Shown piece after piece: positions 1 through 64,000 of a DNA stretch of 64,000 nucleotides. The notes beneath the pieces are model-generated. The model saw nothing but the letters and a program-made list of their open reading frames with translations. It ran no database searches and was not told where the DNA came from. The position numbers were made by a program, and so were the translations under genes. The DNA comes from Porphyridium purpureum (Eukaryota; Rhodophyta; Bangiophyceae; Porphyridiales; Porphyridiaceae). Position 1 is the first letter of the stretch. Each line of letters begins with the position of its first letter. The stretch covers positions 124,001 through 188,000 of the forward strand of contig VRMN01000017.1 of assembly GCA_008690995.1 (NCBI GenBank), read 5' to 3'.

Positions 1-899
1 TCTTCAATGTTCTTCTCGGTACTGCCATGCTCAGGCGCGCGTTCATGCTCGAGCTCGTGCTCGTATTCATCCTCTTCCTCGTTTTCAACCAGCTTGGACA
101 GCGATGGAAGAGACAAGGTGATATCTCCTGGCGATGCCAGACCTTCGCATGCTTCTCCCAGCTCAGGATGACCCGTTCTGGACCCCATGGGGCCTTCCGC
201 AAGCCGGGCGCGAAAGTCGTACGTCATCTCGATGACGCCCGTGTGCTCATTTTGCAAGTGCTGCTGCGCGTTCCGCTGCTTGTCTGCACCAAGAGACAAG
301 CGCACGGTCTCGGTGGCATCTGCATCCGCCGCGTGAAATGCTCCATTGCCACGTGGAACGACTGCTCGCTGCACATCTTCGTCAACAAAGAGCAGTGGAA
401 GCCCACCTGTAAAGGTGACGGTGTCCTCGTCCTCTTGCACGACAGGCGGCGACGCGGCACGGAGCGGCAAAACATGCGCCGGCGCATACGCTGGATCGTC
501 GCTGTACACCTTGATCTGCTGGCCGCCAAACGAAACGCGGCGCTTATTTCCGCCGGCTGCGCCCATCGACTGCCGCCGCTTCAAGATTGGCGTGTGGCTT
601 GTGGCCCCTGGCAAGGTGAGGGTCATTGTCACATTATCGCGCGCCGCCGCCCTTGCCCTGGCTCCCTGCTGCTGCTGCTGCTGCTGCTGCATCAACGCGA
701 CCTTGGTCGCGCTCATCGCGCCCACGGCGTTCTCGGCGCCTCCGAGCGCGGCAACCTTCGTCGGAGTCCCCGCACTCACGTTTGCCTGCACTTCTCTCAA
801 CGCCGCGCGAGTCCGCTTGGACGGCGTCACGTCCAAATTCGCCGCCTTGGCGGGCACCATTCCGCCATCTTCACGCTCGTCGCGCAGCTCGACCTCCAT
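1..899 (-). CDS. KNL1: KNL1/Spc105/Spc7-like kinetochore scaffold, N-terminal part (runs off the left edge)
   Basis: The minus strand is open from an ATG at 899 to the window edge, giving 299 visible residues. Residues 119-133 read KRRVSFGGQQIKVYS, preceded at 103-111 by TPILKRRQS. This matches the N-terminal PP1-docking region of KNL1-family proteins, where an ILK motif precedes RRVSF and an IKV(F/Y) tail. Downstream lies IEMT (223-226, within VIEMTYDF), which fits the MELT consensus for Mps1 phosphorylation and Bub3 binding, plus degenerate Thr-rich segments near 90-98, 159-164 and 259-265. A run of eight Gln (71-78) and an acidic tail (about 273-290) also occur. In the family, KNL1 sits in the KMN network at the outer kinetochore and recruits PP1 and checkpoint proteins. 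A GA-rich sense tract (plus 961-994) lies about 60 nt upstream of the start. The C-terminal RWD and coiled-coil part is outside the window, so the call rests on short motifs. Confidence 0.6.
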   Translation of the reverse strand, partial: MEVELRDEREDGGMVPAKAANLDVTPSKRTRAALREVQANVSAGTPTKVAALGGAENAVGAMSATKVALMQQQQQQQQGARARAAARDNVTMTLTLPGATSHTPILKRRQSMGAAGGNKRRVSFGGQQIKVYSDDPAYAPAHVLPLRAASPPVVQEDEDTVTFTGGLPLLFVDEDVQRAVVPRGNGAFHAADADATETVRLSLGADKQRNAQQHLQNEHTGVIEMTYDFRARLAEGPMGSRTGHPELGEACEGLASPGDITLSLPSLSKLVENEEEDEYEHELEHERAPEHGSTEKNIE

Positions 900-959
900 C
901 TCTACGCCGCGCAGCGTCTCTTACCATTCAACAGCAACCCTTCAAGCTCTCCCTCCAGG

Positions 960-990
<31 letters not shown>

Positions 991-1281
991 TTCAGCCCTT
1001 GACCTGCTCGCGCCGCAAACCTGCACATGCGTAACGGCACCCACCCCACTCCCGCCTTCTTTCACCTACTGAAACGCCTGTTTTCTGCTTACGATTCAAA
1101 TTTTCAAAAAGAGGAGAAAAGATCTGACGTAATTTTGAACGCTGGCCGCGAGTGCGACACGCAGAGCGCGGAGAGAAAGAGAGAGAGAGAAGAGAGAGAG
1201 AGGAAGGTTTGCGGCTGCTGTCTTGAGCGCAACAGCATCGACGCCGTCTCGTTCGGCAGCGCTACGACGCGCGTCAAACCC

Positions 1282-1301
1282 GACAGACAGACAGACAGAC
1301 A
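1282..1301. repeat. (GACA)5 microsatellite
   Basis: Five perfect GACA units, followed by an ACGC-type run to about 1314. It lies in the divergent intergenic region. Confidence 0.9.
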
Positions 1302-1521
1302 CACGCACGCACGCATGGTCACACACCTTCAGTAAATACTGCACTCACGTGTGCGGATCAAAACCGCGCTCCAGCAGCGCCGCGACGGTCTTCCTCTTTA
1401 CCTTCTCTGTCTGTACTTCTCACCCGTACGCACGCACACGCGCTGGTCGATCGATCGCGATGCGCATTGTTGTTCAAACCCACGTTCTCAAAAGGACTTC
1501 TCGTCAGCCCAATTCCGTTCT

Positions 1522-1554
1522 GGTTCCGTATCGGTTCCGTATCGGTTCCGTATC
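1522..1554. repeat. 11-bp tandem repeat, three perfect units
   Basis: The unit GGTTCCGTATC is repeated three times head to tail at 1522-1532, 1533-1543 and 1544-1554. It lies about 50 bp before the two GTACAGT motifs and about 650 bp upstream of the rightward gene. Confidence 0.9.
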
Positions 1555-2199
1555 GGTTTGGATCAGCTCATGATCAAACAGCAGCTGCTACATAGAGAGA
1601 AGTACAGTGTTGGGACGGATAGAGTACAGTTGGGAAGACGCCAACCTTGGATATGTTGGAGATGCCGAGGGGTGTGGTGGTGGGGGTGGACCTTTTGCTT
1701 GCTTCACTTGGTGCTGTGTGTGTCAGTGCGGGTGTGTGGACCGTCGACGAGCTTGGTTGATCGCTCCACGACAATTCGTGCGCCCTTTCACTGTTTCGCT
1801 CTCTCACTCTCTCACTCCATACTCTTTGTCCACAAAGATCGGCACAAAGAGAGTCAGCGCGTTGAGTTTCACGGAACGGCGCCGGTTTGTTGCCGCGACT
1901 TGGCACGCGCTCGTGGTGGCAACCGACAGTGCGCGGTATGAGTAGCAGAGCATGTTGCGTGCGACTCGGATAATACACCCACACGCATAAACACGCATAC
2001 ATCAGACGCGCAACGGGATATCCTCGTCCCCGTGTGCGGCACGTCGATTGCAATTGCGTCGAGCGCGGTTGCCGGGTTTTCGCGAGACCTCGTTCGACGG
2101 CGAGCGTGGTTGGTGTGCGTGGCGTGCAGCCGCGTGCGACGGTAAAGGTGGGGAGAGGCAGTGTGGTGACGGGCCGCGTGTGGTTGTGTGATATCCGCC

Positions 2200-3306
2200 A
2201 TGACGTCCAGTGAGGACGATCTGGAGATTCTGCGCATGCTTCCGTCGGATGACGACGAGAGTGACGACGCTCGCGCGAGCGCAAGCAGGACAGAGAAGCC
2301 CGCCACGAAGCCGCAGGGCGCGTTGACAAAGAACGTGTCTAGTGCCGCCGCAAAGACGCACAAGGCTCCCGGCGGGGTGGACACAAAGGCAAAGCCGCAT
2401 CCGAGGAAGCGGGTGTTTGTGGATGACGACGAGGACGACGAAACGGAAGCCGATGATGACGGTAATGATAAAGGCACGCGAGAGGACGACGAAGAGGAGG
2501 AGGTCGATGACGACGGCGATGAAGACGAGGTGAGCGAGGATGAAAATGATGAGGGCAGCGAGAGTGACGATGAAGGCGGCCCCAAAGACGAGGAGGAAGA
2601 GAAATTGACTCCAAGTGGAGGGTCAGAGACAGGCAACCAAACGAAGGGTGCGAAGATTTCCGAGAAGGTCAGCAAAGGCGCAAAGCCAGGGCCCAAGCCG
2701 CGTCCACCAACAGACGAGTATTATGACTCTGATTCTGACGAAGACGATTTCGAGTCGTACCGGAAGAGCGCCGCGAAGCGCGGGACAGCAAGGCAGCGCG
2801 CCATGCGCGGGCAGGAAGAGGCCGTGGACTTGCTTGACTTGGATATGCTGCACGCGCTGAACCCCCGACAACAACAGGCCCGAGCGGAAGGTGCGAGTGC
2901 GCGATCTAAATCGGCGACGACTGTAGAGCAGAGCACAGACCAGCGGGATCGGTTGGAGTTGAAGCGTGTGCAAGCGGCTCGATTGCGAGCGATCAATGCG
3001 GAAAAGAAACTGCAAGAGAAGCAGGCGGCGATTCAGGAAAAGGTGCTTCGCGGTGCGTCATCACGACGCCGGCGACAGGACGAAGAGGCGCGCCGGATGA
3101 ATGAGCCGGGTGGAATTATGGACACCTCGCTCAAGCCAGGCTACGTTCGCTACGTCTCCACGCGCACCGATGCCCGGATCATGTTTGCGCAAGGCTGCCG
3201 CGAGGAGGACGTGCCGCACGTGCTCCGTCGAAAGCTGGTCGCCGCGCCAACTTTGCCTCCGCAGTTTGCGCGGGACCCGCGCACGGGCAAGCGCATACTT
3301 CCTTGA
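2200..3306 (+). CDS. INO80 complex subunit B / Ies2-like protein (PAPA-1-like region)
   Basis: 368 residues from the ATG at 2200; the frame opens 12 nt earlier at a GTG, which I do not use. Residues 1-190 are acidic and disordered (DDDED, EEEE and SDSDEDD blocks) with a basic patch near 68-72. From about 235 a charged helix (RLELKRVQAARLRAINAEKK) leads to an RRRR stretch and then a PGYVRYVST segment. Helix plus (Y/I)R(Y/W)VS is the signature of the PAPA-1-like region of INO80B/Ies2, a nuclear subunit that stimulates the INO80 remodeller ATPase. The C-terminus ends in GKRILP. The HIT zinc finger of animal INO80B is absent, as in yeast Ies2. It converges with the rhomboid gene, 103 bp apart. 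Family assignment rests on pattern memory, so it is probable rather than certain. Confidence 0.6.
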   Translation: MTSSEDDLEILRMLPSDDDESDDARASASRTEKPATKPQGALTKNVSSAAAKTHKAPGGVDTKAKPHPRKRVFVDDDEDDETEADDDGNDKGTREDDEEEEVDDDGDEDEVSEDENDEGSESDDEGGPKDEEEEKLTPSGGSETGNQTKGAKISEKVSKGAKPGPKPRPPTDEYYDSDSDEDDFESYRKSAAKRGTARQRAMRGQEEAVDLLDLDMLHALNPRQQQARAEGASARSKSATTVEQSTDQRDRLELKRVQAARLRAINAEKKLQEKQAAIQEKVLRGASSRRRRQDEEARRMNEPGGIMDTSLKPGYVRYVSTRTDARIMFAQGCREEDVPHVLRRKLVAAPTLPPQFARDPRTGKRILP

Positions 3307-3409
3307 ATGCTTGTAAGAGAGATGCGCGTTTGAATACGGCGTGGCACTTTAAAGGAACTGTACAGAGAAGATGGATGTTAATAGAGAGACACTCACTACT
3401 TTCATGAGC

Positions 3410-4612
3410 CTACTTGCGGCCTGTCATATCGCGCCACCAATCGGTCACGATCTCTCTCAGCGACCGGTCAGAGGACGGCGAGTACTTGGACATGCCGCCG
3501 TCGCCGCCACGGTAAAGGTCCTGGAAGACCCGGCGCTCGTCAAGCTGCACCTGATACTGCATACGAGCCTCCAGAGCCAGCCTGCGACGCACCGCGAAAT
3601 GCACGTTGTTCAGGTGGTTGGGCCGCGTTTCGTTCATGTATTGAAACAGAGCCATTCCGAACAAGGCACCGCCCAGGTGCCCTGCGTGGTCGACGATCTG
3701 CCAATGATTAAAGACACCCATCAAGTCAAACACCACCAGCCCGCGGCACAGAGATTGCAGGGTGGAGTCAAATCCGAGCACACGCACGCCTTGGTGCGGC
3801 GCGAGCTGCTCGTACCAAAATAGCATTGCCATGACACTGCCGGAAGCGCCCAGCGAGTGCGAGACTGTCTGGAAGCGGCGCCTGGCCAGCGTACTAGCGA
3901 TGCTGGACACCGCACCGCTGGCGACATACATGGTCACAAAGGCAGACGGCGAGTAAGTGCCGACACCTGCGGAGACCACGGGCCCGAAATGGCTCAAGAC
4001 AAACATGTTGCATGCCAAATGGATAAACGAGCTGTGCGAAAAGTTGGACGTGATCAGCGTGTGCATGTACTGCAACCGAAAGGCCAGCGTGCTGTTCGTT
4101 GAAAAATGCTTCAGCATGAAGCGCGCAGGAAGTACTTTCCAAGCCAGGTACACGCCGACATTCACCGCAATAAGCCCCAGCACGGGAGCAGCCGTCCGCG
4201 TATCGTTCACCAAGTCGAGTTCCCACGCACGAAAGACACGGAAACTTCGCCGAAGCACCTCATCGACCACATTCGCCAGTGAGATCGTCTGGAACTCATC
4301 GTCACCTCCATTCTCGTCTGGCGACGACGCCACCAATGATGTAACGCTCTGCGCATGCGATTGCTGAAATGCCCGTTGATCCGCGCGAAGCGGAACCGTG
4401 CCCGACGGCCTCGCACACAGGCTGCAAGGCGTTCCGGTTCGACATGAATCGTCTTCGTGGTGTGTCCCGTGTTGACTCCATCTAGAGACTGGTGACGGCG
4501 GCAGTGCCGCCGGTGATATCGACGGCAACGGCGACACCGATGATAATGCCCAGAGTGCTGCAGTGGCCGTCGTCGCTGCGCAACTCCACCTTTTCATCCA
4601 AATCCCAACCAT
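3410..4612 (-). CDS. Rhomboid intramembrane serine protease, PARL-like (mitochondrial type)
   Basis: 400 residues from the ATG at 4612. An upstream in-frame ATG at 4708 overlaps the citrate synthase start codon and is less likely. Numbered from 4612, the catalytic Ser is in GASGS (about residue 257) and the catalytic His in DHAGHLGGALFG (about 312). The His segment is very close to the DHAAHLGGALFG of PARL. The membrane core includes the HxxxN-type loop SFIHLACNMFVL. The N-terminus is Arg/Ser/Thr-rich with a hydrophobic stretch, which fits a mitochondrial presequence. PARL proteases cleave inner-membrane substrates in mitophagy and presequence processing. The gene is divergent from citrate synthase across 94 bp, so the two probably share a promoter. 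Confidence 0.85.
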   Translation of the reverse strand: MVGIWMKRWSCAATTATAALWALSSVSPLPSISPAALPPSPVSRWSQHGTHHEDDSCRTGTPCSLCARPSGTVPLRADQRAFQQSHAQSVTSLVASSPDENGGDDEFQTISLANVVDEVLRRSFRVFRAWELDLVNDTRTAAPVLGLIAVNVGVYLAWKVLPARFMLKHFSTNSTLAFRLQYMHTLITSNFSHSSFIHLACNMFVLSHFGPVVSAGVGTYSPSAFVTMYVASGAVSSIASTLARRRFQTVSHSLGASGSVMAMLFWYEQLAPHQGVRVLGFDSTLQSLCRGLVVFDLMGVFNHWQIVDHAGHLGGALFGMALFQYMNETRPNHLNNVHFAVRRRLALEARMQYQVQLDERRVFQDLYRGGDGGMSKYSPSSDRSLREIVTDWWRDMTGRK

Positions 4613-4706
4613 ATTCCCTGCTTGTGTTGGTTGACTGTGCGCTTCTCGAGACGAATAGCGTGCGACGTCTCGGATAGACCGCGCAAGGTGGTTTGAGGAA
4701 GGGACC
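4613..4706. promoter_or_regulatory. Compact bidirectional promoter, rhomboid / citrate synthase
   Basis: Only 94 bp separate the chosen rhomboid ATG (4612, minus) from the citrate synthase ATG (4707, plus). No TATA-like box is evident. Both 5' UTRs and the core promoter must fit here or run into the neighbouring coding region. Confidence 0.5.
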
Positions 4707-6335
4707 ATGAAAGAACAAGTGAGGCTTGAAGTGACAAGAGCGCTTCCCGATGGCAGTCACCTCGAAGCCCCAGTCGCTGCCTTTGATATCGATGTCGAAA
4801 AGAGCGAGCAGGGCGAGCGCGCAGTGAGTGCACAGCAGATATGCGAGGTTGTGCAGCAAGTGACCGGTCGGCCGCTGCTGTTCTACGATCCGGGATTCAT
4901 GAACACGGCGGCCGCCACCTCGCGCATTACGTACGTGGATGGTGAGAACGGCGTGCTGCTGTATCGCGGCTATCCTATCGAGCAGCTGGCGGCGCGGTCG
5001 AGTTTCCTCGAGGTGGCCTACTTGCTTGTGTTCGGCGAGTTGCCGACGCGCGAGCAACTGCGCGAGTGGAGCGACGAGGTCATGCGCCACGCTTTTGTGC
5101 ACGAGGCATTGCTGGTTTATGAGCGGAAATTCAGATACAACGCGCACCCCATGGGAGTGCTGGTCGCCACGCTAGCTAGCATGAGTACGTACCATCCGGA
5201 CGCGAACCCGAGCTTGCACGCTGAAAACATTTTTGACCACCCGGCTGCCCATCCTGACCATGACGGCAAGCTGCTCACCCACGTGGCCAAGATTGTGGGC
5301 CAGATTCCGACGCTAGCGTCGCTGGCGTACCGGCACCGAATTGGACGGCCATACAACTACCCGATGCCATCGCTGTATGCCGACGAGCAAGATGACGACA
5401 CGGGACGCGCCTCAGGGACAGGATCTCGCAGCAAGATTTACGAGCAGGACGAGCGCAAAAAGTACGACTACACTCGCAACTTTTTGTACATGCTCGACCG
5501 GCTGTCTGAGCCGGATTACCAACCGAACGAAGAGCTCGTGCGTGCGCTGGACGTCTTGTTTATTGTGCACGCCGACCACGAGTTCAATTGCAGTACGTCG
5601 ACGGTGCGCCACCTGGCGAGCGTGCGAGTGGATCCTTATTCCGCATGCGCTGGCGGCGCGGCGGCGCTCTACGGCCCATTGCACGGTGGCGCGTCCGAGG
5701 GCGTGGTGCGCATGCTGCACCGCATTGGGGCCAAGGAGAATGTGCGCAGCTTTTTGGATCGCGTTATGGCCAAGGAGGAGCTTCTCGTTGGTTTTGGTCA
5801 CCGCATCTACAAGAACTACGATCCGCGTGCGCGTGTGCTCAAAGAACACGCACACAAGGTGTTTGAGCTCATGAAAAGCTCTGCGAGCGCGAGCTCGCGC
5901 GGCAGCGTTGAAGACGGTATGGGCAGCAGCGGTTGCAGCAGCGACGGCACCCAGCAACACACAGCTTCCACAGAGGTTCTGATCGACATTGCAGAGGAAC
6001 TGGAACGGTGTGCGCTCGAAATGCCATACTTTGTGTCGCGCATGCTGTATCCCAATGTTGATTTCTACTCGGGCGTCATTTACACTGCGATGGGTTTCCC
6101 ACTCGACATGTTCCCCGTGCTGTTTGCTATTCCTCGCGCGGTGGGATGGCTTGCGCACTACCGGGAGGTCATTCAAGACGACAACCTTTCCAACACGCGC
6201 AGCATTTGCAGACCCAGCGTGCTGTACGACGGAGACGATGCTGGGACCGCATCGCCGCAGAAAGCGCCCGAGGTGGACCACAGTCTTTTGAGCTCGCGGC
6301 GCCTTTTGTCACGGCGCTTATCGTCGCTGCCGTGA
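4707..6335 (+). CDS. CS: Citrate synthase (bacterial/peroxisomal-type)
   Basis: 542 residues from the ATG at 4707. It condenses oxaloacetate with acetyl-CoA to citrate. The active-site blocks are all visible: HADHEFNCSTSTVR (about 288-301), GPLHGGASEG (His about 326), FGHRIYKNYDPR (363-374) and the catalytic Asp in YPNVDFYSG (Asp about 452). These blocks resemble bacterial and plant peroxisomal enzymes rather than the animal mitochondrial form. Two insertions are unusual: an acidic/Gly/Ser loop at about 226-250 and a Ser-rich, probably flexible loop at about 390-422. There is no clear mitochondrial presequence at the N-terminus, no obvious PTS2, and the C-terminus ends in SSLP rather than SKL, so location is uncertain. 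The C-terminal 25 residues are Ser/Arg/Leu-rich. It converges with the FAD4-like gene, 233 bp apart. Confidence 0.95.
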   Translation: MKEQVRLEVTRALPDGSHLEAPVAAFDIDVEKSEQGERAVSAQQICEVVQQVTGRPLLFYDPGFMNTAAATSRITYVDGENGVLLYRGYPIEQLAARSSFLEVAYLLVFGELPTREQLREWSDEVMRHAFVHEALLVYERKFRYNAHPMGVLVATLASMSTYHPDANPSLHAENIFDHPAAHPDHDGKLLTHVAKIVGQIPTLASLAYRHRIGRPYNYPMPSLYADEQDDDTGRASGTGSRSKIYEQDERKKYDYTRNFLYMLDRLSEPDYQPNEELVRALDVLFIVHADHEFNCSTSTVRHLASVRVDPYSACAGGAAALYGPLHGGASEGVVRMLHRIGAKENVRSFLDRVMAKEELLVGFGHRIYKNYDPRARVLKEHAHKVFELMKSSASASSRGSVEDGMGSSGCSSDGTQQHTASTEVLIDIAEELERCALEMPYFVSRMLYPNVDFYSGVIYTAMGFPLDMFPVLFAIPRAVGWLAHYREVIQDDNLSNTRSICRPSVLYDGDDAGTASPQKAPEVDHSLLSSRRLLSRRLSSLP

Positions 6336-6568
6336 ACGCCACGTCGCAGGAATTCCTGTACCACTCCGGACGCAGCGGGTAAGCCGGATGAGGCGTGGCG
6401 GAGAATATGCTCAGAGACGTCAGACCGTGACCGTGTGGCCGAGCCGGCGTCGGGGCTGTTCGTATGCAAAAAGTCAAGCCGCGCGGGCGACGTACGTTTC
6501 AATATACATCTTATTAGTACGCGTATCTTAAAAGTACAAGTACAATGGTTCGTCGCCAGCAGCCGAGG

Positions 6569-7563
6569 TTATCTCTGCCTAAGCGACTCTTCGAGAAGCC
6601 ACGTGTTGGGCACGGCTCCGTTGAGCTTGAAAAAGAACAGCTCCATCTTGCGGAAGAATCCAATCCGATCGAGAAACTGGTTGCACCAGCCGTTGACAAT
6701 GCAATAGTTTCCCTCGAACGGCGAGTTGTGATGCAGCCCGTGCACCTTTCGGGACAGGAGCACGCGCGCGTCCTGCAGCGCAACCACGAGGGCCGGCGGG
6801 TGCAGCATGTGCGCCCACTTGTGAATTTCTTGCGACATGATCACCGACACGAAGAACACGTTCAGAAACGTCATGAGCTCGGGCGCAATAAACGAGTTGC
6901 ACACGGCCATCAGTCCCAGCAGTGGCAGCGCTGGCACACACGCCTTGTGCACATTGTTGAACACGCCGCGCTCCGTAATGGTCCAGGGCGACTTATGGTG
7001 GCCCTGGAACGCGTCGATCTGGTACCCGAACACGGGCGTGTTGCGGTCGCCATAGTTGTCCACGCCCCAGTGGTACACGCCCGTCGCAAAGTCCGCAAAC
7101 GCGTACGCCACCAGCCCGGCGAGCCCGACAAAGCCGCACGACGCGAGCAGGTCCCAACTGTTCCCCGCGGCGCGCGCGGCGACGTGCCCAATGACCGTGC
7201 CGAGGTTAATGCACGCGAGCAGCGCGGCCGCGGCGCAAATTGCGACGTGCTTCGGCTCATCCTCCAGCGAGTCGCCCTCCGTATGCAACTCTGCGCGCCG
7301 CCGGCTCTTGCTGCCCTGGCCGCCACCTTTGCGCCCGCGCGCTCTTCGCTTGCCGCCCTGTCTGCGACCCGATCGTCCGTCCTGGCCATTTCCGGCACGA
7401 GCCGCGCGGGCCCCGCCGCCCGCTCCCCGCGCCATCCATTCCCGGGCGCCTCGCGACTCTCCGCCCCGCGCACCGCCACTGCCACCGCGCGCGGCCACAC
7501 ATCCACCGTCCCTCTTGTCCTCGCCCGTACCCCACTGCGCACCCCACTCGGCACAAACGCCAT
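6569..7563 (-). CDS. FAD4: FAD4-like plastid fatty-acid desaturase (Kua/TMEM189 domain)
   Basis: The catalytic part (about the last 230 codons) has the histidine motifs of the Kua domain: GVYHWGVDNYGD, FQGHHKSPWTI, SQEIHKWAHML and HGLHHNSPFEGNYCI, then WCNQFLD. The HHKSPWTIT context favours FAD4 over the plasmalogen-forming PEDS1 branch. FAD4 makes trans-3-hexadecenoate on plastid phosphatidylglycerol. The main frame stays open back to an ATG at 7636, but that N-terminus is an unlikely Gly/Trp-rich stretch. The ATG at 7563 in another frame gives MAFVPSGVRSGVRARTRG, a convincing plastid transit peptide with the same AFVPSG start as the epimerase at 46225. I therefore give 7563 as the start and suspect an indel or a short intron in the GC-rich stretch at about 7290-7440. 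An in-frame ATG at 7432 is a third option. A long CT tract (GA on the sense strand) lies at 7697-7730. Confidence 0.8.
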
Positions 7564-7695
7564 TCCAACCCCCATCCCAACCCCCATTCCCCACAGTATC
7601 ACACCCACTCCCACCAAGCTCTAACCCACGCTCCACAAACCAACACTGCCACCACCAACCCCTAGACCACTACCGACGTCAGCACTTCTCCCTCT

Positions 7696-7732
<37 letters not shown>

Positions 7733-8929
7733 GTCCCTCTCCCCACGCCTTCTTCCCCGCCTCTCATTCTCTCCCTCTCTCCCTCGCAGTTCATCTTCCA
7801 CCACAAACCCTAACGCCGCAGCGGTACAGCTCTCTCTCTCTCTCTACCAAACCCGCGTCCTTTCCTAGATCCGTTCGCTCGCCCCTTCAGGCTCACCCGT
7901 GCGCATTCCTCTGCAATGCGGAACGCGTTCAACTAAACCGGCGCGTATGACTCAGAAAACAGCGCCGCGGCAATGCGAACGTCTCAAACCGCTTGGCTCG
8001 CACTGTACTATATTGCACCGGTTGTGCATAAACCACACGCGTTTTGATAGAGAACGCGGACTGTACACTACGAATCCGTGCGTCTGTGCGGTGGCGTAGG
8101 GTTTGTGGCGCGGAGTGAGGCGAGTGGGTGGGGCATTGGACAAGGGGTGGGGTGAGTGGTTGATGGGGCTGAATGACTCGGGCTGGATGGGTAGATGCAT
8201 GTCTGCGGCGATGTGGTGTGGTGGTAGTGGTGGATGATGGATGACACGGCGCGGGCTCCTGTGTCGCGGCAGGTGAGCAGTCGCGGTGGTGCAGGCACAC
8301 GTATCAGCGTGCGTGCGTGCGTGAGATTCGGCGCTGCACGAACGCTAAACCGAAAGGTGTGGCGCCCCTCGCGCCAAGGAGCTAGCCACGCTGTCAGAAA
8401 CCGATAAACCGGTCGGTCACAGAAGCGGCGCCGCGAGAGGGCGCGCAAACGCCAGATGGTTGTGTGTCACGCTGGGTGCGCATTTGGTTATCGGCGCGCG
8501 CTGGTTGCCTGGGAGCACTCCACGACGCAGCTCCCTTCTGTCGTCGGAAAATTGGAGCGCTCAACAGCCCGCTACTCGTCGTGTTTGGCAAGGTCACAAG
8601 GAGCCGAGCAAGGGTCCTGCGCAGAACTGCCGAAGGACGCGGCTCAGCCGGGAATGAACGCGAGATGTGTCACTCGCGTGCAGCACGCGTGCTTCTTGTT
8701 GTGGCGAGAAGGGCGGGCGTCGCAGCGCGTTCACAGCGACACCACCCAGTCGAGTGGCTGACTAGCTGCGCCAGCTGACTGCCCATTTGTGGATGCGGCA
8801 CTGTACCGTAGAGGAGGGATATGGTACAGTGGATGCACGGTTTTTGGGGTGGCGAGGCGGAAGTGAGAGGAGGAAGATTGGTTGCGACGGGGAGGAGGAA
8901 GAGGAACAGTGTGAAAGTGGGTCGGAGGG
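7564..8929. promoter_or_regulatory. Divergent intergenic region between the FAD4-like and BED-finger genes
   Basis: No gene is supported in about 1.4 kb. It contains CT-rich tracts at 7697-7730 and about 7830-7848, GTACAGT-type motifs at 8002-8008, 8060-8066, 8800-8806 (all as ACTGTAC) and 8824-8830, and a GA-rich run at 8866-8928 that ends at the rightward ATG. Open frames on both strands are Pro/Ser/Arg-rich shadows of this skewed sequence. Confidence 0.5.
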
Positions 8930-10365
8930 ATGAAGGAGGAGCCCGGTGCAGCTGCGTCGGCGGCGGCGGCGGACGTACTGCCGGATGCGCATATGCAGTA
9001 TGAGGATGGGATGATTGGTGCGGGGGTCGGGTCGGCCGAGTCGGCAATGGCCGACGCCGAGGTGAACACGCATGTGGCGGCAATGCTGCACGATCACGAG
9101 CAGCTGCAGCGCGGCCGCGCGCATGCGCATGATCATGAGGATGAGCATGATATGCATGCGCTGCCCGGGATTGGCAGCGCAGAGGAGGCTGTGGCGGCGG
9201 CTGCGGCGGCTGCCGCCGCGGCCGACGCCGCAGAGAGGGCGGCTGCGGCTGCATCGCGCGCCCGCCCGCACAGCATGAGCACACGCGCGAGACACAAGCA
9301 CACCCTGCGCAGGCACGGGAGCGGCAAGAACTAGCGCAGCAGCAGCACGCAGCTCGTGCTCGCCACTCGGGGCCTCCAGTGTTCTCGGCGGAGCCGTCCG
9401 CGTCTCATCAGTCGAAGCGGCATGAACACACAGAGCAGGCGCGCAGTGGAAGCCCGCGAGCAGCAGAAGCGCTAAACACACTGATGACGCGAAGTGGCGC
9501 CTCTACTCGCGCGGCGAACGGTGACCCAGCCGGCAAGCCGGCAGGAACAAAGCGGAAGCGCGCATTCACGTACGATCATGCGCGCCACTCGGTGCGGCTT
9601 GGCTTGCGCGTCGGAAAAAGGGACAAGCAGTCGGGCGCGCCCATCAATGTGGTTTGCCTTTTCTGCGAGCATTTGGGCCGCGAGCTGACGCCCGTGGAAA
9701 TCGAGGACGAGGAGCGCGAGCGCCTGGATGCGAACGGCCCTGCGTCGAGCGGCGGGGAGGAGAAGCGGAAGGCAAAGCGGAGAAAAACGGGCGTCGAGTT
9801 CCTTGTGCGGAGCTTCTATGTGGGAAACGTCAAGAGACATCTGGAAAGATGGCACCGCACCGCATTCGCCGAGTACGAAAGGCTGTTCCGATCCGGGGGC
9901 GAGCGCGCGGTCGCCAGGTTCTTTGATCCTGCGCCTCCCGTGACAGTCGTGACGGGTTACGGTGAGGATGCAAATATGTTCAGCACGCACACCCCAAGTA
10001 TGCCTGTGGAAAGGTGCGAGCAGGCCGAGCGACCCGTGCATGCGCCAAAACCAGAGCACGAGCCGGTGCACTGTCACGCGCAGCAACCAGTCGGTGGAGG
10101 CGAGATGGAGCAGGAGTTTGAGTCACCTGGCAGTCATGAACCGGATGCGTACTCGACGGAATTCCAGAAACTGTGCGAGCGGGTGGGGGAGCAGGAGCTC
10201 TCATTTGAGCAGGTTGCCGAGCTCGTTGCCAAGGTGGCGGAGAAACCCGAGATCTATCCGCTTGTGCTCGCAAAGCTTCCGGAGCATGATGTGCGTGGGA
10301 CAGGCAGGACGAGCCTGAACACCTTTGTGTCTGCCTTGAGCTTTTTGAAGCACCATCTCGTGTAG
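8930..10365 (+). CDS. BED-type zinc-finger protein; reading frame appears broken near 9240-9262
   Basis: The ATG at 8930 follows a GA-rich leader and opens 134 codons that end at a TAG at 9332-9334. A second frame, open from before 9241 to 10365, continues with coding-like sequence (AQHEHTRETQAHPAQARERQ). The two probably belong to one protein whose frame changes inside an Ala/Arg-rich repeat, by an assembly indel or a very small intron. The second frame's first ATG is at 9484. Its centre has VVCLFCEHLG and, about 70 residues on, NVKRHLERWH, which is the C-x2-C...H-x4-H spacing of a BED finger. BED fingers bind DNA and occur in chromatin proteins and domesticated transposases. Basic stretches (KRKR, KRKAKRRKTG) suggest nuclear entry. 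No transposase domain is visible. The C-terminal 90 residues look helical and are unrecognised. Confidence 0.6.
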
Positions 10366-11470
10366 GTTGCTGTGGGCGTCCGGTGGCGGAGTGGCGAGGT
10401 GCTGAACGGCGAGGAAGCGCTGGACGCTCTCCCACTGCCCTGATAAAAATGTGTACATAGGCACGAAAGTGAGTAAAGTTAAATTTTTTTTATTTGGGTG
10501 TGGCTGAGCATGCAGCCAGGGAGTGCACTCGAGACCCACAGACAGGTCCTAACTCTTATCCTGGATTTGAAAGACCGTTACGCTTTGAGGCCTGAACTTT
10601 GACCGATAGAGCTTTAACGCCTGATCTCTGAGCCTTGAAAATTGAGCTCTGAGCTTTTATATGAAGTTGAGCGAATGCTTTTCGCATTGCGCTCCTCAGC
10701 GTGTCTGTGAATACCGAAAGCTTCGCATGCCCAGCCACATTTGCCAAACGCCTACCACGCAGCCATCACGACCACGCTCGACACGTGGCCCGCGCACGCC
10801 TACGCGTGCCCCACCACGCTCCCTCCCGATAAACCTTTTCTCCTCTACTCCCTCTTCCCCTGCCTCCGTCCCTCCGTGCCTCCGTACCTCCGTCTCCCCA
10901 CCCGTATTTATACCCGCTGCGCACAGCTCACACTCGCCCAAAACACCCCCACAGAAAATCGCCCATCGCGCCGAAAACCCGCGATGAAAATCATAAAACA
11001 GCGTGAATTTATGATACACGCCCGTTTCCAGCCGTGCCTTGTCACCTCCATCATCGCTGGCGTGGGGGGCGGGTGTCGAATTGGCAACAAGGATGACATC
11101 TGAATGCGAACGAGGATCGTCCCGAGCCATTTGCCGTTCGCAATCACACTTCGCACACTTGGTAATGCCTGATTCGCAGGTTGTCACTCACAATTCACTA
11201 TGTCCACGTGGTTGACGTTTTCTTCGCGGAAACGACGAGTGAATTGTGAAGATGACAGAGGAATGATACATGCCGGATAGGACGGATTGCGACAACCTGG
11301 TAATGGGAGATGGGAAAGGAATGGAGCATTGCATGCGATCCGTTGGGAATGCGGAAAATGCAATGCGGAATGGTGAGCCGGAGCCGGAGCCGGAGCGGGG
11401 AAGGGGAGAAAGAGAGAGAAAGAGAAAGAGGTGGTACGTGTTGATGAGAAGGGGGGGAACGGAGGGAGGT
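10366..11470. other. Intergenic region with no gene recognised
   Basis: About 1.1 kb without a convincing coding frame. It includes a T-rich run at 10479-10494, imperfect short repeats of a CTTTGA/CTGAGC type at 10565-10660, and a GA-rich run at about 11396-11432 that precedes the preferred ATG of the next gene. An ATG at 11270 is in frame with that gene and could extend it by 67 residues, but the extension is mostly Glu/Arg-rich translation of the GA tract. Confidence 0.5.
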
Positions 11471-14065
11471 ATGTCGGGGGAGAAGGAGGAGGACGATGCA
11501 CGGGACGCCGGGGAGATGTCGACAGACAGGCGCGGCGCGGGATCGGGCATGGAGTATGTGCGCCGGCGGAGCTCGTCGCACACGTCCAAGGCGTCCGTGA
11601 CGAGCCCGCGCATCAAGGCGCAGCAAGGTAGTGGGCTCACGCAGGCGTCCGCGCACGCGGCGGCGAGTCGAAAGGTGTCGCAGAGGGTGTCCCTGGATGC
11701 CGCGCAGGCGGGCTTGCTGCTCGCGAGCTTTAGCTGCGCGGTGGAGCGCAAGGTGCTGCATCATGGCAAGCTGCACGTGTTTGAGCGCGTGCTCGTGCAT
11801 GAGTCGCATGTGTTCGGCAAGACAAAGCTCTACATTCCGCGTGATCAAGTCGCGACGGTCGCGAAGAAAAAAGTGAACCGGCTGCGCATTGTCACAGTGG
11901 ACGGCACAAAGCACACATTCGCGTCCTTTGCGAGCCGCCAAAAGTGCTACGACCTCATTACGGGCGTCGTGACTTCCCAGTCGGGCGCGCTGTCGGACGA
12001 GCCGTCTGAAACCGAGTCGGTCCCACTGTCTGATACGCGATCAGTGCCTGTGTCGCTGCAGGCGGATGATGACCGCGGTGGCGCGCTTCCTCAGGCGGTC
12101 CTGTCCGCGTCTGCAAGCAGCGAGGACGTGCTGGAGCAACAGGACCGCGAGCCGGAGCCGGCGGTTCGGAAACTTACAAAGTCATCCAATCCAAGGCAGT
12201 CGTCCTCGGCGGCGAAAGAAGATGCGCTCGAGCCAAGTACTCCCCCTGCAGCGGCGCGCAAGGCCGGAAACCAAGATCTCGACGCCCAGTCGGTGGCGTC
12301 TGCGGTACCTGCGGACGGTGATGCTCCCAGTAAGGATTCTTTACCTTCACCAGTGTCTGGGCCCGCGTCGCCGCCTCCTGCCCCTGTGGATCCGGAGGCA
12401 TCGCTGCTTTGGCAACAGCCGGACGACGCGCTGGACTTGAATGCGCACGAGTGCTCTGAACAGAAGGAGTTTTGTGCAAAGACAACGCTGCCTTGCTCAG
12501 TCAAAGTGGCCGCGCATCATTTATTTTTGGACGACGCCTGTGGGGCCAGCTTCCTCAAGGACTACCACTTGACGAGCGGCGACCGCGAGCCAATCAGCGT
12601 GGAGGCATGGACCCGTGAGACGGCCCCGGCAAGCGTGGAGGCAAAGCAGTGGTACAAACGCAAGGTGCAGTTTACTCACCCGCTTTCGTACAAGATTGGG
12701 CCTTCGCAGACCGTGACGGCCGAGGCGCACACGCTGTGCTTTTTGAGCAATGGTGGCGTCCGGTTGGAAGCCGAGGGACACAATCTGGACGTGCCGTACT
12801 CGGACTCGTTCCGCGTGGAGTCCACTTTTGAACTTACGCCGCTCTCCGAGTCATCAGCCGAGCTCAACTGCTATGTGGCCACGCGCTTCGTGGGGAAAAA
12901 GCCTATGGTCGCCAAAATGATTGAAAAGGGCACGCTCGATGACTGCGGGCCGGCGTACAAGATTTTTTGTAATACAGCTGCCAATCACGTTGCACAGGCA
13001 ATGGAGCGCTTGTACCCGCCTTCTAAAGAGGCGGACGCCGTTTCGCTATCTACAGTAACTTCGGCTCCCGACGAACCGCAGGAGCCGGAGAATGACGACG
13101 ATCTGCCAGACCCAGAAGCGGGTCTCGTATGGGCTGATAAGGAGCGCGACGTGTTTGACAAGGTGCACGGTGAGTTGTATGACTCGAAAACGGAGTGCGC
13201 AAAGGTTGAAATCCCTCGCTCGGTCAGGGTGGTGTACAACGCACTCATGCTCGACGGCCGTGGTGGCGAATTTTTGATCAAGTACCACACGGTGAATGGC
13301 GATAAGGAGCCCATGTCGGTCGGCGAGTGGGGAAAGTCGGCAGATGGCGCCTGGAAAACGCGAGAGGTGCGCTTTGTGCACCCAATTGCCTATAAGATTG
13401 GCCCAAGCCAGACGGTGACCGTAGAGACGCAGTTCCTGAGCTTCACCTCGGCGCAAGGTGGCTTCATACTCGAAGCCGAGGGGCACAACCTGGACGTGCC
13501 CTACTCAGATCAATTCCGTGCCGAGTCGACATTTGAATTCACGCCCGTGGCAGGCGGCGAAAGGACGCTGCTGACTGCGTATGCCACAACGCGTTTCATT
13601 GGGAAGAAGCCCATGGTAGCCAAGATTATTGAAAAGGGCACTGTGGACGACTGCGGGCCTGCGTACAAAAAGTTCTGTGATGTCGCGGTCAAGGAGGTCG
13701 AGTCGTTCTACGAGACGCTGCCAGGCGTATCGGAGAGAAAAGCTCGCGCTCAACGGCGCGCACAGAAACGCGCCGCCACTGCGGCCGCCACTGCGGCCGC
13801 CACTGCGGGCGGTGTGACAAGAAAGTCTACCGGACGAACAAACAAGTCGCTCACGGTTCCGCAGCGCTCTGCTGTGGTCAAATTACATTCCAACGTGGTT
13901 GCCAAGGCGCCGTTCGAAGTGTTTGGATTGGACGGCAACTTTGTGATGGAGGCCGTGCTGCTTGTGCTGCTGTTCCTGATTTTCGCGATGCTGTTCTTCA
14001 TGTTCATTACGCTGGTGTCGATGAAACTCGACGTGGCGTCCATTTCGAGTGTGGGGGCGCGGTAG
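11471..14065 (+). CDS. GRAM-VASt protein with two VASt domains and a C-terminal membrane anchor (Lam/Aster-type sterol transfer)
   Basis: 864 residues from the ATG at 11471. A GRAM domain lies at about 82-166 (AGLLLASFSC, then HGKLHVFERVLVHESHVFG and a DGTKHTFASF strand). Two related VASt domains follow, at about 333-513 and 565-735. Both carry the block KIGPSQTVT and the strings AEGHNLDVPYSD and GKKPMVAK, so one is a duplicate of the other. A single hydrophobic helix lies near the end (about 838-860: VMEAVLLVLLFLIFAMLFF), followed by a short tail. Yeast Lam and animal Aster proteins of this layout are ER-anchored and move sterols at contact sites; Lam2 and Lam4 also have two VASt domains. 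A Ser/Pro-rich linker joins GRAM to the first VASt, and a 12-bp coding repeat (about 13772-13808, AATA-type residues) precedes the tail. Confidence 0.88.
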   Translation: MSGEKEEDDARDAGEMSTDRRGAGSGMEYVRRRSSSHTSKASVTSPRIKAQQGSGLTQASAHAAASRKVSQRVSLDAAQAGLLLASFSCAVERKVLHHGKLHVFERVLVHESHVFGKTKLYIPRDQVATVAKKKVNRLRIVTVDGTKHTFASFASRQKCYDLITGVVTSQSGALSDEPSETESVPLSDTRSVPVSLQADDDRGGALPQAVLSASASSEDVLEQQDREPEPAVRKLTKSSNPRQSSSAAKEDALEPSTPPAAARKAGNQDLDAQSVASAVPADGDAPSKDSLPSPVSGPASPPPAPVDPEASLLWQQPDDALDLNAHECSEQKEFCAKTTLPCSVKVAAHHLFLDDACGASFLKDYHLTSGDREPISVEAWTRETAPASVEAKQWYKRKVQFTHPLSYKIGPSQTVTAEAHTLCFLSNGGVRLEAEGHNLDVPYSDSFRVESTFELTPLSESSAELNCYVATRFVGKKPMVAKMIEKGTLDDCGPAYKIFCNTAANHVAQAMERLYPPSKEADAVSLSTVTSAPDEPQEPENDDDLPDPEAGLVWADKERDVFDKVHGELYDSKTECAKVEIPRSVRVVYNALMLDGRGGEFLIKYHTVNGDKEPMSVGEWGKSADGAWKTREVRFVHPIAYKIGPSQTVTVETQFLSFTSAQGGFILEAEGHNLDVPYSDQFRAESTFEFTPVAGGERTLLTAYATTRFIGKKPMVAKIIEKGTVDDCGPAYKKFCDVAVKEVESFYETLPGVSERKARAQRRAQKRAATAAATAAATAGGVTRKSTGRTNKSLTVPQRSAVVKLHSNVVAKAPFEVFGLDGNFVMEAVLLVLLFLIFAMLFFMFITLVSMKLDVASISSVGAR

Positions 14066-14334
14066 GGCGTGCGACGCGAAACGCAATGGCTCAAGGACAG
14101 GGCACCTGTGCAGTGTACACTCCATCCAACCAGCGCTGTACCTCAGGCGCTCCGTGAACATTAAAATAATAATTGTTAAATAATTGATTGGTAAGAGTAC
14201 AGTGTGTACAGTGTGTTTGTGTCTTGGAGCGATTCGCACGGGGTTTGAGCGCTTTGCAAAGGAGCAGGAAGCGACGAGCCGAGTCGGAACCGGATCGCAT
14301 GCGCGGGCTGCAGCAGCCTGCGACGAGAGAGGAA
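14066..14334. promoter_or_regulatory. Promoter region of the ribophorin II gene
   Basis: This short gap holds an AT-rich segment (14158-14190) followed by two GTACAGT motifs, 14197-14203 and 14206-14212, separated by two bases. The start codon candidates are 87 and 123 nt further on. Confidence 0.5.
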
Positions 14335-15297
14335 ATGGGTCGGCCCGCGCGCGCGGCAAGCGCCCTCGCCGCGCTTCTGTGCATTGCGGCTGTCGCAGCA
14401 CTGCAGGTAGCTGGAGACACCCTGCGGCTTGCGGAGATCAGCGTCGATGTGCTCAGGGCGGGCAGTGCTCCCGTCAGCTACGGATCGGAGCAAGCCGCAA
14501 ACGGCGCGGCGGTGCCAAATCAAGAACCGCTGGTGCTGCGTGTTGTGAGCGTGGATGAAAAGTCCACCGTGGAGATCCGCGTCGACGCCAGTCGGGACGG
14601 AACGAGCTTTGCGCCGCAGCAGGCATTTCTGCGCGTGTCAGACCTGAATCAGTCGGATCATCTAGTGGTCTTGCCCGCGCGATCGGAGAAGAAGACAAAG
14701 CTCAGCTTTGCGGTGTCCCCGGGGAAGCAGCCGACGACCAGCAGCGGAGGCGCCGCCGCGCCGTACTGGAAACACCAGCACGTTTATTCGTTCGAGCTCT
14801 TACTTGGCGACACCAGCACGGAGAACGCCATTGTGTATCAAGTCATCTCTGCGCTGCGCGTCGACTTTAGAAAGCCGCCGCCGCCGCTTCCTACTCCGGG
14901 CGTGTTCGATTTTGACATGAGCGTCAAGAAGGAGCCGCAACCTGAGTTTCGCTGGGAGCTGCCTGCGCCGCGCAGCTCGCCGCCAATGGCGATCATTGCC
15001 GTCTTCACAGTGCTGGCCGTGCTCCCAATGCTTGGGTTTGTGGGCGCATCTGCCAGCGTGCTGGGCTGCTTCCCACTGGCGATCCCGAAATCCGGCCCGG
15101 CGCTGGCAGCGTTCGCAGTCTTCTTTGCGTGCCTGACCGTCATAGCTGGGATCCTGTTCATGTTCTGGCTTCGTTGGAACATCCTTACCACTTGGAAAGT
15201 GTTGGCCGTCGCACTCATCCCGACCGTTATCTCCGGACAGAAAGTGCTGTACGAGGTCAACATGAGGAAGATCCACAACGCGCGCATGTCAAAGTAG
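14335..15297 (+). CDS. RPN2: Ribophorin II / Swp1, oligosaccharyltransferase subunit
   Basis: 320 residues from the ATG at 14335; a nearby in-frame ATG at 14299 adds 12. The chosen start gives an ER signal peptide, with an Arg-containing head then ALAALLCIAAVAALQVAG. The lumenal part is beta-rich and about 200 residues long. A PPPPLPTPGVFDF linker leads to three hydrophobic segments near the C-terminus (MAIIAVFTVLAVLPMLGF; ALAAFAVFFACLTVIAGILF; VLAVALIPTVISG) and a cytosolic KIHNARMSK tail, the layout of RPN2/Swp1. The subunit belongs to the complex that transfers the N-glycan to nascent chains. The length is close to yeast Swp1 (286) and about half that of animal ribophorin II. An AATAAA begins right after the stop codon (15298-15303). 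Confidence 0.85.
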   Translation: MGRPARAASALAALLCIAAVAALQVAGDTLRLAEISVDVLRAGSAPVSYGSEQAANGAAVPNQEPLVLRVVSVDEKSTVEIRVDASRDGTSFAPQQAFLRVSDLNQSDHLVVLPARSEKKTKLSFAVSPGKQPTTSSGGAAAPYWKHQHVYSFELLLGDTSTENAIVYQVISALRVDFRKPPPPLPTPGVFDFDMSVKKEPQPEFRWELPAPRSSPPMAIIAVFTVLAVLPMLGFVGASASVLGCFPLAIPKSGPALAAFAVFFACLTVIAGILFMFWLRWNILTTWKVLAVALIPTVISGQKVLYEVNMRKIHNARMSK

Positions 15298-15706
15298 AAT
15301 AAACCATCCTGGCGGCTCCATGGAGCCTAGCCGAGGCCCAAGGCCAGTGCCCTGATTCTTCAGTGCGCACAGCCAGCGTGAAAAGCACGATTACTCGCGC
15401 CCATCGATGCGCTTTCCACAATTTGTTGGTGACTGCGAGCTGGGGAAGGTTGGCACACGTATCAAGTGCCTGACGATCTCGTCGAGGGGAAAGGCACAAC
15501 CGGAATCGTGCAGGGTGGGCAAAGCACCGACCCGCAGGGTGGCGCGGGGAGCCTTTCTTGGAGACGAGGAGTCCGATTTGTCCACGTTTGGCTTGAGCCG
15601 CGGGCGCGAGGTGCGCGGGTGTGGTGTCGAGCGTGCGGGAACGATAAACTGTGTGCCTCGTGCGAGCGTTGCGCGGTGTCGCCAGTCTGCACACAGGCAT
15701 TCCATC
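15298..15706. other. Intergenic region upstream of bL27m
   Basis: 409 bp with no separate gene. An ATG at 15407 is in frame with bL27m and would add 100 residues, but that stretch is not presequence-like at its start. I see no clear promoter motif apart from moderate purine content. Confidence 0.4.
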
Positions 15707-16595
15707 ATGTTGGGAGCCTTGCAGCGTATGATGGGTTGCGCGATGCGGGTGCATGGCGCACCGTCGAATGCTTTGCGGGGTTCAGCGCAAGCGGTCGGCA
15801 CGAGCTGGGGGGTCGGCATGCTTTCGCCCATGCGCGAGACGATGCCGCGGGCAGGATCTCTGGGCGCCGGCATGTGGGTTCGTTGGGCGTCCAAAAAGGC
15901 GAAAGGTTCAAGTAAGAACGGCAGGAAGACGGCCGGGAAGCGACTGGGCTTCAAAAAGTCGGACGGGGAAGTGGTGTACCCTGGCCAAATTCTCGTGCGG
16001 CAACTGGGTAGCAACGTGCTTCCGTCGTTGGGTACCGCGCGAGCGCGGAATCATTCGCTGTTTGCGCTGGAGAAGGGCCACTTGAGAATCGTCAAGTACA
16101 ACGGCCCTGTTCGGAAATTTAAGGGCAGGGTGTTTTGTCAAGTCGAGCCGACCCTCAAGGACAGGATTGACCGCGCGAGCGCGGAATCATTCGCTGTTTG
16201 CGCTGGAGAAGGGCCACTTGAGAATCGTCAAGTACAACGGCCCTGTTCGGAAATTTAAGGGCAGGGTGTTTTGTCAAGTCGAGCCGACCCTCAAGGACAG
16301 GATTGAGCAGGGCATTGCCGATACACCTGCGCAGAGGTGGCCGTTTACTGCTGGTAGTAAGGCGCTTGAAAAAGGGATGCGCGTCCGGATTAAGGCCAAG
16401 CCGCTTGATCAGGTGGACCGCTTTACGCTCATGGCGCAAGCCGGCTCACTCGAAGAGGCGTTGTCTTATCGATCTGGACGCAAGCGACGCCGTCCTATGA
16501 ATCAATTTATGGCGCCGGAGCTCATCCGGCAGTTGGAAGCAAAGATCCCACCCATGCCTGTACAAGCGGTAAACCCGCCGGCGCCGGTGTCCTAG
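15707..16595 (+). CDS. MRPL27: Mitochondrial ribosomal protein bL27, interrupted by an exact internal tandem duplication
   Basis: The ATG at 15707 opens a mitochondrial-style presequence (MLGALQRMMGCAMRVHG, Arg-rich, no acids). The bL27 core follows: ASKKAKGSSKNGRKTAGKRL, then VYPGQILVRQLGSNVLPS, and HSLFALEKGHLRIVKYNG. Bacterial bL27 has the same KKAGGSTKNGRDS...GKRLG and ILVRQRGT blocks. The protein is part of the large mitoribosomal subunit near the peptidyl-transferase centre. The tail of about 100 residues beyond the core (KPLDQVDRFTLMAQ, then SGRKRRRPMNQF) resembles the longer fungal and mitochondrial forms. The segment 16035-16170 is repeated exactly at 16171-16306. Because 136 is not a multiple of three, the upstream frame stops at 16256-16258 while the downstream part is in another frame. 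Counting one copy, the frame is continuous at about 250 residues. Confidence 0.88.
16035..16306. repeat. Exact 136-bp tandem duplication inside bL27m
   Basis: The units 16035-16170 and 16171-16306 read the same base for base by eye. The unit starts CCGCGCGAGCG and ends GACAGGATTGA. It duplicates the part coding for RARNHSLFALEK through LKDRI. Perfect identity in coding sequence suggests either a very recent duplication or an assembly join error. Confidence 0.9.
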
Positions 16596-16775
16596 AAGTC
16601 CCGCATGAGTGTTCCGTGCGGTTCTGCAGCTGCTTATAAAACTGGAGCCTCAATAACTGACAAATTTCCGCGGAACTCTCACCTTGATACTCCCGCTCTG
16701 AGATGATATGTGCCGAGTAAATCGCAAACACTGATGTATTTAATTGGGTGATGACAAGCGAGCGACCCCGCGAGC

Positions 16776-17372
16776 CTACTTCTTGGCGGGCTTGGCGGGC
16801 TTGGCCGGCGCGGCGGCAGCGGCCGCCGCACCCGCCTCGTCCTTCCTGGTTGACCTGCGCTCGCGCGTGACCTTGTTCTTGAGGCGGCGCGCCTCGTACT
16901 GCGCGAGCAGGTTTTCTTCGCGCGACTTCTCGAGCTTGGCTTCGTGGATATGCTCCATGAGCACGCGCTTGTTCTTGAAGACGTTACCCTTGCTTCGGTT
17001 GTACAATTCGTGATACATATGGCGATCGATCTTTTTCTGCGCGCGGTACTTTCGGAGCATGTTCCTGAGCACGCGCATTCTCCTCATCCACTGCACCTTG
17101 ACCGGCATACGCGCGTCGGCCGTTCCCTTGCGCTTTCCGTGTCCCATGTGGCGGCCCTTTCTCTTCGCGGCGTCATTCAGGCGCACGCGCGCGCGCGAGT
17201 GCACGACGGGGGGCTTTGCAAACACGTACCCGTCCTTGACGAGCCGCCGGATGTTGGCGCGGCTGTTGGCCATCGAGATGTCGCCCACCTCGTTGGGGTC
17301 CAGCCACACCTTGCGCTTGCCGCATCCCAGCACGGACGCCGCAAGCCTCTTCTGCAGCTTGAGCGACACCAT
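16776..17372 (-). CDS. RPL19: Cytosolic 60S ribosomal protein eL19
   Basis: 198 residues from the ATG at 17372 ([20 protein letters not shown]), the usual eL19 start; an ATG five codons upstream is ignored. The family blocks follow: [18 protein letters not shown], then [28 protein letters not shown] and the long basic helix around [13 protein letters not shown]. The C-terminal tail is Ala/Pro/Lys-rich. eL19 lies at the base of the 60S subunit and forms an intersubunit bridge to 18S rRNA. The length is normal for the family. It is one uninterrupted frame, whereas eL19 genes in many other eukaryotes have introns. Confidence 0.97.
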
Positions 17373-18202
17373 CTTTCCCCCGCGCACCCTTCACACCCCC
17401 CTCTCTCACCCCACACCGTCTACCTCTCCCTCTTCGTTCACTACTCCCTCTTCCTCCCCCAACCTTGTCCCAACCACTTACCCTTCTTCCCCTCTACTTC
17501 AACCGCCCCAGCGCGTTCATATCAATCCAGCCCACTTTACTATAAACAACCGCTTACCCCTGTGCTCCACCCCGGCACCGCCGACGCCGACCGCCACACA
17601 CGCGCACTGTACCCACAACTCCCGTACCTATCCAATCGACCCAAATCTGGCGGGATCTCCATATCGACGTCCCACTGTACCGCACACGCGCCTGTTCCAT
17701 GCCAACGCGACACCGAATACGCATTGCATCGCCATCTGCGCGCTGCCCCACGGAACCCTGTACCTAACTGCGCGCGCACAGGCGTAGTTACATCGAGGGT
17801 CGAGCGCGCGCCACCCCTCCCAACACGCGCTCCGCGTTCATAGCAAACGCCTGCATGCAAACTAAACGCTGAACCATATAAAATGACTTCGGTACAGTGT
17901 ACTATACTTCACTTGTTGCAGGTACCAAGTTAAACACCAAACTTTTTTACCTTTTATTTTTCTTCTGACTGAGACCGTCACGCAACCCGCTCCCCATTTT
18001 ATACCCTTCACAAGACTCCAAGTCTATCACATTTGGTGTTCCGTGGGTGTTCAGTGAGTGTTCAGTGGGTGTTCTGTGGGTGTTCCGTGGGAAGGGAAAA
18101 CGGTGGCAAGGAGGGAAGGAGGGAGATAGTGGGTGGCGAGAATGGAGAGGTGATGGGGAAGCAGAGAGGGGGAGAGAGAAGGAGGGAGAGGGAAGGTGTG
18201 GG
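17373..18202. promoter_or_regulatory. Divergent intergenic region between eL19 and the CBM20 coiled-coil gene
   Basis: No gene seen. It contains ACTGTAC at 17606-17612 and 17674-17680 and GTACAGT at 17892-17898. An imperfect tandem repeat of a GTGTTCxGTGGG unit lies at about 18036-18092. A GA-rich tract at about 18095-18200 runs up to the rightward ATG. The frame of the rightward gene stays open back to a GTG at 18047, but the first ATG is at 18203. Confidence 0.5.
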
Positions 18203-21200
18203 ATGGCAAAGGGGAAGCGGAAGGGAGGCGGTGGTGCCGGTGGGAATGCAGGGAATGCAGGGAATCCAGGGAATGCAGGGAATCCAGGGAATGCAGAGAA
18301 TGCAGGGAACGCAGGGAATGCAGGGAATGCAGGGAATGCAGGGAATGCAGGGCATGCAGGGAATCCAGGGAATCCAGGGAATCCAGGGAATGCAGGGCAT
18401 GTGTCTGGATCTGGGGATGCGGGCGGAGGATCTGAGCGTGGGGTGCTGGCGGGAGAGCATGGTGCGGCTGCACAGCATGAGGGCGCCACCGTTGTGCAGC
18501 CCGTCGCGCGGACGCCGGGGTGGTTTGCGGCCGCAAAGGATATGGTGATGCCGACCGCCTCGGCTGCTGCGCCGGCGGCGGCGGCGGGGAAGCCAGATGG
18601 GCTGCAGAGCGCGGTGAAAGCGAGTGAGCCGGATGCATCGACGCTGGCTGCATCGGCTTCGTCGACGAAAGGTGAAAAGGAGAATGAAAGGTTGCCCGCA
18701 AGGGCTTCAACTTCCTGTTCGGAACCAGCAGCAGCTCCGCTGCGTGAAATGCAGCCGCAGACACGCGAGCGTGTGCTCGACGAAGGGGAGGATAGCGACG
18801 ATCAGCTCGTTCGAGACATGGTGGATTTTGCTGTCGCAAATGCAAACCGAATGGTTGCGCTCGAGCGCGAGCGCAATGCGGCGCTCAAGGCTGAAATGGA
18901 TCGTCTCGCGCGCGAGAACAAGGCACAGCACAGTGCGGAGCTGCGTGCAACGGTCGCGCAGATGCAGGCCGAGCTCAATACTCACCGCATGCAGGCGGAG
19001 CGCTTCAGTGAGTGCCAGGCGCAGCTGGTCCAGTGCAAAAACCAGCTCGCTGCGTATGAAACGCGACTTGCGGAAAGCGACACGGAGCTGGCACAGTCGC
19101 GGCGAAAAGTGGGCGACCTGGAGACGCTCTCGGCGCAGTTGGAAGCCCGCGCCCATGCGGCTGACGCCGCCGCGACCGCAAGCGAAGCCAAGAGCTTGCG
19201 CCTCGAATCTGAGCTTCACACGGTCACAATAGCTGTGGCCACGTTGCGTGCTGAGAACGCAGAGATCACCCACGTGCGCGCCGAGCTCGAGCGTGCGCGC
19301 GCCCAGGACGCCAACGTGATTGAGGAACTCAGTCGCACTCGCGATGAGTGCATCCGCTCGCGTGATCTTTGTGTCGCCGAGCACGCTCAGACCAAAGCGC
19401 AACTTGCTGCTTCAGAGCAAAGGGAAGCGCAAGCGCTGGCACGCGCGTCGGGTCTGGAGGAGCTGGGGAGTGGAATGGCGCACCGGCTGTCACAGGGCTT
19501 TGTGCGGGAAAAGCGGATGCTGAAGCGTGAGGAGGAGCTTCGGCGCGAGATCAAATCACTCACCGCGCAAGTCGTTCGCGTGGAGCACGCACAGGTGAAG
19601 ATTGAGGAGGCCAAGGCGGCTCAACGCGAACACGAGACACTAATGGTTCAAAAGATGAAGAGCGTGCGAGAAGAGATGGAGCGCATGCGAATGCACGTAC
19701 TGGAGAGCGAGCACCGCGAAAAGGCGGCAAAAGTCGAGGTGGTAAATGTTCGTAAGGAAAACGTCGACCTTAGCGACGAGCTGTTTGCTGCGCGGCGTGA
19801 GAATGCCGATGCGCGCACTCGTGCGGCGCTAAAGACAAAAGTGCTGGAAGCCGATGCTGCGTTCCGCATGTCTGAAGCGCTCACTACCAAGGTCAAGTTG
19901 TACGAAACCGCACTTACCGCTGTGTACAGGAGCAACACTTCGGCGTCTGGTGGACCTGTCGAAACCCTCGGTGCGGTCGGCTCGGCATCTGACTCAGCTG
20001 CGGGCGCTGGACGCGCACAGACGAAAGGGAGTACTGTGGAGGAAGGCCATCAAACTGAAGATGGTCGTCAAGATGCAAAGACAAAAGGCACGGCAGGTTC
20101 TTTTGTCGGGCAAAGCGGAAGGGTTGCTGGCAGCGTTGGAAGTGGCTCGACGTCGGCACGTTCGCGGTCGAGCGCGGGTGCATCTTTCCGCGATCAAATT
20201 GATAGCGCGTCGCAGCAGGTAGAGGGCATCCGCAGTGCTCGTCGCCGGCTTTGGTTTGACGCAGAGGAGCGAAGTCTTGCGGCTCCGGCTACATCCGGAA
20301 CTAGCGATACATCAAACCTAGCCAGCACAAGTGCGGGGGTGGGTCTCAACGCAAAGGCGCCCGTTGCCATAGCCGCCGAGCTGGCGCGAGAGTTTAATCG
20401 CGCCGACCGTGCTTACTCTCACGCCAAAACCACGCATTCCAAACTGGCGTCCGCGCCCATCAGTCAGTACGTCTCAATTGCATCACTTCATACGCGTGGT
20501 ATTGGCACGGGGGTGACAGTGTCCACATCATCTGCTCCTTTGAGCAGTATCGGCACTGGTACTAGCACCGGTCCGAGTAGCTCGACCGTGGCAGTCGCGA
20601 CGACCGGTATGACCAGCAGCCAGTCTGGTGAGATTCCGGTAGAAGAGCTCGCGGACGCGGCAATGAACAGCATTGACATGATTACGGCGGAGAATCAAAA
20701 GGAGGCCGCGTTGAGGCGCGCCAAGGAAGACGCGGAGCGCGAGCTGGAAGGTTCTCGTGCCCTGCTGAAAGCGCACCAGGACTCGCTCGAGGCTTTCCGC
20801 GCGCAACTCGAGGAACAGTTGCAGTTACGTAGTGAGCTTGAGGCCGAGCTCGACCATGCGCGGCTTGGCATTTCTGGCTGCAATCTCGTCATTGAGGCCT
20901 TGCAGGAGCGCTCCGTGGTGCATGACGATGAGCTTCGTGAGCGTCTGACGCTTGACGCGCTTGCCACAGCTTCGGGGGCCGCAGGCGTTTCTTCCGGTCC
21001 GGACGCTGAAATCAGTGCAGAAATCCTCAAGGAGTTCCGCGCCGTCATGTCGAGCCTTGCCAGTGGCAACAGTGGTGGCTCGGATAGTCGTTCTGCGGCA
21101 ACCATGCAGAACCAGGCACGCTTGGAGGAAGAAGTGATGATGCTAAAGGAGCTCACGGAAACGCGCGGAATGCAGCTGGAGGCGCTTCGTTCTGAGCTTG

Positions 21201-24200
21201 AGGCGCGCGAGCGGGATGTTTCTTCACAAACCAAGGCACTGGGGGAAGGTCGGTACGAGTATGAGAAAAAGTGTGCTCAGCTGAAGGAGTCGCAGGGCGC
21301 AGTCGCGGCGCTTGAGCGCACTGGGCTGCAGCTTCAGCAGAACCTGAGAAATGCAGAATCCGAGAATCGTGCCCTTACGGATGTCGTTGCTGCTCGTGAT
21401 GCTGAAATCTCTGCGCGGGCGCAGGAGCTTGCTCGTGTACGAGCCAGTCTGGACGACTCGCGCGCGAACGCCGCAGCGTTGTCTGATGCGCTGGATTCAA
21501 CAAAAGCGCGACTGTCTGCCGCGGAGCAGCACAGTGGAACGCTGCAGCGAGAACTGGACCAGAGCCGCACAGACTTTGCGGCAAAGTCTCGCGATCATGC
21601 AGAAAGCGAGGCTAGGTGCGCCGAGGCGCGCGCCGAGATCGGGCGTCTGGAATCCGCACTGGCGGACGCGCACACGGCCATTGATATGCACGAGAAGAAG
21701 GAGGACGAGCTGGAGGATACCATAAGCCGCGAGCAGCTTGCGCTCGGTGCACTTCATAAACGACTGGCCGCACAGGAACTTCTGGTAGGGAGCGTGCGCA
21801 CCGAGGTTGACTCGCTCAAGTCTACGCTGGAGAAGACCGAGAAGGTCAAGCTGGGCCTCGAGATGGATCTTCAGCAGGCCCGGGACCGCGTGACGGGCCT
21901 GACAGATTCATTGGAGAAACGCGCGCGGACGGCGGGCGAGCTCGAAGCGCAGCTTGCGGTCGCAAACAAGGAGAAGCGAAAGCTGGAAAAGCGTCTCGCT
22001 CGCGCCGAAGCGGACAAGTCTGACGTTGAGAAAGTGCTTCTCGTGAAAGAGCGCACAATCGTGGAACACACGCGGCTGGCAAGATCGTTGTCGCTCTCGC
22101 AAACCAATCGGATTGATACGCTTGTTGAGAAGCAGCGGGTCGCTGGCATCGAAGCAGAAGAGATGTCGCGCAAACTATCCGCGGTGTCGCACAAGTCAGA
22201 CATCCAGGCGGAGGACATTCGCATCCTGCGCGAAGAGCTGGATACTCTCGAAAATGCGTTGAGCGAGTCAGAGGAATCGCTCAAGAACGCGCATGCACTT
22301 TGCGATGAAAGGGAGAAGGAGAAGCTTGAGCTGGAGTCGTCGTTGCATGCCACCACTGCTGAGCTGCGCAAGACAGAGATTGCGCTGCAGGACACGCAGC
22401 ACGCCCTGGCAGAGACGCGCGACGGCCTGTCGTCGGCAATGGGAGACATGCAGCAGCTCAATTCGCTGGCCAAGGAGTGGCACATGGAACTGGTGAGCAC
22501 AAAGGATGCGCTGAAAGACGCGAACAAGACCATCAATGACAAGTTGGAGGAACTGCGCCTTCAAAATATGCGAATCGCAGATTTGGAGAAGGCGCGCGCG
22601 CAGATGGGAGTTGAGCAAGCCGAGCGTGAGGCGACGATTGCACGTCTTAGCCGGCAGTTGAGCGAAGCTCAGCAAAGCATTGCACAGTTGGTGCAAAACG
22701 TAGACGCCAGCAATACCGAAGTCGCGGAACTCAAGGCGCAGGTGCATGAGCTGCGCCACCGCCTCGGCGAGGCGCACTCGGATCTCCAGGCCGCAGAGAT
22801 CCAGAAGAGTGCTGCCCACGAGCGTGAAGCAAAATTGGAGCGTGCGCTTGCAGTAGCTTCCGCGGAACTTGCGCGGCATCGCCGCAAGCATCTAGAGTCG
22901 GACACACGTTGCGTCGAGCTTGAAACAGAAATCGAGATTTTTAAGAAGAATCATCGTGGGTCCAGCGGCTCCATCTCGCGCGGTGTTTCGCCTAGTACTG
23001 GAGTAGGCGTCGTGATGCCATCGCAGGGAGATCCGCTGGGTCGGCTTCAGAGGGAGTATGCAGCGAAAATTGCGCTAACAGAAAAGCTCGAGACATCACT
23101 GGCGACCAGTGAGGCGCTGGTGCAAAAGGTGCAGACAGAGAACGATGAGCTTTCCGCGCTTCTCAAAGCGCGCTCCGAGCAGTTGGACGAATCACAGCGC
23201 CGGCTGGAGCGCGTGGAGCGCGAGATTTTGTCAATGGAGCAGGCGCTCAAGCCATCTGGTGAGGCCTTTGAACCACCTCAGCTCGAAGCGCTACCCGGAG
23301 AGACCTCCCTCGGCCCCGTCGCCGAAAAGTCGTCGCAATTGGCACACTGGGCAGCACGCATCGACTCAAAACTGCACGCCACGGAGAAGCAACTGAGCGA
23401 CAAGGAGGATGAGCTGCGGCAAAGTGGCGTCCGCATGGCGGAATTAGAGGCAGTGATTGTACGGCTACGGTCAGAATTAGACGCCCAGCTCGCAGCGGGA
23501 GAAACGTTACAGACGCGCCATCGTGAAGAACTGGCTGAGCTAGACGCCAAGATGGCCCGCGTACATGCGGAGCACGATGCAGAACAGGAGCGTATGCGAG
23601 CCGCGTTGATGGAGGCGGACACGGAACGGGAGCAGATGCAAGCCATTCAGGAAGCCTTGCGGTTACAGGTCGACGATGCTCGCGCAGAGCTTGGTGCACG
23701 GGAATCTACAGTTTCACAGTTGACAGCCGAGCTCAGTGTGCAAACGAAGCGCGTTGCCGCCCTGGACCGCGAACTTGCGCAACTCAAGAACGCCAGTAGT
23801 GCGGTGTCGGGCAGAAACCTGAAGATGGAGGACAACAGCTCAAGCCTGGCTCGGCTGGAGAAGGAGCTGGCGGAGGCAAGCGCACGAGAGGCCGAGCTGA
23901 GCAAGCAGGTCGCCGAGCTGGAACCGCTAGCACGCAAGAGTGCTTATGCGTCGCACGCCCTTGAGGATATGAATCGCAAGCTGCGCGAGGTGGAGAAGAA
24001 CTCGATGCAGCGGCTGACGCGTAGCGAGGCCGAACTGCGCATCCGCAATGAACAGATTCGGATTCTGGAGGAAGAATGCGCCAAGGCGCGCTCAAATTAC
24101 GCGGCGGTTCGAAGCCGGATGCTCGCTGCGGATTCGTCGTTGTCTTCATCATCCAATGCGCCTCCGGTTCAAGAGCTTGTCGAGTCAGAGCTGCAGCACG

Positions 24201-24562
24201 CGGCGGGTACTGCGCGCTCTCGTGCTGTGCAGGCCTTTGTGACGGCGCGCTTCAAGCTGGCCAACGTGCGTGACTTGATTGCGGCGAAACGCATGGTGCA
24301 TATTGTCGGCTCGGACGTTGGCCTAGGTAATTGGAACGTGATGGCATCGCCGATGCTAAAGGCTGTACAAACGCTACCGGACGGCACGCTCATACTTTGC
24401 CGTGAGCTTGTGCTTCCTCGTCATGGCGCACCCATTGAGTACAAGTATGTCGCAGAGAGTGCAGACGGAACCACGGTGCAGTGGGAATCAGGTGAAAATC
24501 GTAAATTGCACGTTGCGCAAGTCGGTGATGTGGTCGAGATTCGCGACTCGTTCAATATGTGA
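18203..24562 (+). CDS. Giant coiled-coil protein with a C-terminal CBM20 starch-binding domain
   Basis: 2119 residues in one frame from the ATG at 18203. After a short basic head, residues 14-66 are a Gly-Asn-Ala/Pro repeat coded by a 9-bp minisatellite. A low-complexity linker follows, then long heptad-rich coiled coil (about residues 190-600 and 830-1960, dense in Glu, Ala, Leu, Arg and Lys) with a Ser/Thr/Gly-rich break around 580-820. The last 110 residues form a CBM20: VHIVGSDVGLGNWNVMASP, then IEYKYV, and GTTVQWESGENRKL, with the two aromatic sites typical of starch-binding domains. CBM20 binds alpha-glucan. Joined to a scaffold-like rod, it suggests a protein that tethers something to cytosolic floridean starch or shapes the granule, loosely like the plant PTST proteins (coiled coil plus CBM48). 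No catalytic domain and no signal peptide are visible. The domain call is firm; the role is inference. Confidence 0.88.
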   Translation: MAKGKRKGGGGAGGNAGNAGNPGNAGNPGNAENAGNAGNAGNAGNAGNAGHAGNPGNPGNPGNAGHVSGSGDAGGGSERGVLAGEHGAAAQHEGATVVQPVARTPGWFAAAKDMVMPTASAAAPAAAAGKPDGLQSAVKASEPDASTLAASASSTKGEKENERLPARASTSCSEPAAAPLREMQPQTRERVLDEGEDSDDQLVRDMVDFAVANANRMVALERERNAALKAEMDRLARENKAQHSAELRATVAQMQAELNTHRMQAERFSECQAQLVQCKNQLAAYETRLAESDTELAQSRRKVGDLETLSAQLEARAHAADAAATASEAKSLRLESELHTVTIAVATLRAENAEITHVRAELERARAQDANVIEELSRTRDECIRSRDLCVAEHAQTKAQLAASEQREAQALARASGLEELGSGMAHRLSQGFVREKRMLKREEELRREIKSLTAQVVRVEHAQVKIEEAKAAQREHETLMVQKMKSVREEMERMRMHVLESEHREKAAKVEVVNVRKENVDLSDELFAARRENADARTRAALKTKVLEADAAFRMSEALTTKVKLYETALTAVYRSNTSASGGPVETLGAVGSASDSAAGAGRAQTKGSTVEEGHQTEDGRQDAKTKGTAGSFVGQSGRVAGSVGSGSTSARSRSSAGASFRDQIDSASQQVEGIRSARRRLWFDAEERSLAAPATSGTSDTSNLASTSAGVGLNAKAPVAIAAELAREFNRADRAYSHAKTTHSKLASAPISQYVSIASLHTRGIGTGVTVSTSSAPLSSIGTGTSTGPSSSTVAVATTGMTSSQSGEIPVEELADAAMNSIDMITAENQKEAALRRAKEDAERELEGSRALLKAHQDSLEAFRAQLEEQLQLRSELEAELDHARLGISGCNLVIEALQERSVVHDDELRERLTLDALATASGAAGVSSGPDAEISAEILKEFRAVMSSLASGNSGGSDSRSAATMQNQARLEEEVMMLKELTETRGMQLEALRSELEARERDVSSQTKALGEGRYEYEKKCAQLKESQGAVAALERTGLQLQQNLRNAESENRALTDVVAARDAEISARAQELARVRASLDDSRANAAALSDALDSTKARLSAAEQHSGTLQRELDQSRTDFAAKSRDHAESEARCAEARAEIGRLESALADAHTAIDMHEKKEDELEDTISREQLALGALHKRLAAQELLVGSVRTEVDSLKSTLEKTEKVKLGLEMDLQQARDRVTGLTDSLEKRARTAGELEAQLAVANKEKRKLEKRLARAEADKSDVEKVLLVKERTIVEHTRLARSLSLSQTNRIDTLVEKQRVAGIEAEEMSRKLSAVSHKSDIQAEDIRILREELDTLENALSESEESLKNAHALCDEREKEKLELESSLHATTAELRKTEIALQDTQHALAETRDGLSSAMGDMQQLNSLAKEWHMELVSTKDALKDANKTINDKLEELRLQNMRIADLEKARAQMGVEQAEREATIARLSRQLSEAQQSIAQLVQNVDASNTEVAELKAQVHELRHRLGEAHSDLQAAEIQKSAAHEREAKLERALAVASAELARHRRKHLESDTRCVELETEIEIFKKNHRGSSGSISRGVSPSTGVGVVMPSQGDPLGRLQREYAAKIALTEKLETSLATSEALVQKVQTENDELSALLKARSEQLDESQRRLERVEREILSMEQALKPSGEAFEPPQLEALPGETSLGPVAEKSSQLAHWAARIDSKLHATEKQLSDKEDELRQSGVRMAELEAVIVRLRSELDAQLAAGETLQTRHREELAELDAKMARVHAEHDAEQERMRAALMEADTEREQMQAIQEALRLQVDDARAELGARESTVSQLTAELSVQTKRVAALDRELAQLKNASSAVSGRNLKMEDNSSSLARLEKELAEASAREAELSKQVAELEPLARKSAYASHALEDMNRKLREVEKNSMQRLTRSEAELRIRNEQIRILEEECAKARSNYAAVRSRMLAADSSLSSSSNAPPVQELVESELQHAAGTARSRAVQAFVTARFKLANVRDLIAAKRMVHIVGSDVGLGNWNVMASPMLKAVQTLPDGTLILCRELVLPRHGAPIEYKYVAESADGTTVQWESGENRKLHVAQVGDVVEIRDSFNM
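18242..18400. repeat. Coding 9-bp minisatellite, about 17-18 units
   Basis: Units of GGGAATGCA and GGGAATCCA, with a few variants (AGAGAATGCA, GGGAACGCA, GGGCATGCA), run head to tail. In the gene frame they encode GNA and GNP triplets. The unit length keeps any change in repeat number in frame. Confidence 0.92.
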
Positions 24563-25013
24563 CGTTAGAAAGAGTGTTCAGCGATTGCGTATTGGTAAGA
24601 AAAGTGGTTGTTATGAAAGAAAGAAAAGTCACCACCATGTTTGTCCCTTGCATTTATCTCCCAGCTCGCGGCTTTGTGTGTTCTTTACAGGCACACAAGC
24701 CCATCGGCAGAATGACAATCGTCGCGCGGGCCAAACCTGCCCGCGGCCGGCAGAGCACCGTTTCCTCTCTGGTCCTTTGTTCTCCACACGTCCGGGCCCA
24801 TGCGTGGGCGCAAACGACGCAGTCCCAACGGGTGTTATGGTAGTCAGCGCACATACGCGCCGTGAAGGGATCTCAGAGATGGCATAGCCGTGCTGGCTTT
24901 CGCGACATTATCCGAATGCTATTCGATTTATACATTTGTTTATCTGCCTGTGTGTTAGTGGTGTCTCTGATGCCTCGCAGCCGTGTGCAGTCGAGTGCAG
25001 CTGGATCAAACTC
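24563..25013. other. Convergent intergenic region with no gene recognised
   Basis: 451 bp between the 3' ends of the CBM20 protein gene and the acyl-activating enzyme gene. No coding frame or repeat stands out. It should hold both 3' UTRs. Confidence 0.5.
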
Positions 25014-27455
25014 TTACTTGAACAGCGCATCGATTTCGGTGGCAAAGGACTTGAACACCACATCGCGCTTGATTTTGAGCGTTTGTGTCATCATGCCGTT
25101 CTCGACCGTGAAAGGGGTGAGCACAAGGCGAAAGCGCTGCACGCGCTCCATCGGAATGAAGTTTTTGCGCTGCATGACCGTGCGAGAGAGTTCCTTTTTC
25201 ATGTACGCCTCCAGCGCCGGATTGCCGTGCAGAAGTGCATCCTCCATCTTGCGCACCCGTGCCCTGTCGTGATGCGCTGCACCGCGCAAGCTTTCGATCT
25301 CCGCCACCTGCTCAGCGGAGATCAGCTCGTTCGCCGCCAGCACGTCCAGGTTGGGGACAACCAACGCGCCCAGGAAGCGCTCGTCTTGTCCGACCAGCAC
25401 CACCTGGTCCACCACGCTCGATTCAAGTATGGCGTCCTCAACAGGCGCCGGTGCCAGATTCTCGCCATTGCTCAGCACAATAATGTCCTTCAACCGGCCC
25501 GTGATCACGAGGTCGCCCTGCGCTGAGACGTACCCCAGGTCACCGGTGTTGAAAAAGCCGTCCGCATCAAACGCCTTGGCGTTGGCTTCGTCATTCTTGA
25601 AGTAGCCCGATGTGACACTAGGCCCGCGACACGTGATTAGCCCTTCCTTTTGCAAGCCTGCTTGCACGGGTTGGAACGTTTCCGGGTCCACGACGCGAAC
25701 TTCGACACCCGCGGGAGTCAGTCCCGCCGTGCCACGCACACAGTGTTCCGCGTGGCGGTTCGTGATGACGGGCGATGTTTCTGTGAGACCATATCCGACA
25801 AAAATGTTGATCTGGGCAGCCTCGAAGAAGTTCTCGAGGCCCATGTTCAGCGAACCACCGCCACAAATGACCTCCTTGACACGCCCACCGAGCCCCGCGC
25901 GGATTTTCTTCCATACCAGGGCGCCAGCAAGCGCGTAGAGCGGCAGCGTAAGAAACACAGCGAGCGCAGCAGCCAGCCGCTGGGCGTAATTTGTGGGCGA
26001 CGCTGAAATACACTTTCCGGTCGCGATGCGCCGCAGCTTAATGTGCAGAATCGACAAGGCCACAAAGGTGTTGAACATGAGTCGCTGCAGCTTTTTCGCC
26101 TTCTCAACCTTTTGCATGACACTCGAGTACAGCAACTCAAGCACTCGTGGCACACCGACCAGAATGTGAGGCTGGAATGCGACCAGATCTTCCCGGAACT
26201 TGCGCGTGTTGCTGTATACAAGCGTTCCACCGCGAGAAAGCACAAAGTACTCTGCCGTGCGCTCAAAGATATGCCAGCAGGGCAGGATGCTCACAAACAC
26301 GTCGCCTGGCACCGTGTCCACAGTGCCAATGCTCAGATAGAGTGTTTGGTGCAGCAAATTTCCGTGCGAAAGCACCACACCTTTCGGCAGCCCAGTCGTG
26401 CCAGACGTGTAGATCAGCGTCGCACAGTCTTCTTTTGCTGGTGCAAACGCGCTCGTGCTTCCTGTGCTGCCCTTTTTCTCCTGCGCAGCGGCCTCAGCCT
26501 GCTCGCCGTTGGCGAGCACTTGCTCAAAGCTGAAAAGCTTGCTGCTGTCAAAGCGTGCCACTTTGGTCGCGGCCAGTTCCTCCTTGGTCGGCAGCGCACC
26601 ATACTGGATAATGGCGAAGCCCAGCGAGCCGGTAAACGACTCCAGGAAGCGCATCAGCACCGCCTTTGTTTCGCAAATCACACCCACGCTCTCCGAGTGC
26701 TCGTAAATGTACTGAATTTCAGGTGCGGGCGCCGCGACGCCGCGCACTGCGCTGCTGGCGCCAGCCATCTGGACGGCTTGGTCCGCGATGAGCCAGCGGT
26801 GGCTATTTTCTGAGAACAAGGAGACCGTTTCCTTGCGGCGGAGCCCGAGCTGGCGCAGCCCGGCGGAAAACGCGCGAATCTGTGCCGCAAGCTCCGCAAA
26901 CGTGAGCGTCGTGTTACCAGAGGGGCAGTAAGGGTCGATGATTGCCGTGCGGCTGCCAAACTGCCGCTCGGCAAGCAGCCACAATTCCGGCAGCGACTCG
27001 CACTTTGCAATGAGTTGCTGCATGTCTGCGGTCTCCGGAATGGGCGACGGGCACGGGTAGCGCGTGTCGTGTGGCTGCGGCACGGGGAACGAGCCTGCCG
27101 CAGCGTCTGTGGCGTGTACCTGTGTACCAGCTCGCTCGCCGCTTGCCACGGCCTTCATGGCGATGTGCGCCGAAGCCGCCGCATGCCTTTGGTGCTGCCC
27201 ATTCGGCCGCCGCGCCTGCCGTTGCAGCACGAGCGCGCGCTTCCTTTTTCTATTGACTCCGCCTGCCACATTCCCACCTGTCTCACGCGCCGCGAGCGCC
27301 GCGACGACGTTCGGCGACCCCACATACCCGCACCCGCTATTCGCCACGCCGCCTACCTTTTCACACGTGCCGTTCAGCGCCACATGAGCCGGCCGCTCAT
27401 GTTTCGCGCGCGAGCTCTCCACTCGCCACGCGCGGCATTCCTCGTCCCTTACCAT
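25014..27455 (-). CDS. Long-chain acyl-CoA/acyl-ACP synthetase (AMP-forming; AAE15/16-like), probably plastid
   Basis: 813 residues from the ATG at 27455. The adenylation motifs are all present: TLIYTSGTTGLPKGVVLSHGN (about 345-365), FVGYGLTETSPV (about 550), FNTGDLGYVSAQGDLVITGR (about 640-660), and the C-terminal Lys in TQTLKIKRD (about 790). The enzyme activates a fatty acid with ATP and passes it to CoA or ACP. A central segment around 480-520 is hydrophobic (AALAVFLTLPLYALAGALVW) and could anchor it to membrane. The first 140 residues precede the catalytic fold, are rich in Ala, Arg and Gly, and could include a plastid transit peptide. The layout fits the plant AAE15/16 and cyanobacterial Aas group better than peroxisomal LACS, and the C-terminus (ALFK) is not a PTS1. 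A CT tract (GA on the sense strand) lies 160-180 bp upstream. Confidence 0.9.
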   Translation of the reverse strand: MVRDEECRAWRVESSRAKHERPAHVALNGTCEKVGGVANSGCGYVGSPNVVAALAARETGGNVAGGVNRKRKRALVLQRQARRPNGQHQRHAAASAHIAMKAVASGERAGTQVHATDAAAGSFPVPQPHDTRYPCPSPIPETADMQQLIAKCESLPELWLLAERQFGSRTAIIDPYCPSGNTTLTFAELAAQIRAFSAGLRQLGLRRKETVSLFSENSHRWLIADQAVQMAGASSAVRGVAAPAPEIQYIYEHSESVGVICETKAVLMRFLESFTGSLGFAIIQYGALPTKEELAATKVARFDSSKLFSFEQVLANGEQAEAAAQEKKGSTGSTSAFAPAKEDCATLIYTSGTTGLPKGVVLSHGNLLHQTLYLSIGTVDTVPGDVFVSILPCWHIFERTAEYFVLSRGGTLVYSNTRKFREDLVAFQPHILVGVPRVLELLYSSVMQKVEKAKKLQRLMFNTFVALSILHIKLRRIATGKCISASPTNYAQRLAAALAVFLTLPLYALAGALVWKKIRAGLGGRVKEVICGGGSLNMGLENFFEAAQINIFVGYGLTETSPVITNRHAEHCVRGTAGLTPAGVEVRVVDPETFQPVQAGLQKEGLITCRGPSVTSGYFKNDEANAKAFDADGFFNTGDLGYVSAQGDLVITGRLKDIIVLSNGENLAPAPVEDAILESSVVDQVVLVGQDERFLGALVVPNLDVLAANELISAEQVAEIESLRGAAHHDRARVRKMEDALLHGNPALEAYMKKELSRTVMQRKNFIPMERVQRFRLVLTPFTVENGMMTQTLKIKRDVVFKSFATEIDALFK

Positions 27456-29847
27456 CTCTCAATGCAACCCAACTTCACCACGCAGACAACAAACACAGAC
27501 TCAGAAGTGTATCCAGTTGAAGACGTCGAAGTAGAAGTACGCACGCACCCGCCGCCGCCTCCGTATCGCTCACCGTCTCTTCTTCGTCGTCGTCTTCTTC
27601 CTCCTTTCCCTCTTCTCTCTCTCTCTCTCTCGCTCACATCCTGCCCCGGCTGCAGCGCGCGCCGCTCCAAAATCTGGTCGAGGTACAGTTCACCTCTCTA
27701 TCAAAACGCGTCTGTTTGTATAGTGTACAGTTCCGCGAGCTCTTTTTGTCGACTGCGCTCGCGGCGTGCGCCGAAATCTCAGCGCGCGTGTCGCCTCACT
27801 GCGGGGTGAAGCAGTCGCTGCAGCCGCGGCGGCAGCGGAGCGTGGATGGAAAGCTGGCCGCGCCATTGCGGTCGTGTGCTGCGCTGCTCGCGTGACGCGC
27901 TGCGCAAGTTGACAAGCACACGCTGCACGACATGCAACATTGTCGGTGGAGTGGCAAATGGTGGTGGTCTCGTTGGACGTCTCGAGCGCGTCGAGCTTGA
28001 GGGGGAGAGATAATGGGCAGTTGGCTTTTGGTGCACAGGCAAAGTGTTTGAGTCTGCCGTTACGCAAAAATGTATAGCAATTTAAACATCCGGTCTCGAG
28101 CGGCAGCACCCGGTCTCGACACGCGGTGAGAATGATGGGGTTCCGTGTTCGGAGCAACATGGCTGGCGGCTCCGCAGTGCTCGCCACTGCACAACGCTCT
28201 GATATGCAATCTATGCACAGCCTGTCACGCCTTGCAGCGACTGCTCTCTTTCTCCTCTGCAATCTTCCGTGCCCAGTTCTTTCGACCTGTTTTGATTCAA
28301 ACAGAACTGCCTCTCGGGCCGCAGCCCCTTACATCGCCAAATCTAGTTCGAGGGACCGAAGATCCCGACCCGGAAAACGGGAGAAGAATCATCTGCCGGC
28401 CCTTGACACTCTGCGTCAAAAGGCTCCTAAATGCTCCTATTGTACAGCGTCGAGCATTCTCGTCAAGTCGGAGACTTTGCACTCGCCGCTTTCCTGAACG
28501 AACTTGGCTCCATCACCGCCGCCATATCCGCCAGCACATCCGCAAACGCACTCGACAAGGTATTCGCCAGTACCGCAGCTTCCCGGAGATTTTGTCGCTT
28601 GCGAGCTATTCTTCTCCAGTCAAAAGGGAGACGAAACGCAGAAAACGATGATACGCGCCATGGGACCGTTGCCTCCAGAGTAGACCGCCTCGATCCTGCG
28701 CTCGGAGAATACTCACCGCTCCGGTATTTTTCTCATTAGACTGACGACTTCCTTTCTGTCCTCCGCCTCGCTCAGCCAGACGTGGAAGGACCTGACTCTT
28801 CGTCTCCAACTGTCTCGGAGAACTCTGGATCGAAAGCACAATGGCCCAAAATCCCAAAAATGAAAAGGCCGATGAACGCAGCACCCCAGCAAAGCAGCTC
28901 GCCCTGTGTCCCAGCAGGCCAGAAGTCCAGAACCGATGCAGCCGATCATGTCAGAGTACAACAAGCAAAGGAGCCCAGCACCGCACAATGCCAGAAGTAC
29001 GAAGGGACAGCAGATCTATCTGTGGCATTGGCCTGGGAAGCAAACGCGACTACTGGTATCTCTTGCATTGTTGCGAGGCGCGCGCGCACGCTACTCCCTC
29101 GCGTCTGTCACGACTGTCGCATCTTGCGCCGCTCTCGCACGCTCCGCTGCGACCTGCCGCCACACGCGCCACACCAAGCGACGAGCGCGCGGGCGGTACA
29201 ACTTGTGCCCTTCTGTGTTCAGCAGACAGCACAAGGTGCTCGGGAAACCTCGCTCCGCTGATGGTCAACCTCCAATCCAACGGACCAAGTTTATCAAGTT
29301 CTAAACCTATACCTTTTCCAACTCGCGCTTCCTACGGACAACCACCGCGCTCGCGCTCGGCGCCGACCGTCGCACGCAGCTTCTTATCCAACAGACCCTT
29401 TCTCCGACGCTCCTACCGTCCACCGACACCCGACACCCGCTGCCACGCGCTTCCCTTCCCGAGTCACACCTCTGATCCGTTCTCGGCTTAACGGCGTATC
29501 GGCTTATCGGCGTATCAGTTACAAGTTAACCGCTAGCCGCTAACCGCGACGCTCCACGCATCTTGACAGCAGGCGGGGGTACAGTGAGTCTTGTACAGTT
29601 GTGATTGCGCGGTACGGCTGGGTGTACCTTTGTGTTCAGCTGCGCGGGAGGTGGAGGTACAGTGTTTTGTTTGCAGAGGTGCGAGCGCGCGGCCGGTTGG
29701 AGTGCGGGGGGCCGGGGGGGGGGAGAGAGAGAGAGAGACAGCGAGGGGCAAGCGTGTGTGAGAGTGTGGCGGTGGCGTGGTTGTGGTGGTGGTGAGGGCG
29801 TGCCGTCGGGAGCGCGGCAGGGCTCGCGGTGCGCGTGGCGGTGCAGG
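27456..29847. other. Divergent intergenic region, 2.4 kb, no gene supported
   Basis: Both ends look like promoters. The left end has a CT tract at 27616-27634 and GTACAGT at 27683-27689 and 27725-27731. The right end has GTACAGT at 29579-29585, 29593-29599 and 29657-29663 and a GA tract at about 29721-29742. The middle, about 28000-29500, has several open frames of 90-220 codons on both strands (for example from ATGs at 28126 and 28841) with unremarkable composition and no motif I recognise. A spliced gene or non-coding RNA there cannot be excluded. Imperfect CGGCGTATCGGCTTAT-type repeats lie at 29490-29545. Confidence 0.4.
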
Positions 29848-32139
29848 ATGGCGCGTGGCGGCGCGGTGTCGTTTGTGGCGTGCGGCGGCGTGCGCGTGGC
29901 GCCGCATGCGCGAGGCACGAAGGGCGTGCGCGTGAACGTGGGCGTCGGGGCCGCCGTCGCGCGGCGCGGCTTGCAGCAGCGCGGGAGGATGGCCGATGGG
30001 CAGGGCAGTGGTGGCGCTGCCAGCGGCGGGAATGGCGGCGCGGGAAGCAGCGGCGGCGGGCAGAACACGAATGCGGGTTCCGCGGGTGTCGGTATAGGCA
30101 CAGCGGCGCTCACCGCAGGCACGTCCTCGGCGAGTCTCAGTGGGCAGCCGCATCCGAAGCAACATTCACAGTTGAAGAAAGGCGCAAGTGCAAATGCAAA
30201 AGGCGCGAGTGCCAGGTTACGGTCCAGCGCAGTGCCGCGTCCGGCGTCGCCTCAAGGCGCCGGCTTGGGTGCCAGCTCAACCGGCATGTCGTCGCCTCAT
30301 CCGTTACAACCAGACGTGCCGGAACCTCCAATCGCAAGCTCAAGGATTTCTGCACAGCTGGAAAACGGGGAGGCGCGCTCTGCCGGTGTCGACCGGTGGT
30401 CGGTGGGCTCAGGGGTCGCGGCTGAAAGTCCGACGTCCAGAAATAGTCGCACGCCAAGCCAAGATTCCTTGCTGCCAAGGCCTGATCGGTCTCGCGTGTC
30501 GCAGGATGGCACTTTGGAGGAGGAGCAGGCAAGCAGCCTCGCCAGGTCGGAAAAAGCCGCGGCGGCGGCGGCGGCGGCGGCTAGGATGAGAGCGGATTCA
30601 CCGTCAGCCAGAAATGATGCGCAAACGTGGGCATCAGATCAGGCGGCGAATCGATGGAAAAGAAAGGGCCAGAGCTCCGCGAATAGGATACTGGACAGCA
30701 GTGGTGGGCCACAGGACGACGTGGGTGTGAGCCGGGGTGAGGGAGAACCTTTGCGAAACGATCAAGCCAACACTTATAAAGCTGACCCACAATGGTCATC
30801 AAGATGGCAGGGGCAGAACCCGCGGGCAAATGCAAATGACGATTCCGATGGTCAAAGTGAGGACCGATCGGCCTGGGAAAATTTTGGGGGCGCGACCACA
30901 CTGGCGCAGCCCAGCGGGACGGATTGGGTGGCCATGGATCGAGGCGTATCGAGTGTGGACCGCGCAGAGCAGATGCGCATAGACGGCAAGGAGGCTTTGC
31001 GAATGGGCAAGCTCGAGCTTGCGCGCGATTTGTTTCGCAGTTGCGTTGAGACCGACCGGATGAACGGCAAAGGTTGGCAAGAGTTTGCGAAGATGGAAGG
31101 TGTGCTGCGCGGCGGGCAGCGCGGGAGTATCCGAGTCCTGAAGCAGGCGCTGCGGGCGTTACCCAACAATGCGCACCTGTGGCAGAGCCTGGGCTTGTTG
31201 CATTATCGCTGTGGCGCTCTCCAAGCGGCTCGCGACGCCTTCCAGCGCGGATTGGATGCAGATGTCACGCACGCGAGCCTATATGCGGCTTGGGGTAAAG
31301 TAGAAGCCATGCAAGGCAATGTAGAGCTTGCGCGCGAGTTGTTCACCACGGGCCTGGAGATGGACGAAGGATCGACGCGCGTGTACCACAGCTGGTCGCA
31401 TATGGAGTACAAGCACGGCAATGTAGAAAAGGCCGTGGAATTACTTGAGCGAGGGCTTCAGTATGAATCGACAAACTCATACTTATGGCAGTATCTGGGG
31501 CAGATTGCGCTGGACATGGGAAGGTGGGAGCGCGCCCGCGAGTGCTTTGAGCATGCTGTGCATGACCCACGTGACAAGGATGATCTGCCGTCAATTTTTG
31601 CGTTTGATTCGTATGGTCGCATGGAGATGACGTTCGGGAATGAAGCCGCTGCAAAGGCGCTCTTCCTCGAGGCACGAAAATTGTTCCCGCGCGACGTGCG
31701 ACCGCTGCAGTGCCTCGGTTTACTGGCGATGAAAAACGCAGAATACCCGGAAGCGAAGCAGTGGCTTGAAGCGTCGGTGCGCGTTAGCCAGCGAGACTAT
31801 TTTCTGTGGTACATACTAGGGCTCGTAGAGTATCGTCTCGGCAACTCATCTCGTGCGCGCGCGCTCTTCAAACGCGCTGCTGAGATCAGTCCCAGCGACT
31901 GGAAGATTTGGAACACTTGGAGTCTCGCCGAGTGGGAGGCCGGTGAGTTGGACGTCAGCATGAAGTTGCTCATGCGTGCGTCCAAGATCAAATATAACAT
32001 TGAGGGAGACTTTTGCCCCTTTGCCGAGTCGATCGATGATCTCAACGAGCAAGCGCTCTTCTACACGCGCCTCTTTCTCCCGCGCCAGCGCGATATTGCG
32101 GCGCGGGAGAGTATGAAAGCCGCATCCGAGAGAAGCTAG
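29848..32139 (+). CDS. HAT/TPR-repeat RNA-processing protein, HCF107/Mbb1-like
   Basis: 763 residues from the ATG at 29848. The frame opens upstream only at a TTG and includes the GA tract, so the ATG is preferred. The N-terminus (MARGGAVSFVACGGVRVAPH, Arg/Val-rich, no acids) looks like a plastid transit peptide. Residues 50-370 are low-complexity and Ser/Gly/Gln-rich. From about 374 to 720 there are about ten helical repeats of about 34 residues of the HAT (half-a-TPR) kind, with motifs such as LWQSLGLLHYRCGALQAARD, LYAAWGKVEAMQGNVELARE and VYHSWSHMEYKHGNVEKA. HCF107 and Mbb1 have this repeat type and protect psbB/psbH transcripts in plastids; other HAT proteins act in nuclear pre-mRNA work. 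The transit peptide and the uniform repeats favour the plastid group. The RNA target cannot be read from sequence. Confidence 0.7.
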   Translation: MARGGAVSFVACGGVRVAPHARGTKGVRVNVGVGAAVARRGLQQRGRMADGQGSGGAASGGNGGAGSSGGGQNTNAGSAGVGIGTAALTAGTSSASLSGQPHPKQHSQLKKGASANAKGASARLRSSAVPRPASPQGAGLGASSTGMSSPHPLQPDVPEPPIASSRISAQLENGEARSAGVDRWSVGSGVAAESPTSRNSRTPSQDSLLPRPDRSRVSQDGTLEEEQASSLARSEKAAAAAAAAARMRADSPSARNDAQTWASDQAANRWKRKGQSSANRILDSSGGPQDDVGVSRGEGEPLRNDQANTYKADPQWSSRWQGQNPRANANDDSDGQSEDRSAWENFGGATTLAQPSGTDWVAMDRGVSSVDRAEQMRIDGKEALRMGKLELARDLFRSCVETDRMNGKGWQEFAKMEGVLRGGQRGSIRVLKQALRALPNNAHLWQSLGLLHYRCGALQAARDAFQRGLDADVTHASLYAAWGKVEAMQGNVELARELFTTGLEMDEGSTRVYHSWSHMEYKHGNVEKAVELLERGLQYESTNSYLWQYLGQIALDMGRWERARECFEHAVHDPRDKDDLPSIFAFDSYGRMEMTFGNEAAAKALFLEARKLFPRDVRPLQCLGLLAMKNAEYPEAKQWLEASVRVSQRDYFLWYILGLVEYRLGNSSRARALFKRAAEISPSDWKIWNTWSLAEWEAGELDVSMKLLMRASKIKYNIEGDFCPFAESIDDLNEQALFYTRLFLPRQRDIAARESMKAASERS

Positions 32140-32298
32140 AGCCGGGGCTTGGAAGGAGAACAAGGAAAATGGAAGAAGGAAAATGAATTTACGTGGGGGC
32201 CGGGGTCGTGTATTTTCGCTCTTGTAGGATGCACACGAGGCGCGCGAATAGTATTTATTCCAAAGCCATGTAAGGTTTCGACTCATCGCCCGTTCTCG

Positions 32299-35200
32299 CT
32301 ACACTTCAGTAACATGCGCGGGGGTACGGGCAAAGCGATATATAGAAGGGCCGACCTTGATGAGGCGACTAGACCGGTGAGACGCACGCTTCTGTGTGAC
32401 GACAAGGTCTCGCAAGTCGTCGACGTACGAGCGGTTGATATTCCAGAAAGAGTGATGCGTTCCGCCGACATTTGCCTGCAGGTCGGTGGTGTCAATGACA
32501 TCCAGGTCGATCTTATTGCCGTGAGTATCCAGGAACGGACCCACGCTGAATCCGAGGCTCGGGCGGCCGGTGCATGTCTCACCCAGCTTCAGTGCTGAGT
32601 CGCGCCGGTCTACGTACAGTGTGATGCGGTTGCAATATTTGACCAGCAATGTTGCATCCGTGCGAAACTCGGCAATTTCATAGTCGGGATTCAGGAGAAT
32701 GACGTTACTCAGAGAAAGTTTCTCTATGGTCGCACCCTGCTGCTCCTGCGTGCTTCTGCCGTTACTGGCCATGGCCGACTTGCCATTTGATTTGCTTCCA
32801 TTTTGCACACTAGAGCGGACAGCCGCAATTTGCGCAGGTAGAAGCTCGTCGCTGGTGCGAAGCAGCGGTGCGCATTTTTTCATCGCGTAGAAGAACACGC
32901 GAGCGCCCATTGAATGGAGCATGAAATGAAGGTTTCGGAACCCTGCGTTGTATAAAGACAGCATGAAGCGCACAAAGTCGTCCGCTGTTTGGTCATGCGT
33001 GGCACGGTTGACGGCATTCCAGTAGGTGGTGTTTCCGAGACCAGACGGCCAGTGAAACATCACCGGTTTGACCGTAGGCGGGAGGTTTGCCATTGCGAGG
33101 AACTGCCCAAAGCGGCGAATGATGTCGAAACGTGAATGCTTGAATCCATGCACATAGATGAGCACATCCGTACCCAGCAGCCTCAACCAGCGGTTGTCAC
33201 ACACCAAATTTACCTGATCGTGCGCTTGCCTTACCCGCCGCCTTCTCGCGCGACTTTCTTCTTCTTCGTACACGGTGCTGCCCATGGAATCATCCATCAA
33301 GGGCAGTCCCGTGTCACCTTCCGAGATGCAGTCTGGTTCGGGATCGAACGAGGTGTCATTTTGGTCCTCGTTGGGGGCTTCGCTAGACTGCGAGGACGTC
33401 CTTCTGCGGGGGCGGCCTCTACCTGCGCGACCCACGGCCGAAGGTGCGTCATCCACTGCGCATGTGAGTGAGTCGTTCGTGTTGCTTCGGCGCGTGGAGC
33501 TCTTCTCGCGCAGCGCGGCGGCGGTCATCTCGGCCTTCAAGAGCTCAGCGTCGGAGATAAGAGAAATTTGCACGTCGCGCGGGGCCTCCGCAAGTAGGGG
33601 TACGTATCCAGACACCTCAACGCCATTCCAGGAGTCATTGATGCTCACCGATATCGTCGTGTTCCGCTTAGTATCGTCAAGGTGGCGGTAGAAATCGTCG
33701 AACATGCGCTGAATGCACCCGCAGCTGGCGGCGGCGCCGCATCGGCACGTCTGGGCATCTTGGATGACGCCCACCTTGGGCCAGCCCAGCAACTGTTCGC
33801 CAGACACCACGCACTCGACGCTAGCTACGCCGAAAACTGGCGTCACAAACTTGAGCGCGTCCTTGACATCGTTGTCGTCCATGAATACGATACGCAAGTT
33901 GACGAATGAGGTGCGCGTGTGCGTCGAGTTTTCGTTGCTGCGAAAGGGTCCAACAGGGATGCCACGGTCAAAGTAGCCGAAAAGGTTCTCGCCCGCTGGA
34001 TTCGTATCGATCCACTCGCCCAGCCCGTGCGGCCTGCCTTCGGCCAGCGGGCCTACGTATGTGCAGCTGTACACGGTTGGCGCCGCCAAGGCGTTGCGTC
34101 GGCGCTCCGTCATCTCAATGATGAAGACATGCTCGTAGTAGTCTGCGTCGCCGTGCTCAGCAATAGCAAATTGGTCGCGGATCAGCGCGCGGTCGGCAAT
34201 AGACGAACCGGCGTCACCATATCCTTGCCCCGTGGCGCCCTGCCCGGCGTCCATCAAGTCCACATATTGCTGCGATGTCACGCGGAGTCCCAGCGACGTG
34301 TACGCCTTGGTAAAGTAGATCACATATGGTACGTAGTAGTAGACCGTGACAGTGAGAATCATGATGACAGGCGTAATCACCAGCAGCATGAACTCCAGGT
34401 TTGAAATCCCACCCGGGAACCACGACTTGGAGAAGTACTTTGGGCTCAGAATATAGTATAAATACAAGGAAATCATGAGTTCACCAACCACGTACGGCCA
34501 CACGCCCGAGGTTGACGTCGAAAAAATGTAGGCAATGTACAGCATGAGCGCCATGAGTAAGAGCACATCAAAGTCCGCAGCGGATTGCACGACGCTGCGT
34601 ATTACGACAAAAATAACGTAGAGGGTAAAGTACACCAGTCCCCAAAACATCGAGTAGCTGCTGCGGTCGTACCGCAAAGAGGTTTTGTAACGCTTCCAAG
34701 CGCGCGTCTTCATGTGTTTCCAAGTTTCGCGAATGTGAATTTCGCCGTCTTGTGCGACGACAAAGTTGTTCTTCACCGTCTGGACGCGCTGTCGCAAGTT
34801 GATCTGAAGTCCCTGCAGCGAGTGCCGCGGAGACACGCTGAACGCCTGCGAGTCACGATCGTCCAACCCTTCCATGAAATTCGACTCGTCACTGAATGAG
34901 CCGCGCCGGATGTGCCCAACACCATACTCAGTGCTGAAGCGGTTGGTGACTTTCTCGCGCAGAGTGGGATACAGCGGCTTCTCCGTGATGTTTGTGCCCA
35001 CTTTCGGATTGGTGGGCGGTTCGAATGAGCGCTGTCTCGTGTGCTGAGGTCGTGATGACCTCGGCGAGGACGTGCAGGCCGTGTTTCCTCCCATATCAGC
35101 GGTGTCCTTGGTCGCCACAGCGCCTGCGCCAGCAAAAGCCGCGGACGCGGCAAGGGTTGCCACGAGGTGGTTCACCGATGCGTTTTGTGGATTGGGCATC

Positions 35201-35898
35201 GAGCTGCTCAGTCGGCGATGGTGAGTCAACTCTTCTACCGTGGCTGAAGCATGCGCTGTCGTCGCACTGATCCCGCTTTCTTGAGCTCCTGCCGTGCCAA
35301 TGTTTGAGCCTGGAAATATGGCGCCCTTTTCCAGCATGTTTGCAGAGATCATTTCGGCGCCGACGCGCTCGCTTAAGACGACGGAAGCGTCTGTTGCTGA
35401 GACGGGCGAAGATGCGGACGGCACCTGTCCCGCCGCTGCCGCCGCCGCCGCCGCCGACGGCTGCGGCTGTGCTTCTTGCGCTTGCCTTTCAAGAACAGCT
35501 CCATCTTCATAGAGTGCCGGGTGCGGCTCAACGTTCATCATTGCGTGTGCCGCCTGCTCGCGGCTTCCCTCTGGCACCAGCATGACTGCAGATGGAATCT
35601 GCGATTCAGAAGGACCGCTCTGTACATCGCTCCCAGGATCTATCTCCGCCACGCTCGCAAAAGACATCTGCTCACTCTGACCCAACGCATCCGGCCCACG
35701 TGGCTGTCCAACGGCCCACAGCGGCGCGTTCGTGTCCCGATGCACATCACGCTCAGCACTCGCAGCAGCCGCATTTGAACCCGCATTTGAACCACCAGTC
35801 TCCACTTCCGCGGCCACTGGAGCCGCCGTCGGCGCCGCCGCCGCCAAGGACGACGATGTCGACGGCGGCGACCGCGCGCCGTCCATTCTCCCGCTCAT
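32299..35898 (-). CDS. Multi-pass membrane protein with MORN-like motifs and a DUF900-type alpha/beta hydrolase domain
   Basis: 1199 residues from the ATG at 35898. Residues 1-400 are low-complexity with Ala runs. Several hydrophobic segments follow at about 406-535 (MFWGLVYFTLYVIFVVIRSV; LLLMALMLYIAYIF; FMLLVITPVIMILTVTVYYY). MORN-like strings appear at about 608-650 (YVGPLAEGRPHGLGEW, then FGYFDRGIPVGPF). The hydrolase domain starts near 900 with VLIYVHGFKHSRFD. The nucleophile Ser lies in LHSMGARVF (about 995) and a likely catalytic His in GGTHHSFWN (about 1146), with Asp candidates in YVDRRDSALK between them. This fits the DUF900 alpha/beta hydrolases. Between them sit an acidic linker and a short Cys-rich stretch, CRCGAAASCGC. 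No substrate is known to me. It is divergent from prefoldin 3 and converges with the HAT-repeat gene. Confidence 0.7.
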   Translation of the reverse strand: MSGRMDGARSPPSTSSSLAAAAPTAAPVAAEVETGGSNAGSNAAAASAERDVHRDTNAPLWAVGQPRGPDALGQSEQMSFASVAEIDPGSDVQSGPSESQIPSAVMLVPEGSREQAAHAMMNVEPHPALYEDGAVLERQAQEAQPQPSAAAAAAAAGQVPSASSPVSATDASVVLSERVGAEMISANMLEKGAIFPGSNIGTAGAQESGISATTAHASATVEELTHHRRLSSSMPNPQNASVNHLVATLAASAAFAGAGAVATKDTADMGGNTACTSSPRSSRPQHTRQRSFEPPTNPKVGTNITEKPLYPTLREKVTNRFSTEYGVGHIRRGSFSDESNFMEGLDDRDSQAFSVSPRHSLQGLQINLRQRVQTVKNNFVVAQDGEIHIRETWKHMKTRAWKRYKTSLRYDRSSYSMFWGLVYFTLYVIFVVIRSVVQSAADFDVLLLMALMLYIAYIFSTSTSGVWPYVVGELMISLYLYYILSPKYFSKSWFPGGISNLEFMLLVITPVIMILTVTVYYYVPYVIYFTKAYTSLGLRVTSQQYVDLMDAGQGATGQGYGDAGSSIADRALIRDQFAIAEHGDADYYEHVFIIEMTERRRNALAAPTVYSCTYVGPLAEGRPHGLGEWIDTNPAGENLFGYFDRGIPVGPFRSNENSTHTRTSFVNLRIVFMDDNDVKDALKFVTPVFGVASVECVVSGEQLLGWPKVGVIQDAQTCRCGAAASCGCIQRMFDDFYRHLDDTKRNTTISVSINDSWNGVEVSGYVPLLAEAPRDVQISLISDAELLKAEMTAAALREKSSTRRSNTNDSLTCAVDDAPSAVGRAGRGRPRRRTSSQSSEAPNEDQNDTSFDPEPDCISEGDTGLPLMDDSMGSTVYEEEESRARRRRVRQAHDQVNLVCDNRWLRLLGTDVLIYVHGFKHSRFDIIRRFGQFLAMANLPPTVKPVMFHWPSGLGNTTYWNAVNRATHDQTADDFVRFMLSLYNAGFRNLHFMLHSMGARVFFYAMKKCAPLLRTSDELLPAQIAAVRSSVQNGSKSNGKSAMASNGRSTQEQQGATIEKLSLSNVILLNPDYEIAEFRTDATLLVKYCNRITLYVDRRDSALKLGETCTGRPSLGFSVGPFLDTHGNKIDLDVIDTTDLQANVGGTHHSFWNINRSYVDDLRDLVVTQKRASHRSSRLIKVGPSIYRFARTPAHVTEV

Positions 35899-36055
35899 GC
35901 GGCCCGCCCTCTACTCCCCTTCCCCCTATCCACATCCACCGCGCCCCCTTTCACTCCCGCACACGCAGCGCCTTCCACAACGCCTTGTCATCACGCACAC
36001 TCCTCTTTCATCTTTAGACAACATGATGCCAAATATTCCATCTTTAAACTAAACT

Positions 36056-36073
36056 CATGACAGCATTGTCATG
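36056..36073. promoter_or_regulatory. 18-bp palindrome CATGACA-N4-TGTCATG
   Basis: Arms CATGACA (36056-36062) and TGTCATG (36067-36073) are perfect inverse complements around GCAT. The shape is that of a dimeric transcription-factor site. It lies 158 bp from the leftward ATG and 212 bp from the rightward ATG. Confidence 0.6.
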
Positions 36074-36085
36074 CTTAACGTTAAA

Positions 36086-36103
36086 CATGAAAAATATTTC
36101 ATG
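36086..36103. promoter_or_regulatory. 18-bp palindrome CATGAAA-N4-TTTCATG
   Basis: Arms CATGAAA (36086-36092) and TTTCATG (36097-36103) are perfect around AATA. It has the same length, spacer and CATGA outer half as the palindrome at 36056, and is separated from it by 12 bp. Confidence 0.6.
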
Positions 36104-36284
36104 ATTAAAATAGCAAGATGCCAAAGCAATGGGAAAGACGGCTTTAGCAATGACAATGTAATGCGTGTCATGAATTTGGCGTGTGGGTGTGTGAAGAAGG
36201 CGCGAGGGGCGAGTGAGAAGAGAGGGAGGAGAGAAGGTTGTTGTGGGTTTGAAGGAAGAGGGAGAGACGGAGATAGGGAGGAGG

Positions 36285-36941
36285 ATGGCGGTGGCGGCAA
36301 GTAATGCCGAGTATGCAGATGATTTTGTGCAGAACCAGGCGGCCGACGCACACCATGGGATTCCGGCAATCAAGTTCTTCGAGGATATTCCGGGCGTCGT
36401 CGCGAGCCACGGCGTGCAAAAGTGCCTCGAGCGGCTCAACTTGCTGCATATGAAGTACAAGTTTTGGGAAAGCAAGTTTGTCACGAGTCGCGCCGCGCTG
36501 CTCCAAAAAGTGCCCGAGTTTACTCGCGCGATCCAGACCGTCAAGTACATCGAGAGCGTCAACGCAAAGCAGGCCGAGATCGCGCAACAAGATGGGAATC
36601 GAGGTGCGCCGCAAGAAGAGATCGGCGGCGAGGACGACGAGTTAAGCCGGCAGCCCAGACTGAACACTGTCAACTTTGAGCTCGCCGACCAGCTCTTTGC
36701 GCGCGCGCAAATTCGGCCCAGCTGCGTGTGCATTTGGCTCGGCGCGTCGGTCATGGTCGAGTACGAGTTTAGCGAAGCGATCGCGCTGCTTGAAAGTAAC
36801 CTGAATACTGCACAGTCTTCGTTGCAGGAAATCGAGCAAGATCTCGTGTTCATTCGCGACCAGATCAACATTGCCGAAGTGAATATGACGCGCGTGTACA
36901 ACCATGACGTCAAAACAAAGCGCCAAGCAGGCAAGCAGTAG
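36285..36941 (+). CDS. PFD3: Prefoldin subunit 3 (VBP1 type)
   Basis: 218 residues from the ATG at 36285, which follows a GA-rich leader; the frame continues upstream only to a GTG. Family blocks in order: GIPAIKFFEDIPG near residue 24, the first coiled-coil helix around LERLNLLHMKYKFWESK, the second around VPEFTRAIQTVKYIES, NFELADQLFARAQI, VCIWLGASVMVEYEFSEA, and the last helix ending VNMTRVYNHDVKTKR. These match the alpha-class prefoldin subunit that, with the other five, hands nascent actin and tubulin to the CCT chaperonin in the cytosol. A Gln/Gly/Glu-rich loop (about 105-122) separates the two halves and is slightly longer than usual. Confidence 0.95.
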   Translation: MAVAASNAEYADDFVQNQAADAHHGIPAIKFFEDIPGVVASHGVQKCLERLNLLHMKYKFWESKFVTSRAALLQKVPEFTRAIQTVKYIESVNAKQAEIAQQDGNRGAPQEEIGGEDDELSRQPRLNTVNFELADQLFARAQIRPSCVCIWLGASVMVEYEFSEAIALLESNLNTAQSSLQEIEQDLVFIRDQINIAEVNMTRVYNHDVKTKRQAGKQ

Positions 36942-39932
36942 TGCGCGCGAGTCATTTGCAAGATATAAAGGCTCACCTGGTGCATCTTTGCACACTTTGA
37001 ATAAGATATGAGGCACATGTGCCGCACGTGCGGACTCACTCTGGATTTTTGCACATCTCGCATACTTTCTGTCGAGAAACGTAGATGATCTGTGTGCTTG
37101 CGCACCTGTGCGACTGGTACCGTTTGTGGTTTATCATCCGCTGCAAGCCCGCGAAAGTATTGGGATTCCATCAAAAATGGCAATGTGAGACCCACAGATA
37201 CGCAGCTGCGTGTGAAGCTGGAGCTCAAGTGCCTGGGAGTTTCAAGGGGACCCACGCGACAGAGTCAATACGGGGTACGGTATAATCGCTTATTCTTCTG
37301 GCACGCGCTTTCACGGGACAGGCAATTCATTTGGAAGCATAGCTGCCCGATCAAAACGATGTGTCGCAATTGCGAGGGTCTTACGTTGTCCATCATCGGA
37401 GCTCGACCGGACAAAGTCCGCGGAAGAAATCGTCCTTGGGGCTTGACAGGTCAGGGAAAGTGCACGAATTTAGCGCTTAACAGAATGGCGTGCTGAAGGA
37501 CACAAAGGACAGCTATCCGTCTGCTCATCGCGATTTCGACGAGCAAAGCGCCCGGTGCAGGCAGTAGTTTCTTTTCCGTGGCTCTTGTTGCGAGAACATA
37601 ATCCGACGTAAGGAGAGCAGAAAAAGTGGTTCATTGGGCTGCGAGAAAGAAGAACGAGATGCGAGTGCGCGAAGTTGATGGAGCCCTACGTCTCCGTGGC
37701 TCTGCGTGCTGCTGCGTACTTTAACGATTCCAAGAATGCGGTGGTTGGGTACATATGTGTCGAAATTCTCGTGGATAGCGTGAGATGCCCATCAGATGCG
37801 CTTGTCGGCTGCGAGCACCATTGATATTCGGACGAGTCGACAGCTGCTCTTTGCGACCCACGCATTTCTAATTGGGCTGCAGTTTCGGCACGGTGTGCTT
37901 GCAAATACGAAACCATAAGGACTCGAATAAAACAGTGGAAAGCATAGACAAGCATACAGCTGAATCAGAACACTCCAAGCACTACGAGCTTGGCGCCCGG
38001 CACTCGCGACTCGATCCAGTCCACGTCCGCACGACGCATAACCACCCGATTTCACTTCATTGGGTTGTCACGCGAAACCCAAGGATGCCGATCAACTGTG
38101 CCTTCAGGACTTGTGAGCATTCAGACACAGAACACTTGGTTCCATGGTTTTCCTGACCATTTTGACCAGTGCGTCTGATCTGGTAACTTGGTAGTGTCTT
38201 CTGGTGCTCTCACATGTGCATGAGCGCTCACAAAGTCAGGTGTTTTCGCTGGCGCCCTTTGCTTGGCCTCTTTTCGTCAGTCCCGGCTCAGGATGGGTGA
38301 CTTGATACTCACTGCTGTCGCGTCCACGGTAGAGCTGCTAATCCTCAGGCCGATACGTAGCGCTGAGTTCTACGTTTTGGTGGCTGAAACATGCGGCCGT
38401 GAAGAATAAACTGCAAGGCAGCGTTCTTGGGAGAGCAGAAAGACAACAGCACTGGTCCGAAATTCAGCACCAGGTATGAACAGTTCTGTGCTTCTCGATC
38501 CAAAAGCCCTCAACCTTTACCGTGCCTTTTGAAGAAACGGCGTACTTGTGCTGTTCATCATTGCACCTGCGTAGCCAGGTGTGCTTCTTGAATAATGTCC
38601 ACAAGGCAACAAATTGGTGTGCAGGTCACGGGTCGTTGACCAGAATACATTGAAAGGAAGTCACGCTGTCACGCGGCCACATCAGATACTGGTGAGCTCT
38701 TCCTATCTCTGAAGATAGAAGAGCAGGCTGCGTACGAATCCAAGCAGCTGAATCTTCAGACAGATGAATGGAAGGAGCAAGCTTGGAATACACTTCACGC
38801 GACAGAATTCACCGCGTCGCTCTTCATGTCCGGCCATGAAACCGGAGCAAAGCTGACCGCGCCCCTCGCGCTTGATGTGATTGCGCATCGGTCAATATTC
38901 ACAGACCAAAATGGTTCCATGTATCCTCCACATCGTGTTACCGCCACACTTTGAGCCTCGACATTGCAAGGGCCAGTATTTGTCCAGGCACTTTCACAGA
39001 ACGCGCTCAGGCGCCAATCACGCGCAAGACTGGATTACGAAAATACCAAGAGCGTGGCCGCCGCGGATGGTGTAACGACTTGGAAAAGAGTCACCCAGCA
39101 ATGACATCAGAATCTGTTGTCAGCGAGCATCAATGTCGAGCATCAGGATTTTGTTACTCCCCTTGTTCTGCCTGACACCTTTTGAAGTCTAAAGTCATTT
39201 CCTCAATCAGCGGGCGCAATGACGGATCCGCATTGTCCGCATACGGTATTCATACATGACACCCCATAGAACCTTGCAAGGCCCTCCAGGCAAGAAGTGT
39301 TTTCTCTCACGTCGACTCGCTCCGCCTTGCATGAACCCACTCGTGTGCAGATAAATCACACATGCAACCACACCACTGAAAGATCACAGTGAAAAGCCTA
39401 CGAATCTTAATCAGAATTGACCGAGTCTCTCCCTTTTCTCGGCTGCCTTGTGCACTCATGCGGTCCACAGCCAGTCGCCACATCTGCAAGATACCAGTAT
39501 CTGTGTTCCATATTGCACACACTTTCACCAGTTTGAAACCAATGCAAAACTCATTTACTCAGCGCGCAGCCCCTGCACACAGCATCGCCACCTGGTACCA
39601 CACGCACACTCGTGGGCGTCTGCATCATCACAAAACCAAGTCCTCACAGAATCTTTTTTTTTTTTTTTTTTTGTATCTTTCTTTGTTTCTTATTTCCGAC
39701 CGATGCGACATTTCGCGGCCGTTCACACTCATGCACGACGAGCTCGAGAACCACATCGCAAGCGATGAGCTAGTCAGTCGCAAAGCTTGCGCTGCGCGCT
39801 GAGCAGCCGCTGCAGCGACAAGCATCGTGCTACTGTAAGCGGAGGGTGTTCTGTGAAAATCAATAAGGTACAGTTGCTCAACCTGGTCACGCGCAGTGCC
39901 GAGGCGTGAAGAATGCGTGAGCGTGAGCAAGT
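36942..39932. other. Gene-poor 3.0-kb stretch; nothing recognised
   Basis: By eye this region is less GC-rich than its neighbours, and stop codons are frequent in all frames; no frame exceeds about 140 codons outside the prefoldin gene. I see no repeat family, tRNA-like fold or domain. A 20-nt T run lies at about 39653-39672. One GTACAGT lies at 39868-39874, just beyond the 3' end of the alpha/beta hydrolase gene. Candidates are decayed sequence or a non-coding RNA locus; neither is supported directly. Confidence 0.4.
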
Positions 39933-41285
39933 CTAGAGGCCGTGAATGCGCTTCCAGCGCGCGATTTCGTGTAGCAGGCGCTGTGGTTTTTCCTCGGCAG
40001 GACAATGCCCGCACGCCGGGATCACGCGCAGTGTTGCGTTGGGCAGCATGTCAGCGAGAGCGCGCATTGAATCCACGCTGATGATCTGGTCTTCGTTGCC
40101 GCCCACAATCAGCACGGGCTGTGTGACGGAGCACCTGCCTGCATCATCCAAACAGCTCAGCGCTTCGTTGGAGGCAAATGACTCCAGCGCACGAAATACC
40201 TCCAGCAGGCCCTGGTCCCATTGCTCGACCAACATCGGCTTTGCGTACGAGTCCAAGTACTCGTCGGCGTCTGCAAGTTCGTTTACGTCGTGAAATAAGC
40301 GCTCAAGCTGCTCGCGCCGGTCCCGCGGCGTGCTCAGCACTGTCTCAAAGCGCGCACGGATGAGGCTGCGACCAAGTACGGGTACGTCCAGCACACGCAT
40401 CGCCAGATTCTGTACCAATCGCCCGGCGCGGCTCGCCGCGTCATCTGGAGCACCACTCCCGGCACTTCCGTTCTCGCGTTCGCGCTCCGGTGAGGCTCGC
40501 GACGATGAGCGAGGGAGTTGAGCAGCGGGTGCCACCAGTACGAGCGCCTTGACGCGCTCGGGATACATGCTCGCCATGAGCAGCGCAACAGCACAGCCCA
40601 TGCTATGCGCACACAAAATCACCGGAGCGTCACTGAGCCCGAGCCGATTCGAGTCAATGAGCATCTTGAGCTGTTGCACGGAGCCCTGCAAGGTGTACGG
40701 GTTTCCAAAGCTGCGCGAGTCACTCTCCCATTCGCGCGCGGCAGGCCGACACGACAGGCCGAATCCTGGTCGGTCGTATGCGACCACACGCACGTTGAAC
40801 ATATCTGCGAGCGCCGTCTGCACTCGTGCCCACGATACCACGTGCCCCAACATACCATGCAGCAAAATTAAGCCGTCCTCCTGTTTGACCATCGGTGTCC
40901 CTTTTGTCGATGTGGTGGATAACATGCTTACTGACGCGGAGACAGCGTCAGCTATTGTCCGCGAAGTCGATGGGTCAGTCACTTTGCAGTGGATACGGAT
41001 GCGACGCGGAAGGCCCCAGTAGAGAGGCACAAAGTACGAGTCTTCATCCGCGAGCTTGTGAGCCCACATCAACGCGTTCTCTTGAGCCTGCCGCATTCGC
41101 ATGCGCGGTAACGTTCGCACCGTGAACAACACGAGCTCCATGACCTCGCCCCACTTGATCTGCCGCGTGATCTGGCTGCCGGCTCGCACTGCTCGTCCAC
41201 TTCTCTCTGTTCCATCTCCAGCGACAGATCGACCATCAGTCGCTTCTCCAACAGGCGGTCGATACTTGTCGTTCGCATAACTCAT
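39933..41285 (-). CDS. Alpha/beta hydrolase-fold protein
   Basis: 450 residues from the ATG at 41285. The frame has an upstream ATG at 41591, but that one overlaps the start of the opposite gene. The fold signature is clear: LILLHGMLGHVVSW (about 140, oxyanion loop), VVAYDRPGFGLS (about 165), nucleophile elbow CAHSMGCAVALL (Ser about 225), acid GGNEDQIIS (about 397) and His in IPACGHCPAEEKP (about 425). This is the classical Ser-Asp-His triad of esterases, lipases and epoxide hydrolase-like enzymes. The first 130 residues are not conserved; residues around 40-80 include a short hydrophobic patch (ELVLFTVRTL) that may bind membrane. The substrate cannot be told from the sequence. It is divergent from the membrane protein gene at 41590. 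Confidence 0.85.
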   Translation of the reverse strand: MSYANDKYRPPVGEATDGRSVAGDGTERSGRAVRAGSQITRQIKWGEVMELVLFTVRTLPRMRMRQAQENALMWAHKLADEDSYFVPLYWGLPRRIRIHCKVTDPSTSRTIADAVSASVSMLSTTSTKGTPMVKQEDGLILLHGMLGHVVSWARVQTALADMFNVRVVAYDRPGFGLSCRPAAREWESDSRSFGNPYTLQGSVQQLKMLIDSNRLGLSDAPVILCAHSMGCAVALLMASMYPERVKALVLVAPAAQLPRSSSRASPERERENGSAGSGAPDDAASRAGRLVQNLAMRVLDVPVLGRSLIRARFETVLSTPRDRREQLERLFHDVNELADADEYLDSYAKPMLVEQWDQGLLEVFRALESFASNEALSCLDDAGRCSVTQPVLIVGGNEDQIISVDSMRALADMLPNATLRVIPACGHCPAEEKPQRLLHEIARWKRIHGL

Positions 41286-41589
41286 GCGCAAAAGCACGCG
41301 AGTCTGCTTTCTCTTCGCCCTCTCAAGGTGCTCTGTGTTCTCATGCCCGGCACCGCGACCAGAGCCACAACCAGGACCATCGCCGCCGAAAACCGAGCGC
41401 CAGTCGACAACGCGTACCGTGGCGCTTGACACAAACGCCGCGGCAGCGTTCATCTCAACCATGTTTGTCATCCTTGCACCTTCATGCCACCTCCTTCCAC
41501 CGGAAATTCGGGTGGGAGTTGCATCTTCGCACGAGCCGCAGCTGCGCAGGAGTCGCGCAAGATATTTTGTCGGGTCGATGAGAAGCACC
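41286..41589. promoter_or_regulatory. Divergent promoter region, alpha/beta hydrolase / conserved membrane protein
   Basis: 304 bp between the chosen ATGs. Both genes' frames stay open through it, with further in-frame ATGs at 41591 (minus) and 41284 (plus). The sequence is Cys/Pro/Arg-rich in translation and unlike either mature protein, so I treat it as non-coding. Confidence 0.4.
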
Positions 41590-42639
41590 ATGGCAGCATT
41601 CGCGGTAACGAGTAGTCGCGCACGGGCACCGGCATGGCAATATGGGTCACCAGATCACTTGTGTTCTGCATCAGCGCGTGGCACCGCGTCGGTGGATCTC
41701 GCGGCGACACCGAAACGTAGCGTGATGTGGTCTGTGCTTCAATGTCGTGGACGTTGTGGAGCGTCTGCGCGGAGTACAAGCGTGCGTTTGAGTGGGCGTG
41801 ATAGTGAAAAGAGTCAGGATGAAGATTCCGATTCGTACGCGGATACCGGCGCTCCGGACAGCGCGGATGTGACTGGTGCCGATGCAGCGACGCCCAAGTC
41901 TGCAGCGACTCCCGCACGTTTGAGAGCGGGCCTGATTTTGGGATTATGGGGTGCAGCGCTGCTACAGAACATCAGCTTTGCCGTAGGACTTCCTTCTGAA
42001 ACGCTGCTAAACGACCCGGCGGCACAAGCCTTCCTGAAAAACTTATTGGATCCGAGCGCTGTGAACCCGATCTTCTGGGCCGTCTTCAACTTGCTGGGTG
42101 TGTGGCCTGTGATCACGGGTGCGATGGTCGGCCCAGGCAGACACCGCCAGCCGCGTGCATACGCAGCGACTTATGCGAGTTCGTTTTTTATGGGCGCGTA
42201 CGCTTTCGCACCGTACTTGGCGCTCCGCAAGGATGAGTTCCGTCCGGACGCTGCTCGCAACGTTCTGCTCGATGTTGACTCCAAGCCAGTGGGTCTGCTG
42301 CTGCTGGCAGCGTCTCTCGTTTTCCTATATCAGGGCGTTGGGTTTGCGGCATACTCGGCGGAGATTCTCGACGTCGCGGTGTATTCGCAGTGGATCAACT
42401 TTGTTCTGCTCTTCAAGCAGTCTGCGCTGGTGCATTTTGCGTCGGTCGACTTTGTACTGTTCTGGAGTATTTTTCCGATTTTGCAGGTGGAGGACATGAA
42501 GCTTCGTGGACTCTGGCAAAGCGATGCGGTATCGAACTGGGCTACAGTGATCAGCACACAGCTTGTGCCCGTCATCGGTCCGCTGTTTTACATGCTGAAT
42601 CGGCCGCCCATCAGGGCCGCGCGCGCAAATCAAGACTGA
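41590..42639 (+). CDS. Conserved multi-pass membrane protein of unknown function, probably plastid
   Basis: 349 residues from the ATG at 41590. The N-terminus MAAFAVTSSRARAPAWQYGS is basic and Ala/Ser-rich like a plastid transit peptide, followed by an acidic linker (SEKSQDEDSDSYADTG). From about 115 there are five or six hydrophobic segments: GLILGLWGAALLQNISFAVG, NPIFWAVFNLLGVWPVITG, then YASSFFMGAYAFAPYLALRK, PVGLLLLAASLVFLYQGVG, a WINFVLLFKQS segment and VDFVLFWSIFPILQ. The NPIFWAVFNLLGVWP and GAYAFAPYLALR strings remind me of a plant and cyanobacterial family of unknown function; I cannot name it with certainty. It converges with the Yip1-domain gene, 180 bp apart. Confidence 0.7.
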   Translation: MAAFAVTSSRARAPAWQYGSPDHLCSASARGTASVDLAATPKRSVMWSVLQCRGRCGASARSTSVRLSGRDSEKSQDEDSDSYADTGAPDSADVTGADAATPKSAATPARLRAGLILGLWGAALLQNISFAVGLPSETLLNDPAAQAFLKNLLDPSAVNPIFWAVFNLLGVWPVITGAMVGPGRHRQPRAYAATYASSFFMGAYAFAPYLALRKDEFRPDAARNVLLDVDSKPVGLLLLAASLVFLYQGVGFAAYSAEILDVAVYSQWINFVLLFKQSALVHFASVDFVLFWSIFPILQVEDMKLRGLWQSDAVSNWATVISTQLVPVIGPLFYMLNRPPIRAARANQD

Positions 42640-42819
42640 GCTGACTGGGTCTGTTTGGGTTCGTTTGTCCGGCCCGTCCCTCCTTTTAAGAAACTAGACA
42701 ATAAGGAAGAACCATATTCACAAACGACGAGAGAAGGTATTCGAGCTGGTGCAGGAGGAAAGCCCTCACTGGACCGCATAGCTTCTCCAGAGATGGTCGC
42801 GGTCCCCCGCCAAGAATCA

Positions 42820-43758
42820 TCACCTAACAAAGAATAGAAAAGTGAGGACACATCCCAGGGCGGCGTGAAGAATGCCGGACAACAGCTTTGCAAAGTACGC
42901 GAGCGATTTATGCTCGACGCTCTGTGCCCGCCACACGTTAAACATGACGAACCACGTAGACACAATAAAGCCAGTGCCCATGGCGATAAGCTGAACGAGA
43001 GTGATGGGTACGATGCACACGAGCGAGGCGACAATGACCGGCGCGAGCGAATAACCGTACACGCACACGGTATTGACAAAGGGAACACTGACGCCCGCAC
43101 ATGGCTGCAACACAAAGAAAACCAGCGGCACGAGGAACACATAGCCATACATGATGCACGCCGCGAGCCACAGGTTGCGAATGTCAACACCAGAGTGTCC
43201 GAGCTCAACGGCGTTGTGCATTTGGAACAAGTTGCGAAAGAACACGGCAATGTTGGCCAGCACGGACAACAGGAGGACGAGCGTGGTGGTCAGCCAGATG
43301 GGCGCGTACAGATCTGGGTCCGGGTTTTCGTCTGGCGCGGCATCGGCGTCTTCGGGGTTGGTGGCCCAGCCGTAGATTGGCTTGCATGGGATGATCGCCC
43401 ACAGCACGCGCATCAGAAACTCGCTCATCGTCAAGTCAAAATACTGCTGATAGAAGCGCAACTGCCACACTTTTGGCTCGCCGCGCGCATCGTCATCGAC
43501 CCTTCTCGCCCACGACGACACGCCCACACCACTGCCTTGACCACCATCCTCCTCATCCTCACTACTCCCAGCGTCGCGCTGCGCAAACATGCGCTTGACG
43601 CGCGACCCGGAACTCGCGCCGTGCGACCGAACCGCCGCGCCAAAACTCATCGACGACGATGACGCAGGCGAGGACATACTGGGCTTTATGTCTGGCGCGG
43701 GCGTCGGCCCTGACGACGCCGCCGCATCTGCCTCAGCAAACGGGTTTCCCTTGCCCAT
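42820..43758 (-). CDS. Yip1-domain Golgi/ER membrane protein (YIPF family)
   Basis: 312 residues from the ATG at 43758 (MGKGNPFAEADAAAS); an upstream in-frame ATG at 43851 lies in AT-rich promoter-like sequence. The cytosolic half is Ser/Gly/Asp-rich. At about 108-150 a helix (FYQQYFDLTMSEFLMRVLWA) precedes DPDLYAPIWLTTTLVLLLS, the diagnostic entry of the Yip1 domain (D-L-Y-x-P-x-W). Five hydrophobic segments then follow to the C-terminus, including CVYGYSLAPVIVASLVCIVP and a final GILHAALGCVLTFLFF. The pattern fits the YIPF1/2 or Yif1 side of the family. These proteins bind Rab GTPases and act in ER-Golgi traffic. The upstream DNA shares palindromic motifs with the prefoldin/DUF900 promoter. 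Confidence 0.88.
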   Translation of the reverse strand: MGKGNPFAEADAAASSGPTPAPDIKPSMSSPASSSSMSFGAAVRSHGASSGSRVKRMFAQRDAGSSEDEEDGGQGSGVGVSSWARRVDDDARGEPKVWQLRFYQQYFDLTMSEFLMRVLWAIIPCKPIYGWATNPEDADAAPDENPDPDLYAPIWLTTTLVLLLSVLANIAVFFRNLFQMHNAVELGHSGVDIRNLWLAACIMYGYVFLVPLVFFVLQPCAGVSVPFVNTVCVYGYSLAPVIVASLVCIVPITLVQLIAMGTGFIVSTWFVMFNVWRAQSVEHKSLAYFAKLLSGILHAALGCVLTFLFFVR

Positions 43759-43912
43759 CTTCCCATCCCATCCTCTCCGTCTTCTCCTCTCGCCACGCGC
43801 GCACGACCAAAAAAAGGTGCCGCGTGAAATACGCATTTCATTGTCATTCATAAAGCCATAATCATGACAATCTCATGCGAATTACATCAATATATGATGA
43901 CAATGCGATGCG
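43759..43912. promoter_or_regulatory. Promoter region of the Yip1-domain gene with palindromes
   Basis: AT-rich gap. A perfect inverted repeat TGAAAT-ACGC-ATTTCA lies at 43825-43840. Just after it are ATTGTCAT (43839-43846) and an opposing ATGACAAT (43863-43870), with another ATGACAAT at 43894-43901. The half-sites resemble those at 36056-36103. Confidence 0.5.
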
Positions 43913-44842
43913 TCATTTCGTTGACGCGTTGCGCCTGGCGCGTTTGGTGGCGGCGCTGGCGGGCGCGGAAGCGCGTGCGCCTGCCGCGTACAACCAGCAG
44001 CCTGGAGCGTGGTCGTTGACCATGCCCACGGCCTGCATGAACGCGTGGCATATCGTCGGCCCGACAAACCTGAACCCCTTCTCTTTGAGCGCCTTGCTCA
44101 TTTGCCTGGACTCGGGCGTTTCGGTCATATCAAGGAACACGGGTCGTGCGTCAACCACCAGCTGGTCGTTGCGCGGTGCGTCCGCTGCAGAAGGCTTGCT
44201 GGATTTGCGCTTCTTGGAAAGAGTATCGCCTTCCGCCTTGGCCGCACGGTCATTTTTTGGTGCAAAGGACCAGATAAACGAATCGAATGAGCCGTGCTCC
44301 GCCTGCACGCGCAAAAACGCCTGCGCGTTCCCAATCGTGCTCTTCACTTTGAGCTTGTGTCGAATGATGCCCGGGTCCTGCAGCAGCGCTTCTTCCTTCT
44401 CCGCTCCGTACGTCGCGATGATCCTCGCGTCGAATCCGTCGAATGCAACGCGGTAGCTCTCGCGGCGCTTCAGCACCGTCAGCCAATTCAGCCCGGCTTG
44501 CGCGCCTTCGAGCGTCAGCATCTCGAACAGGCGCGTATCATCATGCACAGGGACGCCCCACTCGGTGTCGTGGTACGCGATGTACAAGGGGTCATCGGTC
44601 ACCCATTTGCATCGCGGCACGTCTTGCGACGATGGCGCGTCCATGTCCGCCCTCGTGCAGCAGCGCCTCAACTTTGCACCGCGCTCTTCGCTCTGCGCGC
44701 ATGCCCGCGCCGTGAAGCGCTGTGCTGAAAGGCACACGACCGAAAGCGGCCCTCCGTGCGCCCGGAGCCGCCCAAGGCGCTGTCGGACGGCACGAGCTGC
44801 CACGACAGTCACCCACGAAGAGCAAGCCTGAACGAACGCCAT
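43913..44842 (-). CDS. tag: DNA-3-methyladenine glycosylase I (Tag), organelle-targeted form
   Basis: 309 residues from the ATG at 44842. The first 66 residues form a presequence (MAFVQACSSWVTVVAARAVR, Arg/Ala/Ser-rich, almost no acids until 52). The enzyme proper begins near the internal Met67 at 44644: CKWVTDDPLYIAYHDTEWGVPVHDD holds the Cys and His of the zinc site, LEGAQAGLNWLTVLKRR the base-pocket helix, and FVGPTICHAFMQAVGMVNDH with the following APGC the other His and Cys. The order matches bacterial Tag, a helix-hairpin-helix enzyme that removes 3-methyladenine from DNA. An insertion of about 40 residues with a KKRKSSK patch lies between the halves. Bacterial-type Tag in algae and plants is likely of organellar or transferred origin. 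The presequence suggests plastid or mitochondrial DNA repair. Confidence 0.93.
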   Translation of the reverse strand: MAFVQACSSWVTVVAARAVRQRLGRLRAHGGPLSVVCLSAQRFTARACAQSEERGAKLRRCCTRADMDAPSSQDVPRCKWVTDDPLYIAYHDTEWGVPVHDDTRLFEMLTLEGAQAGLNWLTVLKRRESYRVAFDGFDARIIATYGAEKEEALLQDPGIIRHKLKVKSTIGNAQAFLRVQAEHGSFDSFIWSFAPKNDRAAKAEGDTLSKKRKSSKPSAADAPRNDQLVVDARPVFLDMTETPESRQMSKALKEKGFRFVGPTICHAFMQAVGMVNDHAPGCWLYAAGARASAPASAATKRARRNASTK

Positions 44843-45034
44843 TGGCTCACGCGCCTTAGACGCACGCTCGCAAAGGGCGAACGGCGCGGGACGCTGGCTG
44901 CGGGCAACAGGAACAAAAAAGTATGACTTTGTTGTCCATGAAGGATGAACTGCTACTGCCTATCAAAGGACAAGATGAATACACGGCCACGCGAGAAAAG
45001 TGAATGCTCAGACCTTATTAGCCCGCGCGCTCAC

Positions 45035-46225
45035 TCAGTCGACCGCTAGCAGCTGGCCGCCAAGCCATTCGGCCGCTGGTTCGATCGTGACTGGTTTGAG
45101 CGCCGCGGGCTCAACGCAAACGAAACTGCGCCAACCTGGGTCGCAGCCGTCAGCGCCGTAAGGATTCCACACCGTTGCATCTGGCAGCGTCGGTGTCTTT
45201 TTCAATTTGAGCAGCCGCAGGTTCTGAAAGTCAAACATGGCGAGCTCGTCAGGTGTGGCAAAGTGCATGCGGTCTGTGGGCTCTTCAATGCTTACACCGG
45301 CGCCACCGTCGTCGCCTCGGACACCCTCCTCGTTGTTGTTGAGCTTGTCGACAAACGACGTGTTCTCGAGGCCGTAGATGCGCGCTTGGCTCACATCGCT
45401 GACGCGAAAGTAGTTGTGGAAAGCGCTAGTAAAAGAGAAGGGCGCAGCGCCCGTGTTGCGCACGCGCAGCGACGTCTCCAGCCCAGCGTACGAAAGAATG
45501 ACAGAATACTCGAGCTCAAATGCCTTGTCGTCTGCCCACCCGCCGAACGATTCCAGCTTATCGGCGCTGCTGAGACCAAGCACACAGGCGACCGAACCGT
45601 CCGGCATCACAGAGCGCTCTTTAATCTTCCACTGCGAGTCCCGGCAAAAGCCGTGCTGCCGCATCTCTGGGCCGGGCCCGAACTGCGGGAAGCAAATTGG
45701 AATGCCGCCGCGAATTGGCTTTTGCGCGTCAAACACGGCGACATCCGACAGGAAGAAAACCTCCACGCTGCCGCCGCGCGTGGTCCAGGACGTGAGCGTG
45801 GCGCCAAACGTATACAGCGTGACCTTTTGGCTTGAAGCCGCGTGATCCAGCGTGACCGTTTGCATGCCATTCTTCCCCGTGCCAACCACCACAACGTCAT
45901 CCACGACGGGCAGGGGCACACCGGCAAGCACGGCTCCCGCAGCGTATCCCGACCCCACACCTCCAGCCAAATCACCGGCGCCACGATCTGCATCTGTCTG
46001 CACGCCAAATTCCTGCGCAAGGCTCTTTGCAATATCATCGTACGCGTCGCCACCGTCATCGCCATCGCCATCGCGCAGTGCAAGCGCGGTCACAACCGAC
46101 CTCCGAGCGAGCCGCGAGCCCAGCGTCACGCGCGACGCTCTGCGCACACATACCGCGTCATTCCCACACCGCACCCGCCCGCGCCGCGCACCAGCACTAC
46201 CACTCGGCACAAACGCGACTGCCAT
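45035..46225 (-). CDS. Glucose-6-phosphate 1-epimerase (D-hexose-6-phosphate mutarotase), plastid form
   Basis: 396 residues from the ATG at 46225; the longer frame to 46378 is ignored because it lacks presequence character. MAVAFVPSGSAGARRGRVRC is a plastid-style transit peptide. The catalytic domain runs from about 108 to the end: VTLYTFGATLTSWTT, KPIRGGIPICFPQFGP, the active-site His in RQHGFCRDSQW, SAFHNYFRV, and the C-terminal GWRSFVCVEPAALKPVTIEP. This is the order of the YMR099C/GalM-like mutarotases that interconvert the alpha and beta forms of hexose 6-phosphates. Residues 50-105 are acidic and Gly-rich. An insertion around 330-345 (NNNEEGVRGDDGGAG) is probably a surface loop. Confidence 0.92.
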   Translation of the reverse strand: MAVAFVPSGSAGARRGRVRCGNDAVCVRRASRVTLGSRLARRSVVTALALRDGDGDDGGDAYDDIAKSLAQEFGVQTDADRGAGDLAGGVGSGYAAGAVLAGVPLPVVDDVVVVGTGKNGMQTVTLDHAASSQKVTLYTFGATLTSWTTRGGSVEVFFLSDVAVFDAQKPIRGGIPICFPQFGPGPEMRQHGFCRDSQWKIKERSVMPDGSVACVLGLSSADKLESFGGWADDKAFELEYSVILSYAGLETSLRVRNTGAAPFSFTSAFHNYFRVSDVSQARIYGLENTSFVDKLNNNEEGVRGDDGGAGVSIEEPTDRMHFATPDELAMFDFQNLRLLKLKKTPTLPDATVWNPYGADGCDPGWRSFVCVEPAALKPVTIEPAAEWLGGQLLAVD

Positions 46226-47370
46226 CGCACCACCGCCACCGCACGGCGCCGTCACAGCACGACCAGAACAACCCACAGATCCTGTCTCCTCAAACAATCT
46301 TTCCCTCCTCCTCACTTCCTTCCTCTCGCGCCTCCAACTCCCAGAAAAATCCCCCGCTGTACCACCAACTGTACACATTCCCGCTGTACCTTCTACTGTA
46401 CATGGCCACTATTCTTTCCCATCAAAACACCGAGCTTTTAAAGACGCATGCTCTATATGTACACTGCTTTCTTCTTATAGTACAATATTTATGTATAATA
46501 AAACGGGCGTGTTTTGGTATAAGAATCATCGGCAAGGCAGAACGCGAGGAGCTGTACTTTTATGTACAGTATATCTGCTCCTGAGCCGAGTTGCGCGTCG
46601 GCACCGCGGCGATGTGCGCTGGTTCCCGCGAAATGCGGTGGCGACCCATGTGCTTATGGCGCGGCAGTATGTGAGTTGCTCTGCTGAAGCGCGAACAGAC
46701 ACCTCCGTGAAACTCAGAATCTGCCGTGCTTGCTCCCGCCCACTTGCCGCAGCTCACCACGCTGTTGTGCAAGCCAAACACGATTTCGCGTCGTGCACGC
46801 AAGTCCGCATGCGACCCAGTCAGCGACCCCAGCGTCGAGCACGAGAAACGCTGCGTTGACCGCGCTCCGAGTTTTTCCCGTGCGCTGAAGCTTGGCCGGT
46901 GTTTGACGCGTCATGGTGTTTTACAAAGTTTTAGCCGCTTCCGCAGTCCGACGGATCTGTGTAGCAGATCCACTCGGCCGCGCGTCCATCGACGCAGCGA
47001 GCGCTCGCGCTGACGTGCACCACGGGACTTATTCTATCATTCTTCTACCATTCTAAACCAACACTCTCGTGTACTCCACCTAAGGACTATTCGTCGCACC
47101 GCTGACTGTGCTCGCGAAGGGTGTGCGCAACCTGCCGCTGCATGCCGAATGGCACAGCGATGCAAGCACGCACATCCGCGCCGCACGAAAGCATCCAGTC
47201 TCGCGTGTGCCATAATATTAGCGCGGCTACGCCGCTGCACCAAGCCGCCGCGCGCGCTCAGTTAATCCATGCAGTGCCCCAGTCGAGAACATGGCACCGC
47301 TGCCGCCAACCGTACATCCAAGCACGCGCTTCCAAACAAGCGATCGTGATATTCTCACGCGCAAAGCAGC
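46226..47370. other. Intergenic region, 1.1 kb, no gene supported
   Basis: The left end is the promoter side of the epimerase gene. It carries ACTGTAC at 46368-46374 and 46395-46401 and GTACAGT at 46564-46570, with an AT-rich patch (46470-46510) between. The right end faces the 3' end of the next leftward gene. Open frames inside are short and Arg/Ser/His-rich without motifs. Confidence 0.45.
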
Positions 47371-50300
47371 CTAGCCTACAAGGTCGAATCCGTGCGTTAA
47401 CGACGCATTCAGCACCTTGTCGGGGTGGTTGAACGGAAGAGTCTCAACGGCGACCATTTCGACATCAAGCTCGAGCGCGTACACCTCTCCGTCCAGAAAA
47501 AGAATCTCAGCCACGTCGAGAGATACTTCATCCTCCCATTCGGCGCCTTCCAGCAGGCGGGCAAGCTCGCCGTCTGCAATCATGCCCTCCGAACCCCAAC
47601 CTTCGTCTTCCACGTCAAGCATCGTGCCGCTGCCCGCTGCGCTGCTACCCGTGCCCCCGGCGCTGGTGCTGCGGAAACCCACCAGGCACGGGTCGAGCGG
47701 GACGCAAGTTACCATATCCTGGTCAAACGAGGAAACGACTTGCGCGATGGCACTCTCAAACGTATTGGTAATGACGTGCGAAGCCGTGCCGTACGCGTGA
47801 TGCGTCTGAAGCGCAACCATATGCGGAGGCCCGGACACCACGTGATGCTGCGGGTGGTGCAGCATCAGGTGCGGCACCCTTCGCACTCGCGCATTATGAC
47901 TCGCGTCGTTGCTTGGAATCACGGATCCATTCAGGCCGTCGCCTTCAACGCCAGCCTCCAAGCCATCCTGGGCTGCCACCACACCGAGCGCTTGCGCCTC
48001 TGCTGATGGAGCAACAATACCAGGCGTCGGCACCGCACCCGCACTCGCGGAAGGCGTCGCACCCGCCAATGTTGGTACGGTTGGAGCGGTCGCCGCCGCT
48101 TGGGATACAGACGCCGGCCTGGGCGTGGAGACCACAGACGTGGCAGCGTGCTTCGCACTGCTGGTGTTCTTCCCACTCGGTGCGCTAGACGTACTTGCCC
48201 CACCAAAGTTTGCCGCGCTGAGTTGCGGAAGAAGCTGCGAAACGGCTGCAGCCGCTGCAGCCGCGGCAAGTGCACCCTTTGCAGTACCGTCGAGTTTGTC
48301 TTGGCCCGTGTACACTTCGCAATCGGTGTGCTTTGCAAGGTACTGCTGGATGTTCTTCGCGAGGGGCGCGGCGTTGCCAGCAATCTTCCGGCGCTCCACA
48401 CGGTTCCAAATGGCGACATGCTCGCCACCGCTTGCAACATAGTTGGCTGCCAAACCACTTGGCTGTCCATTCTCGCAAAAGCGGAACGGCGAGCTCTTTG
48501 GACGCATGCCGTCCACGAGATCCTGTCCGGCATACACCTCGCAATCTGGATGCTTCTCCAAATATCGCGGCAAGTTCTTACCCAGTGGCGCCGCATTGCC
48601 AGCGATCTTTCGCTGCTCCCGTCGATTCCAGATCGTCACGTGTTCGCCCAACCCAAACGCCTCTGGGTCCGTGCGCATTGTCATTCGCCCAGAAGAAGCC
48701 TCTGACATGGTCGCGCCGGCGCTCTTGCTGCTGCTGCTCGCAGTTGCCTGTTGCTTTGACGACGATGCTATTGTGGAACCCCCCGCCACCTCGGGAACTG
48801 TCGCTCCGTTGACCAGCGTGCTTGACTTGAGAATTGCCGCCGACATATCTTGATGTCCTGTGCTCACGGATGCAACTTCAGAAACTGCATCAGAGTTGGC
48901 GGTGGACTGCAATTTTTGGTCATCATTCGACACGTGAGGCTCCGCTGCTGCCTTGACCACCTCCTCCGCATCAGAACCGGGAGAAAGATGAGTCTTGCAA
49001 GCCGATGGCGTGGCGATCTGCGACGCAGAGTTCTGGCGACGAAGCTGCGCCTCCTTTGCAGCCGGAATTTGCTGCGGTTGCGCCATCGGTGCTGGTGCTT
49101 TGCTTTCGACTGCCACGAGGGCTGCGGCAGCCACCTGTTCGTGTGGCGCGGTCGATACTTCCATTTTCAGCGGCTTTGGTGTGGAAACATCCTCATTCGT
49201 CGGAATAGCTTCCGACTGAGATCCACCAGTCTCAGCCGCGGCGCCTACCTTCGCCTTGGGAGCTACTACTACAGGCGCATCCGCACTACCATTGGTAGCT
49301 AGACTGGCAGGCGCCGGCGGAGGACCACTAGGAGCAGCCGAGGTGCTTGCAGGTGTCATGCCAACACACGAGTCAATAGAGACGGCGCTTCTTTTTGCTG
49401 GCCTGTCTGCAGAGTCCTCCGAGGATGCTTCAGCCCCAGAGCCCTCCATGCTGGAGACACTTCTCTTGTGGTTGGTCAAGGCAGGGGTGGATATGCTGCT
49501 GCTCACATTCCTAGAGCTCGTCAGTTTAGTCAGCTCCTCCGATCGGATCGCCGCATTCAGAACCACCGCAGCCGACGCCGCGCGAGTAGACCCCATTGAG
49601 CCGCCGCTCAAAGCTGATCGGTTCAAGTTTGAGTTAGCCGGGGTCACTGGGCTCAGCCCTGATGGCGTGCCCGCTTCGTCATGTCTCGCCATCGGCACCT
49701 TCTTTGAGTCACGCACCGGCGTGCTCAGCATGTCCATGCTGAGTGTCGAAGATTCCGAGCTTTTGGCGATCGGCCTTGAACCAAGTATGGTGACTGCTTC
49801 TGCCTCTGCCGGCTTGGTGGGAAATTCAGTACGCTCGATCGGTGCGCAGGCAGGCGCCTTTTCAGCGGTGGCGGGTGCGGGACCGTTTGCCGCCGATTCC
49901 TGCGAGCTCGCCTTGCCACTCACGGGGGCGACCACGCTGGGAGGAGACGTTGAGCCTGTTACAGGCGCCGTCGCGGTCCTGGGCAGCTGGGGAATGGTTT
50001 CTCCAGACACCACCGAGGCGGCCGGCTTGCCCAAGGACACCATGGCTGCACCTGGTTTGGCCGCGAGCGTTGCGTGACCAGATTGTTCCTGCTGTTGACC
50101 TTGACCCTTTTGGACCGAGTGGAGAATGGACGCTTGCTTCGTAGTCGTCACGGCGTGGCCCTGCGGGACGGTCGTTGCAAGCGGCTTGGCCGCGGCCGGC
50201 GCCTGGGCTGGCGCAGTGGCTGCTGCTACGGAATGGCCCGGCACCTTGGATGGCACTGGAAGAGCGGCAGATGCAACCCGTGAGGCGCCGACCCCCTTGT

Positions 50301-50691
50301 GCTGGAGAGCGCCCAGTGCAAGCAATGACTTGGACTTTTGCGCTGCCGGGGTGGCGCCGGCCATTTTGACCGGGATGACCGTGCCCTTGGTTGGAACGGG
50401 CCTCCATCCTGCTGCTGCCGGCGCCGGCTTGGGGCCGCTTTGGTGTTGCTGGGCGAGCGCGCTAAGAACAGTCTTCACCGGGGTTGAAGCCACCGGCGCG
50501 CTGCTCGCGGCAGGCTTCTTGATGACCGGGACCGCGCCCAGGCGAAACGGCGCTTGCTGTTGCACGCGCTGACTTTGCTGATTTTGCTGTTGTTGTTGAT
50601 GATGTTGATGTTGCGGCGGCGGCGCGACGGAGCTGCTTCGCGTGCCGCCGCCGCCCGGCGCTGGGACCGTGGATCTCACAGTCCCATCCAT
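47371..50691 (-). CDS. Large low-complexity protein with two [12 protein letters not shown] repeats
   Basis: 1106 residues from the ATG at 50691; an ATG twelve codons upstream is also in frame. Most of the protein is Ala/Ser/Pro/Val/Gln-rich and disordered, with an N-terminal His/Gln stretch. Two related blocks of about 45 residues stand out at about 682-728 and 757-802. Both share [16 protein letters not shown], a YL-KH-DCEVY stretch and GQD. The C-terminal 60 residues are acidic ([19 protein letters not shown]). I recall a similar repeat in nuclear proteins of other protists and plants but cannot name a family, and I assign no function. The short spacing and strict identity of the repeat cores suggest a folded module, perhaps a nucleic-acid or histone-tail binder. 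It is a normal single-frame gene despite its length. Confidence 0.75.
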
Positions 50692-52723
50692 TCTATCCGA
50701 AAGGGCTCCAGCGTGCCCCGCGCACACCCCCCGATCGCGCCTTTTCTTTCCCCCCTACCCAATCTACGGCAACCGCGCGCCCCTTGTACGCGTCTCAGCA
50801 CGTACTTCTTCTTCGTCGTCCTTTCCTTGTTCTCCGCGCGATCTGCGGGCGGCACATGTGTGAGGCAGCCACCAAAACAAAAACAAGCACCGCAAGGACC
50901 CAACGCCCCCCCTTTCTCTTCCCACTCGCTCCGCCGCAACGCCACGCACTGCCACCAACCCCACTTCCCGCACACGCCCGCAGATTCCCCCGCGTTCCTC
51001 ACCGCTTCTCCTCTTTCCGTTGTCCCACACACACACTCCCTCAATCTCTCCCTTCGCGCTCTCCTCCTCCTCCCCGCCTCCCTTGTTCCCCGTCACGCCA
51101 CAACCTCCGTGTGCAATGCCTAGTAAAACGGCCCTGTTCTGCTATGGACGACGGCCGCGACACGTCCGCTTTCTCCCCCTCTTTCCCCCTCCTCTTCCCC
51201 TGTCTCTCCTGTCCTCACCACCACAACAACAAATCGCCACACGCTCGTTTGTTTTTTCGTGCCGCCTTCCTACTCAAACACCGCGCGTTTCTATGAAAAC
51301 ACCAAAACGACCCTTCCTCTTCTTTGTAGACATAGATAAACCAACCCAATCGACATAGTAAGCAAGTAAGTAAATCAGCCGCGTTGATAATAGACGAAGA
51401 ATCATCAATCAACCAACCAACCAATCTCCACCACCAGTAAGTTGCCACGATTATTATGATACTCATAATTCCTACTTACTACTTACTACTTACTACTTAC
51501 TACTTACTAGTGATAGCGCTAGTGCTAGTCCAAACAAGTGAACGTGTGTGTGTGTGTATGTAGAGTGTGTGGTTTTGATAGTAAGCTAGCTGCTGGTCTT
51601 GGTGGTGGGTTGAGTGAGTGGTTATGAGTGGTTGTGCTTGAGACTGGACCCGGCGGAAGGTGGGTTGTGGTGGAGAGCGGCGGCTGTACCATGTGAAGAA
51701 CGTGTCGGTTTGGTAAGGGCGTGAGCGAGCGTGTGACGGGGTACATGTGCGCCGTGGCCTGCGTGGCCGGAGCGGCGGCAGCAGCACGAACCGCACGCGC
51801 CAGGCGGCGGTTGCGCGGCGGCGCGGCGTGCGCTCGCTCGCTTGTCGCGTGGCGCGGCGTGCGCGGCAGAGCACAAGCACACACTGTACGTAGTGGTACA
51901 GTGATGGTACAGTGGAGTACAGCGTGGGCGGGAAGTTGGTGTGCGCGAGAGGGGGTGGATCCGGTTGGCCGCTGCGAGATGGCGGTCGCGGATGGTGGTC
52001 ATGCCACGCGCTTGGGACGCTTTTCGCGACGTCGGCGATGTGTGGGCATTGCTTGACTCACAGATCCATGGGCCCAATCAGGAATAGTTGAAGATTTGTC
52101 GCTTCACATGAATGGCTTGGCGTCGTTCTCTCTCTCTCTCTCTACACAGACACACACACAAAGCACGCAGAATCCTTGCTCGCGGGAAATGTGCGACGAG
52201 TTGGTACGCACAAGCAGAGCGAACCTTTTCACTCGTTCACACTTGTTCCGTTTGCCATGTCACATGGGGATGCGCCGCGGGCGCATCCACGAGAACAGAG
52301 GGTCTAGACTGGCAAGATCGCGCATGGAGAGAAGCAGACACACACACAGGCACACACCGCGAAGCAGAAACTCTGCCGGCTGCCGCCCATGCCGGCATCG
52401 CCAAGATTCGCGCAGCGCACGCGGGCGCAGGAAACCGCGGCGCGCTCTGGTCGTGCGTGTGCGCAGCTCGCTCGAACGCACGTGCGCGGCCGCTGCGTTG
52501 CATGCTCCCCGCAAACCCCAACCGCGTCCACATCGCACCCGCACCACCACGTGCGCCGTTTCATCATAATGTTAAAATGAAAATGTTATTTAACTATTCG
52601 TGATGTTAAAGAATGCGAGTGGTTTCGAGGCGACTCGCGGGAAGGCGCGATAGTGTGGAGACTGGGGCGCGGCTGGCCGGCTGAACTGGCTTGCGCGTGC
52701 TGCTCGCATCTGCTCCGCAAGCC
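50692..52723. other. Divergent intergenic region, 2.0 kb, no gene supported
   Basis: It includes a Pro/Ser/Arg-coding CT-rich stretch to about 51200, an AT-rich repeat zone at 51350-51530, a cluster of ACTGTAC/GTACAGT at 51883-51889, 51896-51902 and 51907-51913, a CT tract at 52129-52143, and an AT-rich patch at 52563-52612 about 110 bp before the rightward ATG. Open frames on both strands look like shadows of biased composition. Confidence 0.45.
51472..51510. repeat. 7-bp tandem repeat (CTACTTA)n
   Basis: Just over five units of CTACTTA, ending in CTAG. A related AGTAAGTAA run lies at 51358-51375. Confidence 0.9.
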
Positions 52724-55519
52724 ATGGCTCCTCTTCGACGCAGCGCGCGAGTGTCCGCAGACTCGTCGGCGGCTGGTTCTGGGCCTGCGTCCTCGACGGC
52801 ATTGGAGCAGCGTGAACTGCCGCCGCAGCAGAATGTGGTCGCAATCCCGGCCGATCAGGCGCAGGGCCTCGCGTCGGACAAGCAGACACATGCAGACTCG
52901 GAATCAGGTGCGAGTCAACGCCAGGAACAGGACGAAGCGTGTTCGCGCTGTGGAGAGGAAGACGTTGCGCGGCGCGGCGTGATGCTGCTGTGCGATGCCT
53001 GCCCGCGCGCGTGGCACGTCGCGTGCTTGGAAATGGGCTGGGACGTGCATGACGTGTCGCAGTTCCCAAAGCATGCGCTGTGGCACTGCCCAACCTGCTC
53101 CAAGCAGCAAGGCGGCGAGTTTCTTCCCGATGCGACTGCTAAAGTCGTTGCCAGCGCCGCTTCTTCCCGCGCTGTGACTACCAACAGGACGAAGCGGCGC
53201 GCTGAAGAGCATGCAGCCGGGCAACAAGAAACTCATCCTGGGCAACATCTCGCGCAGCGCTCCTTGCGGCGGCGAAAGGCCAGCGGAAGCACTGACCATG
53301 AAAGCTCTGGGCGGCACTATCCCGGTCGGGCGCAAGCTGTTCACGACGCTCTTGCATCCACCCATGTCTCTGCACGAAACGCTGCCACGCAAGCACCGGG
53401 CCCAGCCGACGTGTCTGCATCGCTTGCGTCCGCCCAGTCGCAGCCGCGGATCGAGGATGATCCGATGCGACCAGTCGAGCCAGCGTCACGGGCAGAAGAA
53501 GACGACGAGGCTCTCGCGCGAAGGCCTGGAGCTTCGCCCAACACCGCGCTTCGGGTTGCTCTCGCACGTGCGGGTGCTTTCGCTCGCGGGGAGGGCTTCC
53601 TTGACGACGCCGGCGGCAATGCGGCGGCGGATGCCCTGGGCGGAGGAGACAGTGGTGAAGAATCCAGCGACAGCAGCAGCAGCAACAGCAGTCGTGGTTT
53701 TGGGGAGCACGGCCGTGATGAAGGAGGGTCCAGTGAGAGCGATGTTGAGGGTCGCGCCGAGCGCACCATGCGTGGCATACGCGCACACTTGGACCATGTG
53801 GAGAGCTGGCCGGGCCCATACGCGACGGCACACGCGTACGCGATCCAGCGAGCTCGTCTGCGCGGAGACAGCGGCGCTCAAAGCAGTACAGATCTTGCCA
53901 CGGAAGGTAAAGATGCACGCGGGACCTATAAAATGACCAAGAGGCGGCTTGAGTTTCCGTCGCTGCGGGACCTTGCCATGCACACCATTGTGGACGAATT
54001 GAGAAAACTTCGGGACTCCTTCATCCAACGAGAAAAGGCGGCGCAGGTGGAGGAAGAGCAACGCGTGCTCGCGTTATCTGTTCGCAAGGCGGTGCCCAAA
54101 GGCGCTGCGGCAGATCCCGACGCGCGTCGAGAGCCCCAAATGATCGAGGTTGACCCAGACGATCTGTGGCAAGGCCCGCTCCAGGAGCTCGCCGTGGTGT
54201 TTCCACACGAACTCGAACGGCTAGCGCAGAGACTTGCGTGCGAGCGCCGGTTGGACCGGGTGCTTGTGCGTCTTTTCTCGGCTCCGGATGCGCGTGTGCT
54301 GCAAATTCCAGACTGCTCGGGCCTATCCGAACAGCAGCTGCGAGACGCCGTGGCGCGTGTGGTTGGAGAAAGCGACGTCCAAACAGGTGTGGATTCAAAT
54401 AACGAAAGACATCACGAAACGGGACGCGAACCGTGCAAGTTGGAAACGGTCCACCTATGGTTTTGCGGTCGGTGCCTGGGCCCGCGCACGCTCGCGTTGC
54501 TGGGCAAGGCGACACGTATCACAAGCTTGGCGCTCGGCGGCGCGTTTGCGATTCGTAGTGAGGCGTTGCTTTCGTGCGTGCGCAAACTCCCGCTGCTGAA
54601 CTCGCTCCGCCTTTCCGCAGCGTCCAAGTTGTTTGCACCATTCATGCAAGAGCTTTCTGGATTGGAGCACCTGCGCTGCAACTTAGTGGAGCTGCATCTT
54701 GATGATATGCCCGACCTCCTTGACGCCGCCGCTGTGCGTTGCATTGGCGCGTTCACCAATTTACGTAGCCTCTCACTTCAGGGACTCAACTTTGTGATCA
54801 AGCCGACGAACGAAGAGGCAAAGACGAATCCGCACACGCGTTTGAACACCGAACTAATTTCTGCACTTGCGTACGCGCTGTCGCAGTTGCCAAGGTTGGA
54901 GCGGCTCGACCTGTCGCAACCTTATCTTCCGCTGTCCAAGAAACTTGATCGCAAAGGCTCTGGCCGAATATGTCGGATCATTGGTAGACACGCTCGCATG
55001 TTGACGCATCTGAAGCTGACCCATTTTGCAGGGATGCGCGACAAGCATCTGATCAAGCTTAGTCGCTCCTGCGCACGATTGCAGCAGCTTAGTCTGCGAC
55101 AGAACCGATATCTCACGGATGCAGGACTCCAGCACATCCTCATGGATGTCAGCAGTGTGGGGAGCTCTACGATTGAGCGCCGCGCGGGCGCCCCGACAAG
55201 GACAGGGTGCCGTTTAGAGTACCTGGATGTATCTGGCCTAGCGTTTTTGACGGACGACTTTATGCGGGTGCTTTGCGGAGCGGCCTTGGATTCGCTCAAA
55301 TATGTGGACATTTCCTTTTGCCGGAAGCTGTCGCCTGAAGTACTCCTGACACTTGTCAACAAAGGCGCCTCCATGCGCGAATTGTGTGTTCGCGGCTGTT
55401 CTCAGCTCACAGACGACAACTTTGTCCAGCATATTGTCAACCCGTTCATCGGGCTTGTGAGTTACGGCATGGAGTCCAAAATGGCACTCAATCCGACCAC
55501 GCTCAAAATGCGTCTGTGA
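52724..55519 (+). CDS. PHD finger plus leucine-rich repeat protein (Rad7/AMN1-like LRR)
   Basis: 931 residues from the ATG at 52724 (MAPLRRSARVSADSS); the frame opens 33 nt earlier at a TTG. A PHD finger lies at about 72-126: CSRCGEED, then MLLCDACPRAWHVACL, and WHCPTCSKQQ, a complete C4HC3 set. Residues 150-430 are low-complexity with an acidic/Ser block. From about 569 to 918 there are about ten LRRs of the cysteine-containing AMN1/F-box type (LVELHLDDMPDLLDAAAVRC, LEYLDVSGLAFLTDDFMRVL, LKYVDISFCRKLSPEVLLTL). Yeast Rad7, in the Rad7-Rad16 global repair complex, pairs a zinc module with such LRRs. The helical stretch before the LRRs (FPHELERLAQRLACERR) also fits Rad7. A PHD in that place is unusual. 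The role is most likely chromatin reading linked to repair or ubiquitylation; this is inference. Confidence 0.78.
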   Translation: MAPLRRSARVSADSSAAGSGPASSTALEQRELPPQQNVVAIPADQAQGLASDKQTHADSESGASQRQEQDEACSRCGEEDVARRGVMLLCDACPRAWHVACLEMGWDVHDVSQFPKHALWHCPTCSKQQGGEFLPDATAKVVASAASSRAVTTNRTKRRAEEHAAGQQETHPGQHLAQRSLRRRKASGSTDHESSGRHYPGRAQAVHDALASTHVSARNAATQAPGPADVSASLASAQSQPRIEDDPMRPVEPASRAEEDDEALARRPGASPNTALRVALARAGAFARGEGFLDDAGGNAAADALGGGDSGEESSDSSSSNSSRGFGEHGRDEGGSSESDVEGRAERTMRGIRAHLDHVESWPGPYATAHAYAIQRARLRGDSGAQSSTDLATEGKDARGTYKMTKRRLEFPSLRDLAMHTIVDELRKLRDSFIQREKAAQVEEEQRVLALSVRKAVPKGAAADPDARREPQMIEVDPDDLWQGPLQELAVVFPHELERLAQRLACERRLDRVLVRLFSAPDARVLQIPDCSGLSEQQLRDAVARVVGESDVQTGVDSNNERHHETGREPCKLETVHLWFCGRCLGPRTLALLGKATRITSLALGGAFAIRSEALLSCVRKLPLLNSLRLSAASKLFAPFMQELSGLEHLRCNLVELHLDDMPDLLDAAAVRCIGAFTNLRSLSLQGLNFVIKPTNEEAKTNPHTRLNTELISALAYALSQLPRLERLDLSQPYLPLSKKLDRKGSGRICRIIGRHARMLTHLKLTHFAGMRDKHLIKLSRSCARLQQLSLRQNRYLTDAGLQHILMDVSSVGSSTIERRAGAPTRTGCRLEYLDVSGLAFLTDDFMRVLCGAALDSLKYVDISFCRKLSPEVLLTLVNKGASMRELCVRGCSQLTDDNFVQHIVNPFIGLVSYGMESKMALNPTTLKMRL

Positions 55520-55752
55520 AGGCTGCGTATCTAAAAGTACGTCAAAGCCCACTAAAGATGTCAGCCACGCTCATCAGCGCCTTGCTTTGCATTGCTGCTT
55601 GCGCGCGTGCTGCTAGCCGCCGCTTTCTGTGCTCGCGAGCGCAAAGACGCGCGGGCGCACATCGTTCGCTGTCCTTCGTTTGCAGTTCTGTACGCACAGC
55701 ATGCCCGTATTGAGCTTCGCAACACGGACCGTGTAGCCGCGGTGTACTTCCT
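55520..55752. other. Convergent intergenic region
   Basis: 233 bp between the 3' ends of the PHD-LRR and BRX-like genes. No terminator-like or repeat feature stands out. Confidence 0.4.
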
Positions 55753-57741
55753 TCATTCTACTACGTCTGGACTAGCGGGCCTCAGTTCTTCTTCCGCTGG
55801 CCATAAGCGCAAGGTTTTCAAGTCGTCAGGATCATTGCCCAAGAACAGATCGGCGTTCGCCCTCCACCAGCTCTCCGCAGATTTCTGATCAGGAAAGCGG
55901 GACTTGCCGAACACTACTGCACGAATCGCACCAGAAAAGAATTTGGCATCCTGATCATGGGCCAGTGCGGGTCGAACATCAAAATAGACGCGTAATTTGC
56001 CGTTCATGTAGACATGGTGCGGAGATTCGGTGAAATGGGACGCCGAAAACTGCTTTTCCGGTTTTACACGCATCGCCCACCACTGACGCACGCCCAGTAA
56101 TCTCACAAAACAGGGTACTTCAACCTCTTGCCGCGATGAAGCCAGCACGGGGACGTCAGCCCGAGCAGAAGCATGGTCGTGTGATTGAAGATGCACCTTG
56201 GGAGCACCTGTTGAAGGAGCACTGGAAGCACCCGGTGCGGCGACCGCGCTAGCGACTGCCGACTTTCCAGATTCGGTTACTTGATTTTGCGCAGAGACAG
56301 CCGCATGTGTCCCGGACGGTGTTTGCACAGATGCAGGCGAAGCGGCTCTGACATCTGATGAGCGAAAGGCTTTCGCAGCGCCCGACGCGTCTGCACGAGG
56401 CGCATGACTTGCTGCACTTTGGTCTTCATCCGCTTGCACCGACCGAGCCAAATTGTCAATAAATACATCGTCTACAGTCGGCAGCACGGGGGGCTCAGAT
56501 GCACTCTGTGCTTGTGATGACCCGCGCGTGAAAGAGTGCAGGACGTTTCCGATCCCGAACACCGGTTGCTGCAGTAGGCTTCCGTGCTGCGTCTGCAAGA
56601 CTCGAAGCCGACTCGCCGCTGATTGTGGCAAGGGTGCCGGAGCTTCTAGTCTTGCAGCGGACTCCTGGTTTCGAATGTGTCCAGCTGCTGGTAACTTCTG
56701 GTCGACTCTCGTGGTGTTCGATTGCACCGGTTCCACCGCAACGGCTTTCGAAGCCAACGAATGAGCAGACGTGGCAGGAACTGCGTCAGAAGCCGACGTC
56801 TTGCTCTGGGGATCAGCTAAATAAGCCTCGGCTTCGACCAGTCCTCGTGCCAAACTGGCTGCGTCTGCTGTGTCCTCACCGGCGCTCTCGTCCTCGTGAG
56901 TCGGGCCGCTTCGAAGACCCACCACCTCGTCTCCGACCAGGTCCACTATGATCGGTTCCATGTGATGCGAGGCGTCCAAATCAGCGTGACGCGATCCAAC
57001 GGACAGATCATTGGTATCATGCTCGTGACCCGCGCTTCTGGTGGCCAGAATATCTCTCAAGGATGTGCCCAAAATTAGATCTGAGGCTTGCCCATCCTCC
57101 ATGCGCCGCAGGTCCGCACTGGATTCGGACTCAGACTTGAAAGAATCTTCAAGCAATTCCAGTCTGACGTTTCTGCGCGGCGTCAAATGCATGCTCCTTG
57201 GACTTCGTCCCGCGCGTGACCGACCATGCATCTGTCCGGGCGTGTCAGAAATTGGTGGGGACTGATGGGTCAGTAGTTTGCGTCGCTTGGGTGTCAACGC
57301 TACGGCAATGTCCTCCATCTTCACTTCAAAAGGCAAACTGCGCGCGCTTCGTGTGTGCGCGATCGCGCCTACACGCGAAGCATCATGAGAACCGATATCA
57401 TCCGAACCACACACGAGTTGAGTTCCTCCTCGCTTGCGGCCTGCAAGTCTAGAGGCACTGTTGCCGCCAAAGTCCCGTCGGCCCAACCGCCATACTCCCA
57501 GCTGGCCGTTCCACTCATCAATCAACGCTGAGCTGGTCGCATTGCTCAGTTGGAACGCAAAGTTCAATCCTAGCGGTCGCGCTTTCAAATCGCTGGCAGT
57601 GGCAAATGGAAAGCACGCACATGCCTCGTCTCTCAACGCCACCTTCTCTCGACGCAGCGCCGCCTTCTCTTTGATACGACACACGTGATCCTCGTCCGTA
57701 TCCGTTTCGGTCCGGTACGGATCCTCTGCGACGTCCGCCAT
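55753..57741 (-). CDS. Low-complexity protein with a C-terminal BRX-like domain
   Basis: 662 residues from the ATG at 57741 (MADVAEDPYRTETDTDEDH); eight codons of open frame lie upstream. Most of the length is Ser/Ala/Asp-rich and disordered, with basic patches (PKRRKLL, GRKRGG) that could be nuclear signals. A folded C-terminal part runs from about 540 to 640: PCFVRLLGVRQWWAMRV, then YMNGKLRVYFDVR, and VVFGKSRFPDQKSAESWWRA followed by NADLF. The last string resembles the BRX (BREVIS RADIX) consensus, in which an aromatic/basic strand is followed by F-x4-A-x2-WW-x-N. BRX domains mediate protein contacts in plant signalling proteins. One motif is not enough for certainty. The copia element lies 223 bp upstream of the ATG. 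Confidence 0.5.
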   Translation of the reverse strand: MADVAEDPYRTETDTDEDHVCRIKEKAALRREKVALRDEACACFPFATASDLKARPLGLNFAFQLSNATSSALIDEWNGQLGVWRLGRRDFGGNSASRLAGRKRGGTQLVCGSDDIGSHDASRVGAIAHTRSARSLPFEVKMEDIAVALTPKRRKLLTHQSPPISDTPGQMHGRSRAGRSPRSMHLTPRRNVRLELLEDSFKSESESSADLRRMEDGQASDLILGTSLRDILATRSAGHEHDTNDLSVGSRHADLDASHHMEPIIVDLVGDEVVGLRSGPTHEDESAGEDTADAASLARGLVEAEAYLADPQSKTSASDAVPATSAHSLASKAVAVEPVQSNTTRVDQKLPAAGHIRNQESAARLEAPAPLPQSAASRLRVLQTQHGSLLQQPVFGIGNVLHSFTRGSSQAQSASEPPVLPTVDDVFIDNLARSVQADEDQSAASHAPRADASGAAKAFRSSDVRAASPASVQTPSGTHAAVSAQNQVTESGKSAVASAVAAPGASSAPSTGAPKVHLQSHDHASARADVPVLASSRQEVEVPCFVRLLGVRQWWAMRVKPEKQFSASHFTESPHHVYMNGKLRVYFDVRPALAHDQDAKFFSGAIRAVVFGKSRFPDQKSAESWWRANADLFLGNDPDDLKTLRLWPAEEELRPASPDVVE

Positions 57742-57964
57742 CCTGCGTGTTCGCGCTCGTTGCACTCCCCGATGCGTCAGTGCTGGGCAAGATGCGGCCA
57801 GCAGCCGAGTCTCAAGTCAGCGAGAGTCTGCTGCTGCCACCACACTGTTCGAGCCGGCGCGCAAAGCAGCGATCACCATGCACCTCGCGCTAGAAAGACG
57901 AAGCAGTCGTTGCTGCTGCTTTGCGCGCGGAAAACGACGCCAGTCTGGCCGTCCAGAGTCTCTA
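57742..57964. promoter_or_regulatory. Remaining promoter side of the BRX-like gene
   Basis: 223 bp between the BRX-like ATG and the left end of the retroelement. No GTACAGT motif or GA tract is visible here. Upstream control sequence may now lie beyond the element, from 63130 on. Confidence 0.35.
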
Positions 57965-58259
57965 CGTCCGATACAACACGTAGGAGCACGGCAACGTGCT
58001 CGTACTGATGTGAGGAGGGGAAGCGCTTGATGTTATCCCACAAGCGTAGCCACGCAGTGGACACCCACGCAATGGCTCCCGGTGCAGAAATCAAAGTTGC
58101 TCTTGGCAATACTTATAAACTTCTTTTATGCTATCCACTCCTGCCGTCCCTTCTCCAGTCGCTCGTCCGAGCCCCGCGAAAACAGGGGCTTAAATAAACG
58201 TATGCAGTCTACTGCGACTAGTGACATCTTCGGTGCGAGTGAACACTACAGTTGCAACA
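57965..58259 (-). repeat. 3' LTR of the copia element
   Basis: 295 bp, matching the right-hand LTR base for base apart from the outermost position, as far as I can compare by eye. A TATAAA-like string occurs inside (within CTTATAAACTTC) on the plus strand. Confidence 0.93.
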
Positions 58260-58275
58260 CTCGCCCATCTTCTTT

Positions 58276-61200
58276 TCACGAGCAATCCGTGCTTGATGGT
58301 GCTTTGGAGAAGAAGATGCACTCGTTTGTATGATGGGACAGCGTTCCGTTTCTCATGACTTGGTCCCACAGAGGACAATGACGACGGTGTTTTGTTAGCG
58401 CGTCTGCTACATTTTGTGTGCCAGAGATGTGGTGAAGTCGCGCAATTGAAAGCACATCCACGCTTTGTCGAACCATTAACAGCCGAATCATCATTCGTTT
58501 CTCATCAAGAGTCGTACCGTGTGCGACTGCGTCGTATATTTGCTTTGAATCCGTATACAGATCGATATCGACTGCCACCCCGGTCCGAAGCAGGTCAGCA
58601 CGCAGCGCTTCTGCGAAATCCAATGCTGCACACAGCGCCAGCAATTCCGCGCCCATCACGGAGTAAACTGCGTGGCGAGTTTTCTTTGAGACTGCGTGCA
58701 AGAAATGTACTGTGTCCGTATGGTCGCCGAGGAAAACCACGTAGCCAATTTGAGACGAGTAATCGCGGTTCGACGCGAACGATGCGTCTGCGTACACTCT
58801 GAACTTGAGTTTCTGAATGTCAAGTGGCCTGTAAATTAGAGAATACGCGTTGTTGGTCAAGTGCAGCCGTTTCGTCACACTGAGAAGAGTCTTGGCTTGC
58901 GCTGAGTCGAACTGTGCATGTGTTACTTGAGACAACTTCGCAACGTGGTACAACAAATCTGGCCGCCCGTTGTTGGACACATATGCTACTCGTCCGCGGA
59001 GAGATCGGAAACTGTCAAAGTCAGTCGGCAATTTCACTCTGGAAAGATTCTTGCGCACGTAATCGAAAATCGAGATGCGGAAGCCGCCGCCGCCGCAACT
59101 GCTCACTTGCGCTCCGTTGAAATTAAAAGGTATGCCTTGGACGCCTTTGCTCTCGAATGTGTCCGTTGCGGCCCGTTCCGCATTTAAACATAGCTGATTG
59201 CCGAAAAAAATGGTGTCATCGACCAGTAGACCTAGAGCTCCCGAAAATTGCTCATCAGGCCGGTGGAACATTAGACATGAGTCCAGTGCAGTCGGAACGA
59301 AGCCTCTCGCTTTAAGGTGATTGCTGATGGTATGATACCAAAGCGTGCCTGATTCTCGTAAGCCGTAAAGGGCCTTTTCGAGCTTGGCGTGCAATGGCCA
59401 CTGTTGTCCTGTGATATCGGTGAGAATGTCCCTTGTCGAGTCGTCGAGCCGCAAGTACACGTTCCTGATTAAGGAGTATTCGCTTTGTATGTATGCTTGT
59501 GAAAAGTCACGATAATACAAAGGCTTGTTCATGGAACAGCAGAGTGAAACGACGGTCCGAAACGAACAGCGAGTCAAGACAGGCGAGTTGATCGAAGTCA
59601 AATGCGCCTCGCGGTCTGCAAAGCGATGCCCGCAGGCTACCAGTCTAGCTTTGTACGAGCCGTCCGCCTTCACGCGGTCGTCGAATCTGGCCTTGACGAT
59701 ATTGGCGTGGGCTGGCGGTGAACGACATGGAGAGAATGTTCCGCGGTTCACCAATCCTTGGAGCTCCCGGTATCGCGCGTCGTCGAATAGATGCGTCTCC
59801 TGCTCGTCTTGCTCCGTGTGATAGATGAATCGCGCGATAGTCTCACCCATCCGATAGACTTTTGTATTATGAATCGAAAACACTTGCTTTCTTGGACGCC
59901 CAGTGGTGGAAGGGATGACCACTGTCACATGGCTGCCGTCCAACCTTTCACAAGTGTACGGTCCGGTGTACTCATAAGACGCATCTCTGCGTACCAGAAC
60001 GCCAATGCCTGGAACGATGGCGTCGCTGTCGCGAGGGTACTCTGGCGCTCGTGAACGGCGCGCTCGTGTGAGGCGCTCACGAGAAACGGATATCTCGTAC
60101 TCCTTGCGAGCCAAAAGCATGGCCTTGATTCGATATTCTTGATCGTTTCTGGAGTCGTGCTGCGCGACTTCCGGTCGTAGGGCCATGCGCGGAACCGTAC
60201 CAAAAACCAGGAGAGACGGTATCGTGCCGTCGGGTCCGGCGGTGCAATTCATAGCGCGGGTAACGATGGCGAGCCGGTCGTTTACGCTTAGTCTTTCCGT
60301 TTCGCCACTTATCTTCAAGTAAATCTTTCGCACCGTCTCATGACTGCGTTCGACGGAGCCTAAAGTCCAGTGTGCTTCCACCGGGACTGCATCAACGACA
60401 GTTCCTTCGTTACCAAGCATCCGTTCGAGATCTTCCGACACCAGTACGCGTTCCCGATCGAGTCGAATGCGGTGCGGTGCTCCGAAATACGTAATCCACG
60501 TTGTGAAGATGGTTGAGTAGATGTTTTGAGCCGTTGCACCGTCGCACTGGGCCGCTACGCTCCAGCCCGTGCCATCGCAGCGCAGGTGCATGATCTTTAT
60601 CGAGCCACTTCCCTCTCTGTCATTTGGAATAAACAGAAAATCGAGTGATATCGCGTGGTTGAACGTGACTTCGACATCCGCGGATGCTTTGTAAGTTGTC
60701 CGTCGTCCTGCATACCACTGGCAGGTGGGACAGTCGCGTATGCGCGTAGTCAGTCGCTCGAGCTCGTCATGGCCAAGTGGTTCGTCGTTCAACCGCAGAA
60801 TTTTCGCTATGTTCCTTGCACTGGTGTGTCCAAATCGACGATGTAGAGTCATGAGCTCGTCTATTGTATACAGCAACGAATTTGGTTCCGAAAGACAACT
60901 TGGATCGGAATCTTGTTGGTGCATGCAGAGAAAGTCGACAGCAAGGTGTCCAGACATCATCTTGTAGAGTGGGATAGCGAATCCTGGGCCGGTCAGGCGC
61001 GGAGGGCGTGGACGTCGAATGAGGTTCATATGGTGGCGCTCTTGCACGTCATTGCCGAGCAGGATAGGTATTTTTCCTGAAACCACGAACACGTTAAACG
61101 ACAGGAACGCTTCACTTCCGACGGGGACACGTACTTCTCCTTGTCCAAGAACGGTGAGTGCCGTTCCCCAAACAACCTTTGGTGGTTTGTGCACCTCACG

Positions 61201-61338
61201 AAGCGCGCCGCTTTTCCCACATGCATGGCAGTACGACGCGTACGCTTCGACTCCCGCTAAAGAATAAGGGGAGCCCGGGTCTACGACTACAGCACCCCAG
61301 CCGGGAAGGCGTGGCATGTGGCCTGTTATCGTGTACAC
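58276..61338 (-). CDS. copia pol frame (protease, integrase, reverse transcriptase, RNase H)
   Basis: About 1020 codons. In order: a protease-like VVVDPGSPYS near the start, the integrase zinc motif (HRRFGHTS, then CPTCQWY), the integrase core starting ISLDFLFIPN, the reverse transcriptase with YYRDFSQAYIQ and the LLVDDTIFFG active-site box, and RNase H with VYADASFASNRDYSSQIGY. This order is diagnostic of Ty1/copia. It is a retroelement part and no host role is implied. Confidence 0.93.
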   Translation of the reverse strand: MYTITGHMPRLPGWGAVVVDPGSPYSLAGVEAYASYCHACGKSGALREVHKPPKVVWGTALTVLGQGEVRVPVGSEAFLSFNVFVVSGKIPILLGNDVQERHHMNLIRRPRPPRLTGPGFAIPLYKMMSGHLAVDFLCMHQQDSDPSCLSEPNSLLYTIDELMTLHRRFGHTSARNIAKILRLNDEPLGHDELERLTTRIRDCPTCQWYAGRRTTYKASADVEVTFNHAISLDFLFIPNDREGSGSIKIMHLRCDGTGWSVAAQCDGATAQNIYSTIFTTWITYFGAPHRIRLDRERVLVSEDLERMLGNEGTVVDAVPVEAHWTLGSVERSHETVRKIYLKISGETERLSVNDRLAIVTRAMNCTAGPDGTIPSLLVFGTVPRMALRPEVAQHDSRNDQEYRIKAMLLARKEYEISVSRERLTRARRSRAPEYPRDSDAIVPGIGVLVRRDASYEYTGPYTCERLDGSHVTVVIPSTTGRPRKQVFSIHNTKVYRMGETIARFIYHTEQDEQETHLFDDARYRELQGLVNRGTFSPCRSPPAHANIVKARFDDRVKADGSYKARLVACGHRFADREAHLTSINSPVLTRCSFRTVVSLCCSMNKPLYYRDFSQAYIQSEYSLIRNVYLRLDDSTRDILTDITGQQWPLHAKLEKALYGLRESGTLWYHTISNHLKARGFVPTALDSCLMFHRPDEQFSGALGLLVDDTIFFGNQLCLNAERAATDTFESKGVQGIPFNFNGAQVSSCGGGGFRISIFDYVRKNLSRVKLPTDFDSFRSLRGRVAYVSNNGRPDLLYHVAKLSQVTHAQFDSAQAKTLLSVTKRLHLTNNAYSLIYRPLDIQKLKFRVYADASFASNRDYSSQIGYVVFLGDHTDTVHFLHAVSKKTRHAVYSVMGAELLALCAALDFAEALRADLLRTGVAVDIDLYTDSKQIYDAVAHGTTLDEKRMMIRLLMVRQSVDVLSIARLHHISGTQNVADALTKHRRHCPLWDQVMRNGTLSHHTNECIFFSKAPSSTDCS

Positions 61339-61356
61339 GTCGCACGCCTGTGCGAG

Positions 61357-62790
61357 TCACTCGGCGCCAGCTTGATTGTCGGATTGTATCAGTGGCACGT
61401 GCTCATGCTCGGAGTCTTCGTCGTCGTTCACGAAGTCTTCCGCTGCGCTCTGCGATGGCCAATGTTCTGTTTCGACCAGATTCACATTTGTGTCAGCGCT
61501 AATCGCGCACTGCGATGCAATGTGCCCGTCCCGTCCACATCGGAAGCACCTCACACGACGGGCCTGATTTGTCGCAGACGGCGCTCCGCCTCTGCCAGCA
61601 GAGCTTCCGTACCGCCTGACCTCGCTTTGGCCAGATTGCCCTAGGCGCCGCGCCGGTCCGCCTGGTGCGCGCTGGAACAGGAGGGAGGACGAGCCGCGAG
61701 GCGCCTCCTTGTCTTGAGCGCTCAGGAAGTTGCGAACAGATTGCAACAGCTCGTTCCCACTCAGGTGCATGAAGGATCGCGCCATTTCGGTGTGGTACCC
61801 GCCGTCCGACATGGCACCGAGCACGTAAGTTGCCACAGACCACTGGTTATTGTGGTCTGGGCCCGCTGACGCCGCGTCTGCACTGATCTGTGCGGTGAGC
61901 CGGTCGAATGCCTCCACCCGAGGAAGGTCGTCACGCAGATAGTGCTGAAAATTAGCACCGCGGAGGCGAAACAGCGCAAGACGACTGGTCAATTCGACGC
62001 GGAATTCTTTGGACATAGCATCCAAAATTTCGATGAATTTTGTCCTTGGATGCCTTTTCACGAACTCAGATGCCTGCCCGGCCAACGTTAGGGGCAAAAT
62101 GAGGCGGATATCGGAGTCTGACAGTGAATAAACGTGCTTAACTTCGAGAAGTTTGTCTCGCCAAACACGGAAGGGTACCTGCGCTTCGTCTCCCGAGTAC
62201 ACGTGTTTCTCCAGTGCCTTGAGCACTCCACCGATCACGGCCGGGGGCACTGTTGCAGACGAGGACGCGGGTGCCTGACGAGAAGAGTGGGCACCATGGT
62301 CTTCGCGTGGGGCGTAAATCGCGAAGTTTTCAGGGAGCGGGATGTTCGAGTCGAACACATCCCGTTGGACGGCGTACCTGGCAAACTGCATCGTTACGAA
62401 CGGCCCGGCGGCACGCAAAGTTTCCAAAGTGACAATCTGATCGATAATCACCGACGCAAACTCATCCCGGGTGAGGTAGTCGCACGAGCGAAGAAGCCGG
62501 TCCCAGTCCGGGTTTTCGGTTCTAATCGCTAGCCACGGATACTCGCCCGTCTCGTCGTCCTCGATGTCGACATACTTGCGAGGCTGCTGCCCGGCCACTT
62601 GAAAAGTACCGGGGGCTCCCGATAGACGCGGGCTACTGCTCGTAGTGTGGTCCCCGCCCGTCGATGGCGCGCCGACTGGGTTGGCCGGGTCACTCGAAGT
62701 GGGCGACGGGGAATCTCCAACGCGGCCGGGAGCACGCGATGCTCCACCGGCCGCTGCGCCGGAGCGCGTCCTTGGTCTATCCCTTGTCAT
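61357..62790 (-). CDS. copia gag frame with CCHC zinc knuckle
   Basis: About 477 codons from an ATG at 62790, forty bases inside the 5' LTR. The C-terminal half contains VRCFRCGRDGHIASQC, a C-x2-C-x4-H-x4-C nucleocapsid knuckle, after an Arg/Gly-rich stretch. The middle resembles the copia-type gag polyprotein fold. It precedes the pol frame on the same strand, as is usual in the family. Confidence 0.88.
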   Translation of the reverse strand: MTRDRPRTRSGAAAGGASRAPGRVGDSPSPTSSDPANPVGAPSTGGDHTTSSSPRLSGAPGTFQVAGQQPRKYVDIEDDETGEYPWLAIRTENPDWDRLLRSCDYLTRDEFASVIIDQIVTLETLRAAGPFVTMQFARYAVQRDVFDSNIPLPENFAIYAPREDHGAHSSRQAPASSSATVPPAVIGGVLKALEKHVYSGDEAQVPFRVWRDKLLEVKHVYSLSDSDIRLILPLTLAGQASEFVKRHPRTKFIEILDAMSKEFRVELTSRLALFRLRGANFQHYLRDDLPRVEAFDRLTAQISADAASAGPDHNNQWSVATYVLGAMSDGGYHTEMARSFMHLSGNELLQSVRNFLSAQDKEAPRGSSSLLFQRAPGGPARRLGQSGQSEVRRYGSSAGRGGAPSATNQARRVRCFRCGRDGHIASQCAISADTNVNLVETEHWPSQSAAEDFVNDDEDSEHEHVPLIQSDNQAGAE

Positions 62791-62829
62791 CCTTTGTTCG
62801 AGTCAGATATGTGTATCCTGATTTCGAAA

Positions 62830-63124
62830 TGTCCGATACAACACGTAGGAGCACGGCAACGTGCTCGTACTGATGTGAGGAGGGGAAGCGCTTGATGTTA
62901 TCCCACAAGCGTAGCCACGCAGTGGACACCCACGCAATGGCTCCCGGTGCAGAAATCAAAGTTGCTCTTGGCAATACTTATAAACTTCTTTTATGCTATC
63001 CACTCCTGCCGTCCCTTCTCCAGTCGCTCGTCCGAGCCCCGCGAAAACAGGGGCTTAAATAAACGTATGCAGTCTACTGCGACTAGTGACATCTTCGGTG
63101 CGAGTGAACACTACAGTTGCAACA
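62830..63124 (-). repeat. 5' LTR of the copia element
   Basis: 295 bp. It begins TGTCC and ends CAACA on the plus strand, satisfying TG...CA. The direct partner is at 57965-58259, offset 4865 bp. Confidence 0.93.
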
Positions 63125-63749
63125 CTCTATCTGTCGAAGCCGCAGGGTCTCACGGTAGAAGCGTATCCCAGCTGACGCCGCCACGTGCCTTTTGAGACGG
63201 AATGATGCTCGAACATCTGCTTGTCCTCGCACCTGGACCAATGCCCCCTTGTGCGAGCGTGCTGCAGGCCGGTAGCGTGTGCGCCCGCAGCCGCTTGGTG
63301 TGAAAAGGCAGCGCAATCGGTCGCCAGCCTGGGGAGAGCACAGACAATGAGATCCAGAAATAAGATTAGCGTTAAAGAAGTGCAGGAGTTCGAGATGCCA
63401 AATGGAGAAAATAGTAGGAGTCGTTTCACCCAGCCGCTGAAGCATATCCGGCTTTTCTGCCTGCCTGCGTAGTCCAATTCACGTTCTCCTCCCTGCTCGC
63501 TCCGGCGCATCGACTTGGCATACGTGCGCACGAATTGCGTGGCAAACCGAGTCTGCTAGCCCGGCGTTGCAGGCAGGCGCGGGCCACTTGGAAACCGCAC
63601 TTCATCATCAAAGCCATGCGCATATATTTACTTTGAATTCTGGGCTGCTGACAAGAAAAGAGACCGCAACTCAACAGCCTTCACGACAGCTCACTCGCAA
63701 AGAGCTCTTCATCCCCTCACATCGACATGCAGCCGACAGTCCTGCGCGC
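63125..63749. other. Intergenic region right of the retroelement
   Basis: About 620 bp. It starts with the right copy of the CTCTA target duplication. Before insertion it would have been joined to the region upstream of the BRX-like gene. Open frames of up to 134 codons on the minus strand show no motif I recognise. Confidence 0.4.
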
Positions 63750-64000
63750 TCAAGCGCAAGTCAACATCCTACAATCAAGAGAAAACCCGCACAGCAGCGC
63801 AGAATTATCACTGAAAGTGTCGCAAGAGTTCAGGTTTCCTACACTCCAACAAGAGAGGTCCTGGCCAAAAGCTCGAGCGTTCCTAAACAAAGAGCCCATG
63901 TCTGTCACACTGCTGACGTCCCAACCAGAAATATCCTGGTTGAACGCGGCGGCGCTCCGAAACATGGCATACATGTCTGTCACACCGCTGACGTCCCAAC
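63750..64000 (-). CDS. DUF285 / BspA-type repeat protein, C-terminal end (runs off the right edge)
   Basis: The minus strand is open from the window edge to a TGA at 63750-63752. The 82 or so visible residues contain repeats of the DUF285 family: WDVSGVTDMYAMFRSAAAFN, QDISGWDVSSVTDMGSLFRN, and AFGQDLSCWSVGNLNSCDTF. The unit of about 24 residues (F-N-Q-D-I-S-x-W-D-V-S-x-V-T-D-M-x-x-M-F) forms leucine-rich-like solenoids and is common in surface or secreted proteins of bacteria and many algae. The last unit is degenerate and Cys-containing, which suggests a capping end (LLCGFSLDCRMLTCA). The N-terminus is outside the window, so a signal peptide cannot be checked. Confidence 0.85.
   Translation of the reverse strand, partial: WDVSGVTDMYAMFRSAAAFNQDISGWDVSSVTDMGSLFRNARAFGQDLSCWSVGNLNSCDTFSDNSALLCGFSLDCRMLTCA

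Follow-up and report, generated by a model that had tools for sequence, protein, structure and literature searches.

Closest described systems

SAGA1 and SAGA2 of Chlamydomonas are proteins of about 180-190 kDa, with predicted coiled-coil regions and a CBM20 near the C-terminus (PMC10823261, PMC13167743). As described in the SAGA study, they localise, and probably initiate, the starch sheath of Chlamydomonas reinhardtii, their CBM20s bind starch in competition with maltoheptaose, and the saga1 saga2 double mutant has a pyrenoid without a starch sheath; both carry Rubisco-binding motifs and reside in the chloroplast, and that account reports them only from Volvocales (PMC13167743). In a starchless mutant, too, SAGA1 is described as reaching the periphery of the pyrenoid (PMC11649565), and the CBM20 therefore need not localise such proteins. 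The Arabidopsis proteins PTST2 and MFP1 are presented in the SAGA study as non-enzymatic coiled-coil proteins, PTST2 having a carbohydrate-binding module and MFP1 being thylakoid-bound and determining the site of granule initiation (PMC13167743). Two further proteins join a CBM20 to other parts of the cell: mammalian STBD1, described as having an N-terminal hydrophobic anchor and, at its C-terminus, a CBM20 through which an alpha-glucan particle is connected to the machinery of the cell (PMC12785236), and Cre09.g394510 of Chlamydomonas, with a CBM20 and a t-SNARE, reported at the starch-matrix interface (PMC10473226). The starch of red algae is reported to be made outside the chloroplast (PMC10473226).

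The window analysed here, a stretch of 64,000 nucleotides from the red alga Porphyridium purpureum, encodes a giant coiled-coil protein with a C-terminal CBM20, labelled P0001. Compared by description only, it is like SAGA1/SAGA2 in its long coiled coil, its CBM20 near the C-terminus and its lack of an enzyme domain, and the nearest known kind is SAGA1/SAGA2 rather than PTST, which is characterised by a CBM48. PTST2 carries CBM48, not CBM20, and works in the plastid; no Pfam match to CBM48 or AMPK1_CBM was found in P0001 at E values up to 1. The preliminary description had called this locus the best candidate for an undescribed system, which is too strong for the architecture, as SAGA1/SAGA2 already combine a coil with a CBM20. 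By analogy, P0001 and SAGA1/SAGA2 may share a working principle. The pattern W[RK]xx[LIVA], which we take to be the form of the SAGA Rubisco-binding motif, has 0 matches in P0001 and in its relative P0002 (see below). P0001 shares with STBD1 the position and the presumed use of the CBM20 but not the N-terminal anchor, and to our knowledge STBD1 has no giant rod; another CBM20 protein of the genome, L013 (175 aa, a hydrophobic N-terminus and a CBM20), is closer to STBD1 in layout than P0001. Cre09.g394510 is similar in that a CBM20 is joined to cell-structure machinery; however, it possesses a SNARE domain instead of a giant coil and belongs to a green-algal chloroplast.

The gene and its N-terminal region

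The complete CDS of P0001 lies at 18203..24562 (+) as a single open frame, stop-terminated and uninterrupted, at the very coordinates first proposed, although its product has 2119 aa and not the 2100 claimed. The remaining five frames over 18203-24562 contain 29 to 88 stops apiece. Over the coil and the CBM20, the GC content by codon position (0.66-0.71 / 0.42-0.43 / 0.59-0.68) is coding-like and resembles that of both window genes used for comparison, with a deviation in the low-complexity linker at aa 580-820 (0.61 / 0.66 / 0.53); in the first 70 residues, it is unlike a coding pattern (0.69 / 0.66 / 0.40). The genome search returned one full match only, the gene being single-copy as far as this search shows. 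Zero enzyme families were found above cut-off in Pfam or NCBIfam, in agreement with the preliminary description, where no enzyme domain had been seen.

The N-terminus is of low complexity (aa 1-196; 18203..18790, +), presumably flexible and poorly conserved, with 11 of 52 aligned columns identical to P0002. It includes a 9-bp minisatellite of 17.8 copies (18242..18401, +) encoding a collagen-like (G-N-A/P)n stretch, whose codon-position GC is not coding-like and whose Pfam Collagen score is 21.5 bits, below the cut-off of 27.2. A functional importance of this stretch was considered and dismissed because it is a minisatellite and is missing in P0002; translation of P0001 might start downstream of it. 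A strongly hydrophobic segment was found in neither protein, the best 19-residue mean hydropathy being 1.01 in P0001 (at aa 706) versus 1.38 in P0002. The N-terminus of P0002 is a hydrophilic stretch, a feature that would speak against a chloroplast location.

The CBM20 domain

The CBM20 starch-binding domain occupies aa 2027-2109 (24281..24529, +) and is as well-formed as had been described, matching Pfam PF00686 with 43 bits (cut-off 23.3; E 4e-11). When the last 150 residues were searched against PDB sequences, two matches were obtained at E <=0.01, the glucoamylases 2vn4 and 1ac0, both aligning with P0001 within their starch-binding domain (SBD). AlphaFold applied to the last 170 residues with a two-sequence alignment gave a mean pLDDT of 39.7 and thus no usable model, the fold being therefore assigned from the sequence.

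The predicted glucan-binding site comprises W2044 as its first tryptophan (motif LGNW; 24332..24334, +), K2081 (EYKY; 24443..24445, +) and W2094 as its second tryptophan (QWES; 24482..24484, +). These residues, together with an E and an N that also belong to the main site, align with those of the glucoamylase SBDs and are retained in P0002, and comparable residues are given for laforin (Trp32, Lys87 and Trp99; PMC8703398). The CBM20 of P0001 shows no clear second glucan site, the presumed site 2 positions being occupied by H, T and L. Binding through one site can be weak in a CBM20, but a dimer would supply avidity. In the CBM20 tree, the domains of P0001 and P0002 pair together (99/98), and only this pair was used, since 17 of the 20 inner branches are open.

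The coiled coil and its conserved blocks

The giant coiled coil of the preliminary description was borne out in its strong heptad periodicity but not as one continuous rod, as it is divided into segments with low-complexity linkers. It totals about 1,480 residues, largely heptad-periodic. Counting LIVMFYW over aa 197-1985, the periodicity peaks at 3.5 residues with z = 13.6, a value reached by 0 of 500 shuffles; the globular citrate synthase of the window, used as a control, also peaks at 3.5 but with z 1.9 (17/500 shuffles), and a second globular control of the window gives z 0.6 (141/500). When alanine was also counted among the hydrophobic residues, the signal of P0001 was weak (z between -0.1 and 3.0 in its five segments); this residue makes up 15.6% of the protein, which is why the count was repeated without it. 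Both results stand, the weak one with alanine and the strong one without it. Following the order of the chain, all on the + strand, segment 1 covers aa 197-579 (18791..19939; period peak 3.4, z 5.2 at 3.5), segment 2 covers aa 820-915 (20660..20947) and is weak (z 2.9, reached by 6/500 shuffles), segment 3 forms the main rod at aa 959-1593 (21077..22981; z 9.8), and segments 4 and 5 cover aa 1610-1690 (23030..23272; z 7.6) and aa 1700-1985 (23300..24157; z 7.7).

The homologue search yielded a single relative, P0002, a full-length protein of 1952 aa, encoded on a 9.3-kb contig of a JGI metagenome, with 37% identity to P0001 (E 3.5e-249). Its parts are in the same order, the CBM20 scoring 49.4 bits, the first coil being weak (z 2.3, 7/500 shuffles) and the other three strong (z 13.5, 5.0 and 7.1); coil-CBM20 proteins of this architecture are therefore a real family. 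As the homologue search needs shared 5-residue words, a lack of matches in it means little: aa 1960-2119, the CBM20 end, gave no match among 810 candidates although P0002 contains the region, and positions 365-560 of P0002 retrieved P0002 itself only, among 7,977 scored candidates. Scans with two short peptide patterns each, taken from the P0001+P0002 alignment, gave 114 pattern matches in prokaryote genomes and 76 in viral contigs, none of them confirmed.

Conservation between the two proteins is a mosaic, five coil blocks being 65-68% identical compared to 36% over the whole coil, and the variance of identity along the protein is 4.3 times that of permuted data. Block A (aa 498-575; 19694..19927, +) is 67% identical and includes a 40-residue window at 87.5% identity, reached by 0 of 2000 permutations. 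Blocks B (aa 1126-1188; 21578..21766, +; 68%), C (aa 1321-1361; 22163..22285, +; 66%) and D (aa 1380-1439; 22340..22519, +; 67%, including W1426) follow, and block E (aa 1919-1981; 23957..24145, +; 65%) lies directly upstream of the CBM20. Short conserved stretches are also present in the linker at aa 665-690 (20195..20272, +), where W684 is kept in P0002, and at aa 726-756 (20378..20470, +). Of the six tryptophans of P0001, five are conserved, including the two of the glucan-binding site. Judged by sequence conservation, blocks A-E look like docking sites.

Proposed role and alternative explanations

The reading that we prefer, with a probability of roughly 55%, is that P0001 acts in the cytosol, at the surface of starch granules, as their tether or organiser. 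It bears out in part the preliminary description, in which granule initiation, tethering or positioning had been suggested. We infer that it binds starch, oligomerises, resides in the cytosol and has partners, and that it acts either in the initiation of granules or in their placement only. The C-terminal CBM20 would grip alpha-glucan, either at the granule surface or as long malto-oligosaccharide primers, while the multi-segment coil would form a dimeric or higher-order rod, whose ~1,480 coil residues would presumably reach roughly 220 nm fully extended, given the rise per residue that we assume. Blocks A-E could then be where partners bind, for instance a starch synthase or a site on a membrane or the cytoskeleton, resulting in granules being started or held at the anchorage point of the rod. 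The gene is a specific candidate for the starting, counting or placing of red-algal cytosolic starch granules, and its binding site can be tested; the plant plastid factors (PTST, MFP1) and green-algal SAGA act in a different compartment. The SAGA study forecasts that the pyrenoid starch sheaths of other algae use unrelated proteins with carbohydrate-binding domains and Rubisco-binding motifs of their own (PMC13167743). P0001 meets the carbohydrate-binding half of this forecast, but the starch of its host should be extraplastidial.

It is rather unlikely that P0001 acts mainly as a golgin-like membrane or organelle linker, anchored to the plastid envelope, ER or Golgi by the N-terminal half of its rod and capturing granules with its CBM20. 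In that case it would move or hold finished granules and play no role in their initiation. The lone CBM20 at the far tip of a long rod resembles a capture head, the conserved blocks are spaced along the rod, and the genome encodes CBM20 proteins with hydrophobic segments (L016 and, less clearly, L013 and L010); however, no such strongly hydrophobic segment occurs in P0001 or P0002, no Rab/Arf-binding domain appears among the Pfam or NCBIfam matches, and a search of PDB with the P0001+P0002 profile gave no chain at E 0.001. A loss of starch activity by the CBM20 in favour of another ligand, P0001 being then a structural coil of the nucleus, spindle or cortex, seems improbable: the rod resembles SMC and other coiled-coil models generically, far below cut-off, and just one of the two classical glucan sites is evident, yet the W, K, W, E and N of that main site persist despite 37% overall identity to P0002, as do the tryptophans counted above. 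We also give little weight to a scaffold for degradation or turnover that would recruit glucan phosphatases, a dikinase, an amylase or an autophagic membrane to granules, in the way that laforin complexes and STBD1 act on glycogen. Candidate partners with the same target exist, as 10 of the 17 CBM20 loci of the genome encode glucan- or sugar-metabolising enzymes, and STBD1 is described as a CBM20 receptor in glycogen autophagy (PMC12785236), but such enzymes bear their own CBM20 and require no targeting subunit, and P0001 is devoid of an anchor of the STBD1 type.

Other CBM20 proteins of the genome

L016 alone stands out for a hydrophobic segment, located at its C-terminus (hydropathy 2.36), the N-termini of L010 (1.99) and L013 (1.84) being less clear. 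Hydropathy is a weak sign of a membrane anchor here, because the water-dikinase-type L012, presumed soluble, reaches 1.98, level with L010 and above L013.

Two loci link the CBM20 to cytoskeletal domains. L020 combines PLAT, CBM20 and a coil with a kinesin-14-like motor, being one of six kinesins over cut-off, and its two coil stretches have periodicity z of 4.6 and 2.2; L011 is a formin with two CBM20s, one of five FH2 (formin) frames in the genome. A myosin search of the genome gave no match, and neither did its controls. As predicted from their domains, the fusions to kinesin and formin suggest a granule-cytoskeleton interface, and they bear more directly on granule positioning than the giant coil alone. 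An interface of this type was not found in the literature searched. We know of no counterpart in the green lineage. A broader and more tentative reading, possible but less probable than the tether or organiser role of P0001, is that this lineage handles its cytosolic starch granules like organelles, through a CBM20 kit directed to microtubules (L020), actin (L011) and membranes (L016, possibly also L010 and L013); the giant coil would serve as a scaffold for placing or starting granules. The CBM20-kinesin and CBM20-formin open granule transport and inheritance to direct testing. Both are encoded outside the window and had hence escaped the preliminary description.

Gene Structure and Domain Architecture of P0001

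P0001 is encoded by a single open reading frame at 18203-24562 (+), comprising 2119 open codons followed by a stop, in the 22.16-Mb, 46-contig assembly that was searched, where the window corresponds to C38:124001-188000. Such a long single-exon gene is expected, because PMC8831791 reports only about 200 introns in the Porphyridium purpureum genome. The GC content by codon position is coding-like in the coil and the CBM20; the first 70 residues and the linker at aa 580-820 lack this pattern. A 9-bp minisatellite of 17.8 copies (18242-18401) lies near the start of the frame and is translated into a collagen-like stretch, scoring below the Pfam cut-off and absent from P0002, the metagenomic relative of P0001.

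The preliminary description had proposed a giant coiled coil followed by a CBM20 and no enzyme domain, and this architecture is confirmed. The CBM20 (aa 2027-2109, 43 bits, E 4e-11) is the sole Pfam family over cut-off, and the last 150 residues match two PDB sequences at E <= 0.01, both glucoamylase starch-binding domains. Nothing came near cut-off in the NCBIfam scan, which returned generic coiled-coil or low-complexity likeness (best, SMC, 85.3 against 567). Regarding the coil, the residues LIVMFYW over aa 197-1985 have a period peak of 3.5 residues (z 13.6, reached by 0/500 shuffles), being much weaker when alanine was counted as hydrophobic in an earlier version of the test. Two control proteins gave z 1.9 (17/500 shuffles, top peak likewise at 3.5) and z 0.6 (141/500). 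Five segments (aa 197-579, 820-915, 959-1593, 1610-1690 and 1700-1985; 1,481 residues in total) were picked by a scan for proline/glycine-poor, charge-rich sequence and then hand-trimmed; four of them peak at 3.5 and the first at 3.4, the periodicity of the second being weak (z 2.9, 6/500 shuffles).

The binding site was read from an alignment of P0001 and P0002 with two PDB fragments and 21 further CBM20 domains from this genome, which excluded both domains of locus L024, near-identical to those of L023, as well as additional stretches of loci L015 and L017, counted later by Pfam and unlisted in the genome search. Three columns that we take to be the second site show H, T or S, and L in P0001 and P0002. 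The main-site columns read W, K, W, E and N in both proteins, and in laforin three such CBM20 site residues are named as Trp32, Lys87 and Trp99 in PMC8703398.

Conservation in P0002

Searching 5.8 billion proteins with full-length P0001, where 7,984 candidates were scored, returned one match, P0002 (JGI; 1952 aa, on a 9,324 bp contig; E 3.5e-249). Both proteins are 39% identical over 1,198 columns by BLASTP and 36.9% by global alignment (1,832 aligned residues). P0002 likewise ends in a CBM20 (49.4 bits), the only family over cut-off in its Pfam scan, and its precomputed family list also holds PF19220 and PF24161. With a full-length relative of the same architecture, P0001 belongs to a real family.

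The coil (aa 197-1985) is 36% identical to P0002 and the CBM20 48%, with five of the six P0001 tryptophans retained. Within the coil, five blocks are 65-68% identical (aa 498-575, 1126-1188, 1321-1361, 1380-1439 and 1919-1981), defined as windows above the 99% level of the maxima obtained by permutation. In the top 40-residue window identity reaches 87.5%, a value attained in 0/2,000 permutations, and the variance of identity is 4.3 times that of the permuted data, which is evidence of clustering and not of function. Protein searches with P0001 aa 1960-2119 gave no matches, those with P0002 365-560 gave nothing beyond P0002, and no relative was found in the prokaryote and viral contigs scanned. 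The search of its own genome gave one full match to P0001 and a single further one, at 25 bits, to the CBM20 in a different, small protein.

Comparison with SAGA1 and SAGA2

The layout of P0001 is common to SAGA1 and SAGA2 of Chlamydomonas, from which it differs by missing their Rubisco-binding motif, in the form W[RK]xx[LIVA]. Both SAGAs have predicted coiled-coil regions and a CBM20 near the C-terminus (PMC10823261, PMC13167743). According to PMC13167743, these CBM20s bind starch, the double mutant has a pyrenoid without a starch sheath, and the SAGAs are restricted to Volvocales, functional counterparts being expected by its authors in other lineages. A role as pyrenoid-matrix tether is unlikely for P0001, because in non-green-algal lineages the storage polysaccharide is synthesised outside the chloroplast, and makes contact with a pyrenoid only if this is stalked or bulging, and then across the envelope (PMC10473226). 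On this comparison, P0001 is considered SAGA-like by architecture, yet is not classed as a SAGA member. The initial starch-scaffold reading stands in part: it is favoured by the coil and CBM20 layout, the site residues and P0002, while the suggestion of an undescribed system overstates the case for the architecture, as the layout is known from SAGA1/SAGA2.

CBM20 Proteins of the Genome

The assembly holds 24 CBM20 matches, grouped into at least 17 loci including that of the window, a lower bound because the search scores the best candidates only and reads no introns; L023 and L024, near-identical, may be one gene assembled twice. When the 16 other loci were scanned with Pfam, with hand-chosen start codons, 10 proved to be enzymes of glucan or sugar metabolism: three dual-specificity phosphatases, one of water-dikinase type, two of trehalose-phosphate synthase type, three GH77 and one GH13. 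The two trehalose-phosphate synthase/phosphatase proteins (L014 and L021) carry the CBM20 N-terminally, and one such gene with CBM20 is reported from another red alga (PMC8703398).

The remaining six comprise one protein with an LCM methyltransferase-family domain and a C-terminal CBM20 (L010:4750-6969, (-)), three without other domain (L013, L016 and L019), one kinesin and one formin. L016 (4856-5752, (+); 298 aa) has a hydrophobic C-terminal segment of mean hydropathy 2.36, and L013 (4811-5338, (-); 175 aa) a less clear N-terminal one of 1.84. The segment of L013 and the moderately hydrophobic N-terminus of L010 (1.99) are unsure, because L012, presumably soluble, has an internal stretch at 1.98. 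L016 and, less clearly, L013 are candidate granule-membrane tethers.

The kinesin (L020:1685-5938, C8:575400-585300, (-); 1417 aa) has PLAT and CBM20 domains by Pfam, followed by a coil and a motor in its C-terminal half (347 bits). Its closest PDB match is KIFC3, a kinesin-14, and its motor is kinesin-14-like. Its predicted glucan binding is less sure, since the main-site columns read F, K, W, N and A; a starch-granule motor is possible. A narrow literature search found no starch-granule CBM20 kinesin. The formin (L011:2538-5870, C43:4642500-4652300, (-); 1110 aa) has by Pfam two CBM20s ahead of an FH2 (213 bits; top PDB match, DAAM1), the first with 5/5 main-site residues and the second aligning without the second W, and could possibly nucleate actin on granules. 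Each fusion is one uninterrupted frame. The genome has six kinesin frames over cut-off, plus one with two sub-cut-off matches, and five FH2 frames, CBM20 being carried by one of the six and one of the five. A granule-cytoskeleton interface in this lineage is a tentative and rather improbable reading. The frame below cut-off (L040:5543-7999, (-)) encodes a long coiled coil and a divergent kinesin-like motor.

AMPK1_CBM (CBM48-like) domains are also numerous, with 20 matches in the genome, eight of these loci being partly examined. They include a triple-CBM protein without enzyme domain (L037:982-2748, (-)), one with a short charged N-terminus (L034:1501-2523, (-)), one with weak TPR matches (L038:1309-3255, (+)) and a starch synthase carrying a copy at its C-terminus (L039:1-1746, (+)). 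Elsewhere in the window (58276-62790, (-)), an RVT_2 reverse transcriptase ORF adjoins a zinc-knuckle ORF, a retroelement or its remnant.
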